Source: Elusimicrobia bacterium GWB2_63_22 (GTDB lineage: Bacteria; Elusimicrobiota; Elusimicrobia; Elusimicrobiales; UBA9959). Taken from it: 64,000 nucleotides of DNA. Position 1 is the stretch's first letter. Every line of letters begins with the position of its first letter. This document shows positions 1-64,000 of the stretch, piece after piece. The notes beneath the pieces are model-generated. The model searched no databases and had not been told where the DNA came from. It worked only from the letters and a program-made list of their open reading frames with translations. Made by a program: the position numbers and the translations under genes. The DNA lies in assembly GCA_001799735.1 (NCBI GenBank), contig MGUA01000034.1:1-64000 (forward strand). The letters are read 5' to 3'.

Positions 1-18
1 CTTTACAATATTTTTCAT
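1..18 (-). CDS. Start of the next efflux-operon gene, cut by the window edge
   Basis: An ATG at 16-18 (minus strand) overlaps the TGA stop at 15-17 of the ABC ATPase, the ATGA coupling used repeatedly in this operon. Only six codons are visible (MKNIVK). LolD/MacB-type ATPases are usually followed by an FtsX/MacB-type permease, so that is the likely product. This rests on family context, not on the six residues. Confidence 0.45.
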
Positions 19-722
19 TTTACCCCCCCGGCCGCCGCGTTCTCCCGCGTTTCGGTCACAAGGCCGTCCTCAATAGTGTAGATCAGTTCGGCCTCGCCCA
101 CGATTTTCTGGTCATGGGTGGCGAAGATAAAAGTCGTATCGAATTCTTTTTTCATCGCGTGCATAAGGCCGATCACCTTGTAGGCCGTGGCATGGTCCAG
201 GTTGGCGGTGGGCTCGTCGGCCAGCACCAGCCTGGGCCTGGGCGCCAGCGCGCGCGCCACGGCCACGCGCTGCTTCTGCCCGCCGGAGAGCTGGGCCGGG
301 TACTTATGCGCCTGGTCGGCCATGCCCACTTTTTCCAGCATCTCCGTCACGCGGCGGCGGCGCTCCTCCGCAGGCACGTTCTGCACCATGATGAGCGGGT
401 ACTCCACGTTCTCGTAGACGGTGAGCACCGGGATAAGGTTGAAATTCTGGAAGATGAAACCGATATTTTCGCCGCGGAATTTGGCGGAAGTTTTCCTGTC
501 CATGGCGCTCACCTCGGCGCCGGCCACGAACACCCGGCCGGAAGTAGGCCTGTCCAGGCAGCCTATCAGGTTAAGCAGCGTGGTCTTGCCGCTGCCGGAA
601 GGACCGACGAAGGAGATGAATCTCCCCGGTTCTATGGAAAGGTCTATCCCTTTCAGGGCCGGCGTGGAGACTTCGCCGGTGATATAATCCTTGCAGGCCT
701 TCTCAAGTTTTACCAATGACAT
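15..722 (-). CDS. ABC transporter ATP-binding protein, LolD/MacB type
   Basis: A 235-residue cytoplasmic ATPase of the class that powers FtsX/MacB-type permeases in lipoprotein release or efflux. Walker A (GPSGSGKTT), the signature LSGGQKQRVAVARA, Walker B LVLADEPT followed by the NLD D-loop, and an H-loop in FATHD are all present and intact. I chose the ATG at 722 because family members begin with this MSLVKLE-type strand and an AGGA ribosome-binding site sits just upstream; the frame stays open to 830 but that extension looks non-coding. It is the last complete gene of the TetR-led operon. It could belong to a second export module appended to the ABC-2 system. Confidence 0.9.
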   Translation of the reverse strand: MSLVKLEKACKDYITGEVSTPALKGIDLSIEPGRFISFVGPSGSGKTTLLNLIGCLDRPTSGRVFVAGAEVSAMDRKTSAKFRGENIGFIFQNFNLIPVLTVYENVEYPLIMVQNVPAEERRRRVTEMLEKVGMADQAHKYPAQLSGGQKQRVAVARALAPRPRLVLADEPTANLDHATAYKVIGLMHAMKKEFDTTFIFATHDQKIVGEAELIYTIEDGLVTETRENAAAGGVK

Positions 723-860
723 AGCAGTCCTTTTTCTTGCGCTCTTTCTTATTTGATGCGCCGGCGGGAAAATAGTTACACGGGCAGCGGATAACCACTC
801 CACCCTGCGCCGGAAATTCCAGGCCGGCACAGGGACACGGACAGCACGCCGCTGCCTCTC

Positions 861-1199
861 TTACGCCTTTATCATTATCAGCGCCATCTTGAACTTCTTG
901 ACGGCTTTCAGGGCGTGCGGCCGGTTGGCGGGCATGATGATGAACTCCCCGGCCTTCACCAACACCTTCTTGCGGTCGATGCTGATCTCCGCCTCGCCGT
1001 CGAGGATCTCCACCATCGCGTCAAAAGGCGCCGTATGCTCGGAGAGCCCCTGACCCTTGTCGAACGAGAAGATGGTGACGGTGCCCATCGGCTTCTGTAT
1101 GATGGTGCGGCTCACCACCGCGCCCGCGTCGTAACCCACCAGGTCTTTGGCCTTCAGAGCCTTACCCCTGAGATCTTCCTTGTTATCTTTTTTTATCAT
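861..1199 (-). CDS. Small cupin-domain protein
   Basis: A 112-residue single-domain cupin. The two half-motifs are visible: a GxxxxxHTxPFDxMVEILDGEAEI stretch around residues 51-74 and a second strand set ending in PANRPHAL around residues 93-100, which would supply metal-binding histidines. Such stand-alone cupins bind small ligands or metals; the substrate cannot be told from sequence. It starts 9 bp after the stop of the upstream permease with a GGAG site before the ATG, so it is co-transcribed with the efflux genes. A 138-bp gap separates it from the next ATPase, the only loose junction in the operon. Confidence 0.8.
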   Translation of the reverse strand: MIKKDNKEDLRGKALKAKDLVGYDAGAVVSRTIIQKPMGTVTIFSFDKGQGLSEHTAPFDAMVEILDGEAEISIDRKKVLVKAGEFIIMPANRPHALKAVKKFKMALIMIKA

Positions 1200-1207
1200 A
1201 AGTTCTC

Positions 1208-2308
1208 CTAGTTCAACGTCTGTTTGAATCTGTTGTAGGCGGCCGCGCCGGTAACTAAGGCCATCGCCGCGAGGGCCGACACGTTAAAAACAAAGACCGA
1301 CTGGTCCCCGCCCTTGAGCAGGATATTGCGCAGCAGCGTGGTGAAGTAGTAAAGCGGGTTGGCGTAGACCACGGGCTTGAGCAGGGCGGGCATGTTCTCT
1401 ACAGGGTACATTATTCCGCTCATCAGCACCGCGGGGAACAGGAAGATGAAGCCGCCCAGCATGGCCTGCTGCTGGTTTTTCGAGATGGTGGAGATCAGGG
1501 TGCCCACGCTCACCGTGGTGATGACGAAGGCCAGCGCGGCCGAGAATAGCCGCCAGAGCTCGCCCTTGACCGGCACGCCGAAGATCAGGAAGCCCGCCGC
1601 TATCACCAGGGCAGCGTTCGCCAGGCCCAGCACGATGTAGGGCAGGGTTTTACCCAGCAGGATCTCGTAGTTCTCCAACGGGGCCGAGACTATGGTCTCG
1701 AAGGTGCCCAGCTCCCGCTCGCGCGTCAGGGACATGCTGGTAAGGATGATGGTGACCAGGCAGACTATCATGCCCATCACGCCCGGCACCATGAAGACCG
1801 GCGATTCCATCTCCGGGTTATAGATTATCCGCACGTCGAAGCCGAACGGGGCCGCGGGGGCCGGCAGGCCCGCCTCCGCCGCCGCGTGCGCGGAGAAGAT
1901 GGCGCGAGCGTAGGCCTCCACGCTGCGCGCCCTGGTCACGCTGGTGCCGTCCACCAGCAGCTGCACGCCGCCGCGACTCCGCGCGGCTTCCCGCGCGAAC
2001 CCGCCCGCCGGGAACACCAGCGCCGCGTCGGCGGCGCCGGAGACCACCAGGTCCTCGGGGGCGCGCCCTTCCGCGGCCACCGGCACGAACCAGCCCGAGG
2101 CGGTAAACCGCTGCGCCAGGCGGCGCGCGGCCGCGTCCGAAGGGGCGTATACCGCGGCCAGCTTTATATTCTTGATCTCGCTCGAAAGCGCCAGGCCGAA
2201 AATGGTCATCTGTATCATCGGCATGACGAACAGGATCATCTTCATGCGGGGGTCCCGCAGGACCTGCGCGAATTCTTTCCTTATAAAAGCGAGCAGCGTG
2301 CGTTTCAT
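1208..2308 (-). CDS. ABC-2 type permease, YbhR/YbhS-like (second copy)
   Basis: A 366-residue inner-membrane permease. It has an N-terminal membrane segment after the RKE(F)AQVLRDPR motif typical of YhhJ/YbhR proteins, a large extracytoplasmic domain, then five or so hydrophobic helices from about residue 175 to the end. The RERELGTFE motif (coupling helix) precedes SAPLENYEILLGK. Start ATG at 2308 overlaps the upstream permease stop by 4 bp, showing translational coupling. The reading frame is open to 2821 but the extra stretch is shadow sequence inside the neighbour. With the paired permease it should form the heterodimeric channel served by the two ATPases upstream. Confidence 0.92.
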   Translation of the reverse strand: MKRTLLAFIRKEFAQVLRDPRMKMILFVMPMIQMTIFGLALSSEIKNIKLAAVYAPSDAAARRLAQRFTASGWFVPVAAEGRAPEDLVVSGAADAALVFPAGGFAREAARSRGGVQLLVDGTSVTRARSVEAYARAIFSAHAAAEAGLPAPAAPFGFDVRIIYNPEMESPVFMVPGVMGMIVCLVTIILTSMSLTRERELGTFETIVSAPLENYEILLGKTLPYIVLGLANAALVIAAGFLIFGVPVKGELWRLFSAALAFVITTVSVGTLISTISKNQQQAMLGGFIFLFPAVLMSGIMYPVENMPALLKPVVYANPLYYFTTLLRNILLKGGDQSVFVFNVSALAAMALVTGAAAYNRFKQTLN

Positions 2309-3423
2309 GGTTCCAGGTCCGTTTTGAATTTTTTGAAGGCCGCGGCCAGCAGCAGCGCGCAGAGCCCCGCCAGCGCCGCTAGCGGCAGGGCCAGGTCGGC
2401 CGCGCCCGCCCCGCGGATGGTCACGCCGCGGGCGACCTCCATGAACCACCGGGGAGACAGGACCATGGTGAAATACCGGAAGAAGGCGGGCATGCTCTCC
2501 ACCGGGAAGATGAAGCCCGACAGCAGCAGCGAGGGCAGCAGCCCGCTTATCATGGAAAGCTGCATGGCCAGCTGCTGCTGGCGCGTCACCACCGAGATCA
2601 CTATGCCCTGGGACAGGGAGGCCAGCGCGAAAAGCACCGTGCCGGAGAGGAAGAGCAGGTGGCTGCCGCGGAAAGGCACCCCGAAGCCGAAGCGCGCCAC
2701 CAGGTTGACGAAGAAGACCCCGGCCAGGATGAGCCCGACGTAAGGGGCGATCTTGCCGGCTATGATCTCGGCGGGCCGCAGCGGGGTGGAGAGCAGCAGC
2801 TCCATGGAACCGTTCTCCCATTCCCGCGCCACCGTGAGCGCCGTCATGAGTATCGACAGCAGGCCGATGATGATGACCGCCAGGCCGGGGATGACGAACC
2901 AGCGGCTGTTGAGCTCCGGGTTGTACATGAAGCGAGTCTTCAGCGGCACCGGGTCGGCGGGAACCGCGGCGCCGAACTTGCGCAGCGCCGCCCCGGTGAG
3001 CCCGGGCAGGTAGCCCAGCACGGCCTGCGCCTTGGAATTGTCGGTGCCGTCCACGATAAACTGCACCCGCGGCCCTCCGCCGCCTCCCAGCTCGCGGCCG
3101 AAGCCCGGCTCTACCAGCAGCGCCGCCGAGTAGCGCCCGGAGTCCAGCCCGCGCGCGGCGGCGGCCGGGCTGTCCACCGCACCGGGCAGAAAATAGCCCG
3201 AGCTCTCAAATACCGACACCAGTTGCCGGGAATGGCGCGTATTGTCCCTGTCGTAAACGCCCAGGGCCAGGTTCTTTACGTCGAAATCGATAGCGAAGCC
3301 GAAGAAGACCACCAGCACCACGGGCAGGCCCAGCACCAGCGCCAGCGTGAACGGGTCGCGCATTATATGCATGACCTCCTTGCGGGCCACGGCCGCGGCT
3401 CGGTGCAGGTCGAAGCCGGTCAT
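2305..3423 (-). CDS. ABC-2 type permease, YbhS/YbhR-like (first copy)
   Basis: A 372-residue inner-membrane permease paralogous to the next gene: both have an ARKEVMHIMRDP-type N-terminus, an extracytoplasmic domain of about 140 residues and a C-terminal helical bundle with the REWENGSMELLLSTPLRP coupling region. In the E. coli YbhFSR exporter two such subunits pair. ATG at 3420-3423 overlaps the stop of the upstream ATPase by 4 bp. The substrate is unknown; related systems export drugs, cations or dyes together with a TolC-type outer-membrane channel, which is encoded in this operon. Confidence 0.92.
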   Translation of the reverse strand: MTGFDLHRAAAVARKEVMHIMRDPFTLALVLGLPVVLVVFFGFAIDFDVKNLALGVYDRDNTRHSRQLVSVFESSGYFLPGAVDSPAAAARGLDSGRYSAALLVEPGFGRELGGGGGPRVQFIVDGTDNSKAQAVLGYLPGLTGAALRKFGAAVPADPVPLKTRFMYNPELNSRWFVIPGLAVIIIGLLSILMTALTVAREWENGSMELLLSTPLRPAEIIAGKIAPYVGLILAGVFFVNLVARFGFGVPFRGSHLLFLSGTVLFALASLSQGIVISVVTRQQQLAMQLSMISGLLPSLLLSGFIFPVESMPAFFRYFTMVLSPRWFMEVARGVTIRGAGAADLALPLAALAGLCALLLAAAFKKFKTDLEP

Positions 3424-4346
3424 CTTTCTATCCCCTCTACCAGGCGTATGAACACGTCTTCCAGCGAAGGTTTTATCAGGGCCCGCGCGGCGGTGGCCGG
3501 CAGGGAGGAAAGAGCGGCGTCCATAGCCGCCTTGTCCCTGAAGGCGGCGTGCCAGCGCATGCCTTGCGGCGACAGCTCCAGGAGGCCCTGGGTTTTCTCA
3601 AGGCCCTCGAGAAAGCCCTCGGGAGCGGGGCCGTTAAAATCCAGTTCGGCCATGGGGCCGGGGAAAGCCGAAGCCTTCAGCTCGTCGGGGGAGCCCAGGG
3701 CTATCAGCCGGCCGGTACGCATCAGCGCTATGCGGCCGCACTGCTCGGCCTCGTCCATGTAATGCGTGGTGACGATGACCGTCTTGCCGAGCGCGGTGAC
3801 CTTGCGTATCAGCGCCCAGAAGCGCGCGCGCGAGGCCGGCGAGACGCCCGCCGTGGGCTCGTCCAGGAAAACGATCTCGGGGTCGTGCAGCATGGCCGCG
3901 GCCAGCGACAGCTCCTGCTTGACGCCGCCGGGCAGCGAGGAGACCATGGTGGAGAGGGGGCTGTCGAAAGCGATCAGTTCGAAGAGTTCCGCTCTGCGCC
4001 GCAGGGCGTAAGCCGGCTCCAGTTTGCGCAGGCCGGCCGCGAAATCCAGGTTCTCCCCCACCGTCAGGTCGTTGTAGAGCGTAAACTTCTGCGACATGTA
4101 ACCGACTTTTCCTTTTATGCCCTTGCCGCCGTCGGAGAAATCCAGGCCGCCCACCGACGCCGAGCCGGAAGAGGGGATCAACAGGCCGCAAAGCATCCTG
4201 ATGGTAGTGGTCTTGCCGGCGCCGTTGGCCCCGAGGAAACCGAAGATCTCCCCCTTCTCGACGCGGAAGGAAACGTCGTCTACGGCGGTGAAATCTCCGA
4301 ACTTTATGGAGAGGCCTTTAACCTCCAGTGCGGGGCCGGGAGTCAT
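3420..4346 (-). CDS. ABC transporter ATP-binding protein, DrrA/YbhF-like
   Basis: A 308-residue ATPase: Walker A GANGAGKTT, Walker B VFLDEPTAGVSP and a switch histidine in VTTHYMDEA. The signature loop reads SLPGGVKQE, a slightly unusual LSGG variant. A C-terminal extension of about 80 residues (after residue 225) is typical of DrrA-like ATPases that drive ABC-2 permeases. In E. coli YbhF two ATPase halves are fused; here they are two genes, this one and the one before it. It overlaps both neighbours by 4 bp (ATGA). Confidence 0.93.
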   Translation of the reverse strand: MTPGPALEVKGLSIKFGDFTAVDDVSFRVEKGEIFGFLGANGAGKTTTIRMLCGLLIPSSGSASVGGLDFSDGGKGIKGKVGYMSQKFTLYNDLTVGENLDFAAGLRKLEPAYALRRRAELFELIAFDSPLSTMVSSLPGGVKQELSLAAAMLHDPEIVFLDEPTAGVSPASRARFWALIRKVTALGKTVIVTTHYMDEAEQCGRIALMRTGRLIALGSPDELKASAFPGPMAELDFNGPAPEGFLEGLEKTQGLLELSPQGMRWHAAFRDKAAMDAALSSLPATAARALIKPSLEDVFIRLVEGIER

Positions 4347-5062
4347 TTAGCGCCCCCCCTTATAAATATTTCTTCAAAGCTCGCGGCCCCGGCGGCCTTC
4401 AGCACCGCACGCGGCTCGCCGGAGGCCAGCAGCCGCCCGGCGTCCAGCAGGTGCACCCGGGCGCAGCGCTCGGCCTCGTCCATATAGGCGGTGGAGACGA
4501 TGATCAGCATGCCGGAGGCGCTCTGAGCGTAAAGCAGTTCCCAGAACTCGCGGCGGCTGATAGGGTCCACGCCGTTGGTGGGCTCGTCGAGCAGCAGGGC
4601 CGACGGCGACTGCAGCAGCGCGCACATGAGCCCGAGCTTCTTGTACATGCCGCCGGACAGCTGCCCGGCGCGGCGGGCGCTGAACTTCCCGAGGCGCGTT
4701 ATCTCCAGCAGTTCCGAGGAGCGCTGCTTAAAAGTGGCGGCGTCGAGCCGGTAGAGGTCCCGGAAAAACTCCAGGTGCTCGGCTATCGACAGGTCGGGGT
4801 AGAGGCTGGCCTGCTGCGGCATATAGGCCAGCCCCGGCCTGAATTCGGCAAAGGAGGAAGGCCGCCCGTCCTTAATGTAGGTCAGGCTCCCGGCCGACGG
4901 GCGCAGCAGGCCGGCCAGCAGGCGCAGGGCGGTGGTCTTGCCGGCCCCGTCAGAACCTATCAGCCCGTGTATCAGGCCGGCGGAAAAATCCAAAGAGACG
5001 CCCCGCAGCGCCGCTGTGGCGCCGAAATGCTTCTCCAGGTTTTCCGTCCGGATGGCGTACAT
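4343..5062 (-). CDS. ABC transporter ATP-binding protein, YbhF N-half-like
   Basis: A 239-residue ATPase with Walker A GSDGAGKTT, signature QLSGGMYKK, Walker B LLLDEPTNGVDP and the MDEAERC stretch seen in ABC-2 ATPases. The GSDGAGKTT Walker A and the start MYAIRTENLEKHFG match the N-terminal half of YbhF. It begins 1 bp after the stop of the HlyD-type adaptor gene. With the next gene it probably makes a heterodimeric motor for the two permeases. Confidence 0.92.
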   Translation of the reverse strand: MYAIRTENLEKHFGATAALRGVSLDFSAGLIHGLIGSDGAGKTTALRLLAGLLRPSAGSLTYIKDGRPSSFAEFRPGLAYMPQQASLYPDLSIAEHLEFFRDLYRLDAATFKQRSSELLEITRLGKFSARRAGQLSGGMYKKLGLMCALLQSPSALLLDEPTNGVDPISRREFWELLYAQSASGMLIIVSTAYMDEAERCARVHLLDAGRLLASGEPRAVLKAAGAASFEEIFIRGGAK

Positions 5063-5063
5063 A

Positions 5064-5789
5064 TTATTCCGGCAGCTTTACCTCTATGGTCATGCCGGGC
5101 TTAAGCGTCTCGTCCGGGTTGGGGAAGGACACTTTTACGGCGAAGACCAGGCGCGTGCGTTCCTTGCGGGTCTGCACGTTCTTGGGCGTGAACTCGGCCT
5201 CCGACTGTATGACGGAGACTCGCCCGGGGAACTCGCGGTCCGCGGCCTCGGGCAGGTAGCCCTTCAGTTCCATCCCGGGCTTCAGAGCGGCCAGCGCGTC
5301 GTGCGGCACGTAGATATAGGCCCACACCTCGGAGAAGTCGGCTACCGTGGCCAGCTTCGTGCCCGGCGCCACCAGCTCCCCTTTCTCCTTGTAGGCGTAG
5401 AGCAGGCGGCCGGCCACAGGCGACTTGACCGAGCACCAGTCTACTTTAAGCGCCGAATCGTCGCGCCTGTATTTCAGGCGGTCGTAATTTTCTTTGGAGA
5501 CCGAGCCCCCGGCGTAAAGTTCTTCTGCTCGTTTGAAGTCGTCGGCGGCTATCCCCGCGGCCAACTTAAGGTCGGCGCAGTCCAGGGCCGCTATGACCTG
5601 GCCCTTCTTCACGGGTTCCCCCTCGCGGGCGCCGTAGGAGTCTATAACGCCCGGGCTGCGCGCCGAAAGGTCTACCTCGGTGGCCTCTATGGTGCCGGCA
5701 TAGCGGAACTCTCCGCCGCTCCTCAACTTCAGAAATATGCCCGCCGCCACCGCGGCGATCAGTACGACAGGGATTATTTTCTTTTTCAT
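5064..5789 (-). CDS. HlyD/YbhG-family membrane fusion (periplasmic adaptor) protein
   Basis: A 241-residue adaptor: N-terminal membrane anchor (residues 4-20), a lipoyl-like half with the GTIEATEVDLSARSPG segment (about 31-46), an alpha-hairpin, the second lipoyl half (SPVAGRLLYAYKEKGE, about 124-139) and a beta-barrel ending in LKPGMTIEVKLPE. At about 30-40 residues the hairpin is much shorter than in YbhG (about 330 aa in total), so contact with the outer-membrane channel may be short or rely on a long channel partner. It lies between the tolC-like gene and the ATPase, consistent with a tripartite pump. Confidence 0.9.
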   Translation of the reverse strand: MKKKIIPVVLIAAVAAGIFLKLRSGGEFRYAGTIEATEVDLSARSPGVIDSYGAREGEPVKKGQVIAALDCADLKLAAGIAADDFKRAEELYAGGSVSKENYDRLKYRRDDSALKVDWCSVKSPVAGRLLYAYKEKGELVAPGTKLATVADFSEVWAYIYVPHDALAALKPGMELKGYLPEAADREFPGRVSVIQSEAEFTPKNVQTRKERTRLVFAVKVSFPNPDETLKPGMTIEVKLPE

Positions 5790-5790
5790 A

Positions 5791-7122
5791 TTAGTTCTCC
5801 GTCAGGCTGTCCAGTACGGCCAGCTTTAAAAGCAGCTCCGCGTTGGCCGAGGCCAGCGTGGTCCGGGCCTGCAGGGCCTTAAGATTTGCGCTCTCCACTT
5901 CCAGCCAGGTGCCGCCTCCGGACTTATAGGCGTCGTAGGCCAGCCGCGCCGCCTCGGCCGCGTCGTCCACCGCCTCTATGTTGAGGCTCTGCTCCTCCAT
6001 CAGGGCGCTATAGTCGCCCAGGGCCGCGGCGTAGTCCCTGGCGGCGGACCGCGCGGCGTCGTCGCGCCTGGCCGAGGTTGCCTTGGAATAAAGGTCGTTC
6101 TCCCGCTCCCGTTGGGCCAGCCGCCCGCTCTCGAACAGCGGCAGGTTCAGCGACAGCGAGGCGGAATTCTGCAGGAAGGAGTAGATGTTGGGGCCGTTGG
6201 GATAATCCAGGGAACTCCTGGCGCCGAGCACCAGGCGCGGCAGTTTTTCCCGCCGCTGGGCCAGGGCGGAGGCGCGGTAGGCGGCGGCCGTCTGGTTGAG
6301 CGCCTCCACCGCCGGGAGACTATCAGGCAGGGCGCGCGCGGCGGCGGGCAGCAGGGCGGGCAGGATGTCCTCGTAGGCCTCGGCCCTTACCAGCAGGCCG
6401 GCCGCCCCGTCAAAGACGCTCCCGGCCATGCGGGCGTCCAGCGGCAGGCCGGAGTCCGGAGGCAGGCTGCGCCCGGTATCGAAAGCGAAATCACGCAGGG
6501 CCCCGGCCAGGTCGGCGCGGGCCCTCAGCAGGTCCCGCCGCCGGGCGGTGGTCTCCTGGCGCGCCCTTATGCCGTCCAGGCGGCTGCGCGAGCCGGCCTT
6601 AACGCCCAGCTCCACGTCCCTGTACTGGGACAGGGACAACTGCAGGGTATTGCCGATGAGGAACACCCGCTCCAGCGCCAGCTGCAGGCGGAAATAGGCC
6701 GCCCTGGCCTTCAGCACCGTCTGGCGGCGCGCATTGTCGGCCTCGGCCGAACGGGCCGCGGCGGACCGGCGCGCGGCCTCGCGGCCGTAGCGCAGGCTGC
6801 CGGTGTCCAGGGTCCAGTAGGCAGAAGGCCCTATGGAATAAGTCCAGTTATCCCCCATAGGCTTGGGGCCGCCCATGGCGGGCGGCAGGGAGATCTGCGG
6901 CACTACCTGGGCGTAGCGGAGGCTGCCCTCCAGGCTCAGGCGCGGGCGCAGCAGCGAGGACGCGGCGGCGGCGCCGGCGGCCGAGGCTTCGGCAGAGAGT
7001 CTGGCGCTAAGGTATTGGCCGGAAGAGGCGAGGGCGTCCTTCTCGGCCGCGCTCAGGGTAAGCGTCAGCTCTTCGGCCCGGGCTGCGCCGACGAACATAA
7101 GGAGTACTAATATATATCTCAT
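5791..7122 (-). CDS. TolC-family outer-membrane efflux protein
   Basis: A 443-residue outer-membrane channel. A signal peptide is clear (MRYILVLLMFVGAARA, cleavage near residue 16), followed by two TolC repeats rich in long amphipathic helices; the structural repeat is seen as ARAAYFRLQLALERV near the middle and ARDYAAALGDYSAL near the end. The ATG at 7122 overlaps the TetR stop by 4 bp; the open frame up to 7338 lies inside tetR and is rejected. It should form the outer-membrane exit duct for the ABC-2 exporter encoded downstream. Confidence 0.92.
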   Translation of the reverse strand: MRYILVLLMFVGAARAEELTLTLSAAEKDALASSGQYLSARLSAEASAAGAAAASSLLRPRLSLEGSLRYAQVVPQISLPPAMGGPKPMGDNWTYSIGPSAYWTLDTGSLRYGREAARRSAAARSAEADNARRQTVLKARAAYFRLQLALERVFLIGNTLQLSLSQYRDVELGVKAGSRSRLDGIRARQETTARRRDLLRARADLAGALRDFAFDTGRSLPPDSGLPLDARMAGSVFDGAAGLLVRAEAYEDILPALLPAAARALPDSLPAVEALNQTAAAYRASALAQRREKLPRLVLGARSSLDYPNGPNIYSFLQNSASLSLNLPLFESGRLAQRERENDLYSKATSARRDDAARSAARDYAAALGDYSALMEEQSLNIEAVDDAAEAARLAYDAYKSGGGTWLEVESANLKALQARTTLASANAELLLKLAVLDSLTEN

Positions 7123-7748
7123 AACCCTATCCCCCTCAGGGCTATCTCCGCCCTTTCGGCTATGCCGTCCTCGGAGAAGATCTCTCCCTTTATCTTTTCC
7201 AGCGGCAGGCCGCCCAGCGCCTTCACTCCGTTGCGCTCCATGATGCCGCCGATCAGCACCGGGAAGATCATCACCGGGATCAGCGCGGCGATCAGGAAAG
7301 GCAGGGAACGCTCTTTCACGGCCGACGCGGGCCGGCATTCTTCCGCCAGGACGGAAATATGGCGCACATGCTCGGTCAGGTTGACGCTGGCAAAAGTAAA
7401 AGCTTCCTTCTTGCCGTGGGCCATATCGGCGAACATCATGGGCGCGGTCTTGCGCATGCCGAGCGCAAACCTGCCCACTTCCACCAGCGCGTTCTTCAGC
7501 CTTTCCCGCGGCGTGCCGCCCGCGGATACCCCCGCCTTGAAATTTAGCATAAATTCGGCGTACATTTCCTTTAGCACAGCGTGCAGGAAATCCTCTTTAG
7601 AGCCAAAGTAGTAGTGGAACATGCCCGTGTTCACCCCCGCCCTGCGGCAGACTTCCCGCACGGCCAGGCCGGTTATGCCCTTCTCCCGCAGCAGTTCCCT
7701 GCCCGCGGCTTTTAGCTTGATGTCGGTTCCTGAAGCTGGTCTAGCCAT
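7119..7748 (-). CDS. TetR/CecR-family transcriptional regulator
   Basis: A 209-residue repressor with an N-terminal helix-turn-helix (about residues 28-50, with REVCRRAGVNTGMFHYYFGSKEDF, the TetR recognition region) and an all-helical ligand domain. It heads the efflux operon as CecR (YbiH) does for E. coli ybhGFSR. Two identical-arm palindromes lie in its own promoter, so autoregulation with release by the pump substrate is the likely logic. A purine-rich GAGGG sits before the ATG at 7748. Confidence 0.93.
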   Translation of the reverse strand: MARPASGTDIKLKAAGRELLREKGITGLAVREVCRRAGVNTGMFHYYFGSKEDFLHAVLKEMYAEFMLNFKAGVSAGGTPRERLKNALVEVGRFALGMRKTAPMMFADMAHGKKEAFTFASVNLTEHVRHISVLAEECRPASAVKERSLPFLIAALIPVMIFPVLIGGIMERNGVKALGGLPLEKIKGEIFSEDGIAERAEIALRGIGL

Positions 7749-7765
7749 ATGCCCTCGCTTTATTC

Positions 7766-7797
7766 TTATACTTCCGTATAATTATACATCCGTATAA
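7766..7797. promoter_or_regulatory. Twin TetR operators: two abutting 16-bp palindromes
   Basis: TTATAC-4-GTATAA occurs twice without a gap, at 7766-7781 (spacer ttcc) and 7782-7797 (spacer atcc). The upstream palindrome fills the spacer of the promoter and overlaps its -10 box; the downstream one covers the likely start of transcription. Size, symmetry and position fit TetR operators bound by two dimers. The regulator is inferred from position. Confidence 0.8.
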
Positions 7798-7809
7798 CAA
7801 CCTTGTCAA
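7781..7809 (-). promoter_or_regulatory. Sigma-70 promoter of the tetR-efflux operon
   Basis: On the minus strand a perfect -35 (TTGACA, 7804-7809) and perfect -10 (TATAAT, 7781-7786) are separated by exactly 17 bp. Transcription should begin near 7774, inside the operator pair. A promoter this strong makes sense if it is normally held off by the repressor. Confidence 0.85.
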
Positions 7810-7813
7810 GGCA

Positions 7814-7865
7814 ATTCGGGGGACACAATACTTAATTCATGAATTAAGTATTGTGTCCCCCGAAT
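7814..7865. repeat. 52-bp perfect palindrome (REP-like)
   Basis: The 26-bp arms are exact reverse complements with no loop; the core of each arm is GGGGGACACAATACTTAATT. A related hairpin with the same GGGGACACAA(T/C)ACTTAA arm lies at 47680-47731. Arms of this type resemble dispersed palindromic elements mobilised by IS200-like (RAYT) transposases; I recall such motifs from other genomes but cannot confirm it here. Confidence 0.75.
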
Positions 7866-7894
7866 AAAAAACGCCCCGGTTGCCCGGGGCGTTT
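7866..7894 (-). terminator. Rho-independent terminator of the RRM gene
   Basis: On the minus strand a 9-bp stem (ACGCCCCGG, 7871-7879, pairing with 7884-7892) with a 4-nt loop is followed by six T residues, 25-50 bp after the RRM stop codon. Confidence 0.85.
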
Positions 7895-7917
7895 AAGACC
7901 GTTAAAAGGATCTTAGT

Positions 7918-8271
7918 TTACCACTTGTCGCCGTAGCCGCCGCCACCGCCGCGACCGCCGCGATCGCCACCGCGGCCACCGCCGTCACGACCGCCGCCGA
8001 AACCGCCGGAGCGGGGGCGGGCTTCCATCGGGCGAGCCTCGTTCACGGTCAGCTTGCGGCCGCCGAAATCGGAGCCGTTCAGCTTTTCCATGGCAGCGAC
8101 AGCTTCCTCGTCGTTCGGCATCTCAACGAAGCCGAAGCCGCGGGACTGGCCGCTGTACTTGTCGGTGATCAGTTTCGCGCTGGAAACCGCACCGTAGGTC
8201 GCGAAAAGGCCGTTCATTTCCTCTTCGGTGGTTTTAAAGGGCAGACCGCCCACGTATATTCTCTTGCTCAT
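7918..8271 (-). CDS. RRM-type RNA-binding protein with glycine-rich tail
   Basis: A 117-residue protein with one RNA recognition motif (residues 3-79): RNP2 is IYVGGLPF and RNP1 is RGFGFVEM, both matching consensus. Residues 86-117 are Gly/Arg-rich with RGG-like repeats, which add unspecific RNA affinity. Bacterial Rbp proteins of this type (cyanobacteria, others) are cold-induced RNA chaperones. The AGGAGG site before the ATG is strong, the leader is long (about 105 nt) and a terminator follows, so this is a monocistronic, probably highly expressed gene. Confidence 0.93.
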   Translation of the reverse strand: MSKRIYVGGLPFKTTEEEMNGLFATYGAVSSAKLITDKYSGQSRGFGFVEMPNDEEAVAAMEKLNGSDFGGRKLTVNEARPMEARPRSGGFGGGRDGGGRGGDRGGRGGGGGYGDKW

Positions 8272-8387
8272 TGTACTATCCTCCTAGCTATCTTTACCTG
8301 ATCTCAACTCTCTCTGCTCTTTCCCAACTCTACTGCCAGTAGGATAGGCTTCGAAAAATCTTGAGTTCTCGGTTTAACTACCCCATT

Positions 8388-8416
8388 ATTATGACATTTC
8401 AGGGCCAAAAGGTCAA
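8388..8416 (-). promoter_or_regulatory. Promoter of the RRM gene with a long leader
   Basis: On the minus strand TTGACC (8411-8416) and CATAAT (8388-8393) are spaced 17 bp apart. The start would be near 8381, giving a leader of about 105-110 nt before the ATG. Long leaders are usual for cold-shock RNA-binding protein genes and may fold in a temperature-dependent way. Confidence 0.6.
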
Positions 8417-8435
8417 TATCCCGGCCGGGGAACAG

Positions 8436-9230
8436 CTATTTCCCCATATTCTGGAGCAGCAGGCGGGCCCTTATCCTTTCCGCGAGCGCGTCCAGGTTAA
8501 CGGGCTTAGGGACGTAGTCGAAGGCGCCCAGCCTCAGGCACTCGCGCGCCACCGCTTCGTCCTCATTGCCGGTTATCATTATTATCCCGACTCCCGGCAT
8601 TTCCGGGCCTATATCTTTCAGGACGTCCAGGCCGTCTTTGCCAGGCATGAAGATGTCCAGGAGGATGAGGTCCGGCTTCTTTTTCCGCGCCAGCCGCTCC
8701 GCGGCCAGCCCGTCGGGAGCGGTTATCACTTCATAGCCCGCGTCCCGTAAAAATCTGGACATCACGTTAACAATGGCAACGTCGTCGTCCGCCACAAGTA
8801 TAAGCCCGCGGGCGAGCCCCGGCGCCGCGGCCGGACCCCGCCGGCCGGATGTCCTGACGCTCGGCTGCACCGGGGAGCCGAGTATCCTTGCCACCTCCGT
8901 CAGCACGTTGGAAAGGCCTTCGCCTTTGGAAAGGAAGCAGGCCGCGCCTTCGGCCATATAGGCCGCGGCGTCCTCGGGGGCGTCATACCCGGTCAGGATC
9001 ATCACGGGCACGGCCTTGGTGATCTCCCGGATCTTCTGAAAAACGGCCGAGCCCGAGATCACCGGCAAGTCCCTGTCGAGTATTACCAGGTCGGGGAGGT
9101 TGTTCTTGAAGGCCAGCAGGCCGTTGCCGCCGTCGGCGGCCGTAAAGACTTCATGACCCTCCCGCGACAGGAAGATGGTCAAGGCGTCGCGCACGATACC
9201 GTCGTCGTCTATGATAAGTATTTTTGCCAT
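8436..9230 (-). CDS. Response regulator with two receiver domains
   Basis: 264 residues made of two CheY-like receiver domains joined by a 25-residue linker and nothing else. REC1 (2-117) keeps the acidic pair D8/D9, phospho-acceptor D52 and K102; REC2 (143-262) has D148/D149, D192 and K242. There is no DNA-binding or enzymatic output, so it would act by binding partners or as a phosphate relay. It is the last gene of the minus-strand signalling series and has its own TATAAT box (9248-9253). Confidence 0.9.
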   Translation of the reverse strand: MAKILIIDDDGIVRDALTIFLSREGHEVFTAADGGNGLLAFKNNLPDLVILDRDLPVISGSAVFQKIREITKAVPVMILTGYDAPEDAAAYMAEGAACFLSKGEGLSNVLTEVARILGSPVQPSVRTSGRRGPAAAPGLARGLILVADDDVAIVNVMSRFLRDAGYEVITAPDGLAAERLARKKKPDLILLDIFMPGKDGLDVLKDIGPEMPGVGIIMITGNEDEAVARECLRLGAFDYVPKPVNLDALAERIRARLLLQNMGK

Positions 9231-9247
9231 AAGCCCCTCTGGTGAGA

Positions 9248-9253
9248 ATTATA
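9248..9253 (-). promoter_or_regulatory. Probable -10 box for the double-receiver gene
   Basis: A TATAAT on the minus strand lies between the stop of the GGDEF gene and the double-receiver ATG, followed by an AGAGGGG ribosome-binding site. No convincing -35 is visible. Confidence 0.45.
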
Positions 9254-9270
9254 ATATAAACAGAGGCGTT

Positions 9271-10206
9271 TTACTCTACCCTGCGGTCCTTAAGCCAGGC
9301 GCTGCCCGCGCCGGACCGGCCCTTCAGGTACTTTTTAATTTCAGAAGCTATATCCACTATCTTGGCGTAATGCTCCAGCCGCCTGCGCTCGTTGGTGGCT
9401 ATGGCTATGGTAAGAGACATCAGCGGGAATTCCCTGGCGTTGCCGGCCCTGTCTTTGGCGGCTATGCCGCCCCTCAGCGCGTCCGCCTTGTTGTAGAGCC
9501 CGGGCGCCATGGCGTCGAACCTGGCCGCCACCTCCCCGGCGATAGCGGCGGCCTTTGAAGGGTCGCACATCATCACAAAGTCGTCCCCGCCGATATGGCC
9601 CACGAACACGTCCGCGGCGGCGAAATCGGCCTGCACCGCGGCCAGCACCCCGGCGGCGCTTTTTATGGCGTTGTCGCCGTTGAGGTAGCCGTAATTGTCA
9701 TTATACGCCTTGAAGTTATCGATGTCGATATAGAAGAACCCCAGCGGCGCCCCGGACTTTATCCTGGCGGAGGCCTCCTCCTCTATGGCCGGCCCGCCGG
9801 GCAGCAGGGTGAGCGGGTTTGCGGCCAGCATGCGCCGGGCCCGGCGGCAGGCGCTCTCCACCCTGGCCTCCAGTTCCTCTGTATTAAAAGGCTTCGACAC
9901 AAAATCGTCCGCGCCCAGGCCCAGCTCCGCGGCCTGCTCCCGCGGGCTGCTGTCCCCGCTCAGGATTATGATGGGGATCATGGCGAACCTGGCGTTCCGG
10001 CGCAGGAGGGTCAGCAGGTCGCGCCCCCCCATCCGCGGCATGTTCAGGTCGAGAAGGATGACGTCCGGCACCCTGGCCGAGATCTTTTCCAGGGCGGCTA
10101 TCCCGTCCTCCGCGGTGCTGACTTCCCAGTCTCCCCCCGCGAAGACCCTGCTGATCAGGTCGTGAAAGGCAGTATCGTCGTCCGCTATCAGAAGGTTTTT
10201 TTTCAT
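9271..10206 (-). CDS. Response regulator-diguanylate cyclase (REC-GGDEF)
   Basis: 311 residues: receiver domain (1-120) with D9/D10, D53 and K105, then a GGDEF domain (about 150-300). The active-site loop reads GGDDF (206-210), an accepted variant of GGDEF, and the metal-binding FFYIDIDNFKAYND motif is intact, so c-di-GMP synthesis is likely. No clear RxxD inhibitory site is seen ahead of the loop. It is similar to PleD-type regulators with a single receiver. Placed 9 bp after the FlgO-like gene, so the two are co-transcribed. Confidence 0.9.
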   Translation of the reverse strand: MKKNLLIADDDTAFHDLISRVFAGGDWEVSTAEDGIAALEKISARVPDVILLDLNMPRMGGRDLLTLLRRNARFAMIPIIILSGDSSPREQAAELGLGADDFVSKPFNTEELEARVESACRRARRMLAANPLTLLPGGPAIEEEASARIKSGAPLGFFYIDIDNFKAYNDNYGYLNGDNAIKSAAGVLAAVQADFAAADVFVGHIGGDDFVMMCDPSKAAAIAGEVAARFDAMAPGLYNKADALRGGIAAKDRAGNAREFPLMSLTIAIATNERRRLEHYAKIVDIASEIKKYLKGRSGAGSAWLKDRRVE

Positions 10207-10215
10207 AACTCCGCC

Positions 10216-11064
10216 CTATTTTATCCCGCAGTTGTCTATCACGCCGCTTTCCTTGCCCATGAACTCTTCCAGTTTTTTCACCTGGGCTTCGGAGAGGACC
10301 GGGGGATTCTCCTCGTCATGATAGCGGGAGAGCAGCTCGTAGAATTTCTGCTTCACCTGGGGGTCCCGGATCTCGCTGCCGGGGTTGCGGGTCAGGCTGC
10401 CGGTCAGGAAGCCGGGCTCTTTCATTTTAGCCGCCCAGTAGCGGGCCTTCAGGTCGAAAGCCTTGTCGTTCACCCTGTCCATGCCCCTGAAAGCCGCCGA
10501 ACAGTCGAACTCTCCGTCCGCGGGGGCGTCGCGGAACAGGTCGCGGGCCGGGGTCATGGCCGGGGCCGTGTTCCAGTCCATATCCGGCACCGGGGGGATT
10601 TCCATATTGCGGGCCCTGGAGGTGGCCTCCATGGACACTATCACCTTCCCGCTGACGGAATCCACCAGCCTGGCCATCACCCTTACCATTTCCCCGTCCC
10701 GGAACACCGAGCCCCTGACAAAGGCCTGGGGCCGGAGCTTGGCGGGGAGCCGGCGCAGCCAGCCCTCCTTCCCGCCGGGCTGCGCCTCCAGCGCGGCCTG
10801 GTCCAGCACCTGCAGTCTGCGGTCCGCGGCCAGGCCGGAGAGGGTCTTTTCGGCCGCGAAGCTGGCCTCGTCCTCAACGGAACCCCCGGAGGCGGAGAAG
10901 GCCCCTACCGCGACGCGGGTTATCCCGTTATCGGCGGAAGCGGCCGTCAGCCCGTCTATAAGGCGCTGGTATTCGCCGGCGGCGGAAGCGCTTCCGCCCG
11001 GCACCGCGGCGCAGCAGAAGGCCAGCGCGACGGATAAGCATGATCTGTAGATGGTTTTATTCAT
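10216..11064 (-). CDS. Secreted FlgO/CsgG-like domain protein
   Basis: A 282-residue exported protein with a signal peptide (cleavage near residue 28, SASAA). Residues 30-155 show the CsgG/FlgO fold pattern: TRVAVGAFSASGG, a conserved EKTLSGL helix, RRLQVLDQAAL, a FVRGSVFRDGEMVRVMARLVD strand pair and SGKVIVS. FlgO-type proteins are outer-membrane or periplasmic proteins tied to motility and surface structures. The C-terminal 120 residues have no recognised family. GGAGGAG precedes the ATG. Next to a diguanylate cyclase it may take part in a surface-attachment response (inference). Confidence 0.65.
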   Translation of the reverse strand: MNKTIYRSCLSVALAFCCAAVPGGSASAAGEYQRLIDGLTAASADNGITRVAVGAFSASGGSVEDEASFAAEKTLSGLAADRRLQVLDQAALEAQPGGKEGWLRRLPAKLRPQAFVRGSVFRDGEMVRVMARLVDSVSGKVIVSMEATSRARNMEIPPVPDMDWNTAPAMTPARDLFRDAPADGEFDCSAAFRGMDRVNDKAFDLKARYWAAKMKEPGFLTGSLTRNPGSEIRDPQVKQKFYELLSRYHDEENPPVLSEAQVKKLEEFMGKESGVIDNCGIK

Positions 11065-11135
11065 AACTCCTCCTACCCTAGTTATAGTGTAGGGGAAGGA
11101 GTTAATTTAAACTTCCGGGGATGTTCAGATATTGT

Positions 11136-12185
11136 TCAAATACCGCGGGCGGGAAGGAAAACAGAAAATTCAGAACCGCGGCCCTCCAAGGTCTTGGCCT
11201 CCAGCCAGCCGCCGTGCTGGCGCGCTATGCCGTAGGCCGCCGCCAGCGACAGCCCGGAGCCTTTGCCCCTGCCCTTGGTGCTGAAGAAAGGCTCAAAAAG
11301 CCGCGCGGCGGCCTCAGGCGTAAGGCCGGCGCCGGAATCTATCACGGAGATCTTTACGAACTCCGCGCCGGGCGGGGCAGGGACGCGCAGGGCCGGCCCT
11401 TCCGGCTTCAGAGCTTCGGCCTTTAAGGTAACTACGCCGCCGCCGGGCATGGCGTCCCTGGCGTTAGCCAAAAGGCTCAGCAGCAGTTGTTCCAGCGGGG
11501 CGGGGTCGGCCATTACCTCCGGCAGCCCGGGCCGCAGGTCCGTCTCCAGGCGCAGCCCCCCGCCCATAAGCCCCTCCGCCCTTTCACGCAGGCCGGACAG
11601 GAGCAGCGGTATCCCCACGGCCACCTTGTTAACGTTCTGCCGCCGGCTGAAGGTCATCAATTTTCTCGCCAGGTCCGCGCCTTTTGCCACCGCCTTGCGG
11701 ATCTCCTCCAGGTCTTCCCGGAGCGGGTCGGTCCCCGCCAGCTGCCTGAGGTTGAGGGTGGCGTAACCCTCTATAGCGCCCAGGATATTGTTGAAGTCGT
11801 GCACCATGGCCGCGCAGACGCGGCCTTCGGCCTCAAGGGTGCGCTCGCGGCTGCGCAGCGCCAGGGCCGCCCGTTTTTCCAGCAGGGCGGCGACGGTCGC
11901 CGGCAGCAGGGCCAGGCGGTCCCCCCACAGGCAGGCGTCAGCGCCCAGTTTTACAAATTCTTCCTCCTGGTCCATGGAACCGGCGGCCACCACTACTGGC
12001 ACCTCAGGCGCCAGCAGGCCGCGCTTTGCCAGTAACCCCCGCGCATTGGCGGGACCGCAGACCAGCAGGCCGCAGGAGCCGTCAACGAGCGCTCCAGCGG
12101 CGTCCTCAGCGCTGACGGGCTCACCTTTAAATTCCGCCGGCAGCCCTTCGATCGCGCCGGCGCAGAGTATTCTGTTATGGTCCAT
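11136..12185 (-). CDS. Soluble sensor histidine kinase with degenerate N-terminal receiver
   Basis: 349 residues. Residues 1-100 have the spacing of a receiver fold but lack the acidic pair and a phospho-Asp, so it is a pseudo-receiver. The dimerisation helix has H129 in MVHDFNNILGAIEGYA (the HDFNN class common in NtrB-like and hybrid kinases). The ATPase domain has an N box ANARDAMPGGG, G1 VIDSGAGL, F box FEPFFSTKG and G2 GKGSGLSLAA. No membrane segment, so it senses a cytosolic cue or partner. It follows the OmpR-type gene by 17 bp and is likely its cognate kinase. Confidence 0.88.
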   Translation of the reverse strand: MDHNRILCAGAIEGLPAEFKGEPVSAEDAAGALVDGSCGLLVCGPANARGLLAKRGLLAPEVPVVVAAGSMDQEEEFVKLGADACLWGDRLALLPATVAALLEKRAALALRSRERTLEAEGRVCAAMVHDFNNILGAIEGYATLNLRQLAGTDPLREDLEEIRKAVAKGADLARKLMTFSRRQNVNKVAVGIPLLLSGLRERAEGLMGGGLRLETDLRPGLPEVMADPAPLEQLLLSLLANARDAMPGGGVVTLKAEALKPEGPALRVPAPPGAEFVKISVIDSGAGLTPEAAARLFEPFFSTKGRGKGSGLSLAAAYGIARQHGGWLEAKTLEGRGSEFSVFLPARGI

Positions 12186-12202
12186 AGTGTATCGCCTGTG
12201 GC

Positions 12203-12898
12203 CTATTCGAACTTGTACCCGTGCCCTGTCACGCTCTGTATGCGCTCGCCCAGTTTAGCGCCGAGCTTCCTGCGCAGCGAGGAAATATGCGTCTCCACCG
12301 TATGGGGGTTGTCGTAAGTGGCCATATCGTAGCCCCAGACCGTTTCCAGCAGGTACGGCATACCCAGCACACGGCCTTTCTTCTCCAGCAGCAGGGTGAG
12401 CAGGTCGAATTCCTTGCGGGTAAGCTGCACCGGCTTGCCCCCCACTTTAGCCGTCCGGGACCCGGGGTCCAGCTCTATGCCCCTTTCCCGGATCAGGCCG
12501 CCGTCCTCAGGGGCGAGGGCGGAATAGCGGCGCAGGACGGCGTTTATCTTGACCACCAGCACCTGGAAGGCAAAAGGCTTGGCCAGGTAATCGTCGGCGC
12601 CGCGGTCATAGCCCTCCACAATATCCTCGTCCTCCGTGCGGCCCCCGGAGATCATGATCACCGGTATGCGCGCGGTCCCGGGAGAGGTCTTCAGGGCGCG
12701 GCAGAGTTCAAAACCGTCCAGGCCCGGCAGCACGGCGTCCACCACGGCCAGGTCCGGCCTGGAATCCCCGGCCATCATAAGCGCCTCCGAACCGTTATCG
12801 GTGAAGATCACGCTGAAGTCGTGGTTCTCCAGGAAACGGCGCATCACCTCCAGCATCTGGCGGTCGTCTTCCACAAGGAGTATTTTTTTCTGGGCCAT
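12203..12898 (-). CDS. OmpR/PhoB-family response regulator
   Basis: 231 residues: receiver (1-122) with D11/D12 and D54, and a winged-helix DNA-binding domain (about 135-231) with PVQLTRKEFDLLTLLLEK and THISSLRRKLG, the PhoB-type recognition helix. It should bind promoter repeats after phosphorylation by one of the neighbouring kinases. It is the only DNA-binding output in this run of seven signalling genes, so it probably sets the transcriptional response for the cluster. Confidence 0.94.
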   Translation of the reverse strand: MAQKKILLVEDDRQMLEVMRRFLENHDFSVIFTDNGSEALMMAGDSRPDLAVVDAVLPGLDGFELCRALKTSPGTARIPVIMISGGRTEDEDIVEGYDRGADDYLAKPFAFQVLVVKINAVLRRYSALAPEDGGLIRERGIELDPGSRTAKVGGKPVQLTRKEFDLLTLLLEKKGRVLGMPYLLETVWGYDMATYDNPHTVETHISSLRRKLGAKLGERIQSVTGHGYKFE

Positions 12899-12907
12899 AA
12901 GGGGATA

Positions 12908-15900
12908 TTACTTTTTATTAAGCAGCCGCGCGAGCGCTCCGGCCAGGTCCTCGTACCGGTAGGGCTTGGGCAGCACCGCGTCGAACCCGAAGGACTTATA
13001 CTCGGCCATGACGGGCTCCTCGGAATAACCGCTCGAGACTATGATGACGGCCTCGGGGTGGAGGCGCTTTAATTCCTGCCCGGCCTCCTTGCCGCCCATG
13101 CCGCCCGGGATGGTCAGGTCCATGATCACCGCGGCGAAGGGCCGGCCGGCCGCCTTCTCGGCGGAGTAGAGCGCCAGCGTCTCCGCGCCGTCGGCGGTTA
13201 TTTCGCAGGCGTAGCCGAGCTCGGTCAGCATCCGCCTGGCCGCGCGGCTTACTATCTCCTCGTCCTCCAGCAGCAGTATCCGCCCGGAACCCTTTACCAC
13301 CTCTCCCACGGACTCGGGGGCGCTCTTTAGGCAGCGCCCCGTAGAAGGCAGGAAGATACGGAATTCCGTGCCCTTGCCCGGCTCGGAGGCGGCCTCTATA
13401 TGCCCGCCATGATTTTTCACCACGCTCCAGGCCATGGGCAGCCCCAGCCCGTGCCCCCTGCTCTTGGTGGTAAAATACGGTTCAAAGATGCGCGGCAGGT
13501 ATTCCGCGGGGATACCTATACCGGTATCCGAGATGGTTATCTTCACATAGTCGCCGGGGGCGAGCAGGGCGGGCACAGGCTGCGCGGGCCCGACGTTTTC
13601 CGCCCGGAGCCGTATGGTACCCCCGGAAGGCATGGCCTGTATGCCGTTGAGCAGGATATTGTTCACGGCCTGCTTCAGCTGGTTCTCGTCGCCCTCCACG
13701 CTCCAAAGCCGCTCCTCCACGTCCAGCTCCTGCGCCACTGCGGCGCCGCGCGTGGCCAGCACAAAGATGTCCCGCAGGGCTTTTTCCAGGCATAGCTCCT
13801 TCTTTACGGGCTTGCCGCCGCTGGAGAAGCTCAGCAGCTGCGTGGTAAGGGCCTGCGCGCTCCTGGCGGCCTCCATGGTGTCGTGGATGATGTCGACGTT
13901 CTCTTTGCCCAGGGTCCTGGCGGACAGCAGGGAGAGGTTGGCCATGATGCCGGTGAGCATGTTATTAAAATCGTGCGCTATGCCTCCGGCCAGCGCCCCG
14001 AGCGATTCTACCCGCTGCATATTGGCCATCTCGGCCATCATGCGTTCAGTGCTCTTCCTCTCGGAAATGTCGTTCGCTACGGCCAGGAGAAATTTCTCCT
14101 CGGCGCTCTCCACCAGCTGCAGCCGCGTCTCCACGGGGTACGAGCTGCCGTCCTTGCGGAAATGTAAGGCTTCGAAGAGCAGTTGGTGCTGCTGGCCCGT
14201 AAGCAGCGGGGCCACGGCTTTCCTGAACGACTCCTCTGTGAAGTCCCGCTTTTTCAGGTCCCAGGGGGTAAGCTTTCTAATTTCATCGGCTGAATAACCG
14301 AGGTTCCTGAAGGCGCTCTGGTTGACGAAGATGAAGTGAAAATCCTCCGGGTCAAAAATATAGACCTCGTCAAAACTGGCGCCTATGGCGTCACTTAGCA
14401 GCTGCATCCGTTTATTCTGCTCGCGGTGCTCGGTTATATCGGTAAAGACACAGTAGGTCTGCCGGAACGTGCCATCCTTGTTGGTCGCCACCTTGCCGCT
14501 GAAGTTGAGCCAGCGGCGGGAGCCGTCCGGCCGCTCTATCTCAAACTCCAGCCCGTCCACCGTGCCGCTACTCTTGAAGTGTTCAAAACACTCGGAAAAC
14601 CCGGCCCTGTAACCCGGCGTCATGTATTCCGACAGCGAGTGTCCCAGCACCTCCTCCCTGCCCCGGCCGAAGACCCGGCACCAGGTGTCGCTCACGGCCA
14701 GCAGCCGCCCCTGCTCGTCGAGGGACTGGTAGCCCACCGGCGTCTTTTCGAACAGTTCCTGGAAGCGCTCTTCTGATTCTTTAAGCCGGGTGATGTCCGT
14801 CCAGGAGCCGGTTATCTCGCCGCGGCGCTCCGGGGAAACGTTCAGCTGCCCGTGCACCCAGAACCAGGAGCCGTCCTTCCTGCGGAAACGGAAATCCTGC
14901 GTCAGGCTTTTTTTAGACAGCAGGTCTTTCTGCCCTTCAATTACCCCCGTCTTGTCTTCGGGATGGATATTCTCCAGCCACCAGCCGGGGGTCAGGATCT
15001 CCTCCACGGCGTAGCCGGTGATCGCGGGAGCGTTGCCGCTGATCCAGTCGGTATAGGTTTCCCCGGAGGGGGCGGTCTTCAGCGTAAAAAGTATGACGGG
15101 GGTAACGTCCATTATATGGGCCAGCTGCGCGGCCGTGTGCTCCAGCGAGTTCTGCGCCTTCTCCCTTTTCTCCTCGGACAGGATGCCGTTCAAAGCCAGG
15201 GAGATATCCGCCGCTATTTCTCCCAGCAGTTTTATCTCGTCCCCGGAGAAAAAGCCGGGCTGGCCGGAATAGGCGGACAGCACGGCGACGAGGCGGCCGT
15301 TCTCCTCCAGCGGGATAGCCGCGGAGGAGCGGTAGCCGCGCGCGAGCGCCTTTTCCCTCCAGGGCAGCATCTCGGGAGCCTCTATAATGTCGGAACAGGC
15401 CTGTATCGCCCCGGTGGCGGCCGCGAGGCCGGTGGGACCTTTAGACTCCGGGGCGTCGCTGCCGACCGGCACCTTTAGGCCGTCCAGGTAGCCGTCCACT
15501 TTGCCGGCCCAACAGTAAGGGACGATCCGGCTCAGGTCGCGGTCATACAGCCCGACCCAGGCCATGCGCAGCCCGCCCGCCGTTACGGCTATGTCGCAGA
15601 TCCGGCGGTACAACTCCCCCCGGTCCCTGGTCTGGGACGCCGCCAGGTTTACCTGCGCGAGAAAGCTGTACAGGTGAAGGTTTCGCGCCGTACTCTGCTG
15701 CGCGGCCTCCAGCTCCCGGCGCAGCGCTACTTTTTCCAGGCTCTTTTTTACCGCCGGCAGGAGGTTGTCCAGGAACTCGGAGTTCTTCACCAGGTAGTCG
15801 CAGGCGCCTGCCTTCATGGCCGCCACGGCCACAGCCTCGTCGCCGCGTCCCGTCACCACCATAAAGGGCGGCATCTCCACTCCGGAAGCCCTGAGTTTTT

Positions 15901-16117
15901 CTATGAACTCCAGCGCGTTGGTGCCCGGAAGGGAATAGTCTATCAGCAGCAGCTCCGGCTGAGGGCCCGCGGCCAGCGCGCTCCGGCCTTCCTCGGGGGT
16001 GTAAGCCCTGCGGATCTCGAGGCCCAGGCCTTCCAGGCGCTGCGCCTCCAGTTCGCAGGTCCCCTTGTCGTCCTCCAGCACCAGCAGGGTGCCGCGCTTT
16101 ACGTTATCTAAAGACAT
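12908..16117 (-). CDS. Hybrid sensor kinase REC-GAF-PAS-PAS-PAS-HisKA-HATPase-REC
   Basis: A 1069-residue soluble hybrid kinase. N-terminal receiver (about 8-125, D60), GAF domain (about 165-315), three PAS domains each ending in a PAC-type strand (about 330-700), dimerisation helix with GGIAHDFNNMLTGIMANL, ATPase with NNILLNGIQAMPSGG, SDTGIGIP and HGLGLPMAWSVVKNHGG, and a C-terminal receiver (about 950-1065) with VIMDLTIPGG. No transmembrane helix. Two receivers at opposite ends suggest both input and phosphorelay control. It lies 10 bp upstream of the OmpR gene and shares an operon with it. Confidence 0.93.
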   Translation of the reverse strand: MSLDNVKRGTLLVLEDDKGTCELEAQRLEGLGLEIRRAYTPEEGRSALAAGPQPELLLIDYSLPGTNALEFIEKLRASGVEMPPFMVVTGRGDEAVAVAAMKAGACDYLVKNSEFLDNLLPAVKKSLEKVALRRELEAAQQSTARNLHLYSFLAQVNLAASQTRDRGELYRRICDIAVTAGGLRMAWVGLYDRDLSRIVPYCWAGKVDGYLDGLKVPVGSDAPESKGPTGLAAATGAIQACSDIIEAPEMLPWREKALARGYRSSAAIPLEENGRLVAVLSAYSGQPGFFSGDEIKLLGEIAADISLALNGILSEEKREKAQNSLEHTAAQLAHIMDVTPVILFTLKTAPSGETYTDWISGNAPAITGYAVEEILTPGWWLENIHPEDKTGVIEGQKDLLSKKSLTQDFRFRRKDGSWFWVHGQLNVSPERRGEITGSWTDITRLKESEERFQELFEKTPVGYQSLDEQGRLLAVSDTWCRVFGRGREEVLGHSLSEYMTPGYRAGFSECFEHFKSSGTVDGLEFEIERPDGSRRWLNFSGKVATNKDGTFRQTYCVFTDITEHREQNKRMQLLSDAIGASFDEVYIFDPEDFHFIFVNQSAFRNLGYSADEIRKLTPWDLKKRDFTEESFRKAVAPLLTGQQHQLLFEALHFRKDGSSYPVETRLQLVESAEEKFLLAVANDISERKSTERMMAEMANMQRVESLGALAGGIAHDFNNMLTGIMANLSLLSARTLGKENVDIIHDTMEAARSAQALTTQLLSFSSGGKPVKKELCLEKALRDIFVLATRGAAVAQELDVEERLWSVEGDENQLKQAVNNILLNGIQAMPSGGTIRLRAENVGPAQPVPALLAPGDYVKITISDTGIGIPAEYLPRIFEPYFTTKSRGHGLGLPMAWSVVKNHGGHIEAASEPGKGTEFRIFLPSTGRCLKSAPESVGEVVKGSGRILLLEDEEIVSRAARRMLTELGYACEITADGAETLALYSAEKAAGRPFAAVIMDLTIPGGMGGKEAGQELKRLHPEAVIIVSSGYSEEPVMAEYKSFGFDAVLPKPYRYEDLAGALARLLNKK

Positions 16118-16128
16118 AAATCCTCGCG

Positions 16129-16572
16129 CTATTTAAACTTGTCCACCTTGACCACCATCAGGAACAGGCCGAGGCGCTTTACCACTTCGGCGAATTTCTC
16201 AAATTCTACCGGCTTTACCAGGTAATTGTTGCAGCCGAGCTCGTAGCAGGAGCTTACCTCCTTGGGGTCGTCAGTAGTGGTAAGCATGATCACCGGCATA
16301 TTCTTGAGGCGCGGGTCCTTTTTAACCCTGCGCAGCACCTCCATGCCGTCGAGTCCCGGCATCCTGATATCAAGCAGCAGCAGATAGCCTTTGCCGCTCT
16401 CGATGCCCGGACTGCCGCTGCCGGAGAGGAAAGCCCAGGTCTCCAGCCCGTCCTTGAACCTTATTATCGGGTTGTAGACCCCGACGCTCTCAAAGCGCTC
16501 CTGGACCAGCCTGGCGTGACCGTCGTCGTCCTCCGCCATCAATATCGTTACGCCCTCGCTGTTACCGTTCAT
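16129..16572 (-). CDS. Single-domain response regulator, Rcp1-like
   Basis: 147 residues with the CheY fold: D14-D16 acidic cluster, phospho-acceptor D68 in LLLLDIRMPGLDG, K120 in NYLVKPVEF, and the insert between beta-2 and alpha-2 (NPIIRFKDGLETWAFL) typical of regulators paired with phytochrome-type kinases. No output domain. Its ATG overlaps the stop of the large membrane kinase by 4 bp, so it is almost surely that kinase's direct partner. Confidence 0.92.
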   Translation of the reverse strand: MNGNSEGVTILMAEDDDGHARLVQERFESVGVYNPIIRFKDGLETWAFLSGSGSPGIESGKGYLLLLDIRMPGLDGMEVLRRVKKDPRLKNMPVIMLTTTDDPKEVSSCYELGCNNYLVKPVEFEKFAEVVKRLGLFLMVVKVDKFK

Positions 16573-19500
16573 TTTCCCTCCCCCGCAGCCGGCAGTTCCA
16601 CGTAAAAGACGGAGCCCTGCCCTTCCCTGGATTCGGCCCTGATACTGCCGCCGTTCTTCTCAACGATGCGCCGCACCATGGGCAGGCCTATGCCTTCGCC
16701 CCTATTCTGATTTGTCCGCTCGTGGCTGTAAAAAACGTTCCAGATCCGGTGCAGGTCCGTCTCCGGGATGCCGGGGCCGTTGTCGGCGACCCTGTAGACT
16801 ACCATTTCACCCTTGAGCTCCCCCTGCACTTCCACCACCAGCCGCCGGCCCGGGTCCCGGTACTTTACCGCGTTATCCAGCAGGTTGGTGAACATCTGGT
16901 TTACCGCGCCCGGGTCCGCCTTGCACGGCGGCAGAGCCCCGGCCTTTATCTCGGCGCCGGCCTCCTGCAGTTGGAAGCGCATGGCGTCCAGGATCTTGTT
17001 TAGCAAATTATCCATCTCTATCTTTTCCGGCTTCATCTCCACGCGGCCGGCCCGGGACACTTTCAGCAGCGCTGTTATCAGCGAGTCCATTTTCCGGGAA
17101 CTGCCGACAACGAATTCCAGTGCCTCCGGGATCTTTTCCCCTGTCAGTTTCTCCAGGCCGGCTTTGATCTCCCTCGGGGCCTGGGCCTGCGCCAGCCCTT
17201 CCTTGAGTTCGCGGATATAATGTTCCAGGTTCTGGCTGAAGCCCTGGATGTTCACCAGCGGGCTGCGCAGGTCGTGCGTGGTGATGTAGAGGAAGTTCTC
17301 CATCTCCTGGTTCTTGGCCGCCAGTTCCAGGTTCAACTTTTCCCTCTCCAGCTGTGCCCGCCGGCTTTGCGCCAGGGCCCGGGCCAGTTTGATCTTGCCG
17401 TAGCTCAACGTGGAGACCAGCTCGGAGAATTTCATATAGAACCGCATCACCACGTCCACCTGCTCCCTGCCAAAACGCGGGAGGCGTTCGTACGCGGCCA
17501 GGTATTCTTTCTCGTCGAAGCCGTATTTCAGCGCCTGCTGCCGGAACAGCGCCTCGTCCTGACTCTCGTCCGCGTAGAGGAACTGGCCGAGGAACAGGTT
17601 TCCGAGATGGCTGCCGCCCACCACTATCGGCGTCGCGATATCGCGCAGGTTGTTCTTGCACAGGTAAGACTTGCATTTCCCGTGTTCTACGCCTTCGGTA
17701 AGCAGCATGTCGCTTTCCAGGCAGTTGCGGTACGTCTCGGGATTCACCCGGTGGAATTTAGTGCAGATGTCCTGCCAGCCCGTACCCACCAGCACTTTGC
17801 CTTTCATGTCGATGATACCGATGCCTATCTTCGTCAGTTTGTAGAACTCGTCCATTATCACCTGGAGTTCCGGCACGTCCAGTATGTCTCCCAGTTCCAG
17901 TTCCGGCATCTCCCCTTCGGGGGACAGCAGGGCCTGGAGCTTGGCGCGGACCACGGCCTCGCTCTCGCGCAGCGCCGCCTCCGCCAACTTGCGCCCGGTT
18001 ATGTCCTGCGCCGTGCCGCGCAGCCCCGTGATCCGGCCCTGGGCGTCCCGCAAGGTCTCGCTGCGGGCGGTTATCCAGCGGGCCGGCCCCGGCAGAGAGA
18101 GCTCCAGGTCCAGTTCATAAGGCTCGCCGGTGGCCATGTTCTTTTTCACCGCCGCGTCCAGCAACGCGGCGCTTTCCCGGGTGTAGACTTTCAGATGTTC
18201 TTCGTAGCCCGGCGGCCGCCTGGCCGGGTCGAGCCCGTAGATACGGTAATACTCCTCCGACCAGGTGATAGTGTCTTTTTCAGCGTCCCATTCCCAGCTG
18301 CCTATGCTGGCCAGCCGCTGCGCCTCCTTGAGATTCTTCTCGCTCCTGAGCAGCGCCTCTTCCGCCGCCCTGCGCTCGCTTATGTCCTGCACGGTCCCCA
18401 CGGACCTCAGCGGGCGCCCGGCCTCGTCGTAAAAGGTCTCACAGCATTCGTTGACGTATTTTACGCGCCCGTCCTTCATCAGCAGGCGGTGCATGATATC
18501 GTAGCGGGTCTTGTTCTCCAGGGATTCGGTGTAGGCCCTGTTCACGGCCTCTCTGTCTTCCGGGTGTATGGCGCCGAGAAAGGCTTCGTAGGACGCCCCG
18601 AACTTATCCGGGTCGAGCTCAAAGATGCGGAAGATCTCCTCGGACCAGTAAAGTTTTTTAGTGCCCAGGTCCAGGGTCCAGTTGCCGATGCGCGCCAGGC
18701 GCTGGGCCTCTTTCAATTCCTGCTCGCTTCTGCGCAGCGCCGCCTCCGCCCGCTTTTGCTCCGTGACGTCTATGGTATAGCCGGCCAGGTAGCGCGGCTT
18801 GCCCTCGATGGAGATAGGGAATTTTGTGGTGATGTAGCTGCGGCCGTTCAGTTCCTCTTCCAGCACCACATCTTTTCCCTCCTTCAGCAGTTGCAGGTCA
18901 TCGGATACCATTTTTTTGGCGAAATCGGACGGAAAGAGTTCGTCCATGCTCCGGCCTATAAGCTCTTTAAGCGGCCTGCCCAGCATTTTCTCGAAGTTGC
19001 GGCTCAGGAGGATGGGCCGGATCCGCTCGTCCTTGAAGAAGACGTAGATCGGGCTGTGCTCCATGAACTGCGTGAAGATCGCTTCCGTCCGCCTGAGCTC
19101 CGCCTCGGCAAGTTTCTTCCCGCCCGCGGCTTCCCGGTACGCGCGCTCATACGCCTCGGCCTGGAGCCGGAAAAGCAGGTATGCGCCCGTCCCTCCGGCA
19201 CCCAGCAGGGCGAGGGTGAGCAGCGCCAGCAGGCCGGAAAACTTGCCGGCGTCACGCATTATCTCGTCCCAGTTTATTTTCGTGACCACGGCCCAGGTTG
19301 TGCCGGGCAGAGGAGACACCGCGGCCAGAACTTTGGCTCCCGAGTAATCAACTCCCCGGATCACACCCGACCTGCCTTTGAGCGCCAGGGCCGCGGGAAG
19401 TTCGGGGGTATCCAGAGGCAGCTGCTTTGCCATAGGCTTTGAGCCGCCTTTCCGGAGCCAGCTCAGGAAAGTGACCTTATCCCCATCCCGCCTTGCCAGC

Positions 19501-20141
19501 AGGGTTTCCCCGGTGGAGGTTGCGACGGGCCAGGCATCCAGCAGCGGGTACAGGTATTCCTTCGGGCGCGAGCGAAGCAGCAGGAACAGCTTTCTCCCGG
19601 CAGGCCCCCTTGCCGCCCGGACTACGAAGTCTATATGCGGGTCCTCATCCTCCGCGGAACGGTAGAACTCGCCGATTTCCACCTTCCCGGAAGCCCCCGC
19701 CCTTGATATGAGTTTTCTGGCTACGGGACAGAGTGATTTCAGTTTGACCCCGGCCGATACCAGCACTTGCCCGTCCGGACCGGCGATCAGGGCCGCATCG
19801 TACGGGTTATGCCTGAGGTAAGCCTCCAGCCTTTGTCTGCACAGGGCGGCGGCCTCCCTATCGCCGTGGTCGGCCGCAAGGCGATTGAGATAGACGGAAA
19901 AAAAGGGGGTATCCAGCAGGGAGTCCGCTGTCTTGACCCGCTCCCTGGTCCAATGAGTCAGATGCTCTACAGTTGCCTTCTCTACGGACAACAGCAGGTT
20001 TTCAGCGTCGGCTTTAAGTTCCGCCCTGTAATTTATATCGTACGCGATCGCGCCGCTTATTACGGCGGCCGAGACAACTGCGAACAGCGCCGTCAGACGG
20101 CGCTTCAGCCGGGAAAGGTCCGGGACAGCCTGATCGTTCAA
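16569..20141 (-). CDS. Membrane sensor histidine kinase with dCache-like, PAS and PocR domains
   Basis: 1190 residues. Membrane helices at about 17-35 and 301-324 flank a dCache-like periplasmic sensor. Then three PAS domains (about 355-720), a PocR ligand-binding domain (about 740-910; IGIGIIDMKGKVLVGTGWQDIC with a conserved Cys-rich C...C...C set), a dimerisation helix with THDLRSPLVNIQGF, and an ATPase with DNAVKYRDPG, DNGPGIP and GEGIGLPMVRRI. PocR domains are thought to bind small hydrocarbon-derived ligands. The start is TTG (20139-20141) after a G-run; this start is uncertain. It is the first gene of the minus-strand signalling operon. Confidence 0.9.
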   Translation of the reverse strand: MNDQAVPDLSRLKRRLTALFAVVSAAVISGAIAYDINYRAELKADAENLLLSVEKATVEHLTHWTRERVKTADSLLDTPFFSVYLNRLAADHGDREAAALCRQRLEAYLRHNPYDAALIAGPDGQVLVSAGVKLKSLCPVARKLISRAGASGKVEIGEFYRSAEDEDPHIDFVVRAARGPAGRKLFLLLRSRPKEYLYPLLDAWPVATSTGETLLARRDGDKVTFLSWLRKGGSKPMAKQLPLDTPELPAALALKGRSGVIRGVDYSGAKVLAAVSPLPGTTWAVVTKINWDEIMRDAGKFSGLLALLTLALLGAGGTGAYLLFRLQAEAYERAYREAAGGKKLAEAELRRTEAIFTQFMEHSPIYVFFKDERIRPILLSRNFEKMLGRPLKELIGRSMDELFPSDFAKKMVSDDLQLLKEGKDVVLEEELNGRSYITTKFPISIEGKPRYLAGYTIDVTEQKRAEAALRRSEQELKEAQRLARIGNWTLDLGTKKLYWSEEIFRIFELDPDKFGASYEAFLGAIHPEDREAVNRAYTESLENKTRYDIMHRLLMKDGRVKYVNECCETFYDEAGRPLRSVGTVQDISERRAAEEALLRSEKNLKEAQRLASIGSWEWDAEKDTITWSEEYYRIYGLDPARRPPGYEEHLKVYTRESAALLDAAVKKNMATGEPYELDLELSLPGPARWITARSETLRDAQGRITGLRGTAQDITGRKLAEAALRESEAVVRAKLQALLSPEGEMPELELGDILDVPELQVIMDEFYKLTKIGIGIIDMKGKVLVGTGWQDICTKFHRVNPETYRNCLESDMLLTEGVEHGKCKSYLCKNNLRDIATPIVVGGSHLGNLFLGQFLYADESQDEALFRQQALKYGFDEKEYLAAYERLPRFGREQVDVVMRFYMKFSELVSTLSYGKIKLARALAQSRRAQLEREKLNLELAAKNQEMENFLYITTHDLRSPLVNIQGFSQNLEHYIRELKEGLAQAQAPREIKAGLEKLTGEKIPEALEFVVGSSRKMDSLITALLKVSRAGRVEMKPEKIEMDNLLNKILDAMRFQLQEAGAEIKAGALPPCKADPGAVNQMFTNLLDNAVKYRDPGRRLVVEVQGELKGEMVVYRVADNGPGIPETDLHRIWNVFYSHERTNQNRGEGIGLPMVRRIVEKNGGSIRAESREGQGSVFYVELPAAGEGK

Positions 20142-20202
20142 TTCCCCCCCAATGAGACCGGGCGGCCGACTGCCGGCGGATCTCTATTCCCCTAACGGAA
20201 CC

Positions 20203-20208
20203 ATTATA
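20203..20208 (-). promoter_or_regulatory. Probable -10 box of the minus-strand signalling operon
   Basis: A TATAAT at the end of a TA-repeat run lies about 60 bp upstream of the large kinase gene. No good -35 is seen. The divergent gene at 20292 has a TATAAA box at 20271-20276. Confidence 0.45.
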
Positions 20209-20291
20209 TATATATCCGCGCCTTTTTGACCAGCGCCAGGACAGGAGTTTAACCACCGGCTTTTTTTTGCTATAAAGTCCAAGGGGCGATC

Positions 20292-20927
20292 ATGACAAAA
20301 GACATCCGTATCTTCCTGGTAGAGGATGACCCGGTTTCCGCCGGCATAACTCTCAGGATGCTCAAAGAAGCCGGCCTGGCGGGGGCGCTGACCGCGGCCG
20401 TAACGCTGCGGGAAGGCCTCGCGGGCCTGCTGCGCGACGGGGAGAAGGTAGTCCTGCTGGACATGGGCCTGCCCGACAGCCAGGGGCTGGACACGGTGAG
20501 GGCCGTCTGCGGCCGGTTCCCTCGCCTGCCCGTGATCGTGATGACCGGCACCGACGACGAGGCCCTCGGGCTGGAGGCACTGAAGTACGGGGCGCAGGAT
20601 TATCTGGTGAAGGGGCAGTTCGACGACAGGACGCTGAAGCGGGTGATCCGCTACGCCATCGAGAGGAAGGACCTGCTCAACGAGAAAGAGGAGCTGATCT
20701 TAAAACTGCAGGAGGCGCTGCACCAGGTAAAGCAGCTGACCGGCCTGCTGCCGACCTGCTGCGAATGCAGGAAGATAAGGACGCCCGAGGGCAACTGGGT
20801 GCAGATGGAAAGTTATATCAGCAAGCACTCGGAGGCCGTGTTCAGCCACGGCTACTGCGACACCTGCTTCCAGAAACATATAGCCGAACTGGACGCGGAA
20901 AAAGCGCGGAGCCAGAAGAAGAGCTGA
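20292..20927 (+). CDS. Response regulator with C-terminal four-cysteine module
   Basis: 211 residues. Receiver (4-125) with E11/D12, D57 and K107 in YLVKGQF, then a coiled coil (126-150) and a tail holding C156xxC159 and C189xxC192 around the motif RKIRTPEGNWVQMESYI and SHGYCDTC. This tail recurs in many regulators and PAS proteins (consensus of CxxCKKIR, GYWxQxE, HSxAxFSHG, CPxC) and looks like a zinc-binding module; its function is unknown. The gene points away from the signalling operon and has an AGGGGCG site before the ATG. Confidence 0.88.
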   Translation: MTKDIRIFLVEDDPVSAGITLRMLKEAGLAGALTAAVTLREGLAGLLRDGEKVVLLDMGLPDSQGLDTVRAVCGRFPRLPVIVMTGTDDEALGLEALKYGAQDYLVKGQFDDRTLKRVIRYAIERKDLLNEKEELILKLQEALHQVKQLTGLLPTCCECRKIRTPEGNWVQMESYISKHSEAVFSHGYCDTCFQKHIAELDAEKARSQKKS

Positions 20928-20931
20928 GCCG

Positions 20932-21399
20932 CTACTCCCCGATATCCTCGTTCCAGAGCTCAGGGCGGGCTTTTATGAAGTCCGCCATCAGCCGCTTGCA
21001 TTCCGGCAGGTCCAGATTGACCAGTTTAACGAACTTTTTGGAATAACTCTCAGGACCTTTGAAGGTCTTGTTCTCGCCTATTACGACCAAAGGGATCTTG
21101 TAGAGGAGGATGGCCCCGGTGCACATGGCGCAGGGCGAAAGGGTGGAGTAGATGGCGCAAGCCTTGTAGTCCGCCGCCTTCAGGCGGCCGGCGTTCTCCA
21201 GGCAGTCCATCTCGGCGTGGAGGATGGCGGATTTTTTCTGCACGCGGCGGTTATGGCCGCGGCCGATAATGCGGCCGTCCTTCACCAGCACGGCGCCTAT
21301 CGGAATGCCGCCCTCCCGCAGCCCTTTGCGGGCCTCTTTAATAGCCTCCGATAAGAACTTCAGGTGCAGCTTTCGGTTCACTGTTAAAGTTTTGTTCAT
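20932..21399 (-). CDS. Cytosine deaminase, yeast Fcy1 type
   Basis: 155 residues of the zinc cytidine/deoxycytidylate deaminase fold. The zinc motifs are H61-A-E63 and P-C90-A-M-C93, one residue off from yeast Fcy1 (H62, E64, C91, C94). Other Fcy1 hallmarks are kept: GGIPIGAVL, GRGHN, LSPCAMCTGAILLY, IGEN and a C-terminus reading RPELWNEDIGE beside yeast RPQDWFEDIGE. It should convert cytosine to uracil for pyrimidine salvage. It differs from the bacterial TIM-barrel CodA enzyme and from TadA. GGAGGGAGG precedes the ATG, although the start lies 62 bp inside the upstream gene. Confidence 0.85.
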   Translation of the reverse strand: MNKTLTVNRKLHLKFLSEAIKEARKGLREGGIPIGAVLVKDGRIIGRGHNRRVQKKSAILHAEMDCLENAGRLKAADYKACAIYSTLSPCAMCTGAILLYKIPLVVIGENKTFKGPESYSKKFVKLVNLDLPECKRLMADFIKARPELWNEDIGE

Positions 21400-21910
21400 C
21401 CCCGCCTCCCTCCTGCCTGGGCCTGGGTTTAGTCCCTGGTTTAGCCCCCCCGGCCTTCTTTTTCACCAGGCGCTTGAACAGGCCCTCGGCCTTGCCCTGC
21501 GGCGCCTTTACGTTGAGCGTCAGGGAGTTGCCGCTCTTTGAGACCTTGAGCGTGCCGCTGAAACCCACCGTCTTGAAATTTATATTGCCGGCCTTGTCGG
21601 CGCAGCCCGTCATGGGGATGGGCGGCATGCCCTCCACTTTGACCGTGGCGTTAAAGCAGTTCCTGGAAGTCCGCTTTATGGAGAAGTCGCCCCGCTGCGG
21701 CTCTTCGGCGCAGTCGCCTTCGTAGGTGAAGTTGCCGAAGAACCCGACGTTGCCGGTCTTAACGGAAGCCCGGACTTTCCATTCGCAGTCGTTGTCGGAA
21801 ACCACGGTCCCGCCCCACTCGCCCGGCAGGCGGTCGAAAGGCGAGGCCGCGGCGGCGCCCAGAGAAGGCAGGCACAGCAGCAGCGCTAGAACACGCGGCA
21901 GAATATGCAT
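21338..21910 (-). CDS. Secreted protein of unknown function
   Basis: 190 residues with a signal peptide (MHILPRVLALLLCLPSLGAAA). The mature part is a beta-rich domain opening PFDRLPGEWGGTVVSDNDCEWKV, with four cysteines (about residues 42, 67, 85 and 103) that could form two disulphides; residues 150-190 are Lys/Pro-rich and probably disordered. The WxG(T) start suggests a lipocalin-like or DUF-type periplasmic beta-barrel, but I do not recognise the family. It overlaps the methyltransferase gene by 25 bp and the deaminase gene by 62 bp in different frames. Confidence 0.75.
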   Translation of the reverse strand: MHILPRVLALLLCLPSLGAAAASPFDRLPGEWGGTVVSDNDCEWKVRASVKTGNVGFFGNFTYEGDCAEEPQRGDFSIKRTSRNCFNATVKVEGMPPIPMTGCADKAGNINFKTVGFSGTLKVSKSGNSLTLNVKAPQGKAEGLFKRLVKKKAGGAKPGTKPRPRQEGGGDEQNFNSEPKAAPEVLIGGY

Positions 21911-23073
21911 TTCAGGTATTCCCCCTCGGGATAGTCTGCGGCCACCGGGTGGTCCGGCCCCGCGCCCGATTTTTTAAGGATCTGCACTTTGCGGCCGGCG
22001 TTGGACGCCGCGCCGCGCAGGATGAACGAGAACTCGTCCATGGAGACCATGCCGCTGCAGGAGCAGGTGACGAAGATGCCGCCTTCCTCCACCAGCGACA
22101 GCGCTATGCGGTTGAAATCGCGGTACTTGAAGATGCCCTTGTCGCGCTCTTCGCGGCTGGACACCAGCTTGTACGGGTCCAGCACCACCATGCCGAACTT
22201 CCGCTTGAGCTCCAGCATCTGGCGCATGTAGGTAAAAGCGTCGGCGCAGACCGGGTCTATCCTGACCTTGTTGATATTGGCGTTGCGCTTGGACAGCTCG
22301 CTGGCCTCTGGGTCCAGCTCCACGCAGGTCACGGCCTCGGCCCCGCCCAGTTTGGCGGCGTAGACGCCGAAACCGCCGGTATAGGAGCAGAGGTCTATGA
22401 CCTTCTTGCCGGCGGCGAGGGTGGAGGCGTAAAGCCGGTTCTCGCGCTGGTCGCAGAAGAAGCCGGTCTTGTAGCCGGACTTCATGTCTATCTCGAACTG
22501 CACCCCGTTCTCGGTGATGCGGGTCTTGCGGCCCGGGCCCGGCTCGGGCTTTATGTTGAAGCCCTCCATCTCCTGGGTATAGGAGGTGGCGCGGTGATGG
22601 AAGGAAGCGTCCGGGAAATGCTTTTTGAACGCGGCCTCGATGTTAGGCCACAGGCGGTACATGCCGAGCGAGTAGAACTCGAGGGCGATCTGGTCCTTGT
22701 AGATGTCCACCGTCAGGCCCGGCAGGCCGTCGGCGTAGTCGTGCACCAGGCGGCAGGCGTCGGTCTTGTCCTGGAGCTTGAGCACGTCGCGGCGCAGGGA
22801 CACGGCGCGGGTGACGCGCTGGTCGAAGAACCGGTCCACCTGGAATTCCTCCGGGTTCTCCCGGGTGAAGATGCGCAGGGTGATCTGGCTGCGGGGGTTG
22901 TAGATGGCCACGCCGTAGGGGTTGTTGTTCTTGTCGTAGACGGCCACCATCTGCCCGGGCTCGGCGCGGTCGGCGATGTCTATCATGCGCTTGAAGGCGT
23001 TGGGGCCGGCGGGCGCGTGCGAGAGCTTTACCCTGGGCAGGCCGCCCGCTTTGGAAAATATTTTTTCAGCCAT
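21886..23073 (-). CDS. Class I rRNA large-subunit methyltransferase, RlmI/YccW-like
   Basis: 395 residues: an N-terminal PUA-like domain (about 1-75), a linking EEHGI-like region and a Rossmann methyltransferase domain with SAM motif VIDLCSYTGGFGVYAAKLG (about 225-243), acidic strand VTCVELDPEA, and the late motif TCSCSGMV. RlmI methylates C5 of a 23S rRNA cytosine. The usual DPPxF loop reads LDPYKL here, an odd variant. A TATAAT lies only 6 bp before the ATG and there is no Shine-Dalgarno, so the mRNA may be leaderless. Confidence 0.88.
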   Translation of the reverse strand: MAEKIFSKAGGLPRVKLSHAPAGPNAFKRMIDIADRAEPGQMVAVYDKNNNPYGVAIYNPRSQITLRIFTRENPEEFQVDRFFDQRVTRAVSLRRDVLKLQDKTDACRLVHDYADGLPGLTVDIYKDQIALEFYSLGMYRLWPNIEAAFKKHFPDASFHHRATSYTQEMEGFNIKPEPGPGRKTRITENGVQFEIDMKSGYKTGFFCDQRENRLYASTLAAGKKVIDLCSYTGGFGVYAAKLGGAEAVTCVELDPEASELSKRNANINKVRIDPVCADAFTYMRQMLELKRKFGMVVLDPYKLVSSREERDKGIFKYRDFNRIALSLVEEGGIFVTCSCSGMVSMDEFSFILRGAASNAGRKVQILKKSGAGPDHPVAADYPEGEYLKCIFCRVF

Positions 23074-23079
23074 GGTGAT

Positions 23080-23085
23080 ATTATA
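23080..23085 (-). promoter_or_regulatory. -10 box predicting a leaderless rlmI-like mRNA
   Basis: TATAAT on the minus strand is 6 nt from the ATG, so transcription should start at or next to the A of the start codon. No ribosome-binding site is possible in that space. Confidence 0.6.
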
Positions 23086-23086
23086 C

Positions 23087-24454
23087 CTAACCCTTTAAGA
23101 TATCGATCCGGCGCCACAGCCCGGAGCGGAAGCGCAGGAAGAAGAACACGAACAGCAGGATGATGTAAAATCCGGCCCAGGCCCAGGCGTGGATCAGCTC
23201 CCCGCCGGCGTAGCGGGTTATGTACCAGATGCCCGGCACGAACAGGATCCAGGCGGCGGCGCTGCCGCCCAGCATCTGAAAGCGCGTGTCCCCCGCCCCG
23301 CGCAGCGCGTCGGCGAAGATCATGCCCACCCCGTCGAAGAACACAAAGACGGCCAGCACCTTCATCACAGGCCGGCTCATGGCCAGGATCTCGGCGTATT
23401 CCGCCGAATGGCCGGAGCCGAAGATATTGACGAAAAGGCCCGGCAGCAGGGCAAAAAGAGCGCCCAGGGCGAGCCCGTAAAGGGCGGCCATCTTGGCGGC
23501 GTTATAGGTGACGCGCATGGAGACGTCGGGCTTCTTCATGCCGATATATTTACCCACCAGCGTCAGCGTCGCCATGCCCAGGCCCAGCACCGGCATGAAG
23601 GCGATCATGTTGATGGAGGCGATGATATTGCTGGCGGCCAGGGAGATCTTGTCCATGGCCCCGACGATAAAGATGAAGGCGCCGAAGGCGGCGATGTCGA
23701 GGAAGAAGCCCACGCCGTTGGGGGCGCCGTACTTGATGAGCCGCAGGAACAGGCCTTTATGCACGCCGATCAGCCTGGCGGTGCGGAAGCGCCGGCGGTT
23801 ATAGGGCGAGAGAATGAGTTTAAGGTAAAGCCCCAGCATCAGCGCCTGCGCGGCCACCCAGGCCAGGCCCGCGCCGGTTATGCCCAGCTCGGGGAAAGGG
23901 CCGGGCCCGAAGATGAGCAGCCAGGACAGCAGCACGCAGAAAACGCTGGCGCCCATATTCACCGACATCGGCACCTTGGTCAGGCCGCGGCCGGTAAAGA
24001 ACGCCGACAGGGCGCCGTTGGTGATGGCCACTATGCCGCCTGCGTTAAGGATGAGGAAATACTGTTTTTCCAGCGGGATCACGGCGGCCGGGTGGCCGGA
24101 ATGCTCTATGATGAAATACCCCAGCGGGGTGAGGAGGAGCAGCAGCAGGCCGGAGGCCAGCGACAGCCAGACGCCCTGCCACACGGCCACGGACACGCTG
24201 GCCGTTTTGCCCCGGCCGTGGTACTGGGAGACGAAAGCGTTGGTATAGCTGGCCACCCCGACGAAGAAACAGGCGAACACGAAAGCCAGCAGGCCGGCGG
24301 GCACGCAGGCGGCCAGCGCGTCCGGGCTGTAGCGGGCCAGGAACACGCGGTTGATGAACTGCATCACGGTGGTGGAGGCGGTGGAGAGGATGAGCGGGTA
24401 AGCCACCTTAAGCAGCTCGCCCGCCCCGCCCTCGCCCCGGGTGAATAATTTCAT
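23087..24454 (-). CDS. MATE-family efflux transporter
   Basis: 455 residues with about twelve hydrophobic helices in two six-helix halves, beginning LLKVAYPLILSTASTTVMQFINRVFLARYS, the N-terminal MATE signature, with a matching second-half segment YGAPNGVGFFLDIAAFGAFI. MATE proteins are Na+ or H+ antiporters that export cationic drugs or metabolites from the inner membrane. Substrate unknown. It follows typA by 33 bp on the same strand. A weak GGAC-like site precedes the ATG. Confidence 0.92.
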   Translation of the reverse strand: MKLFTRGEGGAGELLKVAYPLILSTASTTVMQFINRVFLARYSPDALAACVPAGLLAFVFACFFVGVASYTNAFVSQYHGRGKTASVSVAVWQGVWLSLASGLLLLLLTPLGYFIIEHSGHPAAVIPLEKQYFLILNAGGIVAITNGALSAFFTGRGLTKVPMSVNMGASVFCVLLSWLLIFGPGPFPELGITGAGLAWVAAQALMLGLYLKLILSPYNRRRFRTARLIGVHKGLFLRLIKYGAPNGVGFFLDIAAFGAFIFIVGAMDKISLAASNIIASINMIAFMPVLGLGMATLTLVGKYIGMKKPDVSMRVTYNAAKMAALYGLALGALFALLPGLFVNIFGSGHSAEYAEILAMSRPVMKVLAVFVFFDGVGMIFADALRGAGDTRFQMLGGSAAAWILFVPGIWYITRYAGGELIHAWAWAGFYIILLFVFFFLRFRSGLWRRIDILKG

Positions 24455-24487
24455 AGCAGGTCCGCGCGGACGCCGGCCGGGGCCGGC

Positions 24488-26326
24488 TTAGTCTTCGGTC
24501 TTCTCGCCGCGCTTGCGCTTGCTGTGGTCCAGTATCTTCTTGCGCAGGCGCAGGTTCTTGGGCGTCACTTCCACGAACTCGTCTTCCTCGACGTATTCTA
24601 TAGCCTGCTCCAGGCTCATCTGGCGGTGCGGGGTAAGCGTTATGGCCATGTCGGCGGTGGAGGAGCGCATGTTGGTCTGCTTCTTCTCCTTGCAGGGGTT
24701 GACCACCAGGTCGTTGGCCCGGCAGTGCTCGCCTACGATCTGCCCGGCGTAGATGTCCTCGCCGGTGCCCACGCACATGATGCCGTGGTCCTGCAGGCTG
24801 TTGAGGGCGTAGCCGGCCGAGGTGCCCGCCTCTTTGGCTATGAACACCCCGTTGCGGCTGGGCCGGTTGAAGCTGCCCTCCGGCAGGAAGCCGTGAAAGC
24901 TGTGATGCATCAGGCCCGAGCCCTTGGTGAACGACATGAACTCGGACTTGAAGCCGATCAGCGCCTTCGACGAGATGACGTATTCGAAGCGGACGCGGCC
25001 GTCGTCGCCCACGCTCATGTTCTTAAGCTGCGCGCCACGGCTGCCCAGGCCGTTCATTACGGAGCCCTGGTATTCTGCGGGCGCGTCCAGCAGCAGCATT
25101 TCCACGGGTTCTACGGTAACGCCGTTCTCCTCGTGGGTGATGACCACCATCTTGGACACGCAGAGCTCATAGCCCTCGCGCCGCATGGTCTCGATGAGGA
25201 TGGACAGGTGCAGCTCGCCGCGGCCGGAAACCTTGAAGCCCGGCTCGCCGGCGATCTCCTCGATCTTCAGGCCGACGTTGATCTGCTGCTCTTTGTAGAG
25301 GCGGTCGCGGATCTGCGTCACGGTGACGAACTTGCCCTCGCGGCCGGAGAAAGGCCCGTCGTTAGGGTAAAATTCCATCGCGAGGGTGGGCTGCTCTATC
25401 TCCAGGCCGGGCAGCACGCCGGGGTTCTCCAGGTCGCTGACGGTGTCGCCGACCTCTATGCCCTCGAGGCCGGCCACGGCCACGATGTCTCCGGAATGGG
25501 CGTCCTTTATGACGATGCGCTCGAAGTTCTTGTAGCCCATAAGCTGCATGACCTTGCGGGTCTTGGGGTCGGTGCCGGGCGAGGCGATGGAGACCTGCTG
25601 GCCGGCGCTTATCCTGCCCTGCACAATGCGGCCCACGCCGATGCGGCCGGTGTAGGAGCTGTAGTCGAGCATGGTAACCAGCAGGCGCAGCGGCTGGTCG
25701 TCGAGGTCCAGCGGGCCGGGCACGTGCTTTATGATGACCTCGAAGAGGTGCGAGAGGTCCTTGGCCGGGTGGTTGTAGTCGGCCGAGGCCCAGCCGTCGC
25801 GGCCGACGGCGTAGACCACGGGGAAGTCCAGCTGGGCGTCGGAGGCGCCGAGCTCCATGAAGAGGGAGAAGACCTTGTCCAGGGCGGCGTGGGGGTCGCA
25901 GTTGAGGCGGTCCACTTTGTTGATGACCACGATGGGGCGCAGGCCGAGGGCGAGGGACTTCTTGAGGACGAAGCGGGTCTGGGGCATGGGGCCGTCGAGG
26001 GCGTCCACGAGCAGCAGCACGCCGTCGACCATGCGGAGCACGCGTTCCACCTCGCTGCCGAAGTCGGCGTGGCCGGGGGTGTCGACTATGTGGACGGTGG
26101 TGTCTTTATAGCGGACGGAGGTGTTCTTGGAAAGGATGGTGATGCCGCGCTCTTTTTCCAGGTCGTTGGAGTCCATGATGCAGATGGCTTCCTCGCCGGA
26201 TTTGTCGTGGTAGGCGCCGGTCTGCTTGAGCATGGCGTCGACGAGGGTGGTTTTGCCGTGGTCGACGTGGGCGATGATGGCGATGTTGCGCAGGTCGTGC
26301 CGGCGCTTGGCGGTGTCATGTTGCAT
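24488..26326 (-). CDS. typA: Ribosome-associated GTPase TypA/BipA
   Basis: 612 residues, the usual length for BipA. G1 [11 protein letters not shown]2 RGITI, G3 DTPGHADFG and G4 NKVD are intact, followed by EF-G-like domains II, III and V and the family-specific C-terminal domain ([20 protein letters not shown]). TypA is a translational GTPase that helps 50S assembly, especially in the cold and under stress. An AGGAG site sits upstream of the ATG; the gene is 35 bp after the ABC-F gene, and both act on ribosomes. Confidence 0.97.
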
Positions 26327-26361
26327 GTGTTTATAGGTCTCCTTAAAAAAACCGGTGAAAA

Positions 26362-28179
26362 TTACTGGCTGACGGCGCCTTCGCCGGCTTCTATGGCCTT
26401 GAGCTCTTCGGTGTAGGCGGCGATCTTGGCCTCGAGGGCGGCGATCTTGTCGCCGAGCTCTTTGACCTGGGCGTAATCGGAATGGATCTCGGGCGCGGAC
26501 ATTTTGGCGGCCAGCGTCTCTACCGTCTTGCGCGAGTAGGCTATTTCCTTCTTCAGGGTCTCGGCGCGGCGGCTTTTCTTGCGGACCTCGGCGTCCTGGC
26601 GCTTTTTCTCTTCCCAGTCGGCGCCGTCGGCTTTGGGGGCGGCCTTGGGCTCTTCTTTCCTGCGCGTGGAGGCGGTCTCGTGCCGGAGCTGCTCCTGGCG
26701 GTAGTTGAAGTAATCGTAATTGCCGGGGTAGACGGTGGTCTTGCCCTGCTCGATGTGCACCACGGAGTCGGCCAGGGCGTTGATGAAGTAGATATCGTGG
26801 CTGATGAAGCAGAGGGTGCCTTCGAATTCTTTCAGGGCGCCTATCAGCGCGTCCACGCTGGCGATGTCGAGGTGGGTGGTGGGCTCGTCCATCAGGATAA
26901 CGTTGGGCGGGTCCATGAGCAGCTTTACCAGCATCAGGCGGCTCTTTTCACCGCCGGAAAGGACCTCGGTCTTCTTGTAGACGTTGTCGCCGGGGAACAG
27001 GAAGGTGCCCAGCACGGTGCGCACGGCCAGCTCCGGGTTCATCCGGTCGTTGTCCATGGCCTCCTGCAGCACGGTCTTGCGCGGGTCCAGTATGCCCTCG
27101 CGGTGCTGGGAGAAGTAGCCGGTCTTAACATTAAGACCGAGCACGCGCTCGCCGGAGTCCGGCTCTATCACGCCGGCCAGCATCTTGAGCAGGGTGGACT
27201 TGCCGGCGCCGTTATGGCCGAGGAAGGCCATCTTCTGGCCGCGGAGCAGCTCGAAATCGAAACCCTCGTAGACCTTTATGGGGTCGTGGTCCGGCACGTT
27301 GTAGACCTTGCTGATATTTTTCAGTTCCAGCACCTTGGTGCCGGTGCGGTTGGGCTGAGGGAAGCGCATTTTAACGGTCTTCACTTCCTGGATCAGCTCT
27401 ATGCGCTCCAGCTTGTCGAGGCGCTTTATCATGCTCTGCACGCGGGCGGCGGTGGAGACGCGCGCCCGGTTGCGGGCGATGAAGTCTTCCATCTGCGCTA
27501 TCTCCTCCTGCTGCAGGCGCCAGGCGGAGTAGATCTTCTCTTTCTCGGACTGGCGCTGGGCCAGGAAATTCTCGTAGTTGCCGTGGTAGACGCGCAGGGT
27601 ATGGTCCTGCAGGGAAACGATGGCGCTGCAGATCTTGTTGATGAAGTCGCGGTCATGCGAGATGACGAAGATGGCGCCCTGGTAGGACTGCAGGTACTCC
27701 TCCAGCCACAGCAGCGAGTCCAGGTCCAGGTGGTTGGTGGGCTCGTCGAGCAGCAGGAGATCGGGCTTCTTGAGCAGCAGCTTGCCCATGGCCACGCGCA
27801 TGGCCCAGCCGCCGGAGAGGGTGTTGACCCGGCGGGTAAAATCGGTGACCTTGAAGCCGAGGCCCATCAGGATGGCCTTGCCTTCGGCCTCTATGCGTCC
27901 GTCGTAGTCCTCCACGCCGTCGAGGGTCTCTTCTATCACGGTGCGGTCGGAGACCGGCGGGTTCTCCTGCGGCAGGTAGCCCACCACCACGCCCTTCTTG
28001 AACTGGATCTCGCCGTCGTCGGCCTCTTCGGCCCGGAGCATCATCTTGAACAGCGTGGATTTGCCGGCGCCGTTGGGGCCCACCAGGGCGAAGCGGTCGC
28101 CCTCGTTTACCTGCAGCGAGGCGTCCTCGAAGAGGACCTGGGAAGAGAAGGATTTATGTACGTTCCTGAGGGTTATCAT
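26362..28179 (-). CDS. ABC-F family ATPase (translation factor type)
   Basis: 605 residues with two ATPase domains and no membrane segment. First domain: GPNGAGKST, LSGGWAMRVAM, LLLDEPTNHLD; second: GHNGAGKST, LSGGEKSRLML, ILMDEPTTHLD. The inter-domain linker contains the helical arm (LQQEEIAQMEDFIARNRA), and the C-terminus is a Lys/Glu-rich coiled coil (about 530-600), as in Uup/YdiF relatives. ABC-F proteins act on the ribosomal E site, in resistance or stalling relief. I place the start at 28179 (MITLRNVHKSF) as in homologues; the ribosome-binding site there is poor. Confidence 0.92.
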   Translation of the reverse strand: MITLRNVHKSFSSQVLFEDASLQVNEGDRFALVGPNGAGKSTLFKMMLRAEEADDGEIQFKKGVVVGYLPQENPPVSDRTVIEETLDGVEDYDGRIEAEGKAILMGLGFKVTDFTRRVNTLSGGWAMRVAMGKLLLKKPDLLLLDEPTNHLDLDSLLWLEEYLQSYQGAIFVISHDRDFINKICSAIVSLQDHTLRVYHGNYENFLAQRQSEKEKIYSAWRLQQEEIAQMEDFIARNRARVSTAARVQSMIKRLDKLERIELIQEVKTVKMRFPQPNRTGTKVLELKNISKVYNVPDHDPIKVYEGFDFELLRGQKMAFLGHNGAGKSTLLKMLAGVIEPDSGERVLGLNVKTGYFSQHREGILDPRKTVLQEAMDNDRMNPELAVRTVLGTFLFPGDNVYKKTEVLSGGEKSRLMLVKLLMDPPNVILMDEPTTHLDIASVDALIGALKEFEGTLCFISHDIYFINALADSVVHIEQGKTTVYPGNYDYFNYRQEQLRHETASTRRKEEPKAAPKADGADWEEKKRQDAEVRKKSRRAETLKKEIAYSRKTVETLAAKMSAPEIHSDYAQVKELGDKIAALEAKIAAYTEELKAIEAGEGAVSQ

Positions 28180-28280
28180 GGGTGCGCGGCCCGCCTTGCG
28201 GGCCTCCAGTTTTAAAATTTTCCGGGAACTAGCAGGATAAATAAGGAAATCAAGCCTACCGGACCGTCTGCGCATATATT

Positions 28281-28310
28281 TTAGCATTTTCGCGCCCCCT
28301 TTTATATAAT
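28281..28310 (+). promoter_or_regulatory. Probable promoter of the DUF350-Hint gene pair
   Basis: TATAAT at 28305-28310 with a partial -35 (TTAGCA, 28281-28286) at 18-bp spacing. A GGAGG site follows about 10 bp before the ATG at 28354. Confidence 0.5.
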
Positions 28311-28353
28311 GACCGGAGGGAGAGAATACCCGGTTTCACATTACGGAGGCTAA

Positions 28354-28623
28354 ATGTCCGACACTTTCATAAATATCGCCTGGGCGCTTATTTTCGCGCT
28401 GGCCGGCGGCGCGGCGGGCGCCTTCCTGCTGATCTGGTTCTCCTCGCGCATCCCGTCCGTCTTCAACAAGATCACCCCGGAGATGGACGAGGGCAAGGAG
28501 ATCATCCGCGGCAACCGCGCCGTGGCTGAATATTTCGGGCGCATCGTCTCGGCCGCCATACTCGGCGTCAGCGTGATCATCGCGGCCGCCGTGCTGGGCG
28601 GCCTGATAGCGGCCCTGCACTGA
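28354..28623 (+). CDS. DUF350-like small membrane protein
   Basis: 89 residues with two hydrophobic helices (about 8-30 and 62-86). Between them lies EMDEGKEIIRGNRAVAEYFGRI, which matches the E(I)xxGNxAVA pattern of DUF350 proteins. Those are inner-membrane proteins of unknown function, often of two or four helices. GGAGG precedes the ATG. The stop overlaps the next ATG by one base, so the two genes are translated together, which ties this protein to the Hint-Tim44 protein. Confidence 0.75.
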   Translation: MSDTFINIAWALIFALAGGAAGAFLLIWFSSRIPSVFNKITPEMDEGKEIIRGNRAVAEYFGRIVSAAILGVSVIIAAAVLGGLIAALH

Positions 28624-30494
28624 TGCGCTACCTGCTGCTCGCCTTACTGCTGCTCGTCCCCTCCGCTCCGGCCTGGTCCAGGGCCGGGGGCGGCGGCGGT
28701 GGTGGCGGCGGCGGGGGCTGCTTCCCGGCCGGCACGCTCATCACCACCGCGGCGGGCGGAATACCTATAGAAAAGATCAAGCCCGGCGACACGGTCCTCG
28801 CTTTTTCGGAGGACGGCATAGTGCAGGCCGGGGTCAGGCAAACCTACGAGAAGAAAGACCGCCTGCTGGTCATCCGCACGCCTAAAGGAAAGCTCACCGC
28901 CACCTCCGAGCACCCGCTGCTCACGCGCGCCGGCTTTACCGAAGTCCGCGACCTGAAGAAAGGCATGCAGGTGGCGGTGCTGGAGGACGGCAAGCGCGTC
29001 TGGACGAAGATAAAATCCATCAAGCCGGGCGGGGTCGCCCCCGTGTACAACCTGGAAGTCGCTCCCCCTCACACTTTCATCGCCGACGGGTTCATAGTCC
29101 ACAACAAGGGCGGTTTCGGCGGGAGCTACGGCGGCGGCTACAGCAGCAGCTACTCGGGCGGCCGCTACCGCCGGCGCAGCTACGGCCTGATCGACCTGAT
29201 CTTTATAGGTTTAGCCGTACTGGTTGTTTTTTTTAAGAACATTTTTTCCGGCGGGCGCGGAGGCGGGGGCGGTATCTGGAGCTGGGGCTCCCCCTCAAAA
29301 AAAGCTCCGCCCATGCTGGCCAACGGCGCGGTGACGCCCCGGGCCGAAAGGACCCTGGACATCATCCGCAGCCTCGCCCGGCGCGACCCGGACTTCGAAC
29401 CCAACGGGCTTGAGAACCTGGTAAGGAACACTTTCCTGCGCGTACAGGCGGCCTGGCAGGCGCGGGACTACTCCGCGCTGGCCGGCGTGATGATGCCCAA
29501 CCTGCACGCCAGCCACAGCGCCAAGGTAGAATCCCTGCGCGCCAGGGGGCAGAAGAACATGATGGAGGACGTGCAGGTGGGCCACGTGGACTTTGTGCAC
29601 GTGCGCTGCCCGGAGCAGAGGGAGGGCCGCGCCTTCACCGCGCTGGTAACCGCCTCCGCGCGGGATTACACTCTGGACGAAAGGCACGGCGGGCTGGTCA
29701 GCGGCAGCCGGGACCCGTCCTCCTTCCAGGAATTCTGGACGTTCCACCAGCTCAACGGGGGCTGGGCGCTGGCCCGCATCGACCAGCTGGGCGACCTGGA
29801 TTTTCTCAACGCCCCCAACCTGCCGGCGGAACCTGAAAAGCCCGGGGCTTTCGCCAAGACCGGCGCAGCAGCTTTCCTGCCGGCCGGCCCCGGGGCCTTC
29901 ACGGGAGCGGTTCCCGCCGCCGCCCCCACCGCGCCCGGCCTTGACTTCGCCGCCGCGGCAGCCGCGCTGCAGCCGCAGCAGCCGCCGCCTCCTCCCCCCC
30001 GCGAGGCTGAGGGGGTCATGAACCGCCAGAAGATGGAGATCGCCGCCACGCTGGCCTTTGAAAGCGTCTACGAGGCCTGGGCCAACAACGACAGCTCCCG
30101 GCTGAGCGCGGATTATGTCTCGGCCGAGGCGCTGGCCAAACTGAAGCGCGTGATGGAGGACAGGAAAGCGGAAGGCCTGACCTTCCAGTTCACCAGCCTG
30201 TTCACGCGCCGCGCGGAGGTGGTGCTGGCCGTCCCGGCCAGCAAGAGCCGCCTGCATATGGACGAATTTACCGCCCGGATAACGGCCACCGCCGTCAGAG
30301 CCATGCTGCGCAACGGCAAGACCCTGCACCGGGACACGGCCCCGCAGCCTTTCACCGAGTACTGGGTTTTCGGCCGGCAGGACAAGAGCTGGAAATTGAG
30401 GGACATCCTGCCCCGCATGGACCAGGAGAGCGAGGACCGCAGCCAGGACGGCGCTCCCGGCCCCGCTCAGATAGAATGGTACTGGCAATCCTGA
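28623..30494 (+). CDS. Secreted Hint (intein-like) domain protein with two Tim44-like domains
   Basis: 623 residues: signal peptide (1-19), eleven consecutive glycines (22-32), a Hint domain (33-161; nt 28719-29105), a Gly/Ser/Tyr-rich stretch (162-185), one membrane helix (188-206), then two Tim44-like domains (about 240-405 and 465-610) joined by an Ala/Pro-rich linker. The Hint domain has the block A nucleophile C33 (CFPAGTLI), block B T94-S-E-H97, and the C-terminal FIVH-N161. The residue after N161 is Lys, not Cys/Ser/Thr, so standard protein splicing is not expected, but cleavage is. Tim44-like domains in bacteria occur in membrane-bound proteins of unknown role. Confidence 0.88.
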   Translation: MRYLLLALLLLVPSAPAWSRAGGGGGGGGGGGCFPAGTLITTAAGGIPIEKIKPGDTVLAFSEDGIVQAGVRQTYEKKDRLLVIRTPKGKLTATSEHPLLTRAGFTEVRDLKKGMQVAVLEDGKRVWTKIKSIKPGGVAPVYNLEVAPPHTFIADGFIVHNKGGFGGSYGGGYSSSYSGGRYRRRSYGLIDLIFIGLAVLVVFFKNIFSGGRGGGGGIWSWGSPSKKAPPMLANGAVTPRAERTLDIIRSLARRDPDFEPNGLENLVRNTFLRVQAAWQARDYSALAGVMMPNLHASHSAKVESLRARGQKNMMEDVQVGHVDFVHVRCPEQREGRAFTALVTASARDYTLDERHGGLVSGSRDPSSFQEFWTFHQLNGGWALARIDQLGDLDFLNAPNLPAEPEKPGAFAKTGAAAFLPAGPGAFTGAVPAAAPTAPGLDFAAAAAALQPQQPPPPPPREAEGVMNRQKMEIAATLAFESVYEAWANNDSSRLSADYVSAEALAKLKRVMEDRKAEGLTFQFTSLFTRRAEVVLAVPASKSRLHMDEFTARITATAVRAMLRNGKTLHRDTAPQPFTEYWVFGRQDKSWKLRDILPRMDQESEDRSQDGAPGPAQIEWYWQS

Positions 30495-30533
30495 AATAAA
30501 AAAACCCCGCGCCTCCCTGGGGGAAGCGCGGGG
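30495..30533 (-). terminator. Terminator of the TerB-like gene
   Basis: On the minus strand CCCCGCGC/GCGCGGGG (30526-30533 with 30505-30512) is followed by a run of Ts (A-rich 30495-30504 on the plus strand). It lies between two convergent genes and suits the minus-strand one; on the plus strand there is no T-tract. Confidence 0.75.
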
Positions 30534-30553
30534 CGTTCGCCCTGACGGCGGGG

Positions 30554-31009
30554 CTATTTTACCCTGTTGAGCATGGGCACTACCGCGTTTATCTTGCCGG
30601 CCAGCACGCCGTGCAGGCCCAGCTTTTTGCGCAGCGCCTCGAGGAAGCGGTGTTCGGCCGTTACCAGCTTGCGGTCGGCGGCCACCATGTATACGGCCCA
30701 GGCGTAGGCGGTCTCGCGCAGGCCGGGGGTCAGCAGGGCGGCGGCCGTTTCCAGCACGGCGTCCCGGCCCTTGTCGGCTATCGCCGAAGCTATGCAGCCC
30801 ATATACTCCCCGGCGTCCTCCACTTCTTCGAAGAGCGGGCTGGATACCAGCACGCCCTGCAGATCGTCGATCTCCTTTTTCTTCAGTTTGCCGTCGGCGG
30901 AAACAGCCATGATAGCCACGGCCATAATGGCGTCGGCCGGGGTCAGCAGGGTCTCCTGCTGGCAGCCGCAGGCGCAGCCGCAGATCTTTTTATCGGTTTT
31001 CTTTTTCAT
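30554..31009 (-). CDS. TerB-like protein with N-terminal cysteine cluster
   Basis: 151 residues, mostly helical, with the TerB/DjlA-N pattern: two repeats of acidic metal-like motifs, AIMAVSADGKLKKKEIDDL and MVAADRKLVTAEHRFLEAL. TerB-like domains bind metals and occur in tellurite-resistance and phage-defence settings. Residues 10-16 are CGCACGC, four cysteines alternating with small residues, which could bind a metal. No ter genes lie nearby, so a tellurite role is not supported. GGAGG precedes the ATG. Confidence 0.75.
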   Translation of the reverse strand: MKKKTDKKICGCACGCQQETLLTPADAIMAVAIMAVSADGKLKKKEIDDLQGVLVSSPLFEEVEDAGEYMGCIASAIADKGRDAVLETAAALLTPGLRETAYAWAVYMVAADRKLVTAEHRFLEALRKKLGLHGVLAGKINAVVPMLNRVK

Positions 31010-31057
31010 AATAATCCTCCGGTATCCAGTATTTAAGCTCTAACATATTTAAGCAGC

Positions 31058-31417
31058 TCAACCTATAAGCCGCACCTTGTAGCCGGCAGCCTCCAGCTCG
31101 GTCTTCACGAACGCCCGGCGGTCGCCCTGCAGCTCCAGCACGCCGTTCTTCACCGCCCCCCCGGCCCCCAGCCGCTTCTTGAACTTGCTGAGCAGCTCTT
31201 CCTTGCCGGCCGGGTGCATGGGCAACTTCTCCACCAGCGTCATGCCGCTGCCTTTGCCTGTTCTCCTAAATGAGATGCGGACGGGCTCGGTTTGGTTTCT
31301 TTTGCGGACCTCTCCCGCCAGGCCCTCGGCGCATTCGCAGGGGGACTTGCCGCAGTTAGGGCACTCCACCTTCCCGTCTGGACCGGTGGAATAAACAAGC
31401 CTGTCGTTATCTCCCAT
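31058..31417 (-). CDS. SUI1/YciH-family translation initiation factor homologue
   Basis: 119 residues. Residues 45-119 form the SUI1 (eIF1) domain: EPVRISFRRTGKGSGMTLVEKL, a KKRLGAGGAVKNGVLELQGDR core and the C-terminal FVKTELEAAGYKVRLIG. E. coli YciH modulates start-site selection on the 30S subunit. The N-terminus has CPNCGKSPCEC, a possible small zinc site also seen in longer YciH forms. It overlaps the end of the phosphatase gene by 11 bp. Confidence 0.92.
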   Translation of the reverse strand: MGDNDRLVYSTGPDGKVECPNCGKSPCECAEGLAGEVRKRNQTEPVRISFRRTGKGSGMTLVEKLPMHPAGKEELLSKFKKRLGAGGAVKNGVLELQGDRRAFVKTELEAAGYKVRLIG

Positions 31418-32117
31418 TAGCCGCCCCCTCCCTGGCCAGCAGGCCTTCCAGCGCCCGCATGTCCGCCTGGAACACCGGGCTTTTGCGGTAGCGTTTATAA
31501 AGTTTTTCGGCCAGTTTTTTGCCGGCCTCTATGTCGGAGGGATGGTGCACCCCGCCTATCACGCGGTCCAGGGCGGCCTCGTCGGCGCGGGCGAAGAATT
31601 CTTTCTTGCGGGACGGCACCAGGTCCGCCAGCATCAGCGCGAACAGCCGGGAGATGGTGGCGTGGCCGCTGGGATAGGCGAGCCCGCCGATGCGCCCCAG
31701 GCACGGATCCAGCGCCGGGTCGCGCAGGAACGGGCGCTGCCTTTTAAACATATCCTTAATATCCGCCGCCACCCCGTCTGTCTCGGTCTTTACCCTCTGC
31801 AGGACGGCCGCGGCGGCTGCGGGCAGGGGCGTGGGGAAAGGGCTTATATCGCCGAAGAACTCCTCGTAACCGGCGTGCGCCCCGGCGTTCGCCCTGGCGC
31901 ACTGCTCCGCCGTGCGCCGGTTCTGCCAGCTCTCTATGGCGGCCAGGTCCCTGCGGTCCGCCCGGGAGCCGGCGGCGGGCGGGGCCGGGAAATCCGGCAT
32001 CCGCTGCTGGTCGGCCGTTATATAATAGGTGGTGCGCGGTATTATCCACTCTTCCGCGCCCGCCAGGGCCGGAGCCAGCAAGACCGCCGCTATCAGGATG
32101 TGCCGGAGAATTTTCAT
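31407..32117 (-). CDS. Periplasmic PAP2-family acid phosphatase
   Basis: 236 residues with a signal peptide (cleavage near residue 21, AGAEE). The vanadium-haloperoxidase/PAP2 active-site motifs are present: KRQRPF (motif 1), YPSGHA (motif 2) and RVIGGVHHPSD (motif 3). The overall layout resembles class A non-specific acid phosphatases (PhoN), which release phosphate from organic monoesters in the periplasm; a lipid phosphatase role is less likely because there are no internal membrane helices. Confidence 0.9.
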   Translation of the reverse strand: MKILRHILIAAVLLAPALAGAEEWIIPRTTYYITADQQRMPDFPAPPAAGSRADRRDLAAIESWQNRRTAEQCARANAGAHAGYEEFFGDISPFPTPLPAAAAAVLQRVKTETDGVAADIKDMFKRQRPFLRDPALDPCLGRIGGLAYPSGHATISRLFALMLADLVPSRKKEFFARADEAALDRVIGGVHHPSDIEAGKKLAEKLYKRYRKSPVFQADMRALEGLLAREGAANGR

Positions 32118-32169
32118 GCTTAAATTTTAGCAAACAAAGCGCCTGTTCCCCCCCAATAGGGGAAAAAGA

Positions 32170-32175
32170 TATAAT
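32170..32175 (+). promoter_or_regulatory. Probable -10 box of ahcY
   Basis: TATAAT 30 bp upstream of the ahcY ATG, followed by a GGAGGGG ribosome-binding site. The leader is too short for a SAH riboswitch, which sometimes controls this gene in other bacteria. Confidence 0.5.
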
Positions 32176-32204
32176 TAGTTATTAGATTTTATGGAGGGGC
32201 AAAT

Positions 32205-33638
32205 ATGACCACAGCAACCAAGGAGAGCAAGAAAACCATGAAGAACGACTTTAAAGTTAAAGATATCACGCTGGCCGCCTGGGGCCGCCGCGAGATAGAG
32301 ATAGCCGAGAAAGAAATGCCCGGCCTTATGGCCCTCCGCGAGAAATTCGGCGCCAAAAAACCCCTTAAGGGCGCCCGCGTAATGGGCTCGCTGCACATGA
32401 CCACCCAGACCGCCGTCCTCATAGAGACCCTCTCGGCCCTCGGCGCCGAAGTGCGCTGGTGCTCCTGCAATATTTTCTCCACCTCCGACCAGGCCGCCGC
32501 CGCCATCGCGGCCACCGGCATCCCGGTGTTCGCCTGGAAGGGCGAGACCCTGGCCGAATACTGGTGGTGCACCGAGCGCGCGCTAGACTTCGGCGGCGGC
32601 AAAGGCCCCCATCTGATCGTCGACGACGGCGGAGACGCCACCATGATGCTGCACCGCGGCTTCGCGGCCGAGGATAACGCTAAAATACTCGACGCCAAGG
32701 CCGACTGCGAGGACGAGCAGGAACTCAACAAGTGCCTCAAAGCCATCCTCAAGGCCTCCCCCAAGCGCTGGCACCTGGCCGTGAAAGACTGGAAGGGCGT
32801 CTCCGAGGAGACCACCACCGGCGTGCACCGCCTGTACCAGATGCACGAGGCCGGCACTCTGATGGTCCCCGCCATCAACGTCAACGATTCCGTCACCAAG
32901 TCCAAGTTCGACAACCTCTACGGCTGCCGCGAGTCCCTGGCGGACGGCATAAAGCGCGCCACCGACGTGATGATAGCCGGCAAGGTGTGCGTGGTCTGCG
33001 GCTACGGCGACGTAGGCAAAGGCTCGGCCCGCTCCCTGCGCGGCTTCGGCGCGCGTGTCATCGTAACCGAGATAGACCCCATCTGCGCCCTGCAGGCCGC
33101 GATGGAAGGCTTCGAGGTGAAGACCGTAGAGGACACGCTCGGCGAGGGCGACGTCTACGTCACCACCACCGGCAACAAGGACATCATCCGCCTCGAGCAC
33201 ATGCTCAAGATGAAAGACCAGGCCATCGTCTGCAATATCGGCCATTTCGACAACGAGATCCAGGTGGAGGCCCTCAAGCGCGCCAAGGGCGTGAAGCAGG
33301 TCAACATAAAGCCCCAGGTGGACCGCTTCGACCTGCCCAACGGCCGCTCGATGTACCTGCTGGCCGAAGGCCGCCTGGTGAACCTGGGCTGCGCCAAGGG
33401 CCACCCGTCCTTCGTGATGAGCAATTCCTTCACCAACCAGACCCTGGCCCAGATCGAACTCTGGACCAAGAAGCTGGCGATAGGCGTGACCCGCCTGCCC
33501 AAGCACCTCGACGAGGAAGTGGCCCGCCTGCACCTGGAGAAGATCGGCGTCAAGCTGACCCGGCTCACCAAGGACCAGGCCGACTACATCGGCGTCAAGG
33601 CTGACGGCCCCTACAAGCCGGACCATTACCGGTATTGA
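32205..33638 (+). CDS. ahcY: Adenosylhomocysteinase (S-adenosyl-L-homocysteine hydrolase)
   Basis: 477 residues, a full-length enzyme. It splits S-adenosylhomocysteine into adenosine and homocysteine with bound NAD+, relieving product inhibition of methyltransferases. Visible marks: [18 protein letters not shown] near the N-terminus, the catalytic [13 protein letters not shown] segment, the NAD-binding [24 protein letters not shown], and the C-terminal KPDHYRY with the lysine and tyrosine that reach the neighbouring subunit's NAD. Strong GGAGG site; a terminator follows, so it is a single-gene unit. Confidence 0.98.
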
Positions 33639-33650
33639 ACCGCCGCTGAC

Positions 33651-33687
33651 AAAAAAAGCCCGGGGCCAAAAACCCCGGGTTTTTTTC
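33651..33687 (+). terminator. Rho-independent terminator after ahcY
   Basis: CCCGGGG (33659-33665) pairs with CCCCGGG (33673-33679) around a 7-nt loop and is followed by seven Ts; an upstream A-run could make it bidirectional. Confidence 0.9.
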
Positions 33688-33763
33688 GCTATAATGACAA
33701 TACCGGACTAAATGGGTCAGGATTAGCCGCCCCCCCGGATATTCAGCGAACACGAGGTACATA

Positions 33764-34156
33764 ATGAAGAACTACATGCTAGCCGCCGCCTGCCTGCTAG
33801 GCCTTACCGCCTGCGGGACAATGAAGGAATTTCTTTCCGACGCCGACAAATCCAGGATAGAGGCGCGCCCTAACGGAGCCTACGCCGCCATAGCCTCGGA
33901 CGAGGATAAAAAAGAAGCCACGAACTACGCTTCTTTCGGGGCGAAGAATTTCTGTGAAAAGAAAGGCAAGACGGCCGTCATACTCGGCACTACCGCCAAA
34001 TATGACGGGCTTTCCACCGAAAAGAACGATAAACTCCTCAAAAAAGCCAGTGAAGCGGCCCTGCTGGCCGGCGCTCCCGGCAAAGCCGCCCTCGCCGCCG
34101 ACAGCATGACGGACGACGCCCTGCACGAGATACAGATGGAATTCAAGTGCGAGTAA
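33764..34156 (+). CDS. Small lipoprotein of unknown function
   Basis: 130 residues with a lipoprotein signal peptide; the lipobox is LTAC with C17 as the lipidated residue. The mature part is short, helical and charged, with two further cysteines (about 64 and 129) that might pair. I do not recognise a family. It sits alone between two terminators. A TATAAT at 33690-33695 could serve as its promoter, though the leader would be about 65 nt and no -35 is clear. Confidence 0.75.
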   Translation: MKNYMLAAACLLGLTACGTMKEFLSDADKSRIEARPNGAYAAIASDEDKKEATNYASFGAKNFCEKKGKTAVILGTTAKYDGLSTEKNDKLLKKASEAALLAGAPGKAALAADSMTDDALHEIQMEFKCE

Positions 34157-34237
34157 CTCCTGGCGGCGCTCTCCGCCGGAAGCGGACGGCCGAAAGCCGA
34201 ACCGCAGACCGGGGCTGAGCCTTCACCGCCGCAAAAA

Positions 34238-34268
34238 GAGCCCGGAGCGAAAACCCCGGGCTTTTTTT
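34238..34268 (+). terminator. Terminator after the small lipoprotein gene
   Basis: AGCCCGG (34239-34245) pairs with CCGGGCT (34256-34262) and is followed by seven Ts. Confidence 0.85.
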
Positions 34269-34289
34269 GTATCATAACTGCGGGGGACC

Positions 34290-35048
34290 ATGAAGCTCAG
34301 TTTTCTTACCATTAACGCTCACAAGGGATTTTCTCACCTGAACCGGCGCTTCGCGCTGCCGGAGCTGCGCGACTGCGTGCGCGACACGGGCGCGGACATC
34401 GTCTTCATGCAGGAGGTGGTCGGCCAGAACCTGCGCCACGCCGAGCGCTACTTCGGCTGGCCGGTCAAGCCCCAGCACGAGTTCATGACCGAGATCTCCG
34501 GCTTCAACCACGCCTACGGCAAGAACGTGGTGTATACCGCCGGCCACCACGGCAACGCCATCCTGTCGCGCTTTCCCATACTCCACTCCGAAAGGGTGGA
34601 CATCTCCACTAACCGCGTAGAGAAGCGCGGGCTGCTGTACGCCAAGATCCAGCTGCCGGAGGATAAACCGCCGCTGCATTGCGTCTGCGTGCACCTGGGC
34701 CTGTTGCGCCGGTCCAGGCGCAAACAGTTCGCCAGGATCTGCGAATACGTAAAAAGCGTGGTGCCGGACCACGAGCCGGTCATCGTGGCCGGCGACTTTA
34801 ACGAGTGGCGCAAAGGCAAGCACGACGAGCTGGAGACCTGCCTGCTGATGAAGGACGCCGGCCTGGCCCTGCACGGGCGCAAACTGCGCACCTTCCCGGC
34901 GGCGTGCCCGGTGCTGCCGCTGGACCGCATCTACCAGCGCGGCTTCAAGGTGCTCAAGGCGCAGGTGCTCTGCTCAGGCCCGTGGCGGGACATCTCCGAC
35001 CACGCGGCCTTCCTCGCCGAGGCCGAATACACCTGGCTCCCCCGCTGA
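34290..35048 (+). CDS. Endonuclease/exonuclease/phosphatase (EEP) family protein, YbhP-like
   Basis: 252 residues of the DNase I-like fold: TINAHKGF start, metal-binding FMQEV, central AILSRFPI, AGDFNEW (catalytic Asp and Asn) and the final SDHAAF histidine. It lacks a signal peptide, so it acts in the cytoplasm. EEP enzymes cut phosphodiesters in nucleic acids, phospholipids or small molecules, and the family does not reveal the substrate. A GGGGGA site precedes the ATG. Confidence 0.85.
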   Translation: MKLSFLTINAHKGFSHLNRRFALPELRDCVRDTGADIVFMQEVVGQNLRHAERYFGWPVKPQHEFMTEISGFNHAYGKNVVYTAGHHGNAILSRFPILHSERVDISTNRVEKRGLLYAKIQLPEDKPPLHCVCVHLGLLRRSRRKQFARICEYVKSVVPDHEPVIVAGDFNEWRKGKHDELETCLLMKDAGLALHGRKLRTFPAACPVLPLDRIYQRGFKVLKAQVLCSGPWRDISDHAAFLAEAEYTWLPR

Positions 35049-35060
35049 CCCCCCGCTTTT

Positions 35061-35068
35061 TATAGAAT
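35061..35068 (+). promoter_or_regulatory. -10 region predicting a leaderless hrpB mRNA
   Basis: TATAGAAT ends 8 nt before the ATG at 35077 and no Shine-Dalgarno is present, so transcription should begin at about the start codon. Confidence 0.5.
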
Positions 35069-35076
35069 AGTAGTTC

Positions 35077-37563
35077 ATGCACGTGCTTCCCGTACTGCGC
35101 AGCGCGCCGGAGATACTTAAAGCCGCGGCCAAGAGCCGCCGGCTGATAGTTTCTTCCCCCCCGGGCTCGGGCAAATCCACAAAAGTTCCCCAGCTGCTGC
35201 TCGACAGCGGCAAATTTTCCGGCCGCATAGCCGTGCTGGAGCCGCGCCGCCTGGCGGCCCGCATGCTGGCCGACCGCGTGGCCAGGGAGCGCGGCGGAAG
35301 CGCCGGCGGGGAGGTGGGCTACCGGGTGCGGTTCGAGGACCGGACCGGCCCCAAAACCCGCATCGTCTTCGAGACCGAAGGCATACTGCTGCGGGAACTG
35401 GTCTCCGACCCGCACCTTAAAAAATACTCCGTCATTATCCTGGACGAATTCCACGAGCGCCACATTCACGCCGACATCACCCTGGCCGCCTGCCTGGCCC
35501 TGCAGCGGGGCCCCCGGCCGGACCTGCTGGTGGTGGTGATGTCCGCCACGCTCGACGAGGCGGCCCTAGCGCAATACCTTTCGCCGTGCGAAACGGTAAA
35601 GGCGGAAGGCACCGTCTTCCCGGTCCGCACCGTCTACTGCGGGCCAGAGCTGGCCAAGCTCCCCGCCTGGGACGCCGCCGCCAGGACCTGCGCGCAACTG
35701 CTGCCGGCCGTGAAGGAAGGCCACGCGCTGATCTTCATGCCCGGCGCCTACGAGATCGGCCGCACCGCCGCCGAGCTGGCCAAAAACCCCTCCCTCGCCG
35801 CCTTCGCGGTGATGCCGCTGCACGGCGAGATGCCGCCGGCCGCGCAGGACGCCGCGGTGGCCCCTTCCGACCGGCGCAAAATAATCATCGCCACCAACAT
35901 CGCCGAGACCTCGCTGACCATAGAGGGCGTCACCGCCGTGGTGGACAGCGGCCTGGCCCGCGTGGCCCGCTACGACGGGGCGCGCGGCATCAACACCCTT
36001 TTCACCGAGGATATCCCGGCCTCTTCGGCCGCCCAGCGCGCCGGCCGGGCCGGCCGCACCGCCCCCGGCGTGTGCGCGCGGCTCTGGACCGAGCGCGCCA
36101 ACGCCGGCCGCCCCGCCGCCCTGGAGCCGGAAATACTCCGCCTGGACGTCAGCGAGGCCCTGCTGACGCTCAAGGCCTGCGGTTTTAAAGGTTTCGGGGA
36201 CCTGCGCTGGCTGGACCCGCCCGCCCCGCAGGACGAAGCGCGTGCCGAACAGCTTTTAAAGGACCTCGGCGCGGCCGACGCGAGCGGCGCCCTGACTGAC
36301 GACGGGCGCGAGATGGCTAAATACCCGCTTCACCCGCGCTACTCCCGCATGATGACCGAAGGCGCCCGCCTGGGCTGCCGGCGGGAATGCGCGCTGATAG
36401 CCGCCGCCGCTCAGGGCCGCGGCCTCTGGCTGGCCGAGGACGGGCAGGACAACCGCAAAGAGACCGAAGGCCGCTCCGACCTGGCCGCCGTCATAAGGGC
36501 GCTGGAACGCTGCGCCGACGCTGATTTTGATTTCTTCGCCTGCCAGAAGGCGGGCTTGAAGCAGAACGCCGCGCGCGACGCGTGGCGCCTGGCCCGGCGC
36601 CTGGCCGGCGGCGCCGAGCCCGGCGGCGCCCGCGAGACGGCCCTGGCCGCCCGCTGCTTCCTGCGGGCCTTCCCGGACCGGGTAGCCGCGCTCTTCTCAG
36701 CCGAGCGGGGCCGTTACCAGCTGCCCGGCGAACGCCGCGCGCGGCTGAGCCCCCGGAGCGCCGCCGCCGGGGCGCCCCTTATCTGCGCCGGGGAAGCGCT
36801 GGAGAGCCTGCAGAGGGGCGGGGCGGACATAACCCTGTCCTTCGCTGCGGAGATAAAGGAAGAGTGGCTGCGGGAAGCTTTCCCGGGCGACATTAAAACA
36901 ATTTCTCGCGCCGCGCTGGACGAGACTATGCGCACCCCGGTTACGGAAACCCTGGTGCTGTACCGCGGCGTCGTCATCCGCCGCGAAGTGACGGCGGTTA
37001 AGCCCGCCAAGGCTTCCTCCGACCTGATCGCCGAAGAATTTATCAACGGAGAGGAGCGCCTGCAGCACTGGGACGAGGAAGTGGAGGAGTGGCTGGCCCG
37101 GATAGAGTTCCTGGCCGGGGCCTGCCCTGACTTCGGCCTGGAGCCGCTCTCCGAAGAGGACCGCAAGCTTATCATAACGGATATCTGCTCCGGCGCCCGC
37201 TCCGTGGCCGAAGCGCGGGGCAGGCCGGTGCTGCCGGCGCTGCAGGACTGGTACGGTTGGGAAAAGGTGCGGCTGCTGGACCGGCACGCCCCCGCCAGGC
37301 TGGAAATGCCGGGTGGCCGCCGGGCGAAGATCAAATATCCCAAGGGCCGGGAACCTTACCTGGAAGCCAAGATCCAGGACCTCTTCCCCCTTACCGAAAC
37401 CCCGCGCATTGCGGCAGGGCGGGTGCCGCTGGTGGTGCATATCCTCGCCCCCTCCATGCGCCCGGTGCAGGTGACCAAAGATCTGAAAAGTTTTTGGGCC
37501 GACAGCTACCCCAAGCTGAAGCCGGCGCTGGCGCGGCGCTACCCCAGGCATAAATGGCTATAA
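35077..37563 (+). CDS. hrpB: ATP-dependent helicase HrpB
   Basis: 828 residues, the usual length. DEAH/RHA helicase motifs: PPGSGKSTKVP (I), DEFHERH (II, DEFH variant typical of HrpB), MSATLD (III), NIAETSLTIEG (V) and QRAGRAGR (VI). The family-specific C-terminal domain ends with DLKSFWADSYPKLKPALARRYPRHKW, the HrpB_C signature. HrpB is a conserved putative RNA helicase whose cellular role is poorly defined; an E. coli mutant has envelope and antibiotic phenotypes. Confidence 0.96.
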   Translation: MHVLPVLRSAPEILKAAAKSRRLIVSSPPGSGKSTKVPQLLLDSGKFSGRIAVLEPRRLAARMLADRVARERGGSAGGEVGYRVRFEDRTGPKTRIVFETEGILLRELVSDPHLKKYSVIILDEFHERHIHADITLAACLALQRGPRPDLLVVVMSATLDEAALAQYLSPCETVKAEGTVFPVRTVYCGPELAKLPAWDAAARTCAQLLPAVKEGHALIFMPGAYEIGRTAAELAKNPSLAAFAVMPLHGEMPPAAQDAAVAPSDRRKIIIATNIAETSLTIEGVTAVVDSGLARVARYDGARGINTLFTEDIPASSAAQRAGRAGRTAPGVCARLWTERANAGRPAALEPEILRLDVSEALLTLKACGFKGFGDLRWLDPPAPQDEARAEQLLKDLGAADASGALTDDGREMAKYPLHPRYSRMMTEGARLGCRRECALIAAAAQGRGLWLAEDGQDNRKETEGRSDLAAVIRALERCADADFDFFACQKAGLKQNAARDAWRLARRLAGGAEPGGARETALAARCFLRAFPDRVAALFSAERGRYQLPGERRARLSPRSAAAGAPLICAGEALESLQRGGADITLSFAAEIKEEWLREAFPGDIKTISRAALDETMRTPVTETLVLYRGVVIRREVTAVKPAKASSDLIAEEFINGEERLQHWDEEVEEWLARIEFLAGACPDFGLEPLSEEDRKLIITDICSGARSVAEARGRPVLPALQDWYGWEKVRLLDRHAPARLEMPGGRRAKIKYPKGREPYLEAKIQDLFPLTETPRIAAGRVPLVVHILAPSMRPVQVTKDLKSFWADSYPKLKPALARRYPRHKWL

Positions 37564-37564
37564 T
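37559..37564 (+). promoter_or_regulatory. -10 box embedded in the hrpB stop codon
   Basis: TATAAT overlaps the TAA stop of hrpB and lies 21 bp before the next ATG, which has an AGAGGA site. It could give the lipoprotein gene its own transcript. There is no clear -35. Confidence 0.45.
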
Positions 37565-37585
37565 GGGATTAAAGAGGAAACAACC

Positions 37586-37981
37586 ATGAAGAACTTTCTA
37601 AAACTCGCGGCCCTACCCCTGCTGGGCGCCGCCCTGCTGGCGGGCTGCGGCAAACAGCCCGGCCCCCGGGAACACCTCTCCGCCGTCCGGTCCGCCCTGC
37701 AGGTCTACTACGGAGACCATGAAGGCAAGTTCCCCGACACTCTCGACGAACTTACAAAAGACGGCAAGTACCTCCTGGAACTGCCCAAAGTGGACCTGCC
37801 CGGGCACCGGGCATCCAACGCCGTGAAATACATCTCGGGCCCGACGCTCAGCCCGAAGAACCTGACCGACGAAGGCGGCTACGCCTACTACAACTCGGAC
37901 AAATATCCCGACACCAAAGGCGCGGTAGTGCTGAACTGCACCCACGCCAATAAAAAAGGCGCGCCCGTACATTCGTACTGA
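37586..37981 (+). CDS. Lipoprotein with a pseudopilin-like domain
   Basis: 131 residues. Lipoprotein signal peptide with lipobox LAGC (about C22). The rest resembles the C-terminal half of type II secretion/type IV pseudopilins: REHLSAVRSALQVYYGDHEGKFPDTLDEL, the pattern of PilE/GspG proteins after their N-terminal helix, then GPTLSPKNLTDEGGYAYY and a conserved VVLNCTH strand. It lacks the pilin prepilin peptidase site and N-terminal helix, so it cannot polymerise as a pilin. A periplasmic role is likely; the exact job is unknown. Confidence 0.8.
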   Translation: MKNFLKLAALPLLGAALLAGCGKQPGPREHLSAVRSALQVYYGDHEGKFPDTLDELTKDGKYLLELPKVDLPGHRASNAVKYISGPTLSPKNLTDEGGYAYYNSDKYPDTKGAVVLNCTHANKKGAPVHSY

Positions 37982-38005
37982 CGCGCCCGGGCCGCTCCCT
38001 GCGGC

Positions 38006-39520
38006 CTAGAGGTTGAAGAAAGCCTTGATGCGCGAGAGCAGGTCCTGCTCCTCGTTCCTGAGGCCGGCAGCCGCGGCGTCCCCGGCCAGTTTCTCCCTCG
38101 CGGCGGACAGCTCTACGTGCCTCTTGGCGATGATGGCGGCGATGGAGGCCGCGATCTCCGGGCGGCTGGCGAGCACGCCGCGGAAGTTGTCGCGGTCCAG
38201 GCGGTAGCACCTCACTTCGCCGGAGGCCACCACAGTAGCCGTCCTCGGCTCGCCGGTCAGCAGGCCCATCTCGCCCAGTACGTCCCCGGCCCCGAGCTTC
38301 TTGACCATGTTGTAGCTCTCCGAGCCGGCGGCGCGCACCTGCACCTCGGCTCCGCCGGAATAAATAATGTAGAGGCAGTCTGAAACGGCGCCCTGCGCCG
38401 TTATCCGCTCCCCCTGGGAGAAGGGCGCGGACTTCAGCTTGGCGGCCAGCGTGCGCAGCTCGTCCTCGTTGAGAGGCTCGAAGACTTCCACCCCTTTGAG
38501 GGCTTCCTGGCGCCGCTCCTGCTCCGTCTGCAGCCCCCGGTCAGCCGCGTCGCGGGCGGCCTCGCTGATCACCAGCGAGCGGTTGTGCACCGAGAGCTTT
38601 ATGCCGGCCCGGGAGAGGGAGTAAAAGATCTTGGAGCGCACCTTGGAATCCGTGCCGGCCGGCGAGGAGAGATCGCTGAGGTAATAGCGCACCTCGTAAA
38701 CTACGCAATTCGGCAGAAAATCCTTTATGCCGCAGTACGGGACCGGCGTCCTGGCTATGCCCGCCGGCAGGTCCTCGGCGAAAGCCCTGTCCACCACGGC
38801 CGAGACCTCGCCCGGGGAGTGGTCGTAATACACGTTGAACGGCACCGCACGCCAGCGCGTATTATTCTGCGCTCTGCCCTGCACCAGCACCGGGCTCTTC
38901 ATCAGGATGATATTGGGGATCACCACTATATCCCCGTCGAGGGTCTCGATGGTGGTCTGGCGCCAGCGGATCTCGCGCACTATGCCCTCGTGTTGGTCTA
39001 TCTTTATCCAATCCCCCGGCATGAAGGAGTCCTCGAGGTGCAGCACCATGCCGCCGATGATGTTGCCCAGGGTGTCCTGCAGGGAAAAGGCCACCACGCC
39101 GGTGACCACGGCGGAGGTGGCCAGCACGCCGCTCAGGTCCGCGCCCGACGCGGAGATGACGGCCAGGGCCGCCAGCACGTAGGCGCCGGCCAGGATGATA
39201 TCCTCCACGAACTTGGAAACGCGGGTACGCAGCTTGGGCATGACCAGCGCGAACCCCAGCACCCCGGCCACGTTTATAGCCGCTATCACCGCCAGCAGGC
39301 GCGAGACCAGCTCCCCCAGCTTGACCAGCCCTCCGGGAGTCTCCCCGCCGAGGAACTTAACGCCCAGCAAGCCCGCAATGGAGAAAAAAGCCATCAGGGC
39401 TGTGCCGCCGAGTTTTTTATGTGAACCGGGTGCCGCCCGGTACAGCAGGGCGATGGCCAGGAAAAGAAGGGAATAAAAACCTATTATCCAGGGGCCGAAC
39501 AGGGCGGAGATATTTTGCAT
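38006..39520 (-). CDS. MscS-family channel with C-terminal cyclic-nucleotide-binding domain
   Basis: 504 residues. N-terminal membrane helices (about 10-140, four or five), the MscS pore and beta domain (SLQDTLGNIIGGMVLHLEDSFMPGDWI, about 145-171; RWRQTTIETLDGDIVVIPN), then a cyclic-nucleotide-binding domain (about 355-480) with the phosphate-binding cassette GEMGLLTGEPRTATVVA. Such bacterial cyclic-nucleotide-gated (bCNG) proteins belong to the MscS superfamily; they respond poorly to tension and more to ligand. TACAAT lies 6 bp before the ATG, predicting a leaderless mRNA. Its neighbours include another protein with the same ligand domain. Confidence 0.92.
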   Translation of the reverse strand: MQNISALFGPWIIGFYSLLFLAIALLYRAAPGSHKKLGGTALMAFFSIAGLLGVKFLGGETPGGLVKLGELVSRLLAVIAAINVAGVLGFALVMPKLRTRVSKFVEDIILAGAYVLAALAVISASGADLSGVLATSAVVTGVVAFSLQDTLGNIIGGMVLHLEDSFMPGDWIKIDQHEGIVREIRWRQTTIETLDGDIVVIPNIILMKSPVLVQGRAQNNTRWRAVPFNVYYDHSPGEVSAVVDRAFAEDLPAGIARTPVPYCGIKDFLPNCVVYEVRYYLSDLSSPAGTDSKVRSKIFYSLSRAGIKLSVHNRSLVISEAARDAADRGLQTEQERRQEALKGVEVFEPLNEDELRTLAAKLKSAPFSQGERITAQGAVSDCLYIIYSGGAEVQVRAAGSESYNMVKKLGAGDVLGEMGLLTGEPRTATVVASGEVRCYRLDRDNFRGVLASRPEIAASIAAIIAKRHVELSAAREKLAGDAAAAGLRNEEQDLLSRIKAFFNL

Positions 39521-39526
39521 GGCTAT

Positions 39527-39532
39527 ATTGTA
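39527..39532 (-). promoter_or_regulatory. -10 box predicting a leaderless mscS-cNMP mRNA
   Basis: TACAAT on the minus strand lies 6 nt before the ATG. A weak CTGAAC -35 sits 16 bp further upstream. Confidence 0.5.
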
Positions 39533-39550
39533 GAAAAATACGGGGGCTGT

Positions 39551-40078
39551 TCAGCGCAGGAAAAGCCGCGCGGCCAGCACCAGCTGCGCCGCCAGCGCGG
39601 GCACGCAGGCCAGCATGAAAAGGCGGCGCCGGCGGGTAGCGCAGCGGGCGACGGCGATTATGCGGGCCACTATGTCTTCGTAGTAACGGGTGGCGGTAAT
39701 GCCGCCGCCGAGGTACCTGTCCAGGCGGTTGACCAGTTCCAGGTGCGTGTACCTGGCCAGGTCGCGCGGCACCAGGAAGGAATCTTCGGCGTCGATCTTC
39801 CCCACCCGCTGGTCCAGCAGCGGGATCTGCCGCGGCGTCTCGGCCAGCGGCGACAGCGCGGCCAGGCCCAGCGGCAGCACCGCGCACAGCAGCGCGACCG
39901 CAAGGAAGGACAACGGGCCTTCGCGGAAGACCCCGAGTATGATGGGCATTTCCAGAGCGGAGAAGAACATCAGTATCGCCAGTTTTATCTCGGTCCAGTC
40001 GGAAGTCCGCAGCACGCTCTCGTGTATGATCCAGAGACGGCGCTCGGGTTCCGGGTTAAGGTGGGAGGATACGCTCAT
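39551..40078 (-). CDS. Small membrane protein resembling the Pycsar effector (DUF5706) fold
   Basis: 175 residues: a soluble N-terminal stretch with SDWTEIKLAILMFFSALE, two membrane helices (about 34-50 and 57-80), a long cytoplasmic loop with GKIDAEDSFL, and a helix YYEDIVARIIAVARCATRRRRLF leading to a third hydrophobic segment. The order D-x-x-E-I-K at helix 1, two helices, then an (A)R-x-A/K-rich helix before a last membrane segment is the layout of Pycsar_effector/DUF5706 membrane proteins. The match is by pattern only. AAGGAG precedes the ATG. Flanked on both sides by cyclic-nucleotide-binding membrane proteins. Confidence 0.6.
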   Translation of the reverse strand: MSVSSHLNPEPERRLWIIHESVLRTSDWTEIKLAILMFFSALEMPIILGVFREGPLSFLAVALLCAVLPLGLAALSPLAETPRQIPLLDQRVGKIDAEDSFLVPRDLARYTHLELVNRLDRYLGGGITATRYYEDIVARIIAVARCATRRRRLFMLACVPALAAQLVLAARLFLR

Positions 40079-40094
40079 AGGGGCTCCTTGAAGT

Positions 40095-42326
40095 TCAGCT
40101 GTCCTGCAGGCGGCGCAGCTCGCGGTCGGCGTCGCGCAGGCGCAGCGCCTCCACGTTGGCCAGGCGCTGGTAGAAGGCCGCGCCGTACGCCGGGTCGCTG
40201 GCCGTAACGGCGTCGAAAGCCTCGCGGCTGATGCAGTAAAGGTCCGTGTCTACCAGGGCCACCGCGTCGGCGGTCCTGGGCGTGCGCACCAGGAAAGCCA
40301 CCTCGCCGAAGAAGTCGCCCGGCCCGAAGACGGCCAGGTGGTGCTGGCGGTGGGTGTCCTTGAGCGGCAGCACTATGCGCACGTGGCCGCGCCTGATCAG
40401 AAAAAGTTCGTGGCCGCCGCCCTTGCGCAGGAAGACCGCCTCGCCGGCCTTGACGCGGCGTTCGGAGAAAGCCAGGTGCATCCGGTCCAGCAGGGTCTTA
40501 TCCAGGCCCTTCAGGAAATCTATCTGCGACAGGTCCAGCAGCTCGCCGGGGTCGGGCCGGGGCACGCCGGCCTCGTCGAGCGCCATATCCTCGGCCCATT
40601 CCAGCGCGTCGTGCAGCGTCTCGAAGACGCGGCCGCCGCCGCGGCGGTGGGTGAGCCCCAGCTGCTTGAAATAGGCCACCAGGTCCTGCCCGGTGGGCAG
40701 GCTTTGCGGCAGATGCGAGAACACCAGCGACCCGCCCCTCTCGGCCAGGCGCTCGGCCACCTGCTCCAGCATGTGCACCGCCGTAAAATCCACCGACGTC
40801 ACGCGGCGCATGTCCAGAATAAGCCGGCGGCAGGTGCGCAGTTCCGCCTCTATCTCGCTGAACAGCTGGTCGGTGGTGCCGAAGAACAGGCTGCCCTGCA
40901 GTTCCACCACCAGCGTCTCCCGGCCGCGCTCGGCCAGCACGGCCTTTTCGGCCGGCAGGCGCCGCTGCTTGGAGGAGATCTCCTCGCCGGTGGCCTTGCG
41001 GCGCACCACGTTGGTGCCCATCTGCTCGCGCATGAACAGCAGGATGGAGAAAACTATGCCCACGCCGGCGGCGGTGATAAGGTCGGAAGCCAGGGCGGTG
41101 CCGGCCACAGAAACGATGACGGCGAAATCCAGGATGGTGGACTCCTTGAGCGCCAGCCGCACGCTGGAGCGGTCCACCATGCGCGCGCCGACCACGGCCA
41201 GGATGCCCGCCAGGGCGGCCACGGGGATGCGGCCTATGGCGGCGCCCAGCGCCAGGGCTGCGGCCAGGGCGAAAGCTCCCTCCAGCACGCCGGCCAGGCG
41301 GGTTTTGCCGCCGCTGGCCAGGCTCACCATGGTGGCGCCGAGGGTGCCGGCGCCCGGCATGCCGCCGAACAGCGCCGAGGAAATGTTGCCGGCCCCCTGC
41401 CCGCGCAGTTCCCGGTTGGAATCGTGCCGGGAGCGGGTTATGGAATCCGTCACCACGCAGGTCTTGAGAGTGTCTATGGAAAGCAGCACCGACAGCGTGA
41501 GCGCCGGGCCCAGCATGGCGTAGAGCTCGCTGGAACCTATATGCCCGAGGGCTTTCAGGTTGCCGGCTATGCCGTGCCAGACCGCCGCGGGGCTGGTGGA
41601 GATGGCGCCGATGATGAACGGGTTGGCGTCGAGCGCCAGCAGCTGCGGCCGGACGAGGCCGGCCAGGAAGTGCGCGGCTATGCCGGCGGCCAGGCCCAGG
41701 ATGGCGGCGGGCACGCGCCTGGTAAAGCGCGGCGCGGCCACCATCACTCCCGCCGTGACCAGCGCCACCGAGAAAGCCGGCCATTGCCAGGCGCCCGGGG
41801 CCAGCACGCCCTCCAGCGTGGAAAGTTCTTTGGCCAGGCCCAGGAAGGGCCCGGCCTGCTTGAGGAGGATGAGCAGGCCGACGCCGCTCATGTAGCCGGT
41901 GACCACGGGATAAGGGATATATTTTATCAGCCGCCCGCCGCCGAGCGCGCCGTAGACCAGCTGCAGCACGCCGGAGAACACGCCGACCAGCACCAGCGAG
42001 GCCATTACGCTCTCCGGCGCGGCCCCGCCGGTAACCAGGCGCGCGCAGAGCGCCGCCATAACGGCGGCCGCCGGCGCGCAGGGCGCGGAAATAAGGTGGG
42101 GCGCCCCGCCCAGCGCCGGGGCGACAAGCCCTATGGCGACGGTGCCCAGGATGCCGGCCAGCGCGCCCGCCCCGGCGAAACCGGGGCCGAGCGGCGCGTA
42201 CATGGCCACGCCGAAAGCGATAGCGGAGGGCAGGGCCACCAGCATGGCGGCCATGCCGCCCCAGGCGTCGGACCAGGCCGCGCCTTTTGGTTCGCCGGAG
42301 GTAACGTTTGATGAGAGGATTGGCAT
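40095..42326 (-). CDS. SulP anion transporter with STAS and cyclic-nucleotide-binding domains
   Basis: 743 residues: SulP/SLC26 membrane domain (about 20-430, ten or more helices, with PSAIAFGVAMYAPLGPGFAGAGA), a STAS domain (about 450-570; LVVELQGSLFFGTTDQLF and LILDMRRVTSVDFTAVHML), and a C-terminal cyclic-nucleotide-binding domain (about 605-725) with the cassette FGEVAFLVRTPRTADAVA. SulP proteins carry sulfate, bicarbonate or other anions. The extra domain suggests gating by cAMP, cGMP or a related nucleotide. It lies 14 bp after lysC on the same strand. Confidence 0.93.
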   Translation of the reverse strand: MPILSSNVTSGEPKGAAWSDAWGGMAAMLVALPSAIAFGVAMYAPLGPGFAGAGALAGILGTVAIGLVAPALGGAPHLISAPCAPAAAVMAALCARLVTGGAAPESVMASLVLVGVFSGVLQLVYGALGGGRLIKYIPYPVVTGYMSGVGLLILLKQAGPFLGLAKELSTLEGVLAPGAWQWPAFSVALVTAGVMVAAPRFTRRVPAAILGLAAGIAAHFLAGLVRPQLLALDANPFIIGAISTSPAAVWHGIAGNLKALGHIGSSELYAMLGPALTLSVLLSIDTLKTCVVTDSITRSRHDSNRELRGQGAGNISSALFGGMPGAGTLGATMVSLASGGKTRLAGVLEGAFALAAALALGAAIGRIPVAALAGILAVVGARMVDRSSVRLALKESTILDFAVIVSVAGTALASDLITAAGVGIVFSILLFMREQMGTNVVRRKATGEEISSKQRRLPAEKAVLAERGRETLVVELQGSLFFGTTDQLFSEIEAELRTCRRLILDMRRVTSVDFTAVHMLEQVAERLAERGGSLVFSHLPQSLPTGQDLVAYFKQLGLTHRRGGGRVFETLHDALEWAEDMALDEAGVPRPDPGELLDLSQIDFLKGLDKTLLDRMHLAFSERRVKAGEAVFLRKGGGHELFLIRRGHVRIVLPLKDTHRQHHLAVFGPGDFFGEVAFLVRTPRTADAVALVDTDLYCISREAFDAVTASDPAYGAAFYQRLANVEALRLRDADRELRRLQDS

Positions 42327-42340
42327 GTATTAAGCCCGGA

Positions 42341-43603
42341 TTATTTCCTGGCGGCCTTAGCCGTCCTGGCCGCCTTCCTGGGCTGGGGTTTGCCCAGCTC
42401 GAACACGTCGTGCAGCGTGCGCACCCCGAGCTCTGAATACTTGGCCTCGATAAGGCAGGAGACCTTTATATCGGAAGTGTTGACCATGTAGACGCTGATG
42501 CCTTCGCGGGCCAGGGCCGTGAACATCTTGGAGGCCACGCCGCTGTGCAGGCGCATGCCGGCGCCCACGATGGAGAGCTTGTTGAGCCCGGAGCGCACCG
42601 CGTAGCTGCTGCCTGGGTATTTAGCCGTGATCTTTTTAGCCGCCTTCTCCGCGGCGCCCAGGTCCGCCGAGCCGCAGGTGAAGGAGACGGAAGTCGCCCT
42701 GTCCGCGCCGGTGGTGTCCTCTACTATCATGTCGATATTGATCTCGTCCTCGGCGATGGCGGTGAAGACGCCGGCCAGGATGCCGGGCTTGTCGGGGATG
42801 TTCAAGAGCGAGACCTTCACCTGGTTCTTGTCGCAGACTATACCGGCTACGGCGGCGTATTCCATTATTTCCTCCTCGGTCACCACCGAGGTGCCCGGGT
42901 TAAAATTGAGCGAAGAGCGCACGATGAGCGGGAGCCGGTTGCGGCGCGCCATCTCTACGCAGCGCGGGTGCAGCACCTTGGCGCCCAGGTAGGACATCTC
43001 CAGCATTTCCTCGTAGGTGACCTTGGGCAGCATGCGGGCGTCGGGGCAGACCGCCGGATCCGCCGTGTAGATGCCGTCCACGTCCTTGTAGAACTCCACC
43101 CGGTCGGCCTTCAGCGCCACACCCAGCGCCACGGCCGTGATGTCGGAGCCGCCGCGGCCCAGCGTGGTGATGGAGCCCTCGCGCGTGGCGCCCTGGAAGC
43201 CGGCTACCACCACAATGTAGCCGTCGTTCAGGGCTTCCAGCGTGCGCACGGTGTTAACGGATTCTATGCGGGCCTTGGAGAAGGCGCCGGAGGTGGTTAT
43301 CTGCACCTGGTGGCCCAGGAAGGAGACAGCCCGGCGGCCCTCTTCCTCTATGGCCAGGGCCAGCAGCGCGGTGGTAACCTGCTCGCCGGTGGCCAGCAGC
43401 ACGTCGAACTCGCGGCCTTCGCTGCGCCGCGAGACGGTTTTGCCCAGCTCTATCAGCCGGTTGGTCTCGCCGGCCATGGCCGAGACCACCACCACCACTT
43501 TATCCCCCCGGCCAGCGCTCTGGATGACGCGTTTAGCCACGGCGCGGATGCGGTCTATATTGCCGACGGAAGTACCGCCGTATTTCTGTATGATCAGGGC
43601 CAT
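42341..43603 (-). CDS. lysC: Aspartate kinase
   Basis: 420 residues, matching monofunctional class II-type aspartokinases. Catalytic domain begins QKYGGTSVGN and has GFQGATREGSITTLGRGGSDITA; two ACT domains follow (about 265-335 and 345-405), for lysine and/or threonine feedback. It makes aspartyl phosphate at the entry to Lys, Met, Thr and DAP synthesis. No partner biosynthetic gene lies nearby. An upstream A/T-rich stretch contains TATCAT 9 bp before the ATG and no Shine-Dalgarno, so the leader is very short. Confidence 0.97.
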   Translation of the reverse strand: MALIIQKYGGTSVGNIDRIRAVAKRVIQSAGRGDKVVVVVSAMAGETNRLIELGKTVSRRSEGREFDVLLATGEQVTTALLALAIEEEGRRAVSFLGHQVQITTSGAFSKARIESVNTVRTLEALNDGYIVVVAGFQGATREGSITTLGRGGSDITAVALGVALKADRVEFYKDVDGIYTADPAVCPDARMLPKVTYEEMLEMSYLGAKVLHPRCVEMARRNRLPLIVRSSLNFNPGTSVVTEEEIMEYAAVAGIVCDKNQVKVSLLNIPDKPGILAGVFTAIAEDEINIDMIVEDTTGADRATSVSFTCGSADLGAAEKAAKKITAKYPGSSYAVRSGLNKLSIVGAGMRLHSGVASKMFTALAREGISVYMVNTSDIKVSCLIEAKYSELGVRTLHDVFELGKPQPRKAARTAKAARK

Positions 43604-43630
43604 GAAATAGCTATGATAATAAAAAACAGC

Positions 43631-43894
43631 TTATTTATCTACAGTAGAGATGGCCTCTATCTTGGCCCAGTCCACAAAGGCATGGCTGCCCTGCCCGCGG
43701 TTGACGACCAGGCATTCCTCGGTGTCGGTCACCGACTCGGCCCGCAGCGCGCCGCCCGGCGTGGCCGCCCTGATAATGACCACGAACTGCATGTCTTCAA
43801 GCCTGTACGTCAGCTCGCCCGGTTTTGAATACTTGCTGTCCGGGTCCATGATGAACCGCTTCTTCAACACACTCTGCCAGTCTGCTCTGTTCAT
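43631..43894 (-). CDS. Small protein of unknown function
   Basis: 87 residues, soluble, no cysteine, no signal peptide; begins MNRADWQSVLKKRF. Mixed alpha/beta with VVNRGQGSHAFVDWAKIEAI near the C-terminus. I recognise no family. A GGGGGA site precedes the ATG. It is 27 bp upstream of lysC on the same strand and may share its transcript. Confidence 0.65.
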   Translation of the reverse strand: MNRADWQSVLKKRFIMDPDSKYSKPGELTYRLEDMQFVVIIRAATPGGALRAESVTDTEECLVVNRGQGSHAFVDWAKIEAISTVDK

Positions 43895-44077
43895 GTTTCC
43901 CCCTTGAGCGCTCTTGTCTGAAAATTAAAGCAAACTAACTATACAAAACAAAGACCCCGGCAAAACCACGGGAGGCTGCCGCAGCAAGGCGGACTTTCAG
44001 CAAAACCGGGTTTCTTTGTATTATAAATATATTGAGCACGAAAATTTAGTGTGTCAAAGACTCTTCGAGGAGACTAC

Positions 44078-45952
44078 ATGAAAGAACTGAACTGGCGGCT
44101 GCTATTGCTCGGAGGCTCGCTGTGCGCCGTAGCCGCGGCCGCGACGCCGTACGTGACGCTGAAACTCGGGCAGAGCGTGGACCTGACCATGGGCGGCATG
44201 TTCCTGGCCGCCTTTGTGCTGGGCAAGCGGATGAAAGGGCAGGAGCTCGCCATAGAGCTCAACATCATTCAGGCCATGATCGGCCTGGTGTCGAGCATCG
44301 CCTTCATGGTCGTTATCCTGTCGGCCTTCTTCTATATCCAGAACGTCTTCGGCCGCGACATCGGCTTTAACCTGAGCGTCTGGCAGATGTTCCTCTGGCT
44401 GATGGTCTCGGCCAGCCTCGGCGTATTCATGGGTATCTTCCCCCGCGCCTCCCTGCTGAAAGACCACTCCATACCCTGGCCGGGCAGCAAAGCCACGCTG
44501 GCCGTGGCCCAGACGCTGACCGACCCCAATGCCGGCGAAACCACCAAGCGGCGCCGCGACGTGCTGATGGTCAGCACCGGCGGGGCCGGCTTCCTGACCT
44601 TCCTGCGCGACGGCATGGGCGTGCTGCCCCCCATAGTGGGCAACGCGGCGCTCAACATCTCCATAGGCCTGGAATTCGCGGCCTTCGGCATAGGCATGCT
44701 GGTGCCGCTCTCCGTCGGACTCTCCGGCCTGCTCGGCACCTGGATAGTCAGCGCCTTCGGCGAGCAGGTGGCGCAGTACTCGGCACTCTCCGGCGTGACT
44801 CCGGAAAACTTTGCCAGCTGCCTGAGCACCCTAAACTCGGTGGGCGGCCTGGAAGGCGCGCCTAAGGCGCAGGCTATGGACTTCCTCAACGCCACCTGCG
44901 GCAAGGCGACGGAGTTCCTCGGCGCCGGATCGCACTTCAAGTACGTAGTGCAGTGGATGATGTGGCCCGCCACGGCCATGATGATAGCCGCCGCGCTGAC
45001 CAGCGTGCTCGTCCCCGTCGTAAAGCATTTCTGGCAGAAGCGCGAGGTTAAGTACGAGAAGCACGAATTCAAGTCCCTGGCCGATGAGGAGATCCCGCTC
45101 TGGTGGACCGTCACCGGCATCTCCGTCTCCGTCACGCTGCTGATCTGGATGACCAGCTCCTGGTTCAACATGCCCTGGCAGGAAGTTACGCTGGCCGTGG
45201 CCATACAGCCCGTGCTGATCATCGCCGGCCTGCGCGTGCTCGGTATCACGGGCTCCGGCCCGGTCTCGCTGATGGCTAACGCCACGCAGTTCCTCTTTGG
45301 CCTTATCTGGCCCGCCCAGATCCGCTCCAACCTGGCGGCCGCCTACGTAAGCGCCAACCCGCAGGCCACGTCGGAATGCGTGGTGCCGTCGTTCTGGGTG
45401 GCGCAGCGCCTGGGCGGCAGGTTCAAGACACTGATAATCGCCATGCTGGCGGTGATACCGATAGGCGCCCTGCTTACTCCCATCATGTTCAACATGCTCG
45501 AGAAGACCTACGGCATAGGCCTCAACCCCGGCCAACTCGCGGCCCCGACGGGTCTCAAGATAGCGACGCTCGCCATAGTGATGGAGAAGGGCATCTCCTA
45601 CCTCCCCTACGGCGCGCTGCAGGCCTCCGTCATCGCCATCTTCATCGGCGTTTTCTTCGAACTGATGCTCTCGGTCAAGCGGACCAACGAGCTGGGCCAC
45701 GAGGTGAGCCGGTTCTGGTTCATCCCGATCCCGGCGGCGCTGGGCTTCGCGCTGATCCTGCCGGCCTCGCTGAACATAGGCATAGCCTGCGGCTCTATGA
45801 TCTCGGCCATCTGGGGCCGCTTCTCGCCCGGCGAGGAAGGCTCCTTCGGCCTGTACGGCACGCCGCTGGCCTCCGGCCTGGTGGCCGGCGAAGCCATGGT
45901 GGGCGCTATCCTGCTGCCGGCCCTAGCCGCGGTGATGGACCTGCTAAAGTAA
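44078..45952 (+). CDS. OPT-family oligopeptide (or metal-chelate) transporter
   Basis: 624 residues with about fourteen hydrophobic helices. The N-terminus (ATPYVTLKLGQSVDLTMGGMFLAAFVLG) and the PWPGSKATLAVAQTL motif are OPT-superfamily marks. OPT proteins import oligopeptides or iron-siderophore/phytosiderophore complexes by proton symport; bacterial substrates are mostly unknown. Start at ATG 44078 because AGGAG lies 6 bp upstream; a GTG at 44051 in frame is less likely. A strong terminator follows at 45972. Confidence 0.9.
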   Translation: MKELNWRLLLLGGSLCAVAAAATPYVTLKLGQSVDLTMGGMFLAAFVLGKRMKGQELAIELNIIQAMIGLVSSIAFMVVILSAFFYIQNVFGRDIGFNLSVWQMFLWLMVSASLGVFMGIFPRASLLKDHSIPWPGSKATLAVAQTLTDPNAGETTKRRRDVLMVSTGGAGFLTFLRDGMGVLPPIVGNAALNISIGLEFAAFGIGMLVPLSVGLSGLLGTWIVSAFGEQVAQYSALSGVTPENFASCLSTLNSVGGLEGAPKAQAMDFLNATCGKATEFLGAGSHFKYVVQWMMWPATAMMIAAALTSVLVPVVKHFWQKREVKYEKHEFKSLADEEIPLWWTVTGISVSVTLLIWMTSSWFNMPWQEVTLAVAIQPVLIIAGLRVLGITGSGPVSLMANATQFLFGLIWPAQIRSNLAAAYVSANPQATSECVVPSFWVAQRLGGRFKTLIIAMLAVIPIGALLTPIMFNMLEKTYGIGLNPGQLAAPTGLKIATLAIVMEKGISYLPYGALQASVIAIFIGVFFELMLSVKRTNELGHEVSRFWFIPIPAALGFALILPASLNIGIACGSMISAIWGRFSPGEEGSFGLYGTPLASGLVAGEAMVGAILLPALAAVMDLLK

Positions 45953-45971
45953 CTCAGGCACCCCAAAGAAA

Positions 45972-46001
45972 ATCCCCGGCCTCTCAGCCGGGGATTTTTT
46001 T
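45972..46001 (+). terminator. Rho-independent terminator after the OPT gene
   Basis: ATCCCCGGC (45972-45980) pairs with GCCGGGGAT (45987-45995) with a 6-nt loop and a seven-T tail. Confidence 0.92.
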
Positions 46002-46005
46002 GCCC

Positions 46006-46068
46006 CGTCATTCCGGCGAAAGCCGGAATCCAGTTCCCGTCTGGACTCCTGCTTTCGCAGGGGTGACG
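46006..46068. repeat. Dispersed palindromic repeat, copy 1
   Basis: Starts CGTCATTCCGGCGAAAGCCG and ends TGACG, so the ends are inverted. Two hairpins sit inside: TTCCGGC/GCCGGAA and CCTGC/GCAGG, with CCAG/CTGG in between. A second copy lies at 63856-63924. This CGTCATTCC-type element is widespread in bacteria as a non-coding REP/MITE-like repeat. Confidence 0.8.
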
Positions 46069-46097
46069 GACAACTGAAGTTTCAGGCTAAGGGCCGG

Positions 46098-46451
46098 TTA
46101 CTGCACCTTGAGCACGTCGGAGATGACTTTTTCCAGCGCGTCCTTGGGCAGAGCGCCCTGCGCCATCTGCGGCTTGCCGTCCATAGGCACGAACAGCATG
46201 CTGGGGATGCTCTGAATGCCGAAGGCCGCGGCCAGCGCCTGTTCCTCTTCGGTGTTTATCTTGTAGACGTCCAGCTTGCCGGCGTATTTCTGCGACAGCT
46301 CGTCCAGCACCGGGGCTAGCATCTTGCAGGGGCCGCACCAGTCGGCGTAGAAATCCACTATGCACGGCTTATCGCCGGCGAATTTCCATTCATTGTTCTT
46401 CTCAAAATCGAACACTTTGGTCTTGAACGCTTCAGTAGTCAGGTTCTGCAT
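46098..46451 (-). CDS. trxA: Thioredoxin
   Basis: 117 residues with the thioredoxin fold and active site W38-C39-G-P-C42-K in IVDFYADWCGPCKMLAP. cis-Pro is in SIPSMLFV. No signal peptide, so it is the cytoplasmic disulphide reductase. GGAGGAACAAC precedes the ATG. The gene is 14 bp downstream of a DUF6132 gene, a pairing that recurs in other genomes. Confidence 0.95.
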   Translation of the reverse strand: MQNLTTEAFKTKVFDFEKNNEWKFAGDKPCIVDFYADWCGPCKMLAPVLDELSQKYAGKLDVYKINTEEEQALAAAFGIQSIPSMLFVPMDGKPQMAQGALPKDALEKVISDVLKVQ

Positions 46452-46465
46452 TGTTGTTCCTCCGT

Positions 46466-46633
46466 TTACCGGTTCAGCGCGAAAGAAAGCCCCAGTAGGG
46501 CGCCCCAGATGACGCTCAGATACGGGCTCCTCACTATGGGGCAGGCCCCGGTGGAGCAGCCCACCAGCCTGTGCCAGAGATACCCCAGCATTCCCCCGGC
46601 CGAAACCCCCACCGCGATCGCCATGACCTGCAT
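46466..46633 (-). CDS. DUF6132-like small membrane protein
   Basis: 55 residues: first helix (about 2-18), a short loop with VGCSTGACPIVRSPY carrying two cysteines, and a second helix (about 35-52, VIWGALLGLSFAL). The motif G-C-S-x-G-x-C-P-I is typical of DUF6132. The ATG at 46633 follows a GGAGGTG site; the open frame to 46705 is longer than any homologue. The cysteine pair next to a thioredoxin gene suggests thiol chemistry at the membrane (inference). Confidence 0.75.
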   Translation of the reverse strand: MQVMAIAVGVSAGGMLGYLWHRLVGCSTGACPIVRSPYLSVIWGALLGLSFALNR

Positions 46634-46712
46634 TTTCGCACCTCCGCCAGTTTTACCTTCGTAAATTAGATGCGCCGGGAGCCAAAAGGTTACAGCTTTG
46701 ACCACTTTTGGA

Positions 46713-46718
46713 TATAAT
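46713..46718 (+). promoter_or_regulatory. -10 box upstream of the CxxC-TM gene
   Basis: TATAAT lies 51 bp before the ATG at 46770, without a clear -35. Confidence 0.4.
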
Positions 46719-46769
46719 TAAGTCTGAACGGTGCACAAAGCAAAGCATAGCAGGCTACTCATTCTCCCT

Positions 46770-46994
46770 ATGAAAACATACTGCGTAAAGTGCTATACCA
46801 CACATGATGACAGCGTCCCGTGTTTTGACGCCACCGCGCAGGCGGCAAAGGACATGGGAGTAAAAAGCAGGGAGGAACCGTCTTCCCCGGAACAGGCGCG
46901 CCGCGACGCCGCCTCTCTCCGCAAGGCCGTACTCCTTGTGATAGCGGCCGCCCTGGGCCTTCTAATCGGCGGCGCCTTCTTATTTTCCAAATAG
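46770..46994 (+). CDS. Small membrane protein with an N-terminal CxxC
   Basis: 74 residues: MKTYCVKCYTTHDDSVPCFD at the N-terminus, with C5xxC8 and C18 suggesting a zinc-ribbon-like or redox segment, and a single C-terminal membrane helix (about 53-72). Tail-anchored layout puts the cysteines in the cytoplasm. No family recognised. The ribosome-binding site is poor. I chose the ATG at 46770 over the upstream GTG at 46731. Confidence 0.6.
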   Translation: MKTYCVKCYTTHDDSVPCFDATAQAAKDMGVKSREEPSSPEQARRDAASLRKAVLLVIAAALGLLIGGAFLFSK

Positions 46995-47015
46995 CTTCAC
47001 TACCCCCGTCCTTAC

Positions 47016-47045
47016 AAAAAACAGGCCCCTTTCTACAGGGGCCTG
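47016..47045 (-). terminator. Terminator of the GNAT gene
   Basis: CAGGCCCCT (47022-47030) pairs with AGGGGCCTG (47037-47045); on the minus strand it is followed by six Ts. It is weak for the plus-strand gene. Confidence 0.75.
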
Positions 47046-47121
47046 AAATTTTCGAGATTGAATTGTCGGCGATTAGGGAGATAGTCATCAGCGTCCCCTA
47101 TCGCCCCTCAGTCCGCGAAAC

Positions 47122-47586
47122 TCATTTCGATGGATCGCATTTATAAGAGACAAGGTCCAAGCCGAATACTATCTCCCCGGCCTCTTCCTCACCCTCCTGC
47201 TCGAACCCAAAGCCGCGAAAGAACTTGATCGCGGCCTTATTGGCAACGCAGCAGCAGACGCAGACCCGGCCGAACTGGCCTCTTTCACGCATCTGCCTGA
47301 ACAATTCCCTCACCGCCTCCCGGCCGTACCCCTTTCCCTGGTAGCGCTTGTCCGTCATCATCTGGTCGATGACGTAATTCTTTTCCGCCTGCAGGTCACG
47401 GTACAGGACAAACCCCACCATAGCACCGTCAGCGTAAACCGCTAACGGATGGGCGGTTTCATAGTAAACGTACGCCTTGGCCAGGGATTTAGCATTCGCC
47501 ACTACGAACTTCACCTGCTCTTCCGCCACCGAGAGGTTTACGCATTCGCGGTAATTGTCTTTGTCTATATTTTTCAGAGTTATCAT
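47122..47586 (-). CDS. GNAT-family N-acetyltransferase, BltD-like
   Basis: 154 residues of the GNAT fold: MMTDKRYQGKGYGREAVREL carries the acetyl-CoA pyrophosphate loop (Q/RxxGxG/A), with NKAAIKFFRGFGFEQEG after it. The start MITLKNIDKDNYRECVNLSVAEEQ resembles spermidine/spermine acetyltransferases such as BltD, so a polyamine or small amine may be the substrate. An ATG at 47610 would add eight residues; I prefer 47586. Residues near the C-terminus include a run of cysteines (CVCCCVANK). Confidence 0.88.
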   Translation of the reverse strand: MITLKNIDKDNYRECVNLSVAEEQVKFVVANAKSLAKAYVYYETAHPLAVYADGAMVGFVLYRDLQAEKNYVIDQMMTDKRYQGKGYGREAVRELFRQMRERGQFGRVCVCCCVANKAAIKFFRGFGFEQEGEEEAGEIVFGLDLVSYKCDPSK

Positions 47587-47679
47587 AGAATTTTTGGACT
47601 GGCTCCGCATCAGATTCCCGTCTCACCCTCCGCTACGGCTTTCTGCGGACCAGTTCTATGAAGCCGTGCGTGGAATTCA

Positions 47680-47731
47680 GGGGACACAACACTTAATTCA
47701 TAAAAGAACCGCAGTTAAGTATTGTGTCCCC
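47680..47731. repeat. REP-like hairpin, copy 2
   Basis: Left arm GGGGACACAACACTTAA (47680-47696) and right arm TTAAGTATTGTGTCCCC (47715-47731) pair with a single G-T mismatch around an 18-nt loop. It shares its arms with the perfect palindrome at 7814-7865. Confidence 0.75.
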
Positions 47732-47760
47732 AGAACTCCGAGAGATGATTATGTCTCGCT

Positions 47761-47818
47761 GTCCCGGAGCCAAAAAATAAAGGCCGCTTTGCGCGGCCTT
47801 TAAATTTGGCTCCGGGAC
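47761..47818. repeat. Inverted copy of the tRNA-Gln 3' end
   Basis: GTCCCGGAGCCAAA (47761-47774) is an exact inverted repeat of TTTGGCTCCGGGAC (47805-47818), which is the 3' end and CCA of tRNA-Gln. The terminator hairpin lies inside the pair. Confidence 0.7.
47772..47801 (-). terminator. Terminator after tRNA-Gln
   Basis: AAAGGCCGC/GCGGCCTTT (47779-47787 with 47793-47801) and a T-run on the minus strand, 5 bp after the tRNA. Confidence 0.8.
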
Positions 47819-47880
47819 TAGGATTTGAACCTAGACAAAGGGATTCAGAGTCCCTTGTGCTACCGTTACACCATCCCGGA
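47807..47880 (-). tRNA. tRNA-Gln (CUG anticodon)
   Basis: A complete cloverleaf can be drawn: acceptor TCCGGGA/TCCCGGA, D-arm GTGT/GCAC, anticodon arm AGGGA-CTCTGAA-TCCCT with anticodon CTG, T-arm CTAGG-TTCAAAT-CCTAG, G73 and encoded CCA. It reads CAG glutamine codons. The DNA is 74 nt. Confidence 0.95.
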
Positions 47881-47930
47881 ATAAAGCTACAGGTCTATTA
47901 TATAAATTTCCGCGGCTGTCTGAAAGTATA

Positions 47931-48001
47931 TCGGGGCACCGGGAATCGAACCCGGGACTCATGCACCCAAAGCACGCGTGATACCATTTCACAATGCCCC
48001 G
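47931..48001 (-). tRNA. tRNA-Pro (UGG anticodon)
   Basis: Acceptor CGGGGCA/TGCCCCG, D-arm GTGA/TCAC, anticodon arm CGTGC-TTTGGGT-GCATG with anticodon TGG, T-arm CCGGG-TTCGATT-CCCGG, discriminator A. CCA is not encoded. It reads CCA and probably other proline codons. It lies upstream of tRNA-Gln on the same strand, probably in one transcript. Confidence 0.93.
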
Positions 48002-48043
48002 AAGTCAAGACAAGGCATAGTTTATAATTTACGGAGACGGGGT

Positions 48044-48769
48044 TCAAACGCCGGCCCTGGCGGCCGCCGCGTCCTTTTCGTCCAGGAACCGCTCCAGCCC
48101 GGCCTTTATCGCCCAGCCGATAGCGCGCCGGTTGTCCTCGTCCAGCAGGAAGGCGCGGCTTTTATCTATGTCGCCGATCTCCAGCAGCACCCGGTAGCGG
48201 GCCTTGTTTACGTTCTCGTCCACGCTGTAGAAGGCCAGGCGGCCGGTGACGGCGCAGCGGTAGTCGTTGCGCCCCGTGGTGCTGTCGAGGTGCGTGCCGC
48301 GGTTCTCCAGGTCGGTGGCGCGGGCGATCTCCTCGATAATGATATTGGAGAGCCGGCGGTTGTCCTCCATGCCGGCGTCGCCGTCGTGGATATAGCCCCA
48401 GACCGCGTGGCGATTGGTGCCGCCGTTATTATGGATGCCGATAAAGACCAGGGGGTTCAACTCGTTGGAGCGCCGCAGCTCCCAGGCGTAGCCTGACAGT
48501 CTGCCGTCCTCCAGGGCCGAGGTGTGCGCTATCTTGGTATTGGTGCCGCTGGTGGCGTGGTGCAGGTCAGGCTGGAAGTAGCTCCAGACCTTATGCTCGT
48601 CGTAGCGGGGATAAGCGCGCATGGCGTAGCCCGCTATGGCGTCGGCGGTGAGCGCCTCGTTATAGTTCTCGCCCGTGTCGCTCTGGTGGGACGGCTGGAA
48701 GACGATAACGGGCCCCAGCGCCGAGGCCGGAGCGGCGCAGAGAAGGACAAGCAGCGCGGCGCGCAGCAT
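48044..48769 (-). CDS. Secreted amidase_3-like protein, divergent
   Basis: 241 residues with a signal peptide (cleavage near residue 17). The order of motifs matches zinc N-acetylmuramoyl-L-alanine amidases: VIVFQPSHQSDTGENYNE (H28, E34 or E38), FIGIHNNGG (H113) and RVLLEIGDID (E197). These are in the right places for zinc ligands and the catalytic Glu, but the sequence between is far from AmiA/B/C. Probable peptidoglycan amidase, or a relative with another substrate. Its ATG overlaps the stop of the upstream gene by one base. Confidence 0.72.
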   Translation of the reverse strand: MLRAALLVLLCAAPASALGPVIVFQPSHQSDTGENYNEALTADAIAGYAMRAYPRYDEHKVWSYFQPDLHHATSGTNTKIAHTSALEDGRLSGYAWELRRSNELNPLVFIGIHNNGGTNRHAVWGYIHDGDAGMEDNRRLSNIIIEEIARATDLENRGTHLDSTTGRNDYRCAVTGRLAFYSVDENVNKARYRVLLEIGDIDKSRAFLLDEDNRRAIGWAIKAGLERFLDEKDAAAARAGV

Positions 48770-49332
48770 TACAGAAGCCCCAGCAGGCCGTCTTTAAGCG
48801 CCTTGTCGGAAGGCTTCGGCCCGAGCCACACCCGGAACAGGGCGTCGGCGAAATCCTTGCCTTCTATCGAGCCGAGGCTCTTGCCGTTGGCTTCCAGCTC
48901 CAGCGCTTTGCCGGGCCGGTAGAGGAACAGCAGCCGGTCGCCTTTCTTGACGTCGGGGATAAGCTTGCCGAATTTCTCTATGCGCTCCTTCAAGGCCGGC
49001 AGGACCTCGCCGGCGTTATTGGTGAAGCCGTCGGCGATGGCCTTGGCCACGTCGGCGCCGTCCACCGCGCGCAGGAAAACCAGCTCTATGCGCTTTACCT
49101 GCTCCGAGGCCGCTATCTCCAGGCCGTCTTTGGACGGCTTCTCCAGGTACAGCCCGGCGACGTAGACCTTGAACACCACCTTGGTGCGCAGGCCCAGGCC
49201 GTTGAGCTGCAGCTTTTTGCCGTCGAGATCCATAGAGACGGGCATGGTTACCCCCTTGAGATTTTTGGTCTCAGGGGCGGCGTAAAGGCCGCAGGGGAGG
49301 GCCAGTAAAGTCAGCAGGGCTAATATTTTCAT
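48769..49332 (-). CDS. Periplasmic chalcone isomerase-like protein
   Basis: 187 residues: signal peptide (1-18), then the chalcone-isomerase-like fold with LNGLGLRTKVVFKVYVAGLYLEKPS, RIELVFLRAVDGADVAKAI and a C-terminal FADALFRVWLGPKPSDKALKDGLLG, the standard ending of this bacterial family. Bacterial members lack flavonoid substrates and are thought to bind fatty-acid-like ligands; no enzyme activity is assumed. Coupled to the amidase-like gene. Confidence 0.9.
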   Translation of the reverse strand: MKILALLTLLALPCGLYAAPETKNLKGVTMPVSMDLDGKKLQLNGLGLRTKVVFKVYVAGLYLEKPSKDGLEIAASEQVKRIELVFLRAVDGADVAKAIADGFTNNAGEVLPALKERIEKFGKLIPDVKKGDRLLFLYRPGKALELEANGKSLGSIEGKDFADALFRVWLGPKPSDKALKDGLLGLL

Positions 49333-49462
49333 AGGTCTCCTTGATTTTCAAATCCGTTAAAAAGAGCGGAGCGTTAACGCCGCTTTTATGAATAATATAT
49401 ATTCTGACAAGGCTTTTCAATTTTGATAGGATTAGGGCAGACAAACGCTATGGATCGGTACC

Positions 49463-51373
49463 GTGAACATCCTGAAAGTCCTTCTACCCCTGCTAATCAT
49501 TATGACCGCAATTAAACCGTCAACTGCACAGGTTTCCGCGCCGCGTTCCTGGACGCTGGCCCACTTTCTGCCCGGGGATTTCAAGGGCGCCAAGACCCAG
49601 AACCTCGCCCCGGCGCCCTTCCCGGAGGCCGCCTTCACCGTGGAGAACAGTTCCAAACCGGCGCAGCTGACCTCGTCCGAAATAGAGACCCTCTTCCCCT
49701 TCGATGAGCTGCTGCTCTCCGCCGACGCCGTTTTCTCCGGCAGCGGCGAGCTGGAGGCCGAGGCCCAGGTAAAGGCCGGCGGCACCTGGAGCCCCTGGTT
49801 CAGCTACGGCCGCTTCAATCCCCCCGCCGGCGGGACCAGCGTAAAGGACCAGCAGAACGATTTCGGCAGGATGGACGTGGACGTGCTCAAGCTCAAGCAG
49901 AAAGCCACGGCCTTCCGCTACCGCCTGACGCTTACCCCGGGCGCCGGCTCGCGGGCCGCGCTGCGCCTGGCGGCGGCCTCCTACACGGACTCCTCCGCGC
50001 CGTACAGCCAGGCAGACGCCGCGGCCAAACCGGCGCCGTTCAGCCCGGCGCGGGTAAAGGCTCCGGCCTTCTCGCAGATGATACAGCAGGTAAACTACGC
50101 CGGCGACATCTGCAGTCCGGTCTCCCTCGCCATGACCCTGTCGAGCCTGGGCGGAAAGGCCGAACCGCTGCCTACCGCCGCGGCGGTGCTCGACTCGGCC
50201 GAGAACATCTACGGCAACTGGTTCCTCAATACCGCCTATGCCGGCTCGCGCGGCTTCTACGCCTTCCTGGCCCGCCTCAACACCCTGGAGGAGGCGCGCG
50301 CTTTCATCCAGGCCGGCTCGCCGGTAATAGCCAGCGTCACCTTTGGCCCGGACGAACTTAAGAACTCCCCCCTCAAGAAGACCCGGGGGCACCTGCTGGT
50401 GATCACCGGCTTCGACGCCAAGGGCGACGTAATAACCCACGACCCCGCCGCCCCGGAGCAAAAGACCGTAGAACGCGTCTATAAACGCGCCGAGTTCGCC
50501 GCGGCCTGGCTGAAGAACAAGTACGGCACGGCCTACATCGTGACCAAAGACCTCAACCGCTTCCTCGCCGTTAAAGCCAATATGACGGAGCTGTACGCCA
50601 TGCCCCCCAAGGACAAGGCCGAGCGCGGCAAGCTGATAGAAAGCCAGCTGCTCTTCAACGAGCGGGCCGAACTGCTGGAGACCGCCGGCCCCTGGGCCCG
50701 CGCCCGCGCCGTAGAGCAGCGCAGCCTGAAGACCGACGGGAAGACCCTCTCCCCCTACGAAGGCTGGCTGGAGCTGGACTCGCTGGCCTTCAGCCTGCCG
50801 CAGGTAGCCACAGCGGTGGTGAAGACCAAGACCGCCATGGCCGGCGGCACCGAGATCTCCATGGGCGTAAAGCTGCGCGTGGCCGGAGGCCTGGCCCTGC
50901 CGGCGGGCCGGCTGGCGGCCAAAGACCTGAACCAGCTGCCGCAGAAAACCCCCGCGGCCGGGCTGCGCGGCAAGATAATGACCTCCGCCCGGGCTTTCCT
51001 CGGCGACAAATATTACTGGGGCGGCCGCTCGGCCTGGGGCATAGACTGCTCCGGCCTGGTGAACCTGGCCTACCGGGCCTGGGGCCTGGACCTCCCCCGC
51101 AACGCCGGCGACCAGTTCGCCGCGTCCAGGAGCGTGGCCAGGGAAAACCTGCAGCCGGCGGACCTGATCTTCTCCTCGGACGCCAACCGCCCGGGCGCCA
51201 TTACCCACGTTATGCTCTACGCCGGCGGGGGCCGCCTGGTGGAGGCCACCGGCGACAGCAACTCCGTGCGCGAGGTGACTTTCGCGGAAAAATTCGGCGC
51301 CGACTTCAAGAAGGCCAGGAACGGCATGGTCTCGCAGGGCAAGAAGATCTTCTTCCGCCGCGTGCTGAACTGA
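49463..51373 (+). CDS. Exported double peptidase: C39-like and NlpC/P60 domains
   Basis: 636 residues. Signal peptide (1-22), beta-rich N-terminal domain (about 25-175), a C39-like papain-fold domain (about 195-365) with C217 in GDICSPVSLAM, H310 in RGHLLVITGFD and D327 in ITHDP, a spacer with an SH3-like stretch (about 430-490), and an NlpC/P60 domain (about 500-636) with C529 in GIDCSGLV and H582 in THVMLYAG. NlpC/P60 enzymes cut peptidoglycan stem peptides. The start is a GTG at 49463 with a weak ribosome-binding site. Confidence 0.88.
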   Translation: MNILKVLLPLLIIMTAIKPSTAQVSAPRSWTLAHFLPGDFKGAKTQNLAPAPFPEAAFTVENSSKPAQLTSSEIETLFPFDELLLSADAVFSGSGELEAEAQVKAGGTWSPWFSYGRFNPPAGGTSVKDQQNDFGRMDVDVLKLKQKATAFRYRLTLTPGAGSRAALRLAAASYTDSSAPYSQADAAAKPAPFSPARVKAPAFSQMIQQVNYAGDICSPVSLAMTLSSLGGKAEPLPTAAAVLDSAENIYGNWFLNTAYAGSRGFYAFLARLNTLEEARAFIQAGSPVIASVTFGPDELKNSPLKKTRGHLLVITGFDAKGDVITHDPAAPEQKTVERVYKRAEFAAAWLKNKYGTAYIVTKDLNRFLAVKANMTELYAMPPKDKAERGKLIESQLLFNERAELLETAGPWARARAVEQRSLKTDGKTLSPYEGWLELDSLAFSLPQVATAVVKTKTAMAGGTEISMGVKLRVAGGLALPAGRLAAKDLNQLPQKTPAAGLRGKIMTSARAFLGDKYYWGGRSAWGIDCSGLVNLAYRAWGLDLPRNAGDQFAASRSVARENLQPADLIFSSDANRPGAITHVMLYAGGGRLVEATGDSNSVREVTFAEKFGADFKKARNGMVSQGKKIFFRRVLN

Positions 51374-51397
51374 GTCCCGGCCCCGGGAACGGACCTT

Positions 51398-52039
51398 ATG
51401 GCTACCGAAACAAAGAACCAGACCGGCCGGCTAGTCAGCGCGCTGAAGAAAGCCTACCCGGACGCCTATTGCTCGCTGGACCACCGCAGCCCTTACGAGC
51501 TGCTGATGGCCACCATCCTCTCGGCGCAATGCACCGACGAGCGGGTGAACATGGTGACGCCGGCGCTGTTCAAGAAATATCCCGGCCCAGCCGCCATGGC
51601 CGCCGCCCCCCTCCCCGAGTTGGAACGGCTGGTACACTCCACCGGCTTCTATAAGAACAAGGCCCTCTCGCTCAAGGAGGCCTCCAGGGAGATAACGGAA
51701 AAATTCAACGGCCAGGTGCCGCGCACCATGGACGAATTGCTGACCCTGCGCGGCGTGGCCAGGAAGACCGCCAACGTGGTGCTGGGCTCGGCCTACGGCA
51801 TAGCCGCCGGCGTGGTGGTGGACACGCACGTCAAGCGCCTGGCCTTCCGCCTGGGCCTTTCAAAACATACCGACCCGGGCAAGATAGAGCAGGACCTGAT
51901 GAAGGCCCTGCCCAAAGAAGAGTGGATCTGGTTCGCCCACGCGCTGGTGCTGCACGGCCGCGCCGTCTGCGACGCCCGCAAGCCGCTCTGCGAAAAGTGC
52001 CCGGTCGAGAAGCTCTGCCCCAGGAAAGGCGTAAAGTAG
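51398..52039 (+). CDS. nth: Endonuclease III
   Basis: 213 residues. Helix-hairpin-helix LRGVARKTANVVLG holds the catalytic Lys, followed by the catalytic Asp in VVDTHVKRLAFRLGL. Four cysteines C191-x6-C198-x2-C201-x5-C207 make the [4Fe-4S] cluster. It removes oxidised pyrimidines and nicks abasic sites in base-excision repair. It starts 24 bp after the double peptidase gene and ends in a shared terminator. Confidence 0.97.
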   Translation: MATETKNQTGRLVSALKKAYPDAYCSLDHRSPYELLMATILSAQCTDERVNMVTPALFKKYPGPAAMAAAPLPELERLVHSTGFYKNKALSLKEASREITEKFNGQVPRTMDELLTLRGVARKTANVVLGSAYGIAAGVVVDTHVKRLAFRLGLSKHTDPGKIEQDLMKALPKEEWIWFAHALVLHGRAVCDARKPLCEKCPVEKLCPRKGVK

Positions 52040-52052
52040 GGCGCCGCCCGGG

Positions 52053-52090
52053 CAAAAAAATAAGCCGCGCTAGCGCGGCTTATTTCTTTT
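52053..52090. terminator. Bidirectional terminator between nth and the GAF-PAS gene
   Basis: A 28-bp perfect palindrome (52058-52085, arms AAATAAGCCGCGCT) has an A-run on the left and a T-rich run on the right, so it can end both convergent transcripts. Confidence 0.88.
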
Positions 52091-52103
52091 TACGCCGGGA
52101 GTC

Positions 52104-52958
52104 CTACAGGTTGGTGATGTCCTGGAAGATTATCCCGCCGCCTATCACCTTGCCGTCCACGCCCTTCATGTTAATGGAGCTGTAACCGATAACTTTTTCC
52201 TTGCCGTTTACCTTGCACTTGAACTCCTGGCGCCGCACGGTCTTGCCCTGCTTAAGCACGTCGCCGATGGCGCCGACTATGTCGGGACAGAGCTGGAAGA
52301 GTTCCACTACCGGCTTGTTGAGGTACTCTTGCCCCACCTCGAAGATCTCCGAGGCCTTGGGGTTGAAAAATATAACTTTCCCTTCCAGGTCCGCGCCGAT
52401 AAAGCCGCCGGAGAGGTTGTTGATGGTGCTCTCGCCTTTGAGGTTGAGCTGCTTTATAGTGGTGCCCAGCCTGACAATATACACGTCCCGCGCGGCCAGG
52501 GCGGTCATCATTTCGGCGCATTTCAGGTCATCCTCGGTGAAGGCCCCGGGGATGGAATTGATGAACTCCATTACGCCCAGCAGCTCGCCGTTGGCTATGG
52601 CCGGCACCGCGAGGGCCGACTTGGTCTGAAAGCCGGAGCCTTTGTCCACTTTCTTGGTGAACAGCGGGCTGTTCTCCGCGTCGTTGACCAGCACTGACTT
52701 GCGGCCTTCCGCGCAGAAACCGACCACGCCCTGGTAGCCGAAGGCGACGCCCACCAGGTCTCCCCCCACCGGGCCTATGCTCTTCTTGAAGGTAAGGCGC
52801 TTCTTGGCGTCGTCGGCCTCGAAGAAGCTGGCCGCGTGGCAGTTGACGATACCGGCGCCGCGGCGCGCCAGGTAGTCCCAAAGGGCCTCTTCGCCCTTGG
52901 CCGCCTCGGCGGGCAGGTCGGCGGCGAATTTGGAGATAAGTTCAAGGGGGTCGTTCAT
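52104..52958 (-). CDS. GAF-PAS sensory protein without an output domain
   Basis: 284 residues: GAF domain (about 1-165; GVAFGYQGVVGFCAEGRKSVLVNDAENSPLF and SALAVPAIANGELLGVMEFIN), then a PAS domain (about 170-284; NNLSGGFIGADLEGKVIFFNPKASEIF, ending GGGIIFQDIT). No kinase, GGDEF or DNA-binding part follows. It must work through a partner, or by sensing only. Its ATG overlaps the stop of the amidase gene (ATGA), linking it to peptidoglycan hydrolysis. Confidence 0.85.
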   Translation of the reverse strand: MNDPLELISKFAADLPAEAAKGEEALWDYLARRGAGIVNCHAASFFEADDAKKRLTFKKSIGPVGGDLVGVAFGYQGVVGFCAEGRKSVLVNDAENSPLFTKKVDKGSGFQTKSALAVPAIANGELLGVMEFINSIPGAFTEDDLKCAEMMTALAARDVYIVRLGTTIKQLNLKGESTINNLSGGFIGADLEGKVIFFNPKASEIFEVGQEYLNKPVVELFQLCPDIVGAIGDVLKQGKTVRRQEFKCKVNGKEKVIGYSSINMKGVDGKVIGGGIIFQDITNL

Positions 52959-54796
52959 TTTTTCACCTTCTTCTGTTCGGGCCGGCGCGGCGCGCCGAAA
53001 TACTGCAGCACGCCCTCCGCCATGGTCTCGGCCAGCTTCTTCTGGAAGGACGGGGAGTTCAGCATTTCTTCCTGGCGGGGCAGGATCATGTAGGCGTTCT
53101 CCACCAGGGCCGCCGGCATCCAGGTCATGCGGGCCACCAGGTAATCCCCGAAGCGCAGGCCCTCGTCGGGCAGCGGGATGTGCTTCAGGTAGGCACGGTG
53201 CAGGGCCGCGGCCAGGGCGCGGCTGTGGCGCTGGTAATGATAGATGGAAAAGCCGCGCGGCTGGGCGTAGGGATCCTCGCCGTCGCCGATGGCGTTGTTG
53301 TGGATGCTGATAAAAAGGTCGCCGCCCAGGTCGCGGGCTAGCTTGGGCCGGTCGGCGAGGTCTACGAACTCGTCCCCGGGGCGCGTCAGCAGCACGGCCG
53401 CGCCGAGGGCGGCCAGCTCGTCGCGGAGCCGATGCGCTATAGCCAGGTTCACGTTAACCTCGAAGGTCTCCTTGGGCCCGACCGCGCCGTCGAGCCGGCA
53501 GGCGCTGGAGGCCGGAATGGAGCTGAACTTTGCGTCCCGGAGCGGCGTTTTAGTGTCGCCGCACTTCAGCCAGGGGGAATGCCCGGGGTCCAGCACCACT
53601 TTAACGCCGGAGAGCGGCTTGGGCCAGGCCAGCGAAGGCCTGGGCCGGGCGCGCAGGTCCACCTGCAGGGTCCGGCCGCCGTTGGGATAGGAAATGTTAT
53701 AGCCCCAGAGTTCGCCAGGGCCGGTCTCAAAGTCAATCTGGACGGTGTTAATGCCCGACTGCCGGAACGAAACGTTCCTGACCAGGGTATCGGAAGAATC
53801 GTAGACCACCCAGTTGGTGCGGAGGCTGGCGTAATAGAGGGTCACGCGCAGCCCGTTCTCCAGCTCCTCGGCGATGAAAGGTATTTTCTCGTAAAGGGTC
53901 AGGGCCGCCGAAGAACCGAAATCTGTCTTTTTAAGTTTAATGGCCCCGGTCTCGGTCAGGGGGCCGCCGGAGTAGGGAGCGCCGGCCGAGGGCTGCACTT
54001 TGGAGTCCTCTACCCAGCAGTCGGCGTCAGGGGAGAGCAGCACGCGCCGCATGCCGTTGGAGCGGCCGGCCGAGGCCAGCTTTACACCTTTGGGCAGGAA
54101 CATCATGTAGCCGCCCTCGGGCGCGTTGCGCAGCACCACCGTGTCGGTGGAAGTCTCCACCATGGCGGGGGCGGAGAGCACCCGCACGCGGCCCTTAGCC
54201 TTGGCGGAGGCGCCATGGGCGAACAGGCCGCCCTTAAACCGGGCGGACGGGTAGAATTCTTTGCCCTGGTCGGCAGGCGCTATCCTGTAGACGCCGTAGT
54301 ACCGGCCGGAGCCTTGCGGCGCCTCGGCCAGCGGCGCGTCCTCCAGGAGCTTCCCAAGGGAGAAAACGCCTTCCCTGCCGGGCGTGCCGTAAAGCGAGAC
54401 CCGCACATAGTCCCCGGGCAGCACCTCGGAATCGGCGGCGCCGGCGGTGAACTCCAGGCTGACCGCGGCGGTGGAGGAGCGCTGTTCCGCCGGAACGCGC
54501 ACGCTGAGGCGGCGCTGCGCGGTGGTGCCGTCAGCCAGCTCGCCTTTAAAAAAGAAATCTCCGGGCGAGACGGGCAGGTAGGCGATAAAGCCGCCGTTGG
54601 AATGCACCTCCACCCTTTCCCCGTTTACGGTGAAAGGGACGGTGGCGGGCGAGACATTGCCGAAGACGAAGGTTTTCTGCACGGCGGGCAGCGCGGCGCC
54701 GTCGGCGGGGTAGACGAAATTTATTTCCCCGGCGCGCAGCGGTACCGCCAGGAGCGGGAGCAGCGAGAAGGAGAGCAGGGCGGAAGGAAGACGCAT
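52955..54796 (-). CDS. N-acetylmuramoyl-L-alanine amidase, AmiC type, with long N-terminal region
   Basis: 613 residues: signal peptide (1-22), beta-rich regions (23-390), and a C-terminal amidase_3 domain (395-600). Zinc and catalytic residues: DPGH406, E443/E446 in PKETFEVNVN, H499 in FISIHNN, E566 in ALVENAYMI. It cleaves the bond between MurNAc and L-alanine during cell separation. The N-terminal region may be a targeting (AMIN-like) module; residues 335-385 (TLVRNVSFRQSGINTVQIDF) look AMIN-related. Translation is coupled to the GAF-PAS protein. Confidence 0.9.
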   Translation of the reverse strand: MRLPSALLSFSLLPLLAVPLRAGEINFVYPADGAALPAVQKTFVFGNVSPATVPFTVNGERVEVHSNGGFIAYLPVSPGDFFFKGELADGTTAQRRLSVRVPAEQRSSTAAVSLEFTAGAADSEVLPGDYVRVSLYGTPGREGVFSLGKLLEDAPLAEAPQGSGRYYGVYRIAPADQGKEFYPSARFKGGLFAHGASAKAKGRVRVLSAPAMVETSTDTVVLRNAPEGGYMMFLPKGVKLASAGRSNGMRRVLLSPDADCWVEDSKVQPSAGAPYSGGPLTETGAIKLKKTDFGSSAALTLYEKIPFIAEELENGLRVTLYYASLRTNWVVYDSSDTLVRNVSFRQSGINTVQIDFETGPGELWGYNISYPNGGRTLQVDLRARPRPSLAWPKPLSGVKVVLDPGHSPWLKCGDTKTPLRDAKFSSIPASSACRLDGAVGPKETFEVNVNLAIAHRLRDELAALGAAVLLTRPGDEFVDLADRPKLARDLGGDLFISIHNNAIGDGEDPYAQPRGFSIYHYQRHSRALAAALHRAYLKHIPLPDEGLRFGDYLVARMTWMPAALVENAYMILPRQEEMLNSPSFQKKLAETMAEGVLQYFGAPRRPEQKKVKK

Positions 54797-54852
54797 AGAA
54801 CCTTTTGAGTTAAAGAAAACGAAATATAAATTTAATACCGTTCAGTTACAAT

Positions 54853-54858
54853 TATAAT
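54853..54858 (+). promoter_or_regulatory. -10 box of the LysM-barrel gene
   Basis: TATAAT 17 bp before the ATG at 54876, so the leader would be about 10 nt. No good -35 is visible. Confidence 0.45.
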
Positions 54859-54875
54859 ATATTAGAGCTTTCACT

Positions 54876-56189
54876 ATGAACAAACCGATACTCACGGCTA
54901 TCCTTTCCACCCTGCTGCTGCCGGCCGCGGCCGCCGCGTCGGATTACACTTTCATGCGCCCCTGCCCCAGGGCCAACGCCATGGGCTCGGCCTTCTCCAC
55001 CGTGGAAGGCGACGCCTGCGCGGTCTTCTATAACCCCGCCAACCTGACCACGCTGGAGAACCTGGAAGTGCGCTTCGAGACCGGCCGCCGCCTGGCCGGG
55101 GACGCCCCCGCCGGCGAGGTGGCCGCGGTCTACATTCGCCCGGTCCCCGATACCGAGGACAAAGTGGCCGGCATGGGTTTCTACAGCGTCCGCCAGCGGG
55201 GCGGCCTGGGCCTCACCTCCGTCTCTTTCAGCGTCGGCAACCGCACGGTCATAAAATACCTCCAGCAGCCCCTCTACTACGGCAGCGGAGTAAAGCTGGT
55301 CAGCCTGCGCGACGGCGAAAAAAGCCACCTCGGCCTGGGCCTGGACGCCGGCGTCCTGCTGCAGGGCAGCGGCGGCCTGCGCACCGCCCTGGTGCTGTCG
55401 GACCTGGTGCTGGGCGCCGGCAAATCCCTGGCCGGCGTCACGCTCGGCAATTCCTACCGGGTCAAGGACACCCTGCTCGTGGCGGACCTGCGCGCGCGCG
55501 GTTCCTACTCCGAAGTTTTCCTCGGCGCCGAACACCAGCTGTTCAACGGCCTGCTGCAGGCCCGCGCCGGCAAGGGCGTCTCGCTGGGCGGCGGGCAGTA
55601 CCTGGCCCTCGGCCTCGGCGTCAACACCCTCCCCTGGACCCTGGACCTGGCCTGGTCCATCCCCTGGCGCGGCTACCAGGAGAACTCCGGCTACTACGGC
55701 TTCAGCTTCGGCTACCGCTTCGGCGCCGAGACCTTCAGCGAGCGGCTGGTGGGCGACGCCGCGCGGCAGGCCGAGAGCCTCAAGAACCAGATAGACGACC
55801 TGCGCTTGCAGAAGTCCAACCTGGACTCCACCATCGCCACGGGCCGGGTGAACAAGAGCATGCTGGAGACCGACCTGACCCTGCTGCAGAGCCGCATGCG
55901 CGAGGCCGAGACCAACCTCAAGGAGATCCAGGTGCAGGCGGTGGAAGCCCTGTACAGAAAAGAGAATCCCCCGCCGCAGAAAAAGTACGTCCCCCCGGCG
56001 CCGGAACGCTGGCCCAAGCTGTACAAGGCGGCCCCCGGCGACACGCTGCGCTCCATCGCTGGCAAATTTTACGGCAACCCCAGCCTCTGGGAGCTCATCT
56101 ACGACGCCAACCAGAAGAATATTTCCAAAGGGGCGCCGGTGGAGGGCGCGGTGCTCACCATCCCCCCGCCCCCGTCGAGGATAAAATAG
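54876..56189 (+). CDS. Outer-membrane beta-barrel with coiled coil and C-terminal LysM
   Basis: 437 residues: signal peptide (1-21), a beta-barrel (about 22-290) starting MRPCPRANAMGSAFSTVEGDACAVFYNPANLT, the start pattern of PorV/FadL-like barrels, a coiled coil (about 295-355, with LKNQIDDLRLQKSNLDSTI) and a LysM domain (about 383-430; YKAAPGDTLRSIAGKFYGNPSLWELIYDANQ). The LysM would bind peptidoglycan and tether the outer membrane to the wall. The next gene begins 4 bp later. Confidence 0.82.
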   Translation: MNKPILTAILSTLLLPAAAAASDYTFMRPCPRANAMGSAFSTVEGDACAVFYNPANLTTLENLEVRFETGRRLAGDAPAGEVAAVYIRPVPDTEDKVAGMGFYSVRQRGGLGLTSVSFSVGNRTVIKYLQQPLYYGSGVKLVSLRDGEKSHLGLGLDAGVLLQGSGGLRTALVLSDLVLGAGKSLAGVTLGNSYRVKDTLLVADLRARGSYSEVFLGAEHQLFNGLLQARAGKGVSLGGGQYLALGLGVNTLPWTLDLAWSIPWRGYQENSGYYGFSFGYRFGAETFSERLVGDAARQAESLKNQIDDLRLQKSNLDSTIATGRVNKSMLETDLTLLQSRMREAETNLKEIQVQAVEALYRKENPPPQKKYVPPAPERWPKLYKAAPGDTLRSIAGKFYGNPSLWELIYDANQKNISKGAPVEGAVLTIPPPPSRIK

Positions 56190-56192
56190 CTT

Positions 56193-57332
56193 ATGTTCAA
56201 TACCATCCAGGTGATCTGCGCTTCCGAAAAGGACAAGCTGATCCTGCGCGGGATCTTTAAGAACCTCGGCGCCGACGCCGTGTTCGCCTCCGACCTCAAC
56301 GACGCGCTGGCCGTGTTCGAAAAGGCCCGCCCGGCCGCGGTGTTTACCGCCGACGGCGGCGAGCCCCCGGTGGAGATCCAGCTGCGCGAGATCCGGCGCG
56401 TCGCCCCCTTTATCCCGGTCATTCCCCTCCTCAAGCGCCGCGACGCCACCCGCGCCGTGGAACTGATGAAAGCCGGGGCGATGGACTGCGCGCAGAGCCC
56501 CTGGACCGAGGAGGAGCTGCGCCCGCTGTACCGCAAAGCCGTGCGCCTGACCGGCACCCCGCTGGAACTGGACTCCTCGGCCCTCCGCCGCCGGCGCCGC
56601 TCGGCCGCGCTGGCCCTGGCGGCGTTCTTCGCCTTCGCCGGCTTCTCGGGCGGGCTCTACTACGGGTACAAGAAGTATTCCCCCAAGGCCTCCCACCCGC
56701 ACACCTTCTCCCTGCCCTACGCGCACCCCACCGGCATAGTGATAAAGAAGGACGCGGTGCTCATCAGCGACTGGTTCAGCCAGGGGCTATACGAGCATTC
56801 CTTCAAGAATTTCAACATTACCAAGGTGACCAGCCTGCCGCAGGTCACCCCGGCGGCCATGACCGCCTCCCAGGACGCGCTGTGGCTGGCCGGGGTCAAC
56901 GGCGTAATAGAGCGGCGCCTGCTGGACGCCCGCTACACCCAGGTCTCGCGCACCCCAGCGCTTTCCCCCGTCCCCGACGGGGCCTGCTTCGACGGCCTGT
57001 ACTTCTGGACAGTCCATTCGGCCTCGGGCGTCATCACCAAGCGCATGCCCGGCGACGCGCTGACCGAGATGAAGAAGTTCAAATACCCCGGCAAAAAGCT
57101 CACGGCCTTCACCTGCGATACGCGCTTCCTGTGGGCCGCCGACCCGGACCTGAAAGCCGTGGTGAAGATGTCCCTCGACGACCCGGAGAGGATCCTGGTC
57201 CGGAGCGACCTGGACGCCTACGCCTCCAGGACCCTTAAGATAACCGCCATGGCGGCTCGCGACGGGCGGCTGTGGTTCGCGGGAGAGGACGGGGGCCGCG
57301 GCCTCGCGTTCTACCGGGATGAACCTAAATAG
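56193..57332 (+). CDS. Degenerate receiver-TM-beta-propeller protein
   Basis: 379 residues: a receiver-like domain (1-115) that lacks the acidic pair after beta-1 and the conserved Lys (SPW where KP is normal), one membrane helix (about 135-155) after an Arg-rich stop (LRRRRRSAA), then a repetitive beta domain of about 220 residues (YAHPTGIVIKKDAVLISDWFSQGLYEH, ITAMAARDGRLWFAGEDG) that looks like an NHL/SMP-30 propeller. Topology puts the pseudo-receiver in the cytoplasm and the propeller outside. I know no named family with this arrangement. Confidence 0.75.
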   Translation: MFNTIQVICASEKDKLILRGIFKNLGADAVFASDLNDALAVFEKARPAAVFTADGGEPPVEIQLREIRRVAPFIPVIPLLKRRDATRAVELMKAGAMDCAQSPWTEEELRPLYRKAVRLTGTPLELDSSALRRRRRSAALALAAFFAFAGFSGGLYYGYKKYSPKASHPHTFSLPYAHPTGIVIKKDAVLISDWFSQGLYEHSFKNFNITKVTSLPQVTPAAMTASQDALWLAGVNGVIERRLLDARYTQVSRTPALSPVPDGACFDGLYFWTVHSASGVITKRMPGDALTEMKKFKYPGKKLTAFTCDTRFLWAADPDLKAVVKMSLDDPERILVRSDLDAYASRTLKITAMAARDGRLWFAGEDGGRGLAFYRDEPK

Positions 57333-57636
57333 CGCCGACTCTTATATCCCGGCGGAGATAAAGACTTCGCTGGACCTGCCGCCCCTCTGGGGCCGGCTGG
57401 GCTCGCTTTCGCCCGGCGAGGCGGAACTGGTCAGCCACTTCGAGCTGCCGCGGGGCAAGGTAATAGCGCTGTCCTTCCAGCTCGGCCGCTCGGCCTTCGA
57501 GGAGATCCGAGCCAGGATAAAGAAAGTCCTGCGCGACGAGGACGGCTATTACAATTACTCCCTGGTCTTCCTGGACCCGGCCCAGGCCGAGCTGTTAAGG
57601 GCCGCCATCGCAGGGACTCTCCCCCCGTCCGTTTGA
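57319..57636 (+). CDS. Small protein of unknown function
   Basis: 105 residues, soluble, no signal peptide. It has a short proline-rich N-terminus and a helical C-terminal half with LPRGKVIALSFQLGRSAFEEIRARI and YNYSLVFLDPAQAELLRAAI. Family unknown. It overlaps the end of the propeller gene by 14 bp and so is probably in the same operon. Confidence 0.65.
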   Translation: MNLNSADSYIPAEIKTSLDLPPLWGRLGSLSPGEAELVSHFELPRGKVIALSFQLGRSAFEEIRARIKKVLRDEDGYYNYSLVFLDPAQAELLRAAIAGTLPPSV

Positions 57637-57655
57637 GGCCACCCCGTAATAAAAC

Positions 57656-57661
57656 TATAAT
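57656..57661 (+). promoter_or_regulatory. -10 box predicting a leaderless AsmA-like mRNA
   Basis: TATAAT ends 7 nt before the ATG at 57669 with no room for a Shine-Dalgarno site, so transcription should begin at the start codon. Confidence 0.6.
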
Positions 57662-57668
57662 TTAGCGG

Positions 57669-58880
57669 ATGACTTTCACCCGCACCCGCCTCATACTGGC
57701 AGTGCTGCTGCTTGCCGCCGCGGCGGGCGGCGGCTTCGCCTACTTCAAGTACCGCAGCTTCTCGCGCTACCTGGCGGACCAGATCGGCGGGCAGGCCGCA
57801 AAAAAACTGGGCCGCGAGGTGAAGTTCAAAAGCATTTCTTTCTCCCCCCTCAAAGGCGTGGTCATAAAGGAAGCCTGCGTCTCCCGCCGGCCGGATTTCT
57901 CGAAAGGCAGCTTTTTCTGCGCCGAGAAGGCTGTCATACGGCCCGAACTCGGGGCGCTGCTCAGGAACAAGGTCTACTTCTCCCGCGTGTCCCTGGACAA
58001 GCCCGTGCTAAAAGTACGCGAGCGGGGCGGGCGCTGGGACTTCGAGGACCTGCTGGCCCTGCTGCCTGAAACGGACAAGGGCCTGTACCTCACCTGGAAC
58101 GCCAGCGAACTCGTCATGCGGGGCGCGGCGCTGGAGGCGGACCTGGAGACCTCGGGGCTTTCGCTGGCGCTCGGGGACGCGGACATCTCGCTTTCCCATT
58201 TCTCGTCGTTCGGCGGCAACTACGGGCTGGAGGCCGAAGGCCTGGTAAGGACGGTCCATAAGGGCAAACTGGTCTCGGCGCGCGTCAAGCTGGACGCCGA
58301 CGCCAACTTCGAATACGGCGGCCTCTCCTCTTCCAAGGGCAGCCTGACGGCGGAAAAGCTGTCCTACGGGGCCATAACGCTGGAGCGGTTCGCCGCGGAT
58401 TGGACCCTTTTCAACCTGCGCAAGCCGCTGACCGAGAAGAACTACACCGGCACTTTCAGCGCCGCCGGCCTGGTCATCCCAGGGCAGGAGAATTCCGCGC
58501 GCGACGGCGTGAGCCGCGGCCTGGCGCTTTTCTCGGCGGCCATGGGCAAGCCCGCGCCCAAAATTGAGGATATAGAAATGAGCGAGTTCGGCGCGGCCTT
58601 CCGCCTGGACGACTCGGCGGTGTCGATAAAGGATATAAAGCTGCGCACCAATTTTCTGGCCCTGGACGCGTCCCTGGCCATAGACGGCCCGTCTAAAACT
58701 GCGCAGGCCGGGCTCAGCGCGGAGATAGGCGCAAATAAGCTCGCAATGTCGGCCTCCGGGCCGCTGAAGGCCCCGGAGATAAAGCCGCTGCTTTCCGCGA
58801 CGCTCTCGGCCAAGTTCAAAGAAGCGCTGGCCGGCATCGAGGCCGGCCTGCTGAAGGTCTTTCCCGTTACAGGAGAATAA
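57669..58880 (+). CDS. AsmA-like protein with N-terminal membrane anchor
   Basis: 403 residues: one N-terminal membrane helix (about 8-25), then beta-rich AsmA-type repeats, starting REVKFKSISFSPLKGVVIKE and VYFSRVSLDKPVLKVRERGGRWDFEDLL. AsmA-family proteins are periplasmic and are thought to bridge the envelope for lipid transport or outer-membrane protein assembly; this one is shorter than E. coli AsmA (about 617 aa). The predicted leaderless start and lack of a ribosome-binding site are noted separately. lpdA begins 1 bp after the stop. Confidence 0.78.
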   Translation: MTFTRTRLILAVLLLAAAAGGGFAYFKYRSFSRYLADQIGGQAAKKLGREVKFKSISFSPLKGVVIKEACVSRRPDFSKGSFFCAEKAVIRPELGALLRNKVYFSRVSLDKPVLKVRERGGRWDFEDLLALLPETDKGLYLTWNASELVMRGAALEADLETSGLSLALGDADISLSHFSSFGGNYGLEAEGLVRTVHKGKLVSARVKLDADANFEYGGLSSSKGSLTAEKLSYGAITLERFAADWTLFNLRKPLTEKNYTGTFSAAGLVIPGQENSARDGVSRGLALFSAAMGKPAPKIEDIEMSEFGAAFRLDDSAVSIKDIKLRTNFLALDASLAIDGPSKTAQAGLSAEIGANKLAMSASGPLKAPEIKPLLSATLSAKFKEALAGIEAGLLKVFPVTGE

Positions 58881-58881
58881 T

Positions 58882-60246
58882 ATGTCTAAAAAAGTAATCG
58901 TGATCGGTTCCGGCCCCGGCGGCTACCCGGCGGCGCTGCGCCTGAAAGAACTCGGCGCCGACGTCTGCATAGTGGAGGCCTGGGATTTCGGCGGCACCTG
59001 CCTTAACCGGGGCTGTATCCCCTCCAAGGCCTTCCTGGACACCGGCCACCGGGTGCACGCCTTCGAGGGCCTGCGTAAACTTCTTAAAGACGGCTCCGGG
59101 GTCAACTTCTCCCCCGACATGCTGGACTGGGACAAGGTAAAGGCGCGCCGCGCCGACGTTATAACCAAGCTGCGCACCTCGCTGGAAAAACTTTTTCAGG
59201 CCAAGAAGATAGAGGTCATCCGCGGCCGCGCCGCCTTCTCCGGCTCCAACGAGATCACGATCACGGGGCCGCAGGGCGAAATAAAAAAGACCTTCGACGC
59301 CGCCATCCTGGCCGCCGGCACCAGGCCTTCTTTTCCCCCGCCTTTCCGCGACTTTCACGAGCAGCTCACGGATTCCGACAGGATCTTCGACCTGCCCCGG
59401 CTCCCGAAGTCGCTGCTGATAGTGGGCGGCGGCGTTATCGGCCTTGAATTCGCGTGCTTCTTCAACGCGGTAGGCGTAAAAGTGGAAGTGCTGGAGCTGC
59501 TGCCGGACATCCTCGCCGGCGAGGACCCGCAGGTAACGCGCGCGGTGCGCTCCTCCTTCGAGAAGCGCGGGGTAAAGTTCCATTTCGGCAAGAAGACCGC
59601 CTCGCTTGAGCTCGGAGCCGGCCTGAAGGCCGCGGTGCTGGAGGACGGCACGCGCATAGAGGCCGAGGAGATCCTGGTGGGCGCCGGCCGCGCGGCGGAC
59701 CTGACCGGCATGGGGCTGGAAGCCCTGGGCCTGGCCTGGGACAGGCGCGGCGTAAAGGTAAGCGACCGCATGCTGACCGCCGTGCCCGGCGTCTACGCCG
59801 TGGGCGACGTCAACGGCATCTCCCTGCTGGCCCATTCGGCCAGCCGCCAGGGCGAGATAGCCGCCGAGAATATCATGGGGGCCGACCACGCCTTCGACGA
59901 TTCCATTGTCCCCAAGTGCGTGTACGCCTGGCCCGAGGTGGGGTCGGTGGGCCTCAACAAGGCGCAGGCCGAGGCCAAAGGCCTGGCGGTAAAGACCGCG
60001 CGCGCCTTCTACCTGGGCATCGGCAAAGCCGTCGCCACCGACGAGACCGAGGGGTTCGCCCAGCTGGTGTTCGACGCCGGCGACGAGACGGTGCTGGGCG
60101 CCCAGATCGTGGGCGGCCCCGCGACGGAGCTGATCCACGTGATCGCGCTGGCGGTAAAGCTGAAACTCAAGCGCCGGGACCTGAAGGAAATTATTTACGC
60201 GCACCCGACCATGGCCGAAGCCATCCACGAGGCGCTGCAGAAATAA
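58882..60246 (+). CDS. lpdA: Dihydrolipoyl dehydrogenase
   Basis: 454 residues. FAD-binding GSGPGGYPAA, redox disulphide C40-C45 in GGTCLNRGCIPSK, NAD-binding VGGGVIGLEFACF and the C-terminal catalytic HPTxxE (H441, E446). It reoxidises dihydrolipoyl carriers; the glycine cleavage H protein is encoded 3 kb downstream, so that is a likely partner, though 2-oxo acid dehydrogenases elsewhere may use it too. GGAGAA before the ATG. xth follows after 3 bp. Confidence 0.95.
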   Translation: MSKKVIVIGSGPGGYPAALRLKELGADVCIVEAWDFGGTCLNRGCIPSKAFLDTGHRVHAFEGLRKLLKDGSGVNFSPDMLDWDKVKARRADVITKLRTSLEKLFQAKKIEVIRGRAAFSGSNEITITGPQGEIKKTFDAAILAAGTRPSFPPPFRDFHEQLTDSDRIFDLPRLPKSLLIVGGGVIGLEFACFFNAVGVKVEVLELLPDILAGEDPQVTRAVRSSFEKRGVKFHFGKKTASLELGAGLKAAVLEDGTRIEAEEILVGAGRAADLTGMGLEALGLAWDRRGVKVSDRMLTAVPGVYAVGDVNGISLLAHSASRQGEIAAENIMGADHAFDDSIVPKCVYAWPEVGSVGLNKAQAEAKGLAVKTARAFYLGIGKAVATDETEGFAQLVFDAGDETVLGAQIVGGPATELIHVIALAVKLKLKRRDLKEIIYAHPTMAEAIHEALQK

Positions 60247-60249
60247 AAC

Positions 60250-61014
60250 ATGAAGATCCTGTCCTGGAACGTCAACGGCTACCGGGCGGTACTGAAGAAA
60301 GGCTTCGGCGAGTTCCTGCTCGCCGAGAAGCCCGCCATACTGGGCCTGCAGGAGGTTAAGGCCTGCACCGAGCAGCTGGCGCCCGGAGACACGGACTTCA
60401 AGGGCTATGCCTCGTCCTGGAACTGCGCCGAGAGGAAGGGCTACAGCGGGGTGGCGGCGTTCTACAGCGCCAAGCCGCTCGCCGTGACCAACGGCTTGGG
60501 CGAGGAGCGCTTCGACCGGGAGGGCCGCGTGATAACGCTGGAGTACCCGGCCTTCTACCTGCTCAACGTCTATTTCCCCAACGGCGGCCAGGGGCCCGAG
60601 CGCCTGGCCTACAAACTGGACTTCTACGAGGCGTTCCTGAACCATATCGAAAAGCTCCGCAAGACCGGCAAGGCCGTCATTTTCTGCGGCGACGTCAACA
60701 CCGCCCACAACGAGATAGACCTGGCCCGCCCCAAAGAGAACGTCGGGAACTCCGGCTTCATGCCCGTGGAGCGGGCCTGGCTGGACAGGATAACGGCCCG
60801 CGGCTGGGTGGACACCTTCCGGGCGAAGCACCCGGAACCGGGGCAGTACTCCTGGTGGGATTACAAAACCCGCGCCCGCGAGCGCAACGTCGGCTGGCGC
60901 ATAGACTATTTCTTCATCAACAAAGAAAAAGCGTCCCTGGTTAAGGACGCTTTCATACTGCCGCAGGTGCAGGGCTCCGACCATTGCCCCGTCGGCATAG
61001 AGCTTCAGCCGTAG
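60250..61014 (+). CDS. xth: Exodeoxyribonuclease III (AP endonuclease)
   Basis: 254 residues of the ExoIII/Ape1 class: LSWNVNGYRAV start, metal-binding LQEVK, YFPNGGQGPERLAYKL, catalytic CGDVNTAHNEIDL, and SDHCPVGIEL at the end. It cuts at abasic sites in base-excision repair. It lies 3 bp after lpdA, so the two are co-transcribed, and overlaps the convergent Gre-like gene by 10 bp. It is distinct from the EEP-family protein at 34290. Confidence 0.95.
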   Translation: MKILSWNVNGYRAVLKKGFGEFLLAEKPAILGLQEVKACTEQLAPGDTDFKGYASSWNCAERKGYSGVAAFYSAKPLAVTNGLGEERFDREGRVITLEYPAFYLLNVYFPNGGQGPERLAYKLDFYEAFLNHIEKLRKTGKAVIFCGDVNTAHNEIDLARPKENVGNSGFMPVERAWLDRITARGWVDTFRAKHPEPGQYSWWDYKTRARERNVGWRIDYFFINKEKASLVKDAFILPQVQGSDHCPVGIELQP

Positions 61015-61502
61015 CGCACCGAAATTATCTCCAGCTTCAGGTTGCCGCCGGAGCGCTCCAGCTCCGCCAGGTCACCGGCTTTTTTACCCAGCAGCGCGCC
61101 GGCCAGCGGCGAAGCCCAGTTCAGCAGCCCCGCCCCGGCGTCGGCCTCGTCTTCCCCTACGATACGGTATTCGCGCTCTTCCCCGGACGCTTCTTTTACC
61201 CGGATCAGCGCCCCGAAGCGCACGTCCACGGCGCCGGAACCGGCGTTATCCACCACCCTGGCGCTTTTTACCTGGCCCTCGTAATAGGCCAGGTCCAGCT
61301 CCGCCTGCTGCAGGTCCAGGGCGCGCTGCTCTTCAGGGCGTTTTTTGGCCAGAAGCACAGTGCGCAGCACGGCCAGTTCCGCTACGCGCAGCTTGAGCGC
61401 CTCCAGGCCGGCGGGCGTTACGTAGTTGGGCCTGCCGCTGGGCTGCCGCTTGCGCGGTTCCTCGGGAACGTCGCTGTCTTCTTTTACGAATGCTCTGCTC
61501 AT
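61005..61502 (-). CDS. GreA/GreB-like factor with an altered tip
   Basis: 165 residues: basic N-terminus (1-25), a coiled-coil region (about 28-85; NYVTPAGLEALKLRVAEL) and the FKBP-like Gre C-domain (about 95-165; YRIVGEDEADAGAGLLNWASPLAGALLGKKAGDLAEL). Canonical Gre factors carry a GDLSENAEY-type acidic loop at the coiled-coil tip. Here the stretch is RPEEQRALDLQQAELD, so the two catalytic acidic residues are not clearly in place. It may compete with Gre factors or act without stimulating RNA cleavage. The gene is convergent with xth. Confidence 0.85.
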   Translation of the reverse strand: MSRAFVKEDSDVPEEPRKRQPSGRPNYVTPAGLEALKLRVAELAVLRTVLLAKKRPEEQRALDLQQAELDLAYYEGQVKSARVVDNAGSGAVDVRFGALIRVKEASGEEREYRIVGEDEADAGAGLLNWASPLAGALLGKKAGDLAELERSGGNLKLEIISVRYG

Positions 61503-61510
61503 AAGGCCTT

Positions 61511-61546
61511 TTAAACAAAACGCCCGCCCCTTGGGGGACGGGCGTT
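61511..61546 (-). terminator. Terminator of the small barrel gene
   Basis: AACGCCCG (61519-61526) pairs with CGGGCGTT (61539-61546) with an extended CCCC/GGGG inner stem; A-rich 61513-61520 gives a T-rich tail on the minus strand. Confidence 0.82.
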
Positions 61547-61565
61547 GCTGTTATGACCGCAAGTC

Positions 61566-62108
61566 TTAGAACTTGTAGTCGAGTTTGAAGCCGAGGTTGA
61601 TGAAATCGGCGTCAAGGTCGCCGCCCACGGTGTGGTAGCGCAGCTCGGCGCCGGCGGTCATGTTCTTGTTGACCTCGTAGCCGATACCGCCGCCCAGGTT
61701 GAGCCCCAGGTCCGACGAGGAATCGTAACCGGCCACGGTCTTGTTCAGGGACGAGTGGTAAAGCTCTATGCCGGCCACGCCGTAGAAGGTCAGCATGTCC
61801 CGGGTGACGAAGTACTTGGCCACGGGGCCGATGTTGAGCACGGAGAAGCTGTAGTCGCTGTTGGCGTCGAATTCATAACCGAAAGCGTAGCCCAGCTCGA
61901 GACCGACCTTTATGTTGTCCTGCAGCAGGTAGTCCGCGGACACGCCGAGGCCCAGGGAGCTGTCCAGCACGTCGCCGGCGTCGCCGGTAGGCATCGAGTA
62001 GAAAGGCATGGCGCCGTAGGTCAGCTTGGACTGGTCAAAAGTGAAAGCGGAAGCGTTAACCGCGAAACCGACCGCCACTACAGCCGCAAGAACGAGTATT
62101 TTCTTCAT
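61566..62108 (-). CDS. Small outer-membrane beta-barrel protein
   Basis: 180 residues with a signal peptide (cleavage near residue 21, NASA) and eight predicted beta-strands of alternating polarity, ending in FKLDYKF, a C-terminal aromatic typical of BAM-dependent barrels. The OmpW/OmpA-barrel-like size fits an eight-stranded pore or an adhesin. Strong GGGAGGACAATAG site and terminator suggest high expression. Divergent from gcvT. Confidence 0.85.
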   Translation of the reverse strand: MKKILVLAAVVAVGFAVNASAFTFDQSKLTYGAMPFYSMPTGDAGDVLDSSLGLGVSADYLLQDNIKVGLELGYAFGYEFDANSDYSFSVLNIGPVAKYFVTRDMLTFYGVAGIELYHSSLNKTVAGYDSSSDLGLNLGGGIGYEVNKNMTAGAELRYHTVGGDLDADFINLGFKLDYKF

Positions 62109-62269
62109 TATCTATTGTCCTCCCAATAATTTTAGTAACCCATAACATGGTACAAAATTTACCGGCCCCATAAAGCCGCCCGGGCCTTAAATAGAATTTG
62201 CCCACCAATATCCATATTTGTTATAAATTTATATACCTTAACCGGTTCCCAAAAATTCCAGGAGGCAAT

Positions 62270-63400
62270 ATGTCCACCGCAACTACCGTACGCCGTACCG
62301 CTTTGAACGAGACCATGAGGAAAGCCGGCGGCAAGATGGTGGACTTCCACGGCTGGGAACTGCCCATAGAGTTCGCCGGCATCCTCAAGGAGCACGAGGC
62401 CGTGCGCAAATCCGCCGGCATCTTCGACGTCTCCCACATGGGCCAGGTCTTCGTGACCGGCGCCGACGCCTTCAAGCTGCTGCAGATCACCAACGCCAAC
62501 GACCTGCGCAAAGCCACCCCCGGCAAGGGCGTGTACTCCCACGTCACCAACGAGAAAGCCGGCCTGGTGGACGACATCATCGCCTTCTGCCTGGCCGCGG
62601 ACCGCTACCTGGTCATAGTCAACGCCACCACCTCCACCAAGGACTACGAGTGGTTCAAGTCCCAGGGCGCCCGCATGCACGTGAAGGTGGAGAACAAGAG
62701 CGACGATTATTCCATGATCGCCATCCAGGGCCCCAACGTGCCCAAAATGTTCGACACCTTCGCCCCGGAAGCCCTTAAACTCCCCCGCTTCGGCATAGTG
62801 GAGAAGGACCTGCACGGCGAGCATTGCTACATCAGCCGCACCGGCTACACCGGCGAGGACGGCTTCGAGATCACCGCCCCCCACTCTATAATCAACAAGC
62901 TCTGGGACGAGATGCTGGAACTGGGCCGCCCCTACGGCATAGTGCCCTGCGGCCTCGGCGCGCGCGACACGCTGCGCCTCGAGAGCGGCTACCTGCTCTA
63001 CGGCCAGGACGTGGACGACGTGCATACCACCTACGAGTCCGGCTACGGCTGGGTGGTCTCGCTCGATAAGGGCGATTTCATCGGCCGCTCCATCCTGGCG
63101 GATCAGAAGGCCAACGGCGTGCAGCGCCGCCTCACCGGCCTCACCCTCACCGGCGGCGTGCCGCGCCCCGGCTGCAAGATCTTCATGGACGGCAAAGAGG
63201 TGGGCGAGCTCAACAGCGCCACCTATTCACCCACCCTCAAGAAGGGCATCGGCGTGGGCTACGTGACCCCTCCGGGTCTCAAGCCCGGCACCCCGCTGGA
63301 GGTGGAGATACGCGGCCGCCGCGTGAAGGCCGAAGTCTCGCAGATGCCGTTCCACAAGGGCACGGCCTTCAGCAAGATACTTTACACCGGCAAGCCGTAA
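62270..63400 (+). CDS. gcvT: Glycine cleavage system T protein (aminomethyltransferase)
   Basis: 376 residues, usual length. N-terminal TALNETMRKAGGKMVDFHGWELP, FDVSHMGQV and GYTGEDGFEI are T-protein marks; the C-terminal domain is complete (GVGYVTPPGLKPGTPLEVEIRG). It transfers the methylene group from H-protein-bound aminomethyl to tetrahydrofolate and frees ammonia. AGGAGG precedes the ATG at 62270. gcvH follows after 35 bp. Confidence 0.97.
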   Translation: MSTATTVRRTALNETMRKAGGKMVDFHGWELPIEFAGILKEHEAVRKSAGIFDVSHMGQVFVTGADAFKLLQITNANDLRKATPGKGVYSHVTNEKAGLVDDIIAFCLAADRYLVIVNATTSTKDYEWFKSQGARMHVKVENKSDDYSMIAIQGPNVPKMFDTFAPEALKLPRFGIVEKDLHGEHCYISRTGYTGEDGFEITAPHSIINKLWDEMLELGRPYGIVPCGLGARDTLRLESGYLLYGQDVDDVHTTYESGYGWVVSLDKGDFIGRSILADQKANGVQRRLTGLTLTGGVPRPGCKIFMDGKEVGELNSATYSPTLKKGIGVGYVTPPGLKPGTPLEVEIRGRRVKAEVSQMPFHKGTAFSKILYTGKP

Positions 63401-63435
63401 GCTTTCAGGAATTTAGCGACTTCAAGGAGAATAAT

Positions 63436-63822
63436 ATGTCCAAACCCGAAGAACTCAAGTATACCAAGACCCACGAGTACCTGCATCCCGGCGCCGAGGC
63501 CATAGTCGGCATTTCCGACCACGCCCAGCACGAGATGGGCGACGTGGTGTTCGTAGAACTGCCGAAAGTGGGCCAGAAACTGGAGAAAGAGAAGCCCTGC
63601 GCGGTGGTGGAATCCGTAAAATCAGCTTTCGACATTTACGCCCCGGTCTCCGGCGAAGTCACCGCCGTCAACGCCGCCGTCACCGGCGAACCGGCCCTGC
63701 TCAACCAGTCCCCTCTTGAGAACGGCTGGATGTTCAAGATCAAGCCCTCCAACCCGGCCGAAGCCGAGACCCTGATGGACTGGACCGCCTACCAGGACTT
63801 CGTAAAGCAAGCGGCTCACTAA
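63436..63822 (+). CDS. gcvH: Glycine cleavage system H protein
   Basis: 128 residues with the biotinyl/lipoyl hammerhead fold; K62 in VVESVKSAFDIYAP is the lipoylation site. It shuttles the aminomethyl group between P, T and L proteins. GGAGAA site. A dispersed repeat separates it from gcvPA. Confidence 0.97.
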   Translation: MSKPEELKYTKTHEYLHPGAEAIVGISDHAQHEMGDVVFVELPKVGQKLEKEKPCAVVESVKSAFDIYAPVSGEVTAVNAAVTGEPALLNQSPLENGWMFKIKPSNPAEAETLMDWTAYQDFVKQAAH

Positions 63823-63855
63823 GCTGCAAAAGAAGCCCGGCGCACCTATCTGCTC

Positions 63856-63924
63856 CGTCATTCCGGCGCAAGCCGGAATCCAGTCCTCGCCGGGAACTGG
63901 GCACCGGCTTTCGCCGGTGTGACG
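63856..63924. repeat. Dispersed palindromic repeat, copy 2
   Basis: Starts CGTCATTCCGGCGCAAGCCG and ends TGACG, as at 46006-46068, with a central hairpin GCACCGGC/GCCGGTGT. It lies between gcvH and gcvPA, so it is transcribed inside the operon. Confidence 0.8.
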
Positions 63925-63960
63925 GGTGAGCAAAACCCTCAGTTCCACACAGGAGCTCCC

Positions 63961-64000
63961 ATGTATATCCCGCACACCAAGAAAGACAAAGAGGAGATGC
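63961..64000 (+). CDS. gcvPA: Glycine dehydrogenase subunit 1 (P-protein), 5' end only
   Basis: Thirteen codons are visible (MYIPHTKKDKEEM), matching the start of GcvPA subunits, which begin with YIPHT-type sequence followed by a charged helix. AGGAG lies 8 bp upstream. The rest is beyond the window. A split P protein would need gcvPB further downstream. Confidence 0.85.
   Translation, partial: MYIPHTKKDKEEM

Follow-up and report, generated by a model that had tools for sequence, protein, structure and literature searches.

At positions 7766–7809 of the window (the whole 64,000-nucleotide stretch analysed here, from an Elusimicrobiota genome), two palindromes and a promoter are interleaved ahead of a tetR-like gene. 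Which protein would read these palindromes, and why are there two? The answer we favour, at a probability of roughly 0.9, is that a TetR-family repressor, encoded first in its own multidrug-type ABC efflux operon, here controls the promoter from which it is made.

Anatomy of the tetR promoter and its operon

Sequence reading and a pattern search both place TTATACTTCCGTATAA at 7766–7781 and TTATACATCCGTATAA at 7782–7797 with a gap of 0, bearing out the two gapless 16-bp TTATAC-4-GTATAA palindromes proposed by the sequence-only reading (Table 1). At ≤2 mismatches the 64-kb window has these two matches only (0.31 expected), and a count of 2 was reached in 1 of 100 shuffles. The perfect TTGACA-17-TATAAT promoter of the same reading also stands, scoring 12/12 on the minus strand. 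Its further claim, that both sites lie within the promoter, holds for the upstream palindrome (7782–7797) but not for the other: the −10 box spans the junction of the two palindromes, and 7766–7781 holds only the last base of that box, covering the expected start instead. The RRM gene upstream runs in the same direction as the tetR operon and ends in a terminator-like hairpin, and thus the promoter at 7781–7809 is taken to serve the tetR operon.

Table 1 Features of the tetR locus, with the genes in operon order
Feature	Position in window	Strand	Evidence or remark
Terminator-like hairpin of upstream RRM gene	7869..7894	−	Parts the RRM gene from the tetR promoter
−35 box TTGACA	7804..7809	−	TTGACA at the 17-bp position in 47/73 aligned promoters
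Operator 1 (predicted)	7782..7797	−	TTATACGGATGTATAA; most of the promoter spacer and first five −10 bases; half-site columns kept (73 promoters)
−10 box TATAAT	7781..7786	−	Last five bases of operator 1 and first base of operator 2; TATAAT in 66/73
Operator 2 (predicted)	7766..7781	−	TTATACGGAAGTATAA; abuts operator 1; over the expected transcription start
Expected transcription start	7772..7776	−	Within operator 2; placed from the −10 position
tetR, TetR-family regulator, 209 aa	7119..7748	−	PF00440, E 5e-13; model pLDDT 91.3; TetR-family structural matches
tolC-like outer membrane efflux protein	5791..7122	−	PF02321
hlyD-like adaptor, YbhG relative	5064..5789	−	PF16576/PF13437; BLAST to YbhG 1.7e-15
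ABC ATPase	4343..5062	−	Best match YbhF first half
ABC ATPase	3420..4346	−	Best match YbhF second half
ABC-2 permease	2305..3423	−	Best match YbhS
ABC-2 permease	1208..2320	−	Best match YbhR
Cupin protein	861..1199	−	3′ of the second permease in 24/30 family-f1 stretches reaching that far

Relatives show the same gene order, and the pump genes have homology to a YbhGFSR-type exporter (best BLAST E-values from 1.7e-15 to 7e-73). The regulator carries a TetR_N helix-turn-helix (PF00440, 49 bits against a cut-off of 24) on an all-helical TetR fold, judged by its structure model: 817 of the 999 aligned chains reach Z ≥ 8, and the top rows are TetR-family proteins. A closer naming from sequence was tried and dropped, Pfam giving TetR_N alone and NCBIfam 13 matches, all below their cut-offs; a phmmer search of the PDB with the regulator returned mostly N-terminal matches (60/70 among the matches listed). 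Searching plasmids by tblastn gave 20 records that all fall short of 80% query coverage, and the 15 listed were ≤40% identical. Among the titles listed by searches of the open-licence literature, no paper deals with the regulator or its motif.

The DNA directly upstream of the −35 box is a 52-bp perfect palindrome (7814–7865), formed by 26-nt arms with no loop. Its arm motif has 31 matches in the genome (≤3 mismatches), mostly as close inverted pairs, and the ORF lying between one wider pair of arms (C23:3883 and C23:4685) encodes a Y1 (IS200-like) transposase, so that the palindrome resembles a REP-type element accompanied by the transposase belonging to it. Four other loci (L050, L052, L054 and L074) have different inverted repeats at the same place upstream of tetR, and at five more (L036, L041, L042, L046 and L047) the contig ends 79–273 bp upstream of the gene, perhaps where such repeats broke the assembly.

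The whole genome contains the two exact window sites and two one-mismatch sites, one directly 5′ of a B12-binding radical SAM gene (L003) and one at an ORF start (L004); the reversed-pattern control also gives two matches, and with the counts equal we treated both sites as chance and not as a second regulon member. An exact-match scan of viral contigs gave no match. An RNA mechanism was rejected on two grounds: any transcript made from this promoter would begin downstream of operator 1, and Rfam, run across the 64-kb window at gathering thresholds, finds only two tRNAs, whose genes lie at 47810–48001 on the minus strand.

Conservation of the doublet and its pairing with tetR

A match to the regulator occurs in 58 of 101 genomes, own genome included (E 1e-10), giving 59 tetR loci: the window plus 58 from these 58 genomes, among which G008 has two. 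The doublet (≤3 mismatches in 24) is present at 53 of the 59, with a gap of 0 in 39 and of 3 bp in 14, the 3-bp gap reading TTA or TAA. The promoter is kept with it: of these 53 loci, 51 have a −35/−10 spacing of 17 and the other 2 one of 16, while the −35 box starts TTGAC in 49 and the −10 box is TATAAT in 51. The six loci that are not clear doublets comprise two genes without the recognition helix (L084 and L085), one single site (L089), two eroded copies (L092 and L095) and L106, a fragmentary gene with a diverged doublet 245 bp upstream.

Scanning 340 genomes of the phylum at ≤3 mismatches, we found 61 with the gap-0 doublet, another 23 with the gap-3 doublet and none with both; each of the 84 positive genomes has a single doublet. 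Reversed-pattern controls gave 2/340 (gap 0) and 4/340 (gap 3). For 82 of the 84, tetR lies directly beside the doublet (53 by alignment, 19 of 20 distant loci, 10 by coordinates; G271 was left out of the examination), so the motif expected ahead of tetR pump operons in related genomes is indeed there. A 2-mismatch doublet in family f20 (L176, 3005–3036) has no tetR within 6 kb, and is either chance or an orphan operator.

Which bases are kept tells more than the count. We aligned 73 promoters, 54 found via the protein and 19 via the motif (L084, L085, L089, L095 and L106 were left out); half-site columns are 79–100% conserved, compared with 28–73% for central columns and 37–85% for 14 downstream columns, conservation being partly built in for the 19 motif-found promoters. 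The downstream half of operator 2, which has no promoter role, is 79–99% conserved across the same 73. Since neither operator 1's left half nor operator 2's right half has a role in the promoter, the fact that both are kept indicates a bound protein at both sites. Could the palindromes be chance products of an AT-rich consensus −10 box? One inner half-site does overlap TATAAT, which is what such an origin would give. Against it, the outer half-sites are conserved although they serve no promoter function, the reversed-pattern controls are low, and under a first-order model of the window composition 3.06 Mb should contain 0.009 exact single sites and 2.5e-11 exact doublets. We give a chance origin a negligible probability and, on the conservation, regard it as excluded. 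The doublet is real, and very probably a deeply conserved autoregulatory double operator.

At eight distant loci (L162–L165, L170, L171, L174 and L177) the tetR start codon falls within operator 2 itself or 2–8 bases beyond its end. The sites there keep their position relative to the −10 box, and hence belong to the promoter and not to a leader; leaderless or nearly leaderless tetR mRNAs are predicted for these eight.

Whether the adjacent repressor is the reader can be judged from loci where gene and pump have come apart. All 58 genomes with a tetR match (of the 101) also have the adaptor gene, and eight of the 101 have the adaptor with no tetR match; the doublet is in none of the eight. Seven of these (L180–L186) have neither a TetR (best E 1.2) nor a doublet in the roughly 0.8–3.4 kb upstream of tolC, nor a single site with <2 mismatches upstream of that gene; in the eighth (G025) the contig starts inside the adaptor gene. 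The seven belong to family f2 and have kept tolC and hlyD with tetR absent upstream of tolC, possibly having changed to another control.

The converse comes from the two paralogues L084 and L085, 42–45% identical, in which the recognition-helix segment is missing from the alignment and the doublet is absent; they are second TetR-like genes, with no pump genes in the stretch read. Among homologues at only 31–39% identity, by comparison, 18 of 21 have the doublet (the exceptions being L089, L092 and L095), and the VNLGMF segment is kept in 18/18 of those 21 that could be placed in the helix alignment. By this survey the doublet accompanies a TetR predicted to be competent for DNA binding, not the pump. 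A different DNA-binding protein reading the palindromes would have to leave no doublet where the pump persists without tetR, and none at the paralogues lacking a recognition helix; we hold it to be very improbable. The absence of the doublet in both situations argues that the palindromes are almost certainly the adjacent TetR-family repressor's own operator, and the co-occurrence across the phylum, with 0/8 tetR-less relatives, upholds the original prediction of TetR operators on the gene's own promoter.

Site spacing, outer half-sites and cooperativity

By profile search at E 1e-15, 131 of 340 genomes have this TetR, and we inspected the DNA 5′ of the gene at 54 further loci chosen for missing the gap-0 or gap-3 doublet (two of them, L209 and L211, are truncated by contig ends). 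By our criteria, seven have doublets with a gap of 1 or 2 (six in f21, one in f2), seven have two sites 14–23 bp apart, some with a −35-like box between, 19 have weaker doublets, four only the inner GTATAATTATAC, eight a single site and nine none. Four f21 loci (L235–L238) have, besides the palindrome of the promoter itself, a second one farther upstream, and a TTGAC-like −35 box separates them.

Gaps of 0, 1, 2 and 3 bp place the site centres 16–19 bp apart, a range of about 100 degrees of turn; the gap-1 and gap-2 cases are mostly from the more diverged f21 homologues. We mapped the gap labels on a quick tree in which several branches are weak; 5 changes account for them, against a shuffled mean of 14.3. 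Gap 0 appears to be ancestral, with 3 bp gained in f2 and a return to 0 at least once later. As all gaps from 0 to 3 bp occur, no single rotational phase is required.

How would two dimers share such a stretch? They may act independently, the second site being kept because either dimer blocks the polymerase and two repress more tightly, a reading to which we give an even chance. Its support is the tolerance of spacing changes, the single-site and upstream-second-site layouts of the diverged loci, and the precedent of tetO; free adjacency would nonetheless predict wider gaps, and 0 of the 53 clear doublets have one of 4–12 bp. Slightly less probable, in our estimate, is the cooperative binding proposed by the sequence-only reading, in which a fixed protein contact would join two dimers on opposite faces of the DNA into one 32-bp unit, in the manner of QacR. 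The sites are 0 or 3 bp apart in 53 of the 59 loci of the order, gap-0 centres lie 16 bp (about 1.5 turns) apart, the outer half-sites co-vary, and the QacR–DNA chain 1jt0 is among the tied structural matches of the regulator (Z 15.8, 2.8 Å over 180 residues). The 4-bp half-site spacing is also that given for QacR-like regulators, which PMC6018408 describes as cooperative on overlapping sites. On the other side, across gaps of 0–3 bp the second dimer would turn through as much as roughly 100 degrees, gap 3 is kept through most of a family and was apparently reverted at least once, and PMC3037858 reports no sign of cooperativity for tetO1/O2. The 0–3 bp variation argues against one rigid dimer–dimer contact; DNA-mediated or flexible cooperativity may be compatible with it.

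The outer half-sites vary in a manner of their own. In some class-level relatives both have become CTGGTC or TTAGTC-like, with their complements, and the inner left half GTATAA, being the −10 box, is kept. Such changed outer halves occur in four f15 loci (L197, L198, L200 and L204) and in one of f14 (L195), where the inner right half is changed as well. The two outer halves match exactly in 44 of 84 loci, more often than when permuted within groups (P 0.0002, uncorrected for relatedness). The coupling comes from the distant relatives (12/33, P 0.0004); taken alone, neither f1 (P 0.15) nor f2 (P 0.10) shows it significantly.

Residue 41 of the regulator starts the recognition helix predicted by the structure model (41–47). 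Of the 11 loci in which T is missing from position 4 of both outer halves, 8 have V, A or P at residue 41, as do 2 of the remaining 73. Counted from the protein side, both outer halves are changed in 8/10 V/A/P rows and 3/74 T/L rows (Fisher P 1.6e-7, with only 3–5 independent pairs). Mutual information does not put residue 41 among its 12 top columns, and L071 has P at this residue yet retains TTATAC-type sites. We consider residue 41 suggestive as a specificity determinant. These strands could be combined into a single picture, in which a 32-bp ancient operator–promoter unit has its −10 half frozen, its outer halves (TTATAC in the majority of lineages, CTGGTC or TTAGTC in some class-level relatives) co-evolve with each other and with the recognition helix, and cooperativity through DNA shape, not through a fixed contact between proteins, survives shifts of 1–3 bp; as a whole we rate this composite as unlikely.

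Relation to known repressors and proposed mechanism

By gene order, the nearest known system is E. coli CecR (YbiH)–YbhGFSR, in which a TetR-family gene also comes first, followed by an HlyD-type adaptor, an ABC ATPase and two ABC-2 permeases, the pump proteins being homologous to those of the window. PMC8249747 presents CecR as a single-target regulator that acts on its own operon and on rhlE. The window operon differs in including tolC and in having YbhF split in two, and the regulators differ more. CecR_C (PF09209) matches E. coli CecR at 4e-35 and the window TetR not at all at E 0.001; the DNA upstream of cecR has one candidate palindrome, around AATCAATCATTTGATT, where the window has TTATAC-4-GTATAA twice. 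Foldseek ranks CecR (9i1x) as its second match, and a finer structural alignment leaves FadR, EthR2, QacR and others tied at Z about 15–16. Lacking a CecR_C match, with a different palindrome and structural ties to FadR, EthR2 and QacR, the window regulator is best classed as a TetR-family pump repressor like many others, not as a CecR-type protein.

Tn10 TetR and its operators tetO1 and tetO2 share a TetR-family repressor, two palindromic operators, autoregulation and an efflux target, and in the window, too, the promoter of the regulator carries a pair of like palindromes. The two tetO sites stand apart, about 30 bp from centre to centre, and belong to divergent promoters, whereas those of the window abut on one promoter. 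The QacR/qacA operator shares a dimer pair, the 4-bp half-site spacing, an overall inverted repeat, a pump target and a similar fold; QacR dimers are described as occupying overlapping sites within 28 bp, as against two complete, non-overlapping palindromes in 32 bp here. The sequence-only reading had thought tandem like operators rare among TetR-type regulators, which did not survive comparison: the accessible part of PMC3511530 gives repeated palindromes for several such regulators, with three each for Streptomyces SCO7222 and ActR, those of SCO7222 being perfect. Tandem sites as such are therefore not new. The SCO7222 and ActR sites lie between divergent genes and, in that part of the source, are not described as flush or woven through a promoter.

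From the sites, the promoter, their conservation and the pairing of doublet with tetR, all established directly by the sequences, we infer the steps of binding, dimer stoichiometry, repression and ligand release. Each 16-bp palindrome would be bound by one repressor dimer. The dimer on operator 1 would occupy most of the −35/−10 spacer and the −10 box, and that on operator 2 the start; either alone would exclude RNA polymerase, and two would raise occupancy. Upon binding its ligand the repressor would let go and the consensus-like promoter would fire, and with repressor and pump made together a negative feedback would follow. The locus is in this sense very likely a pump switch that controls itself, and its general type is already known.

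With the window, a regulator subfamily of a phylum known mostly from metagenome assemblies gains a target and a confidently assigned operator motif. The natural series of spacings (16, 17, 18 and 19 bp between centres), together with the changed outer half-sites, offers a test case for cooperativity and specificity, which for these flush tandem TetR-family operators would be testable with a few short DNAs.
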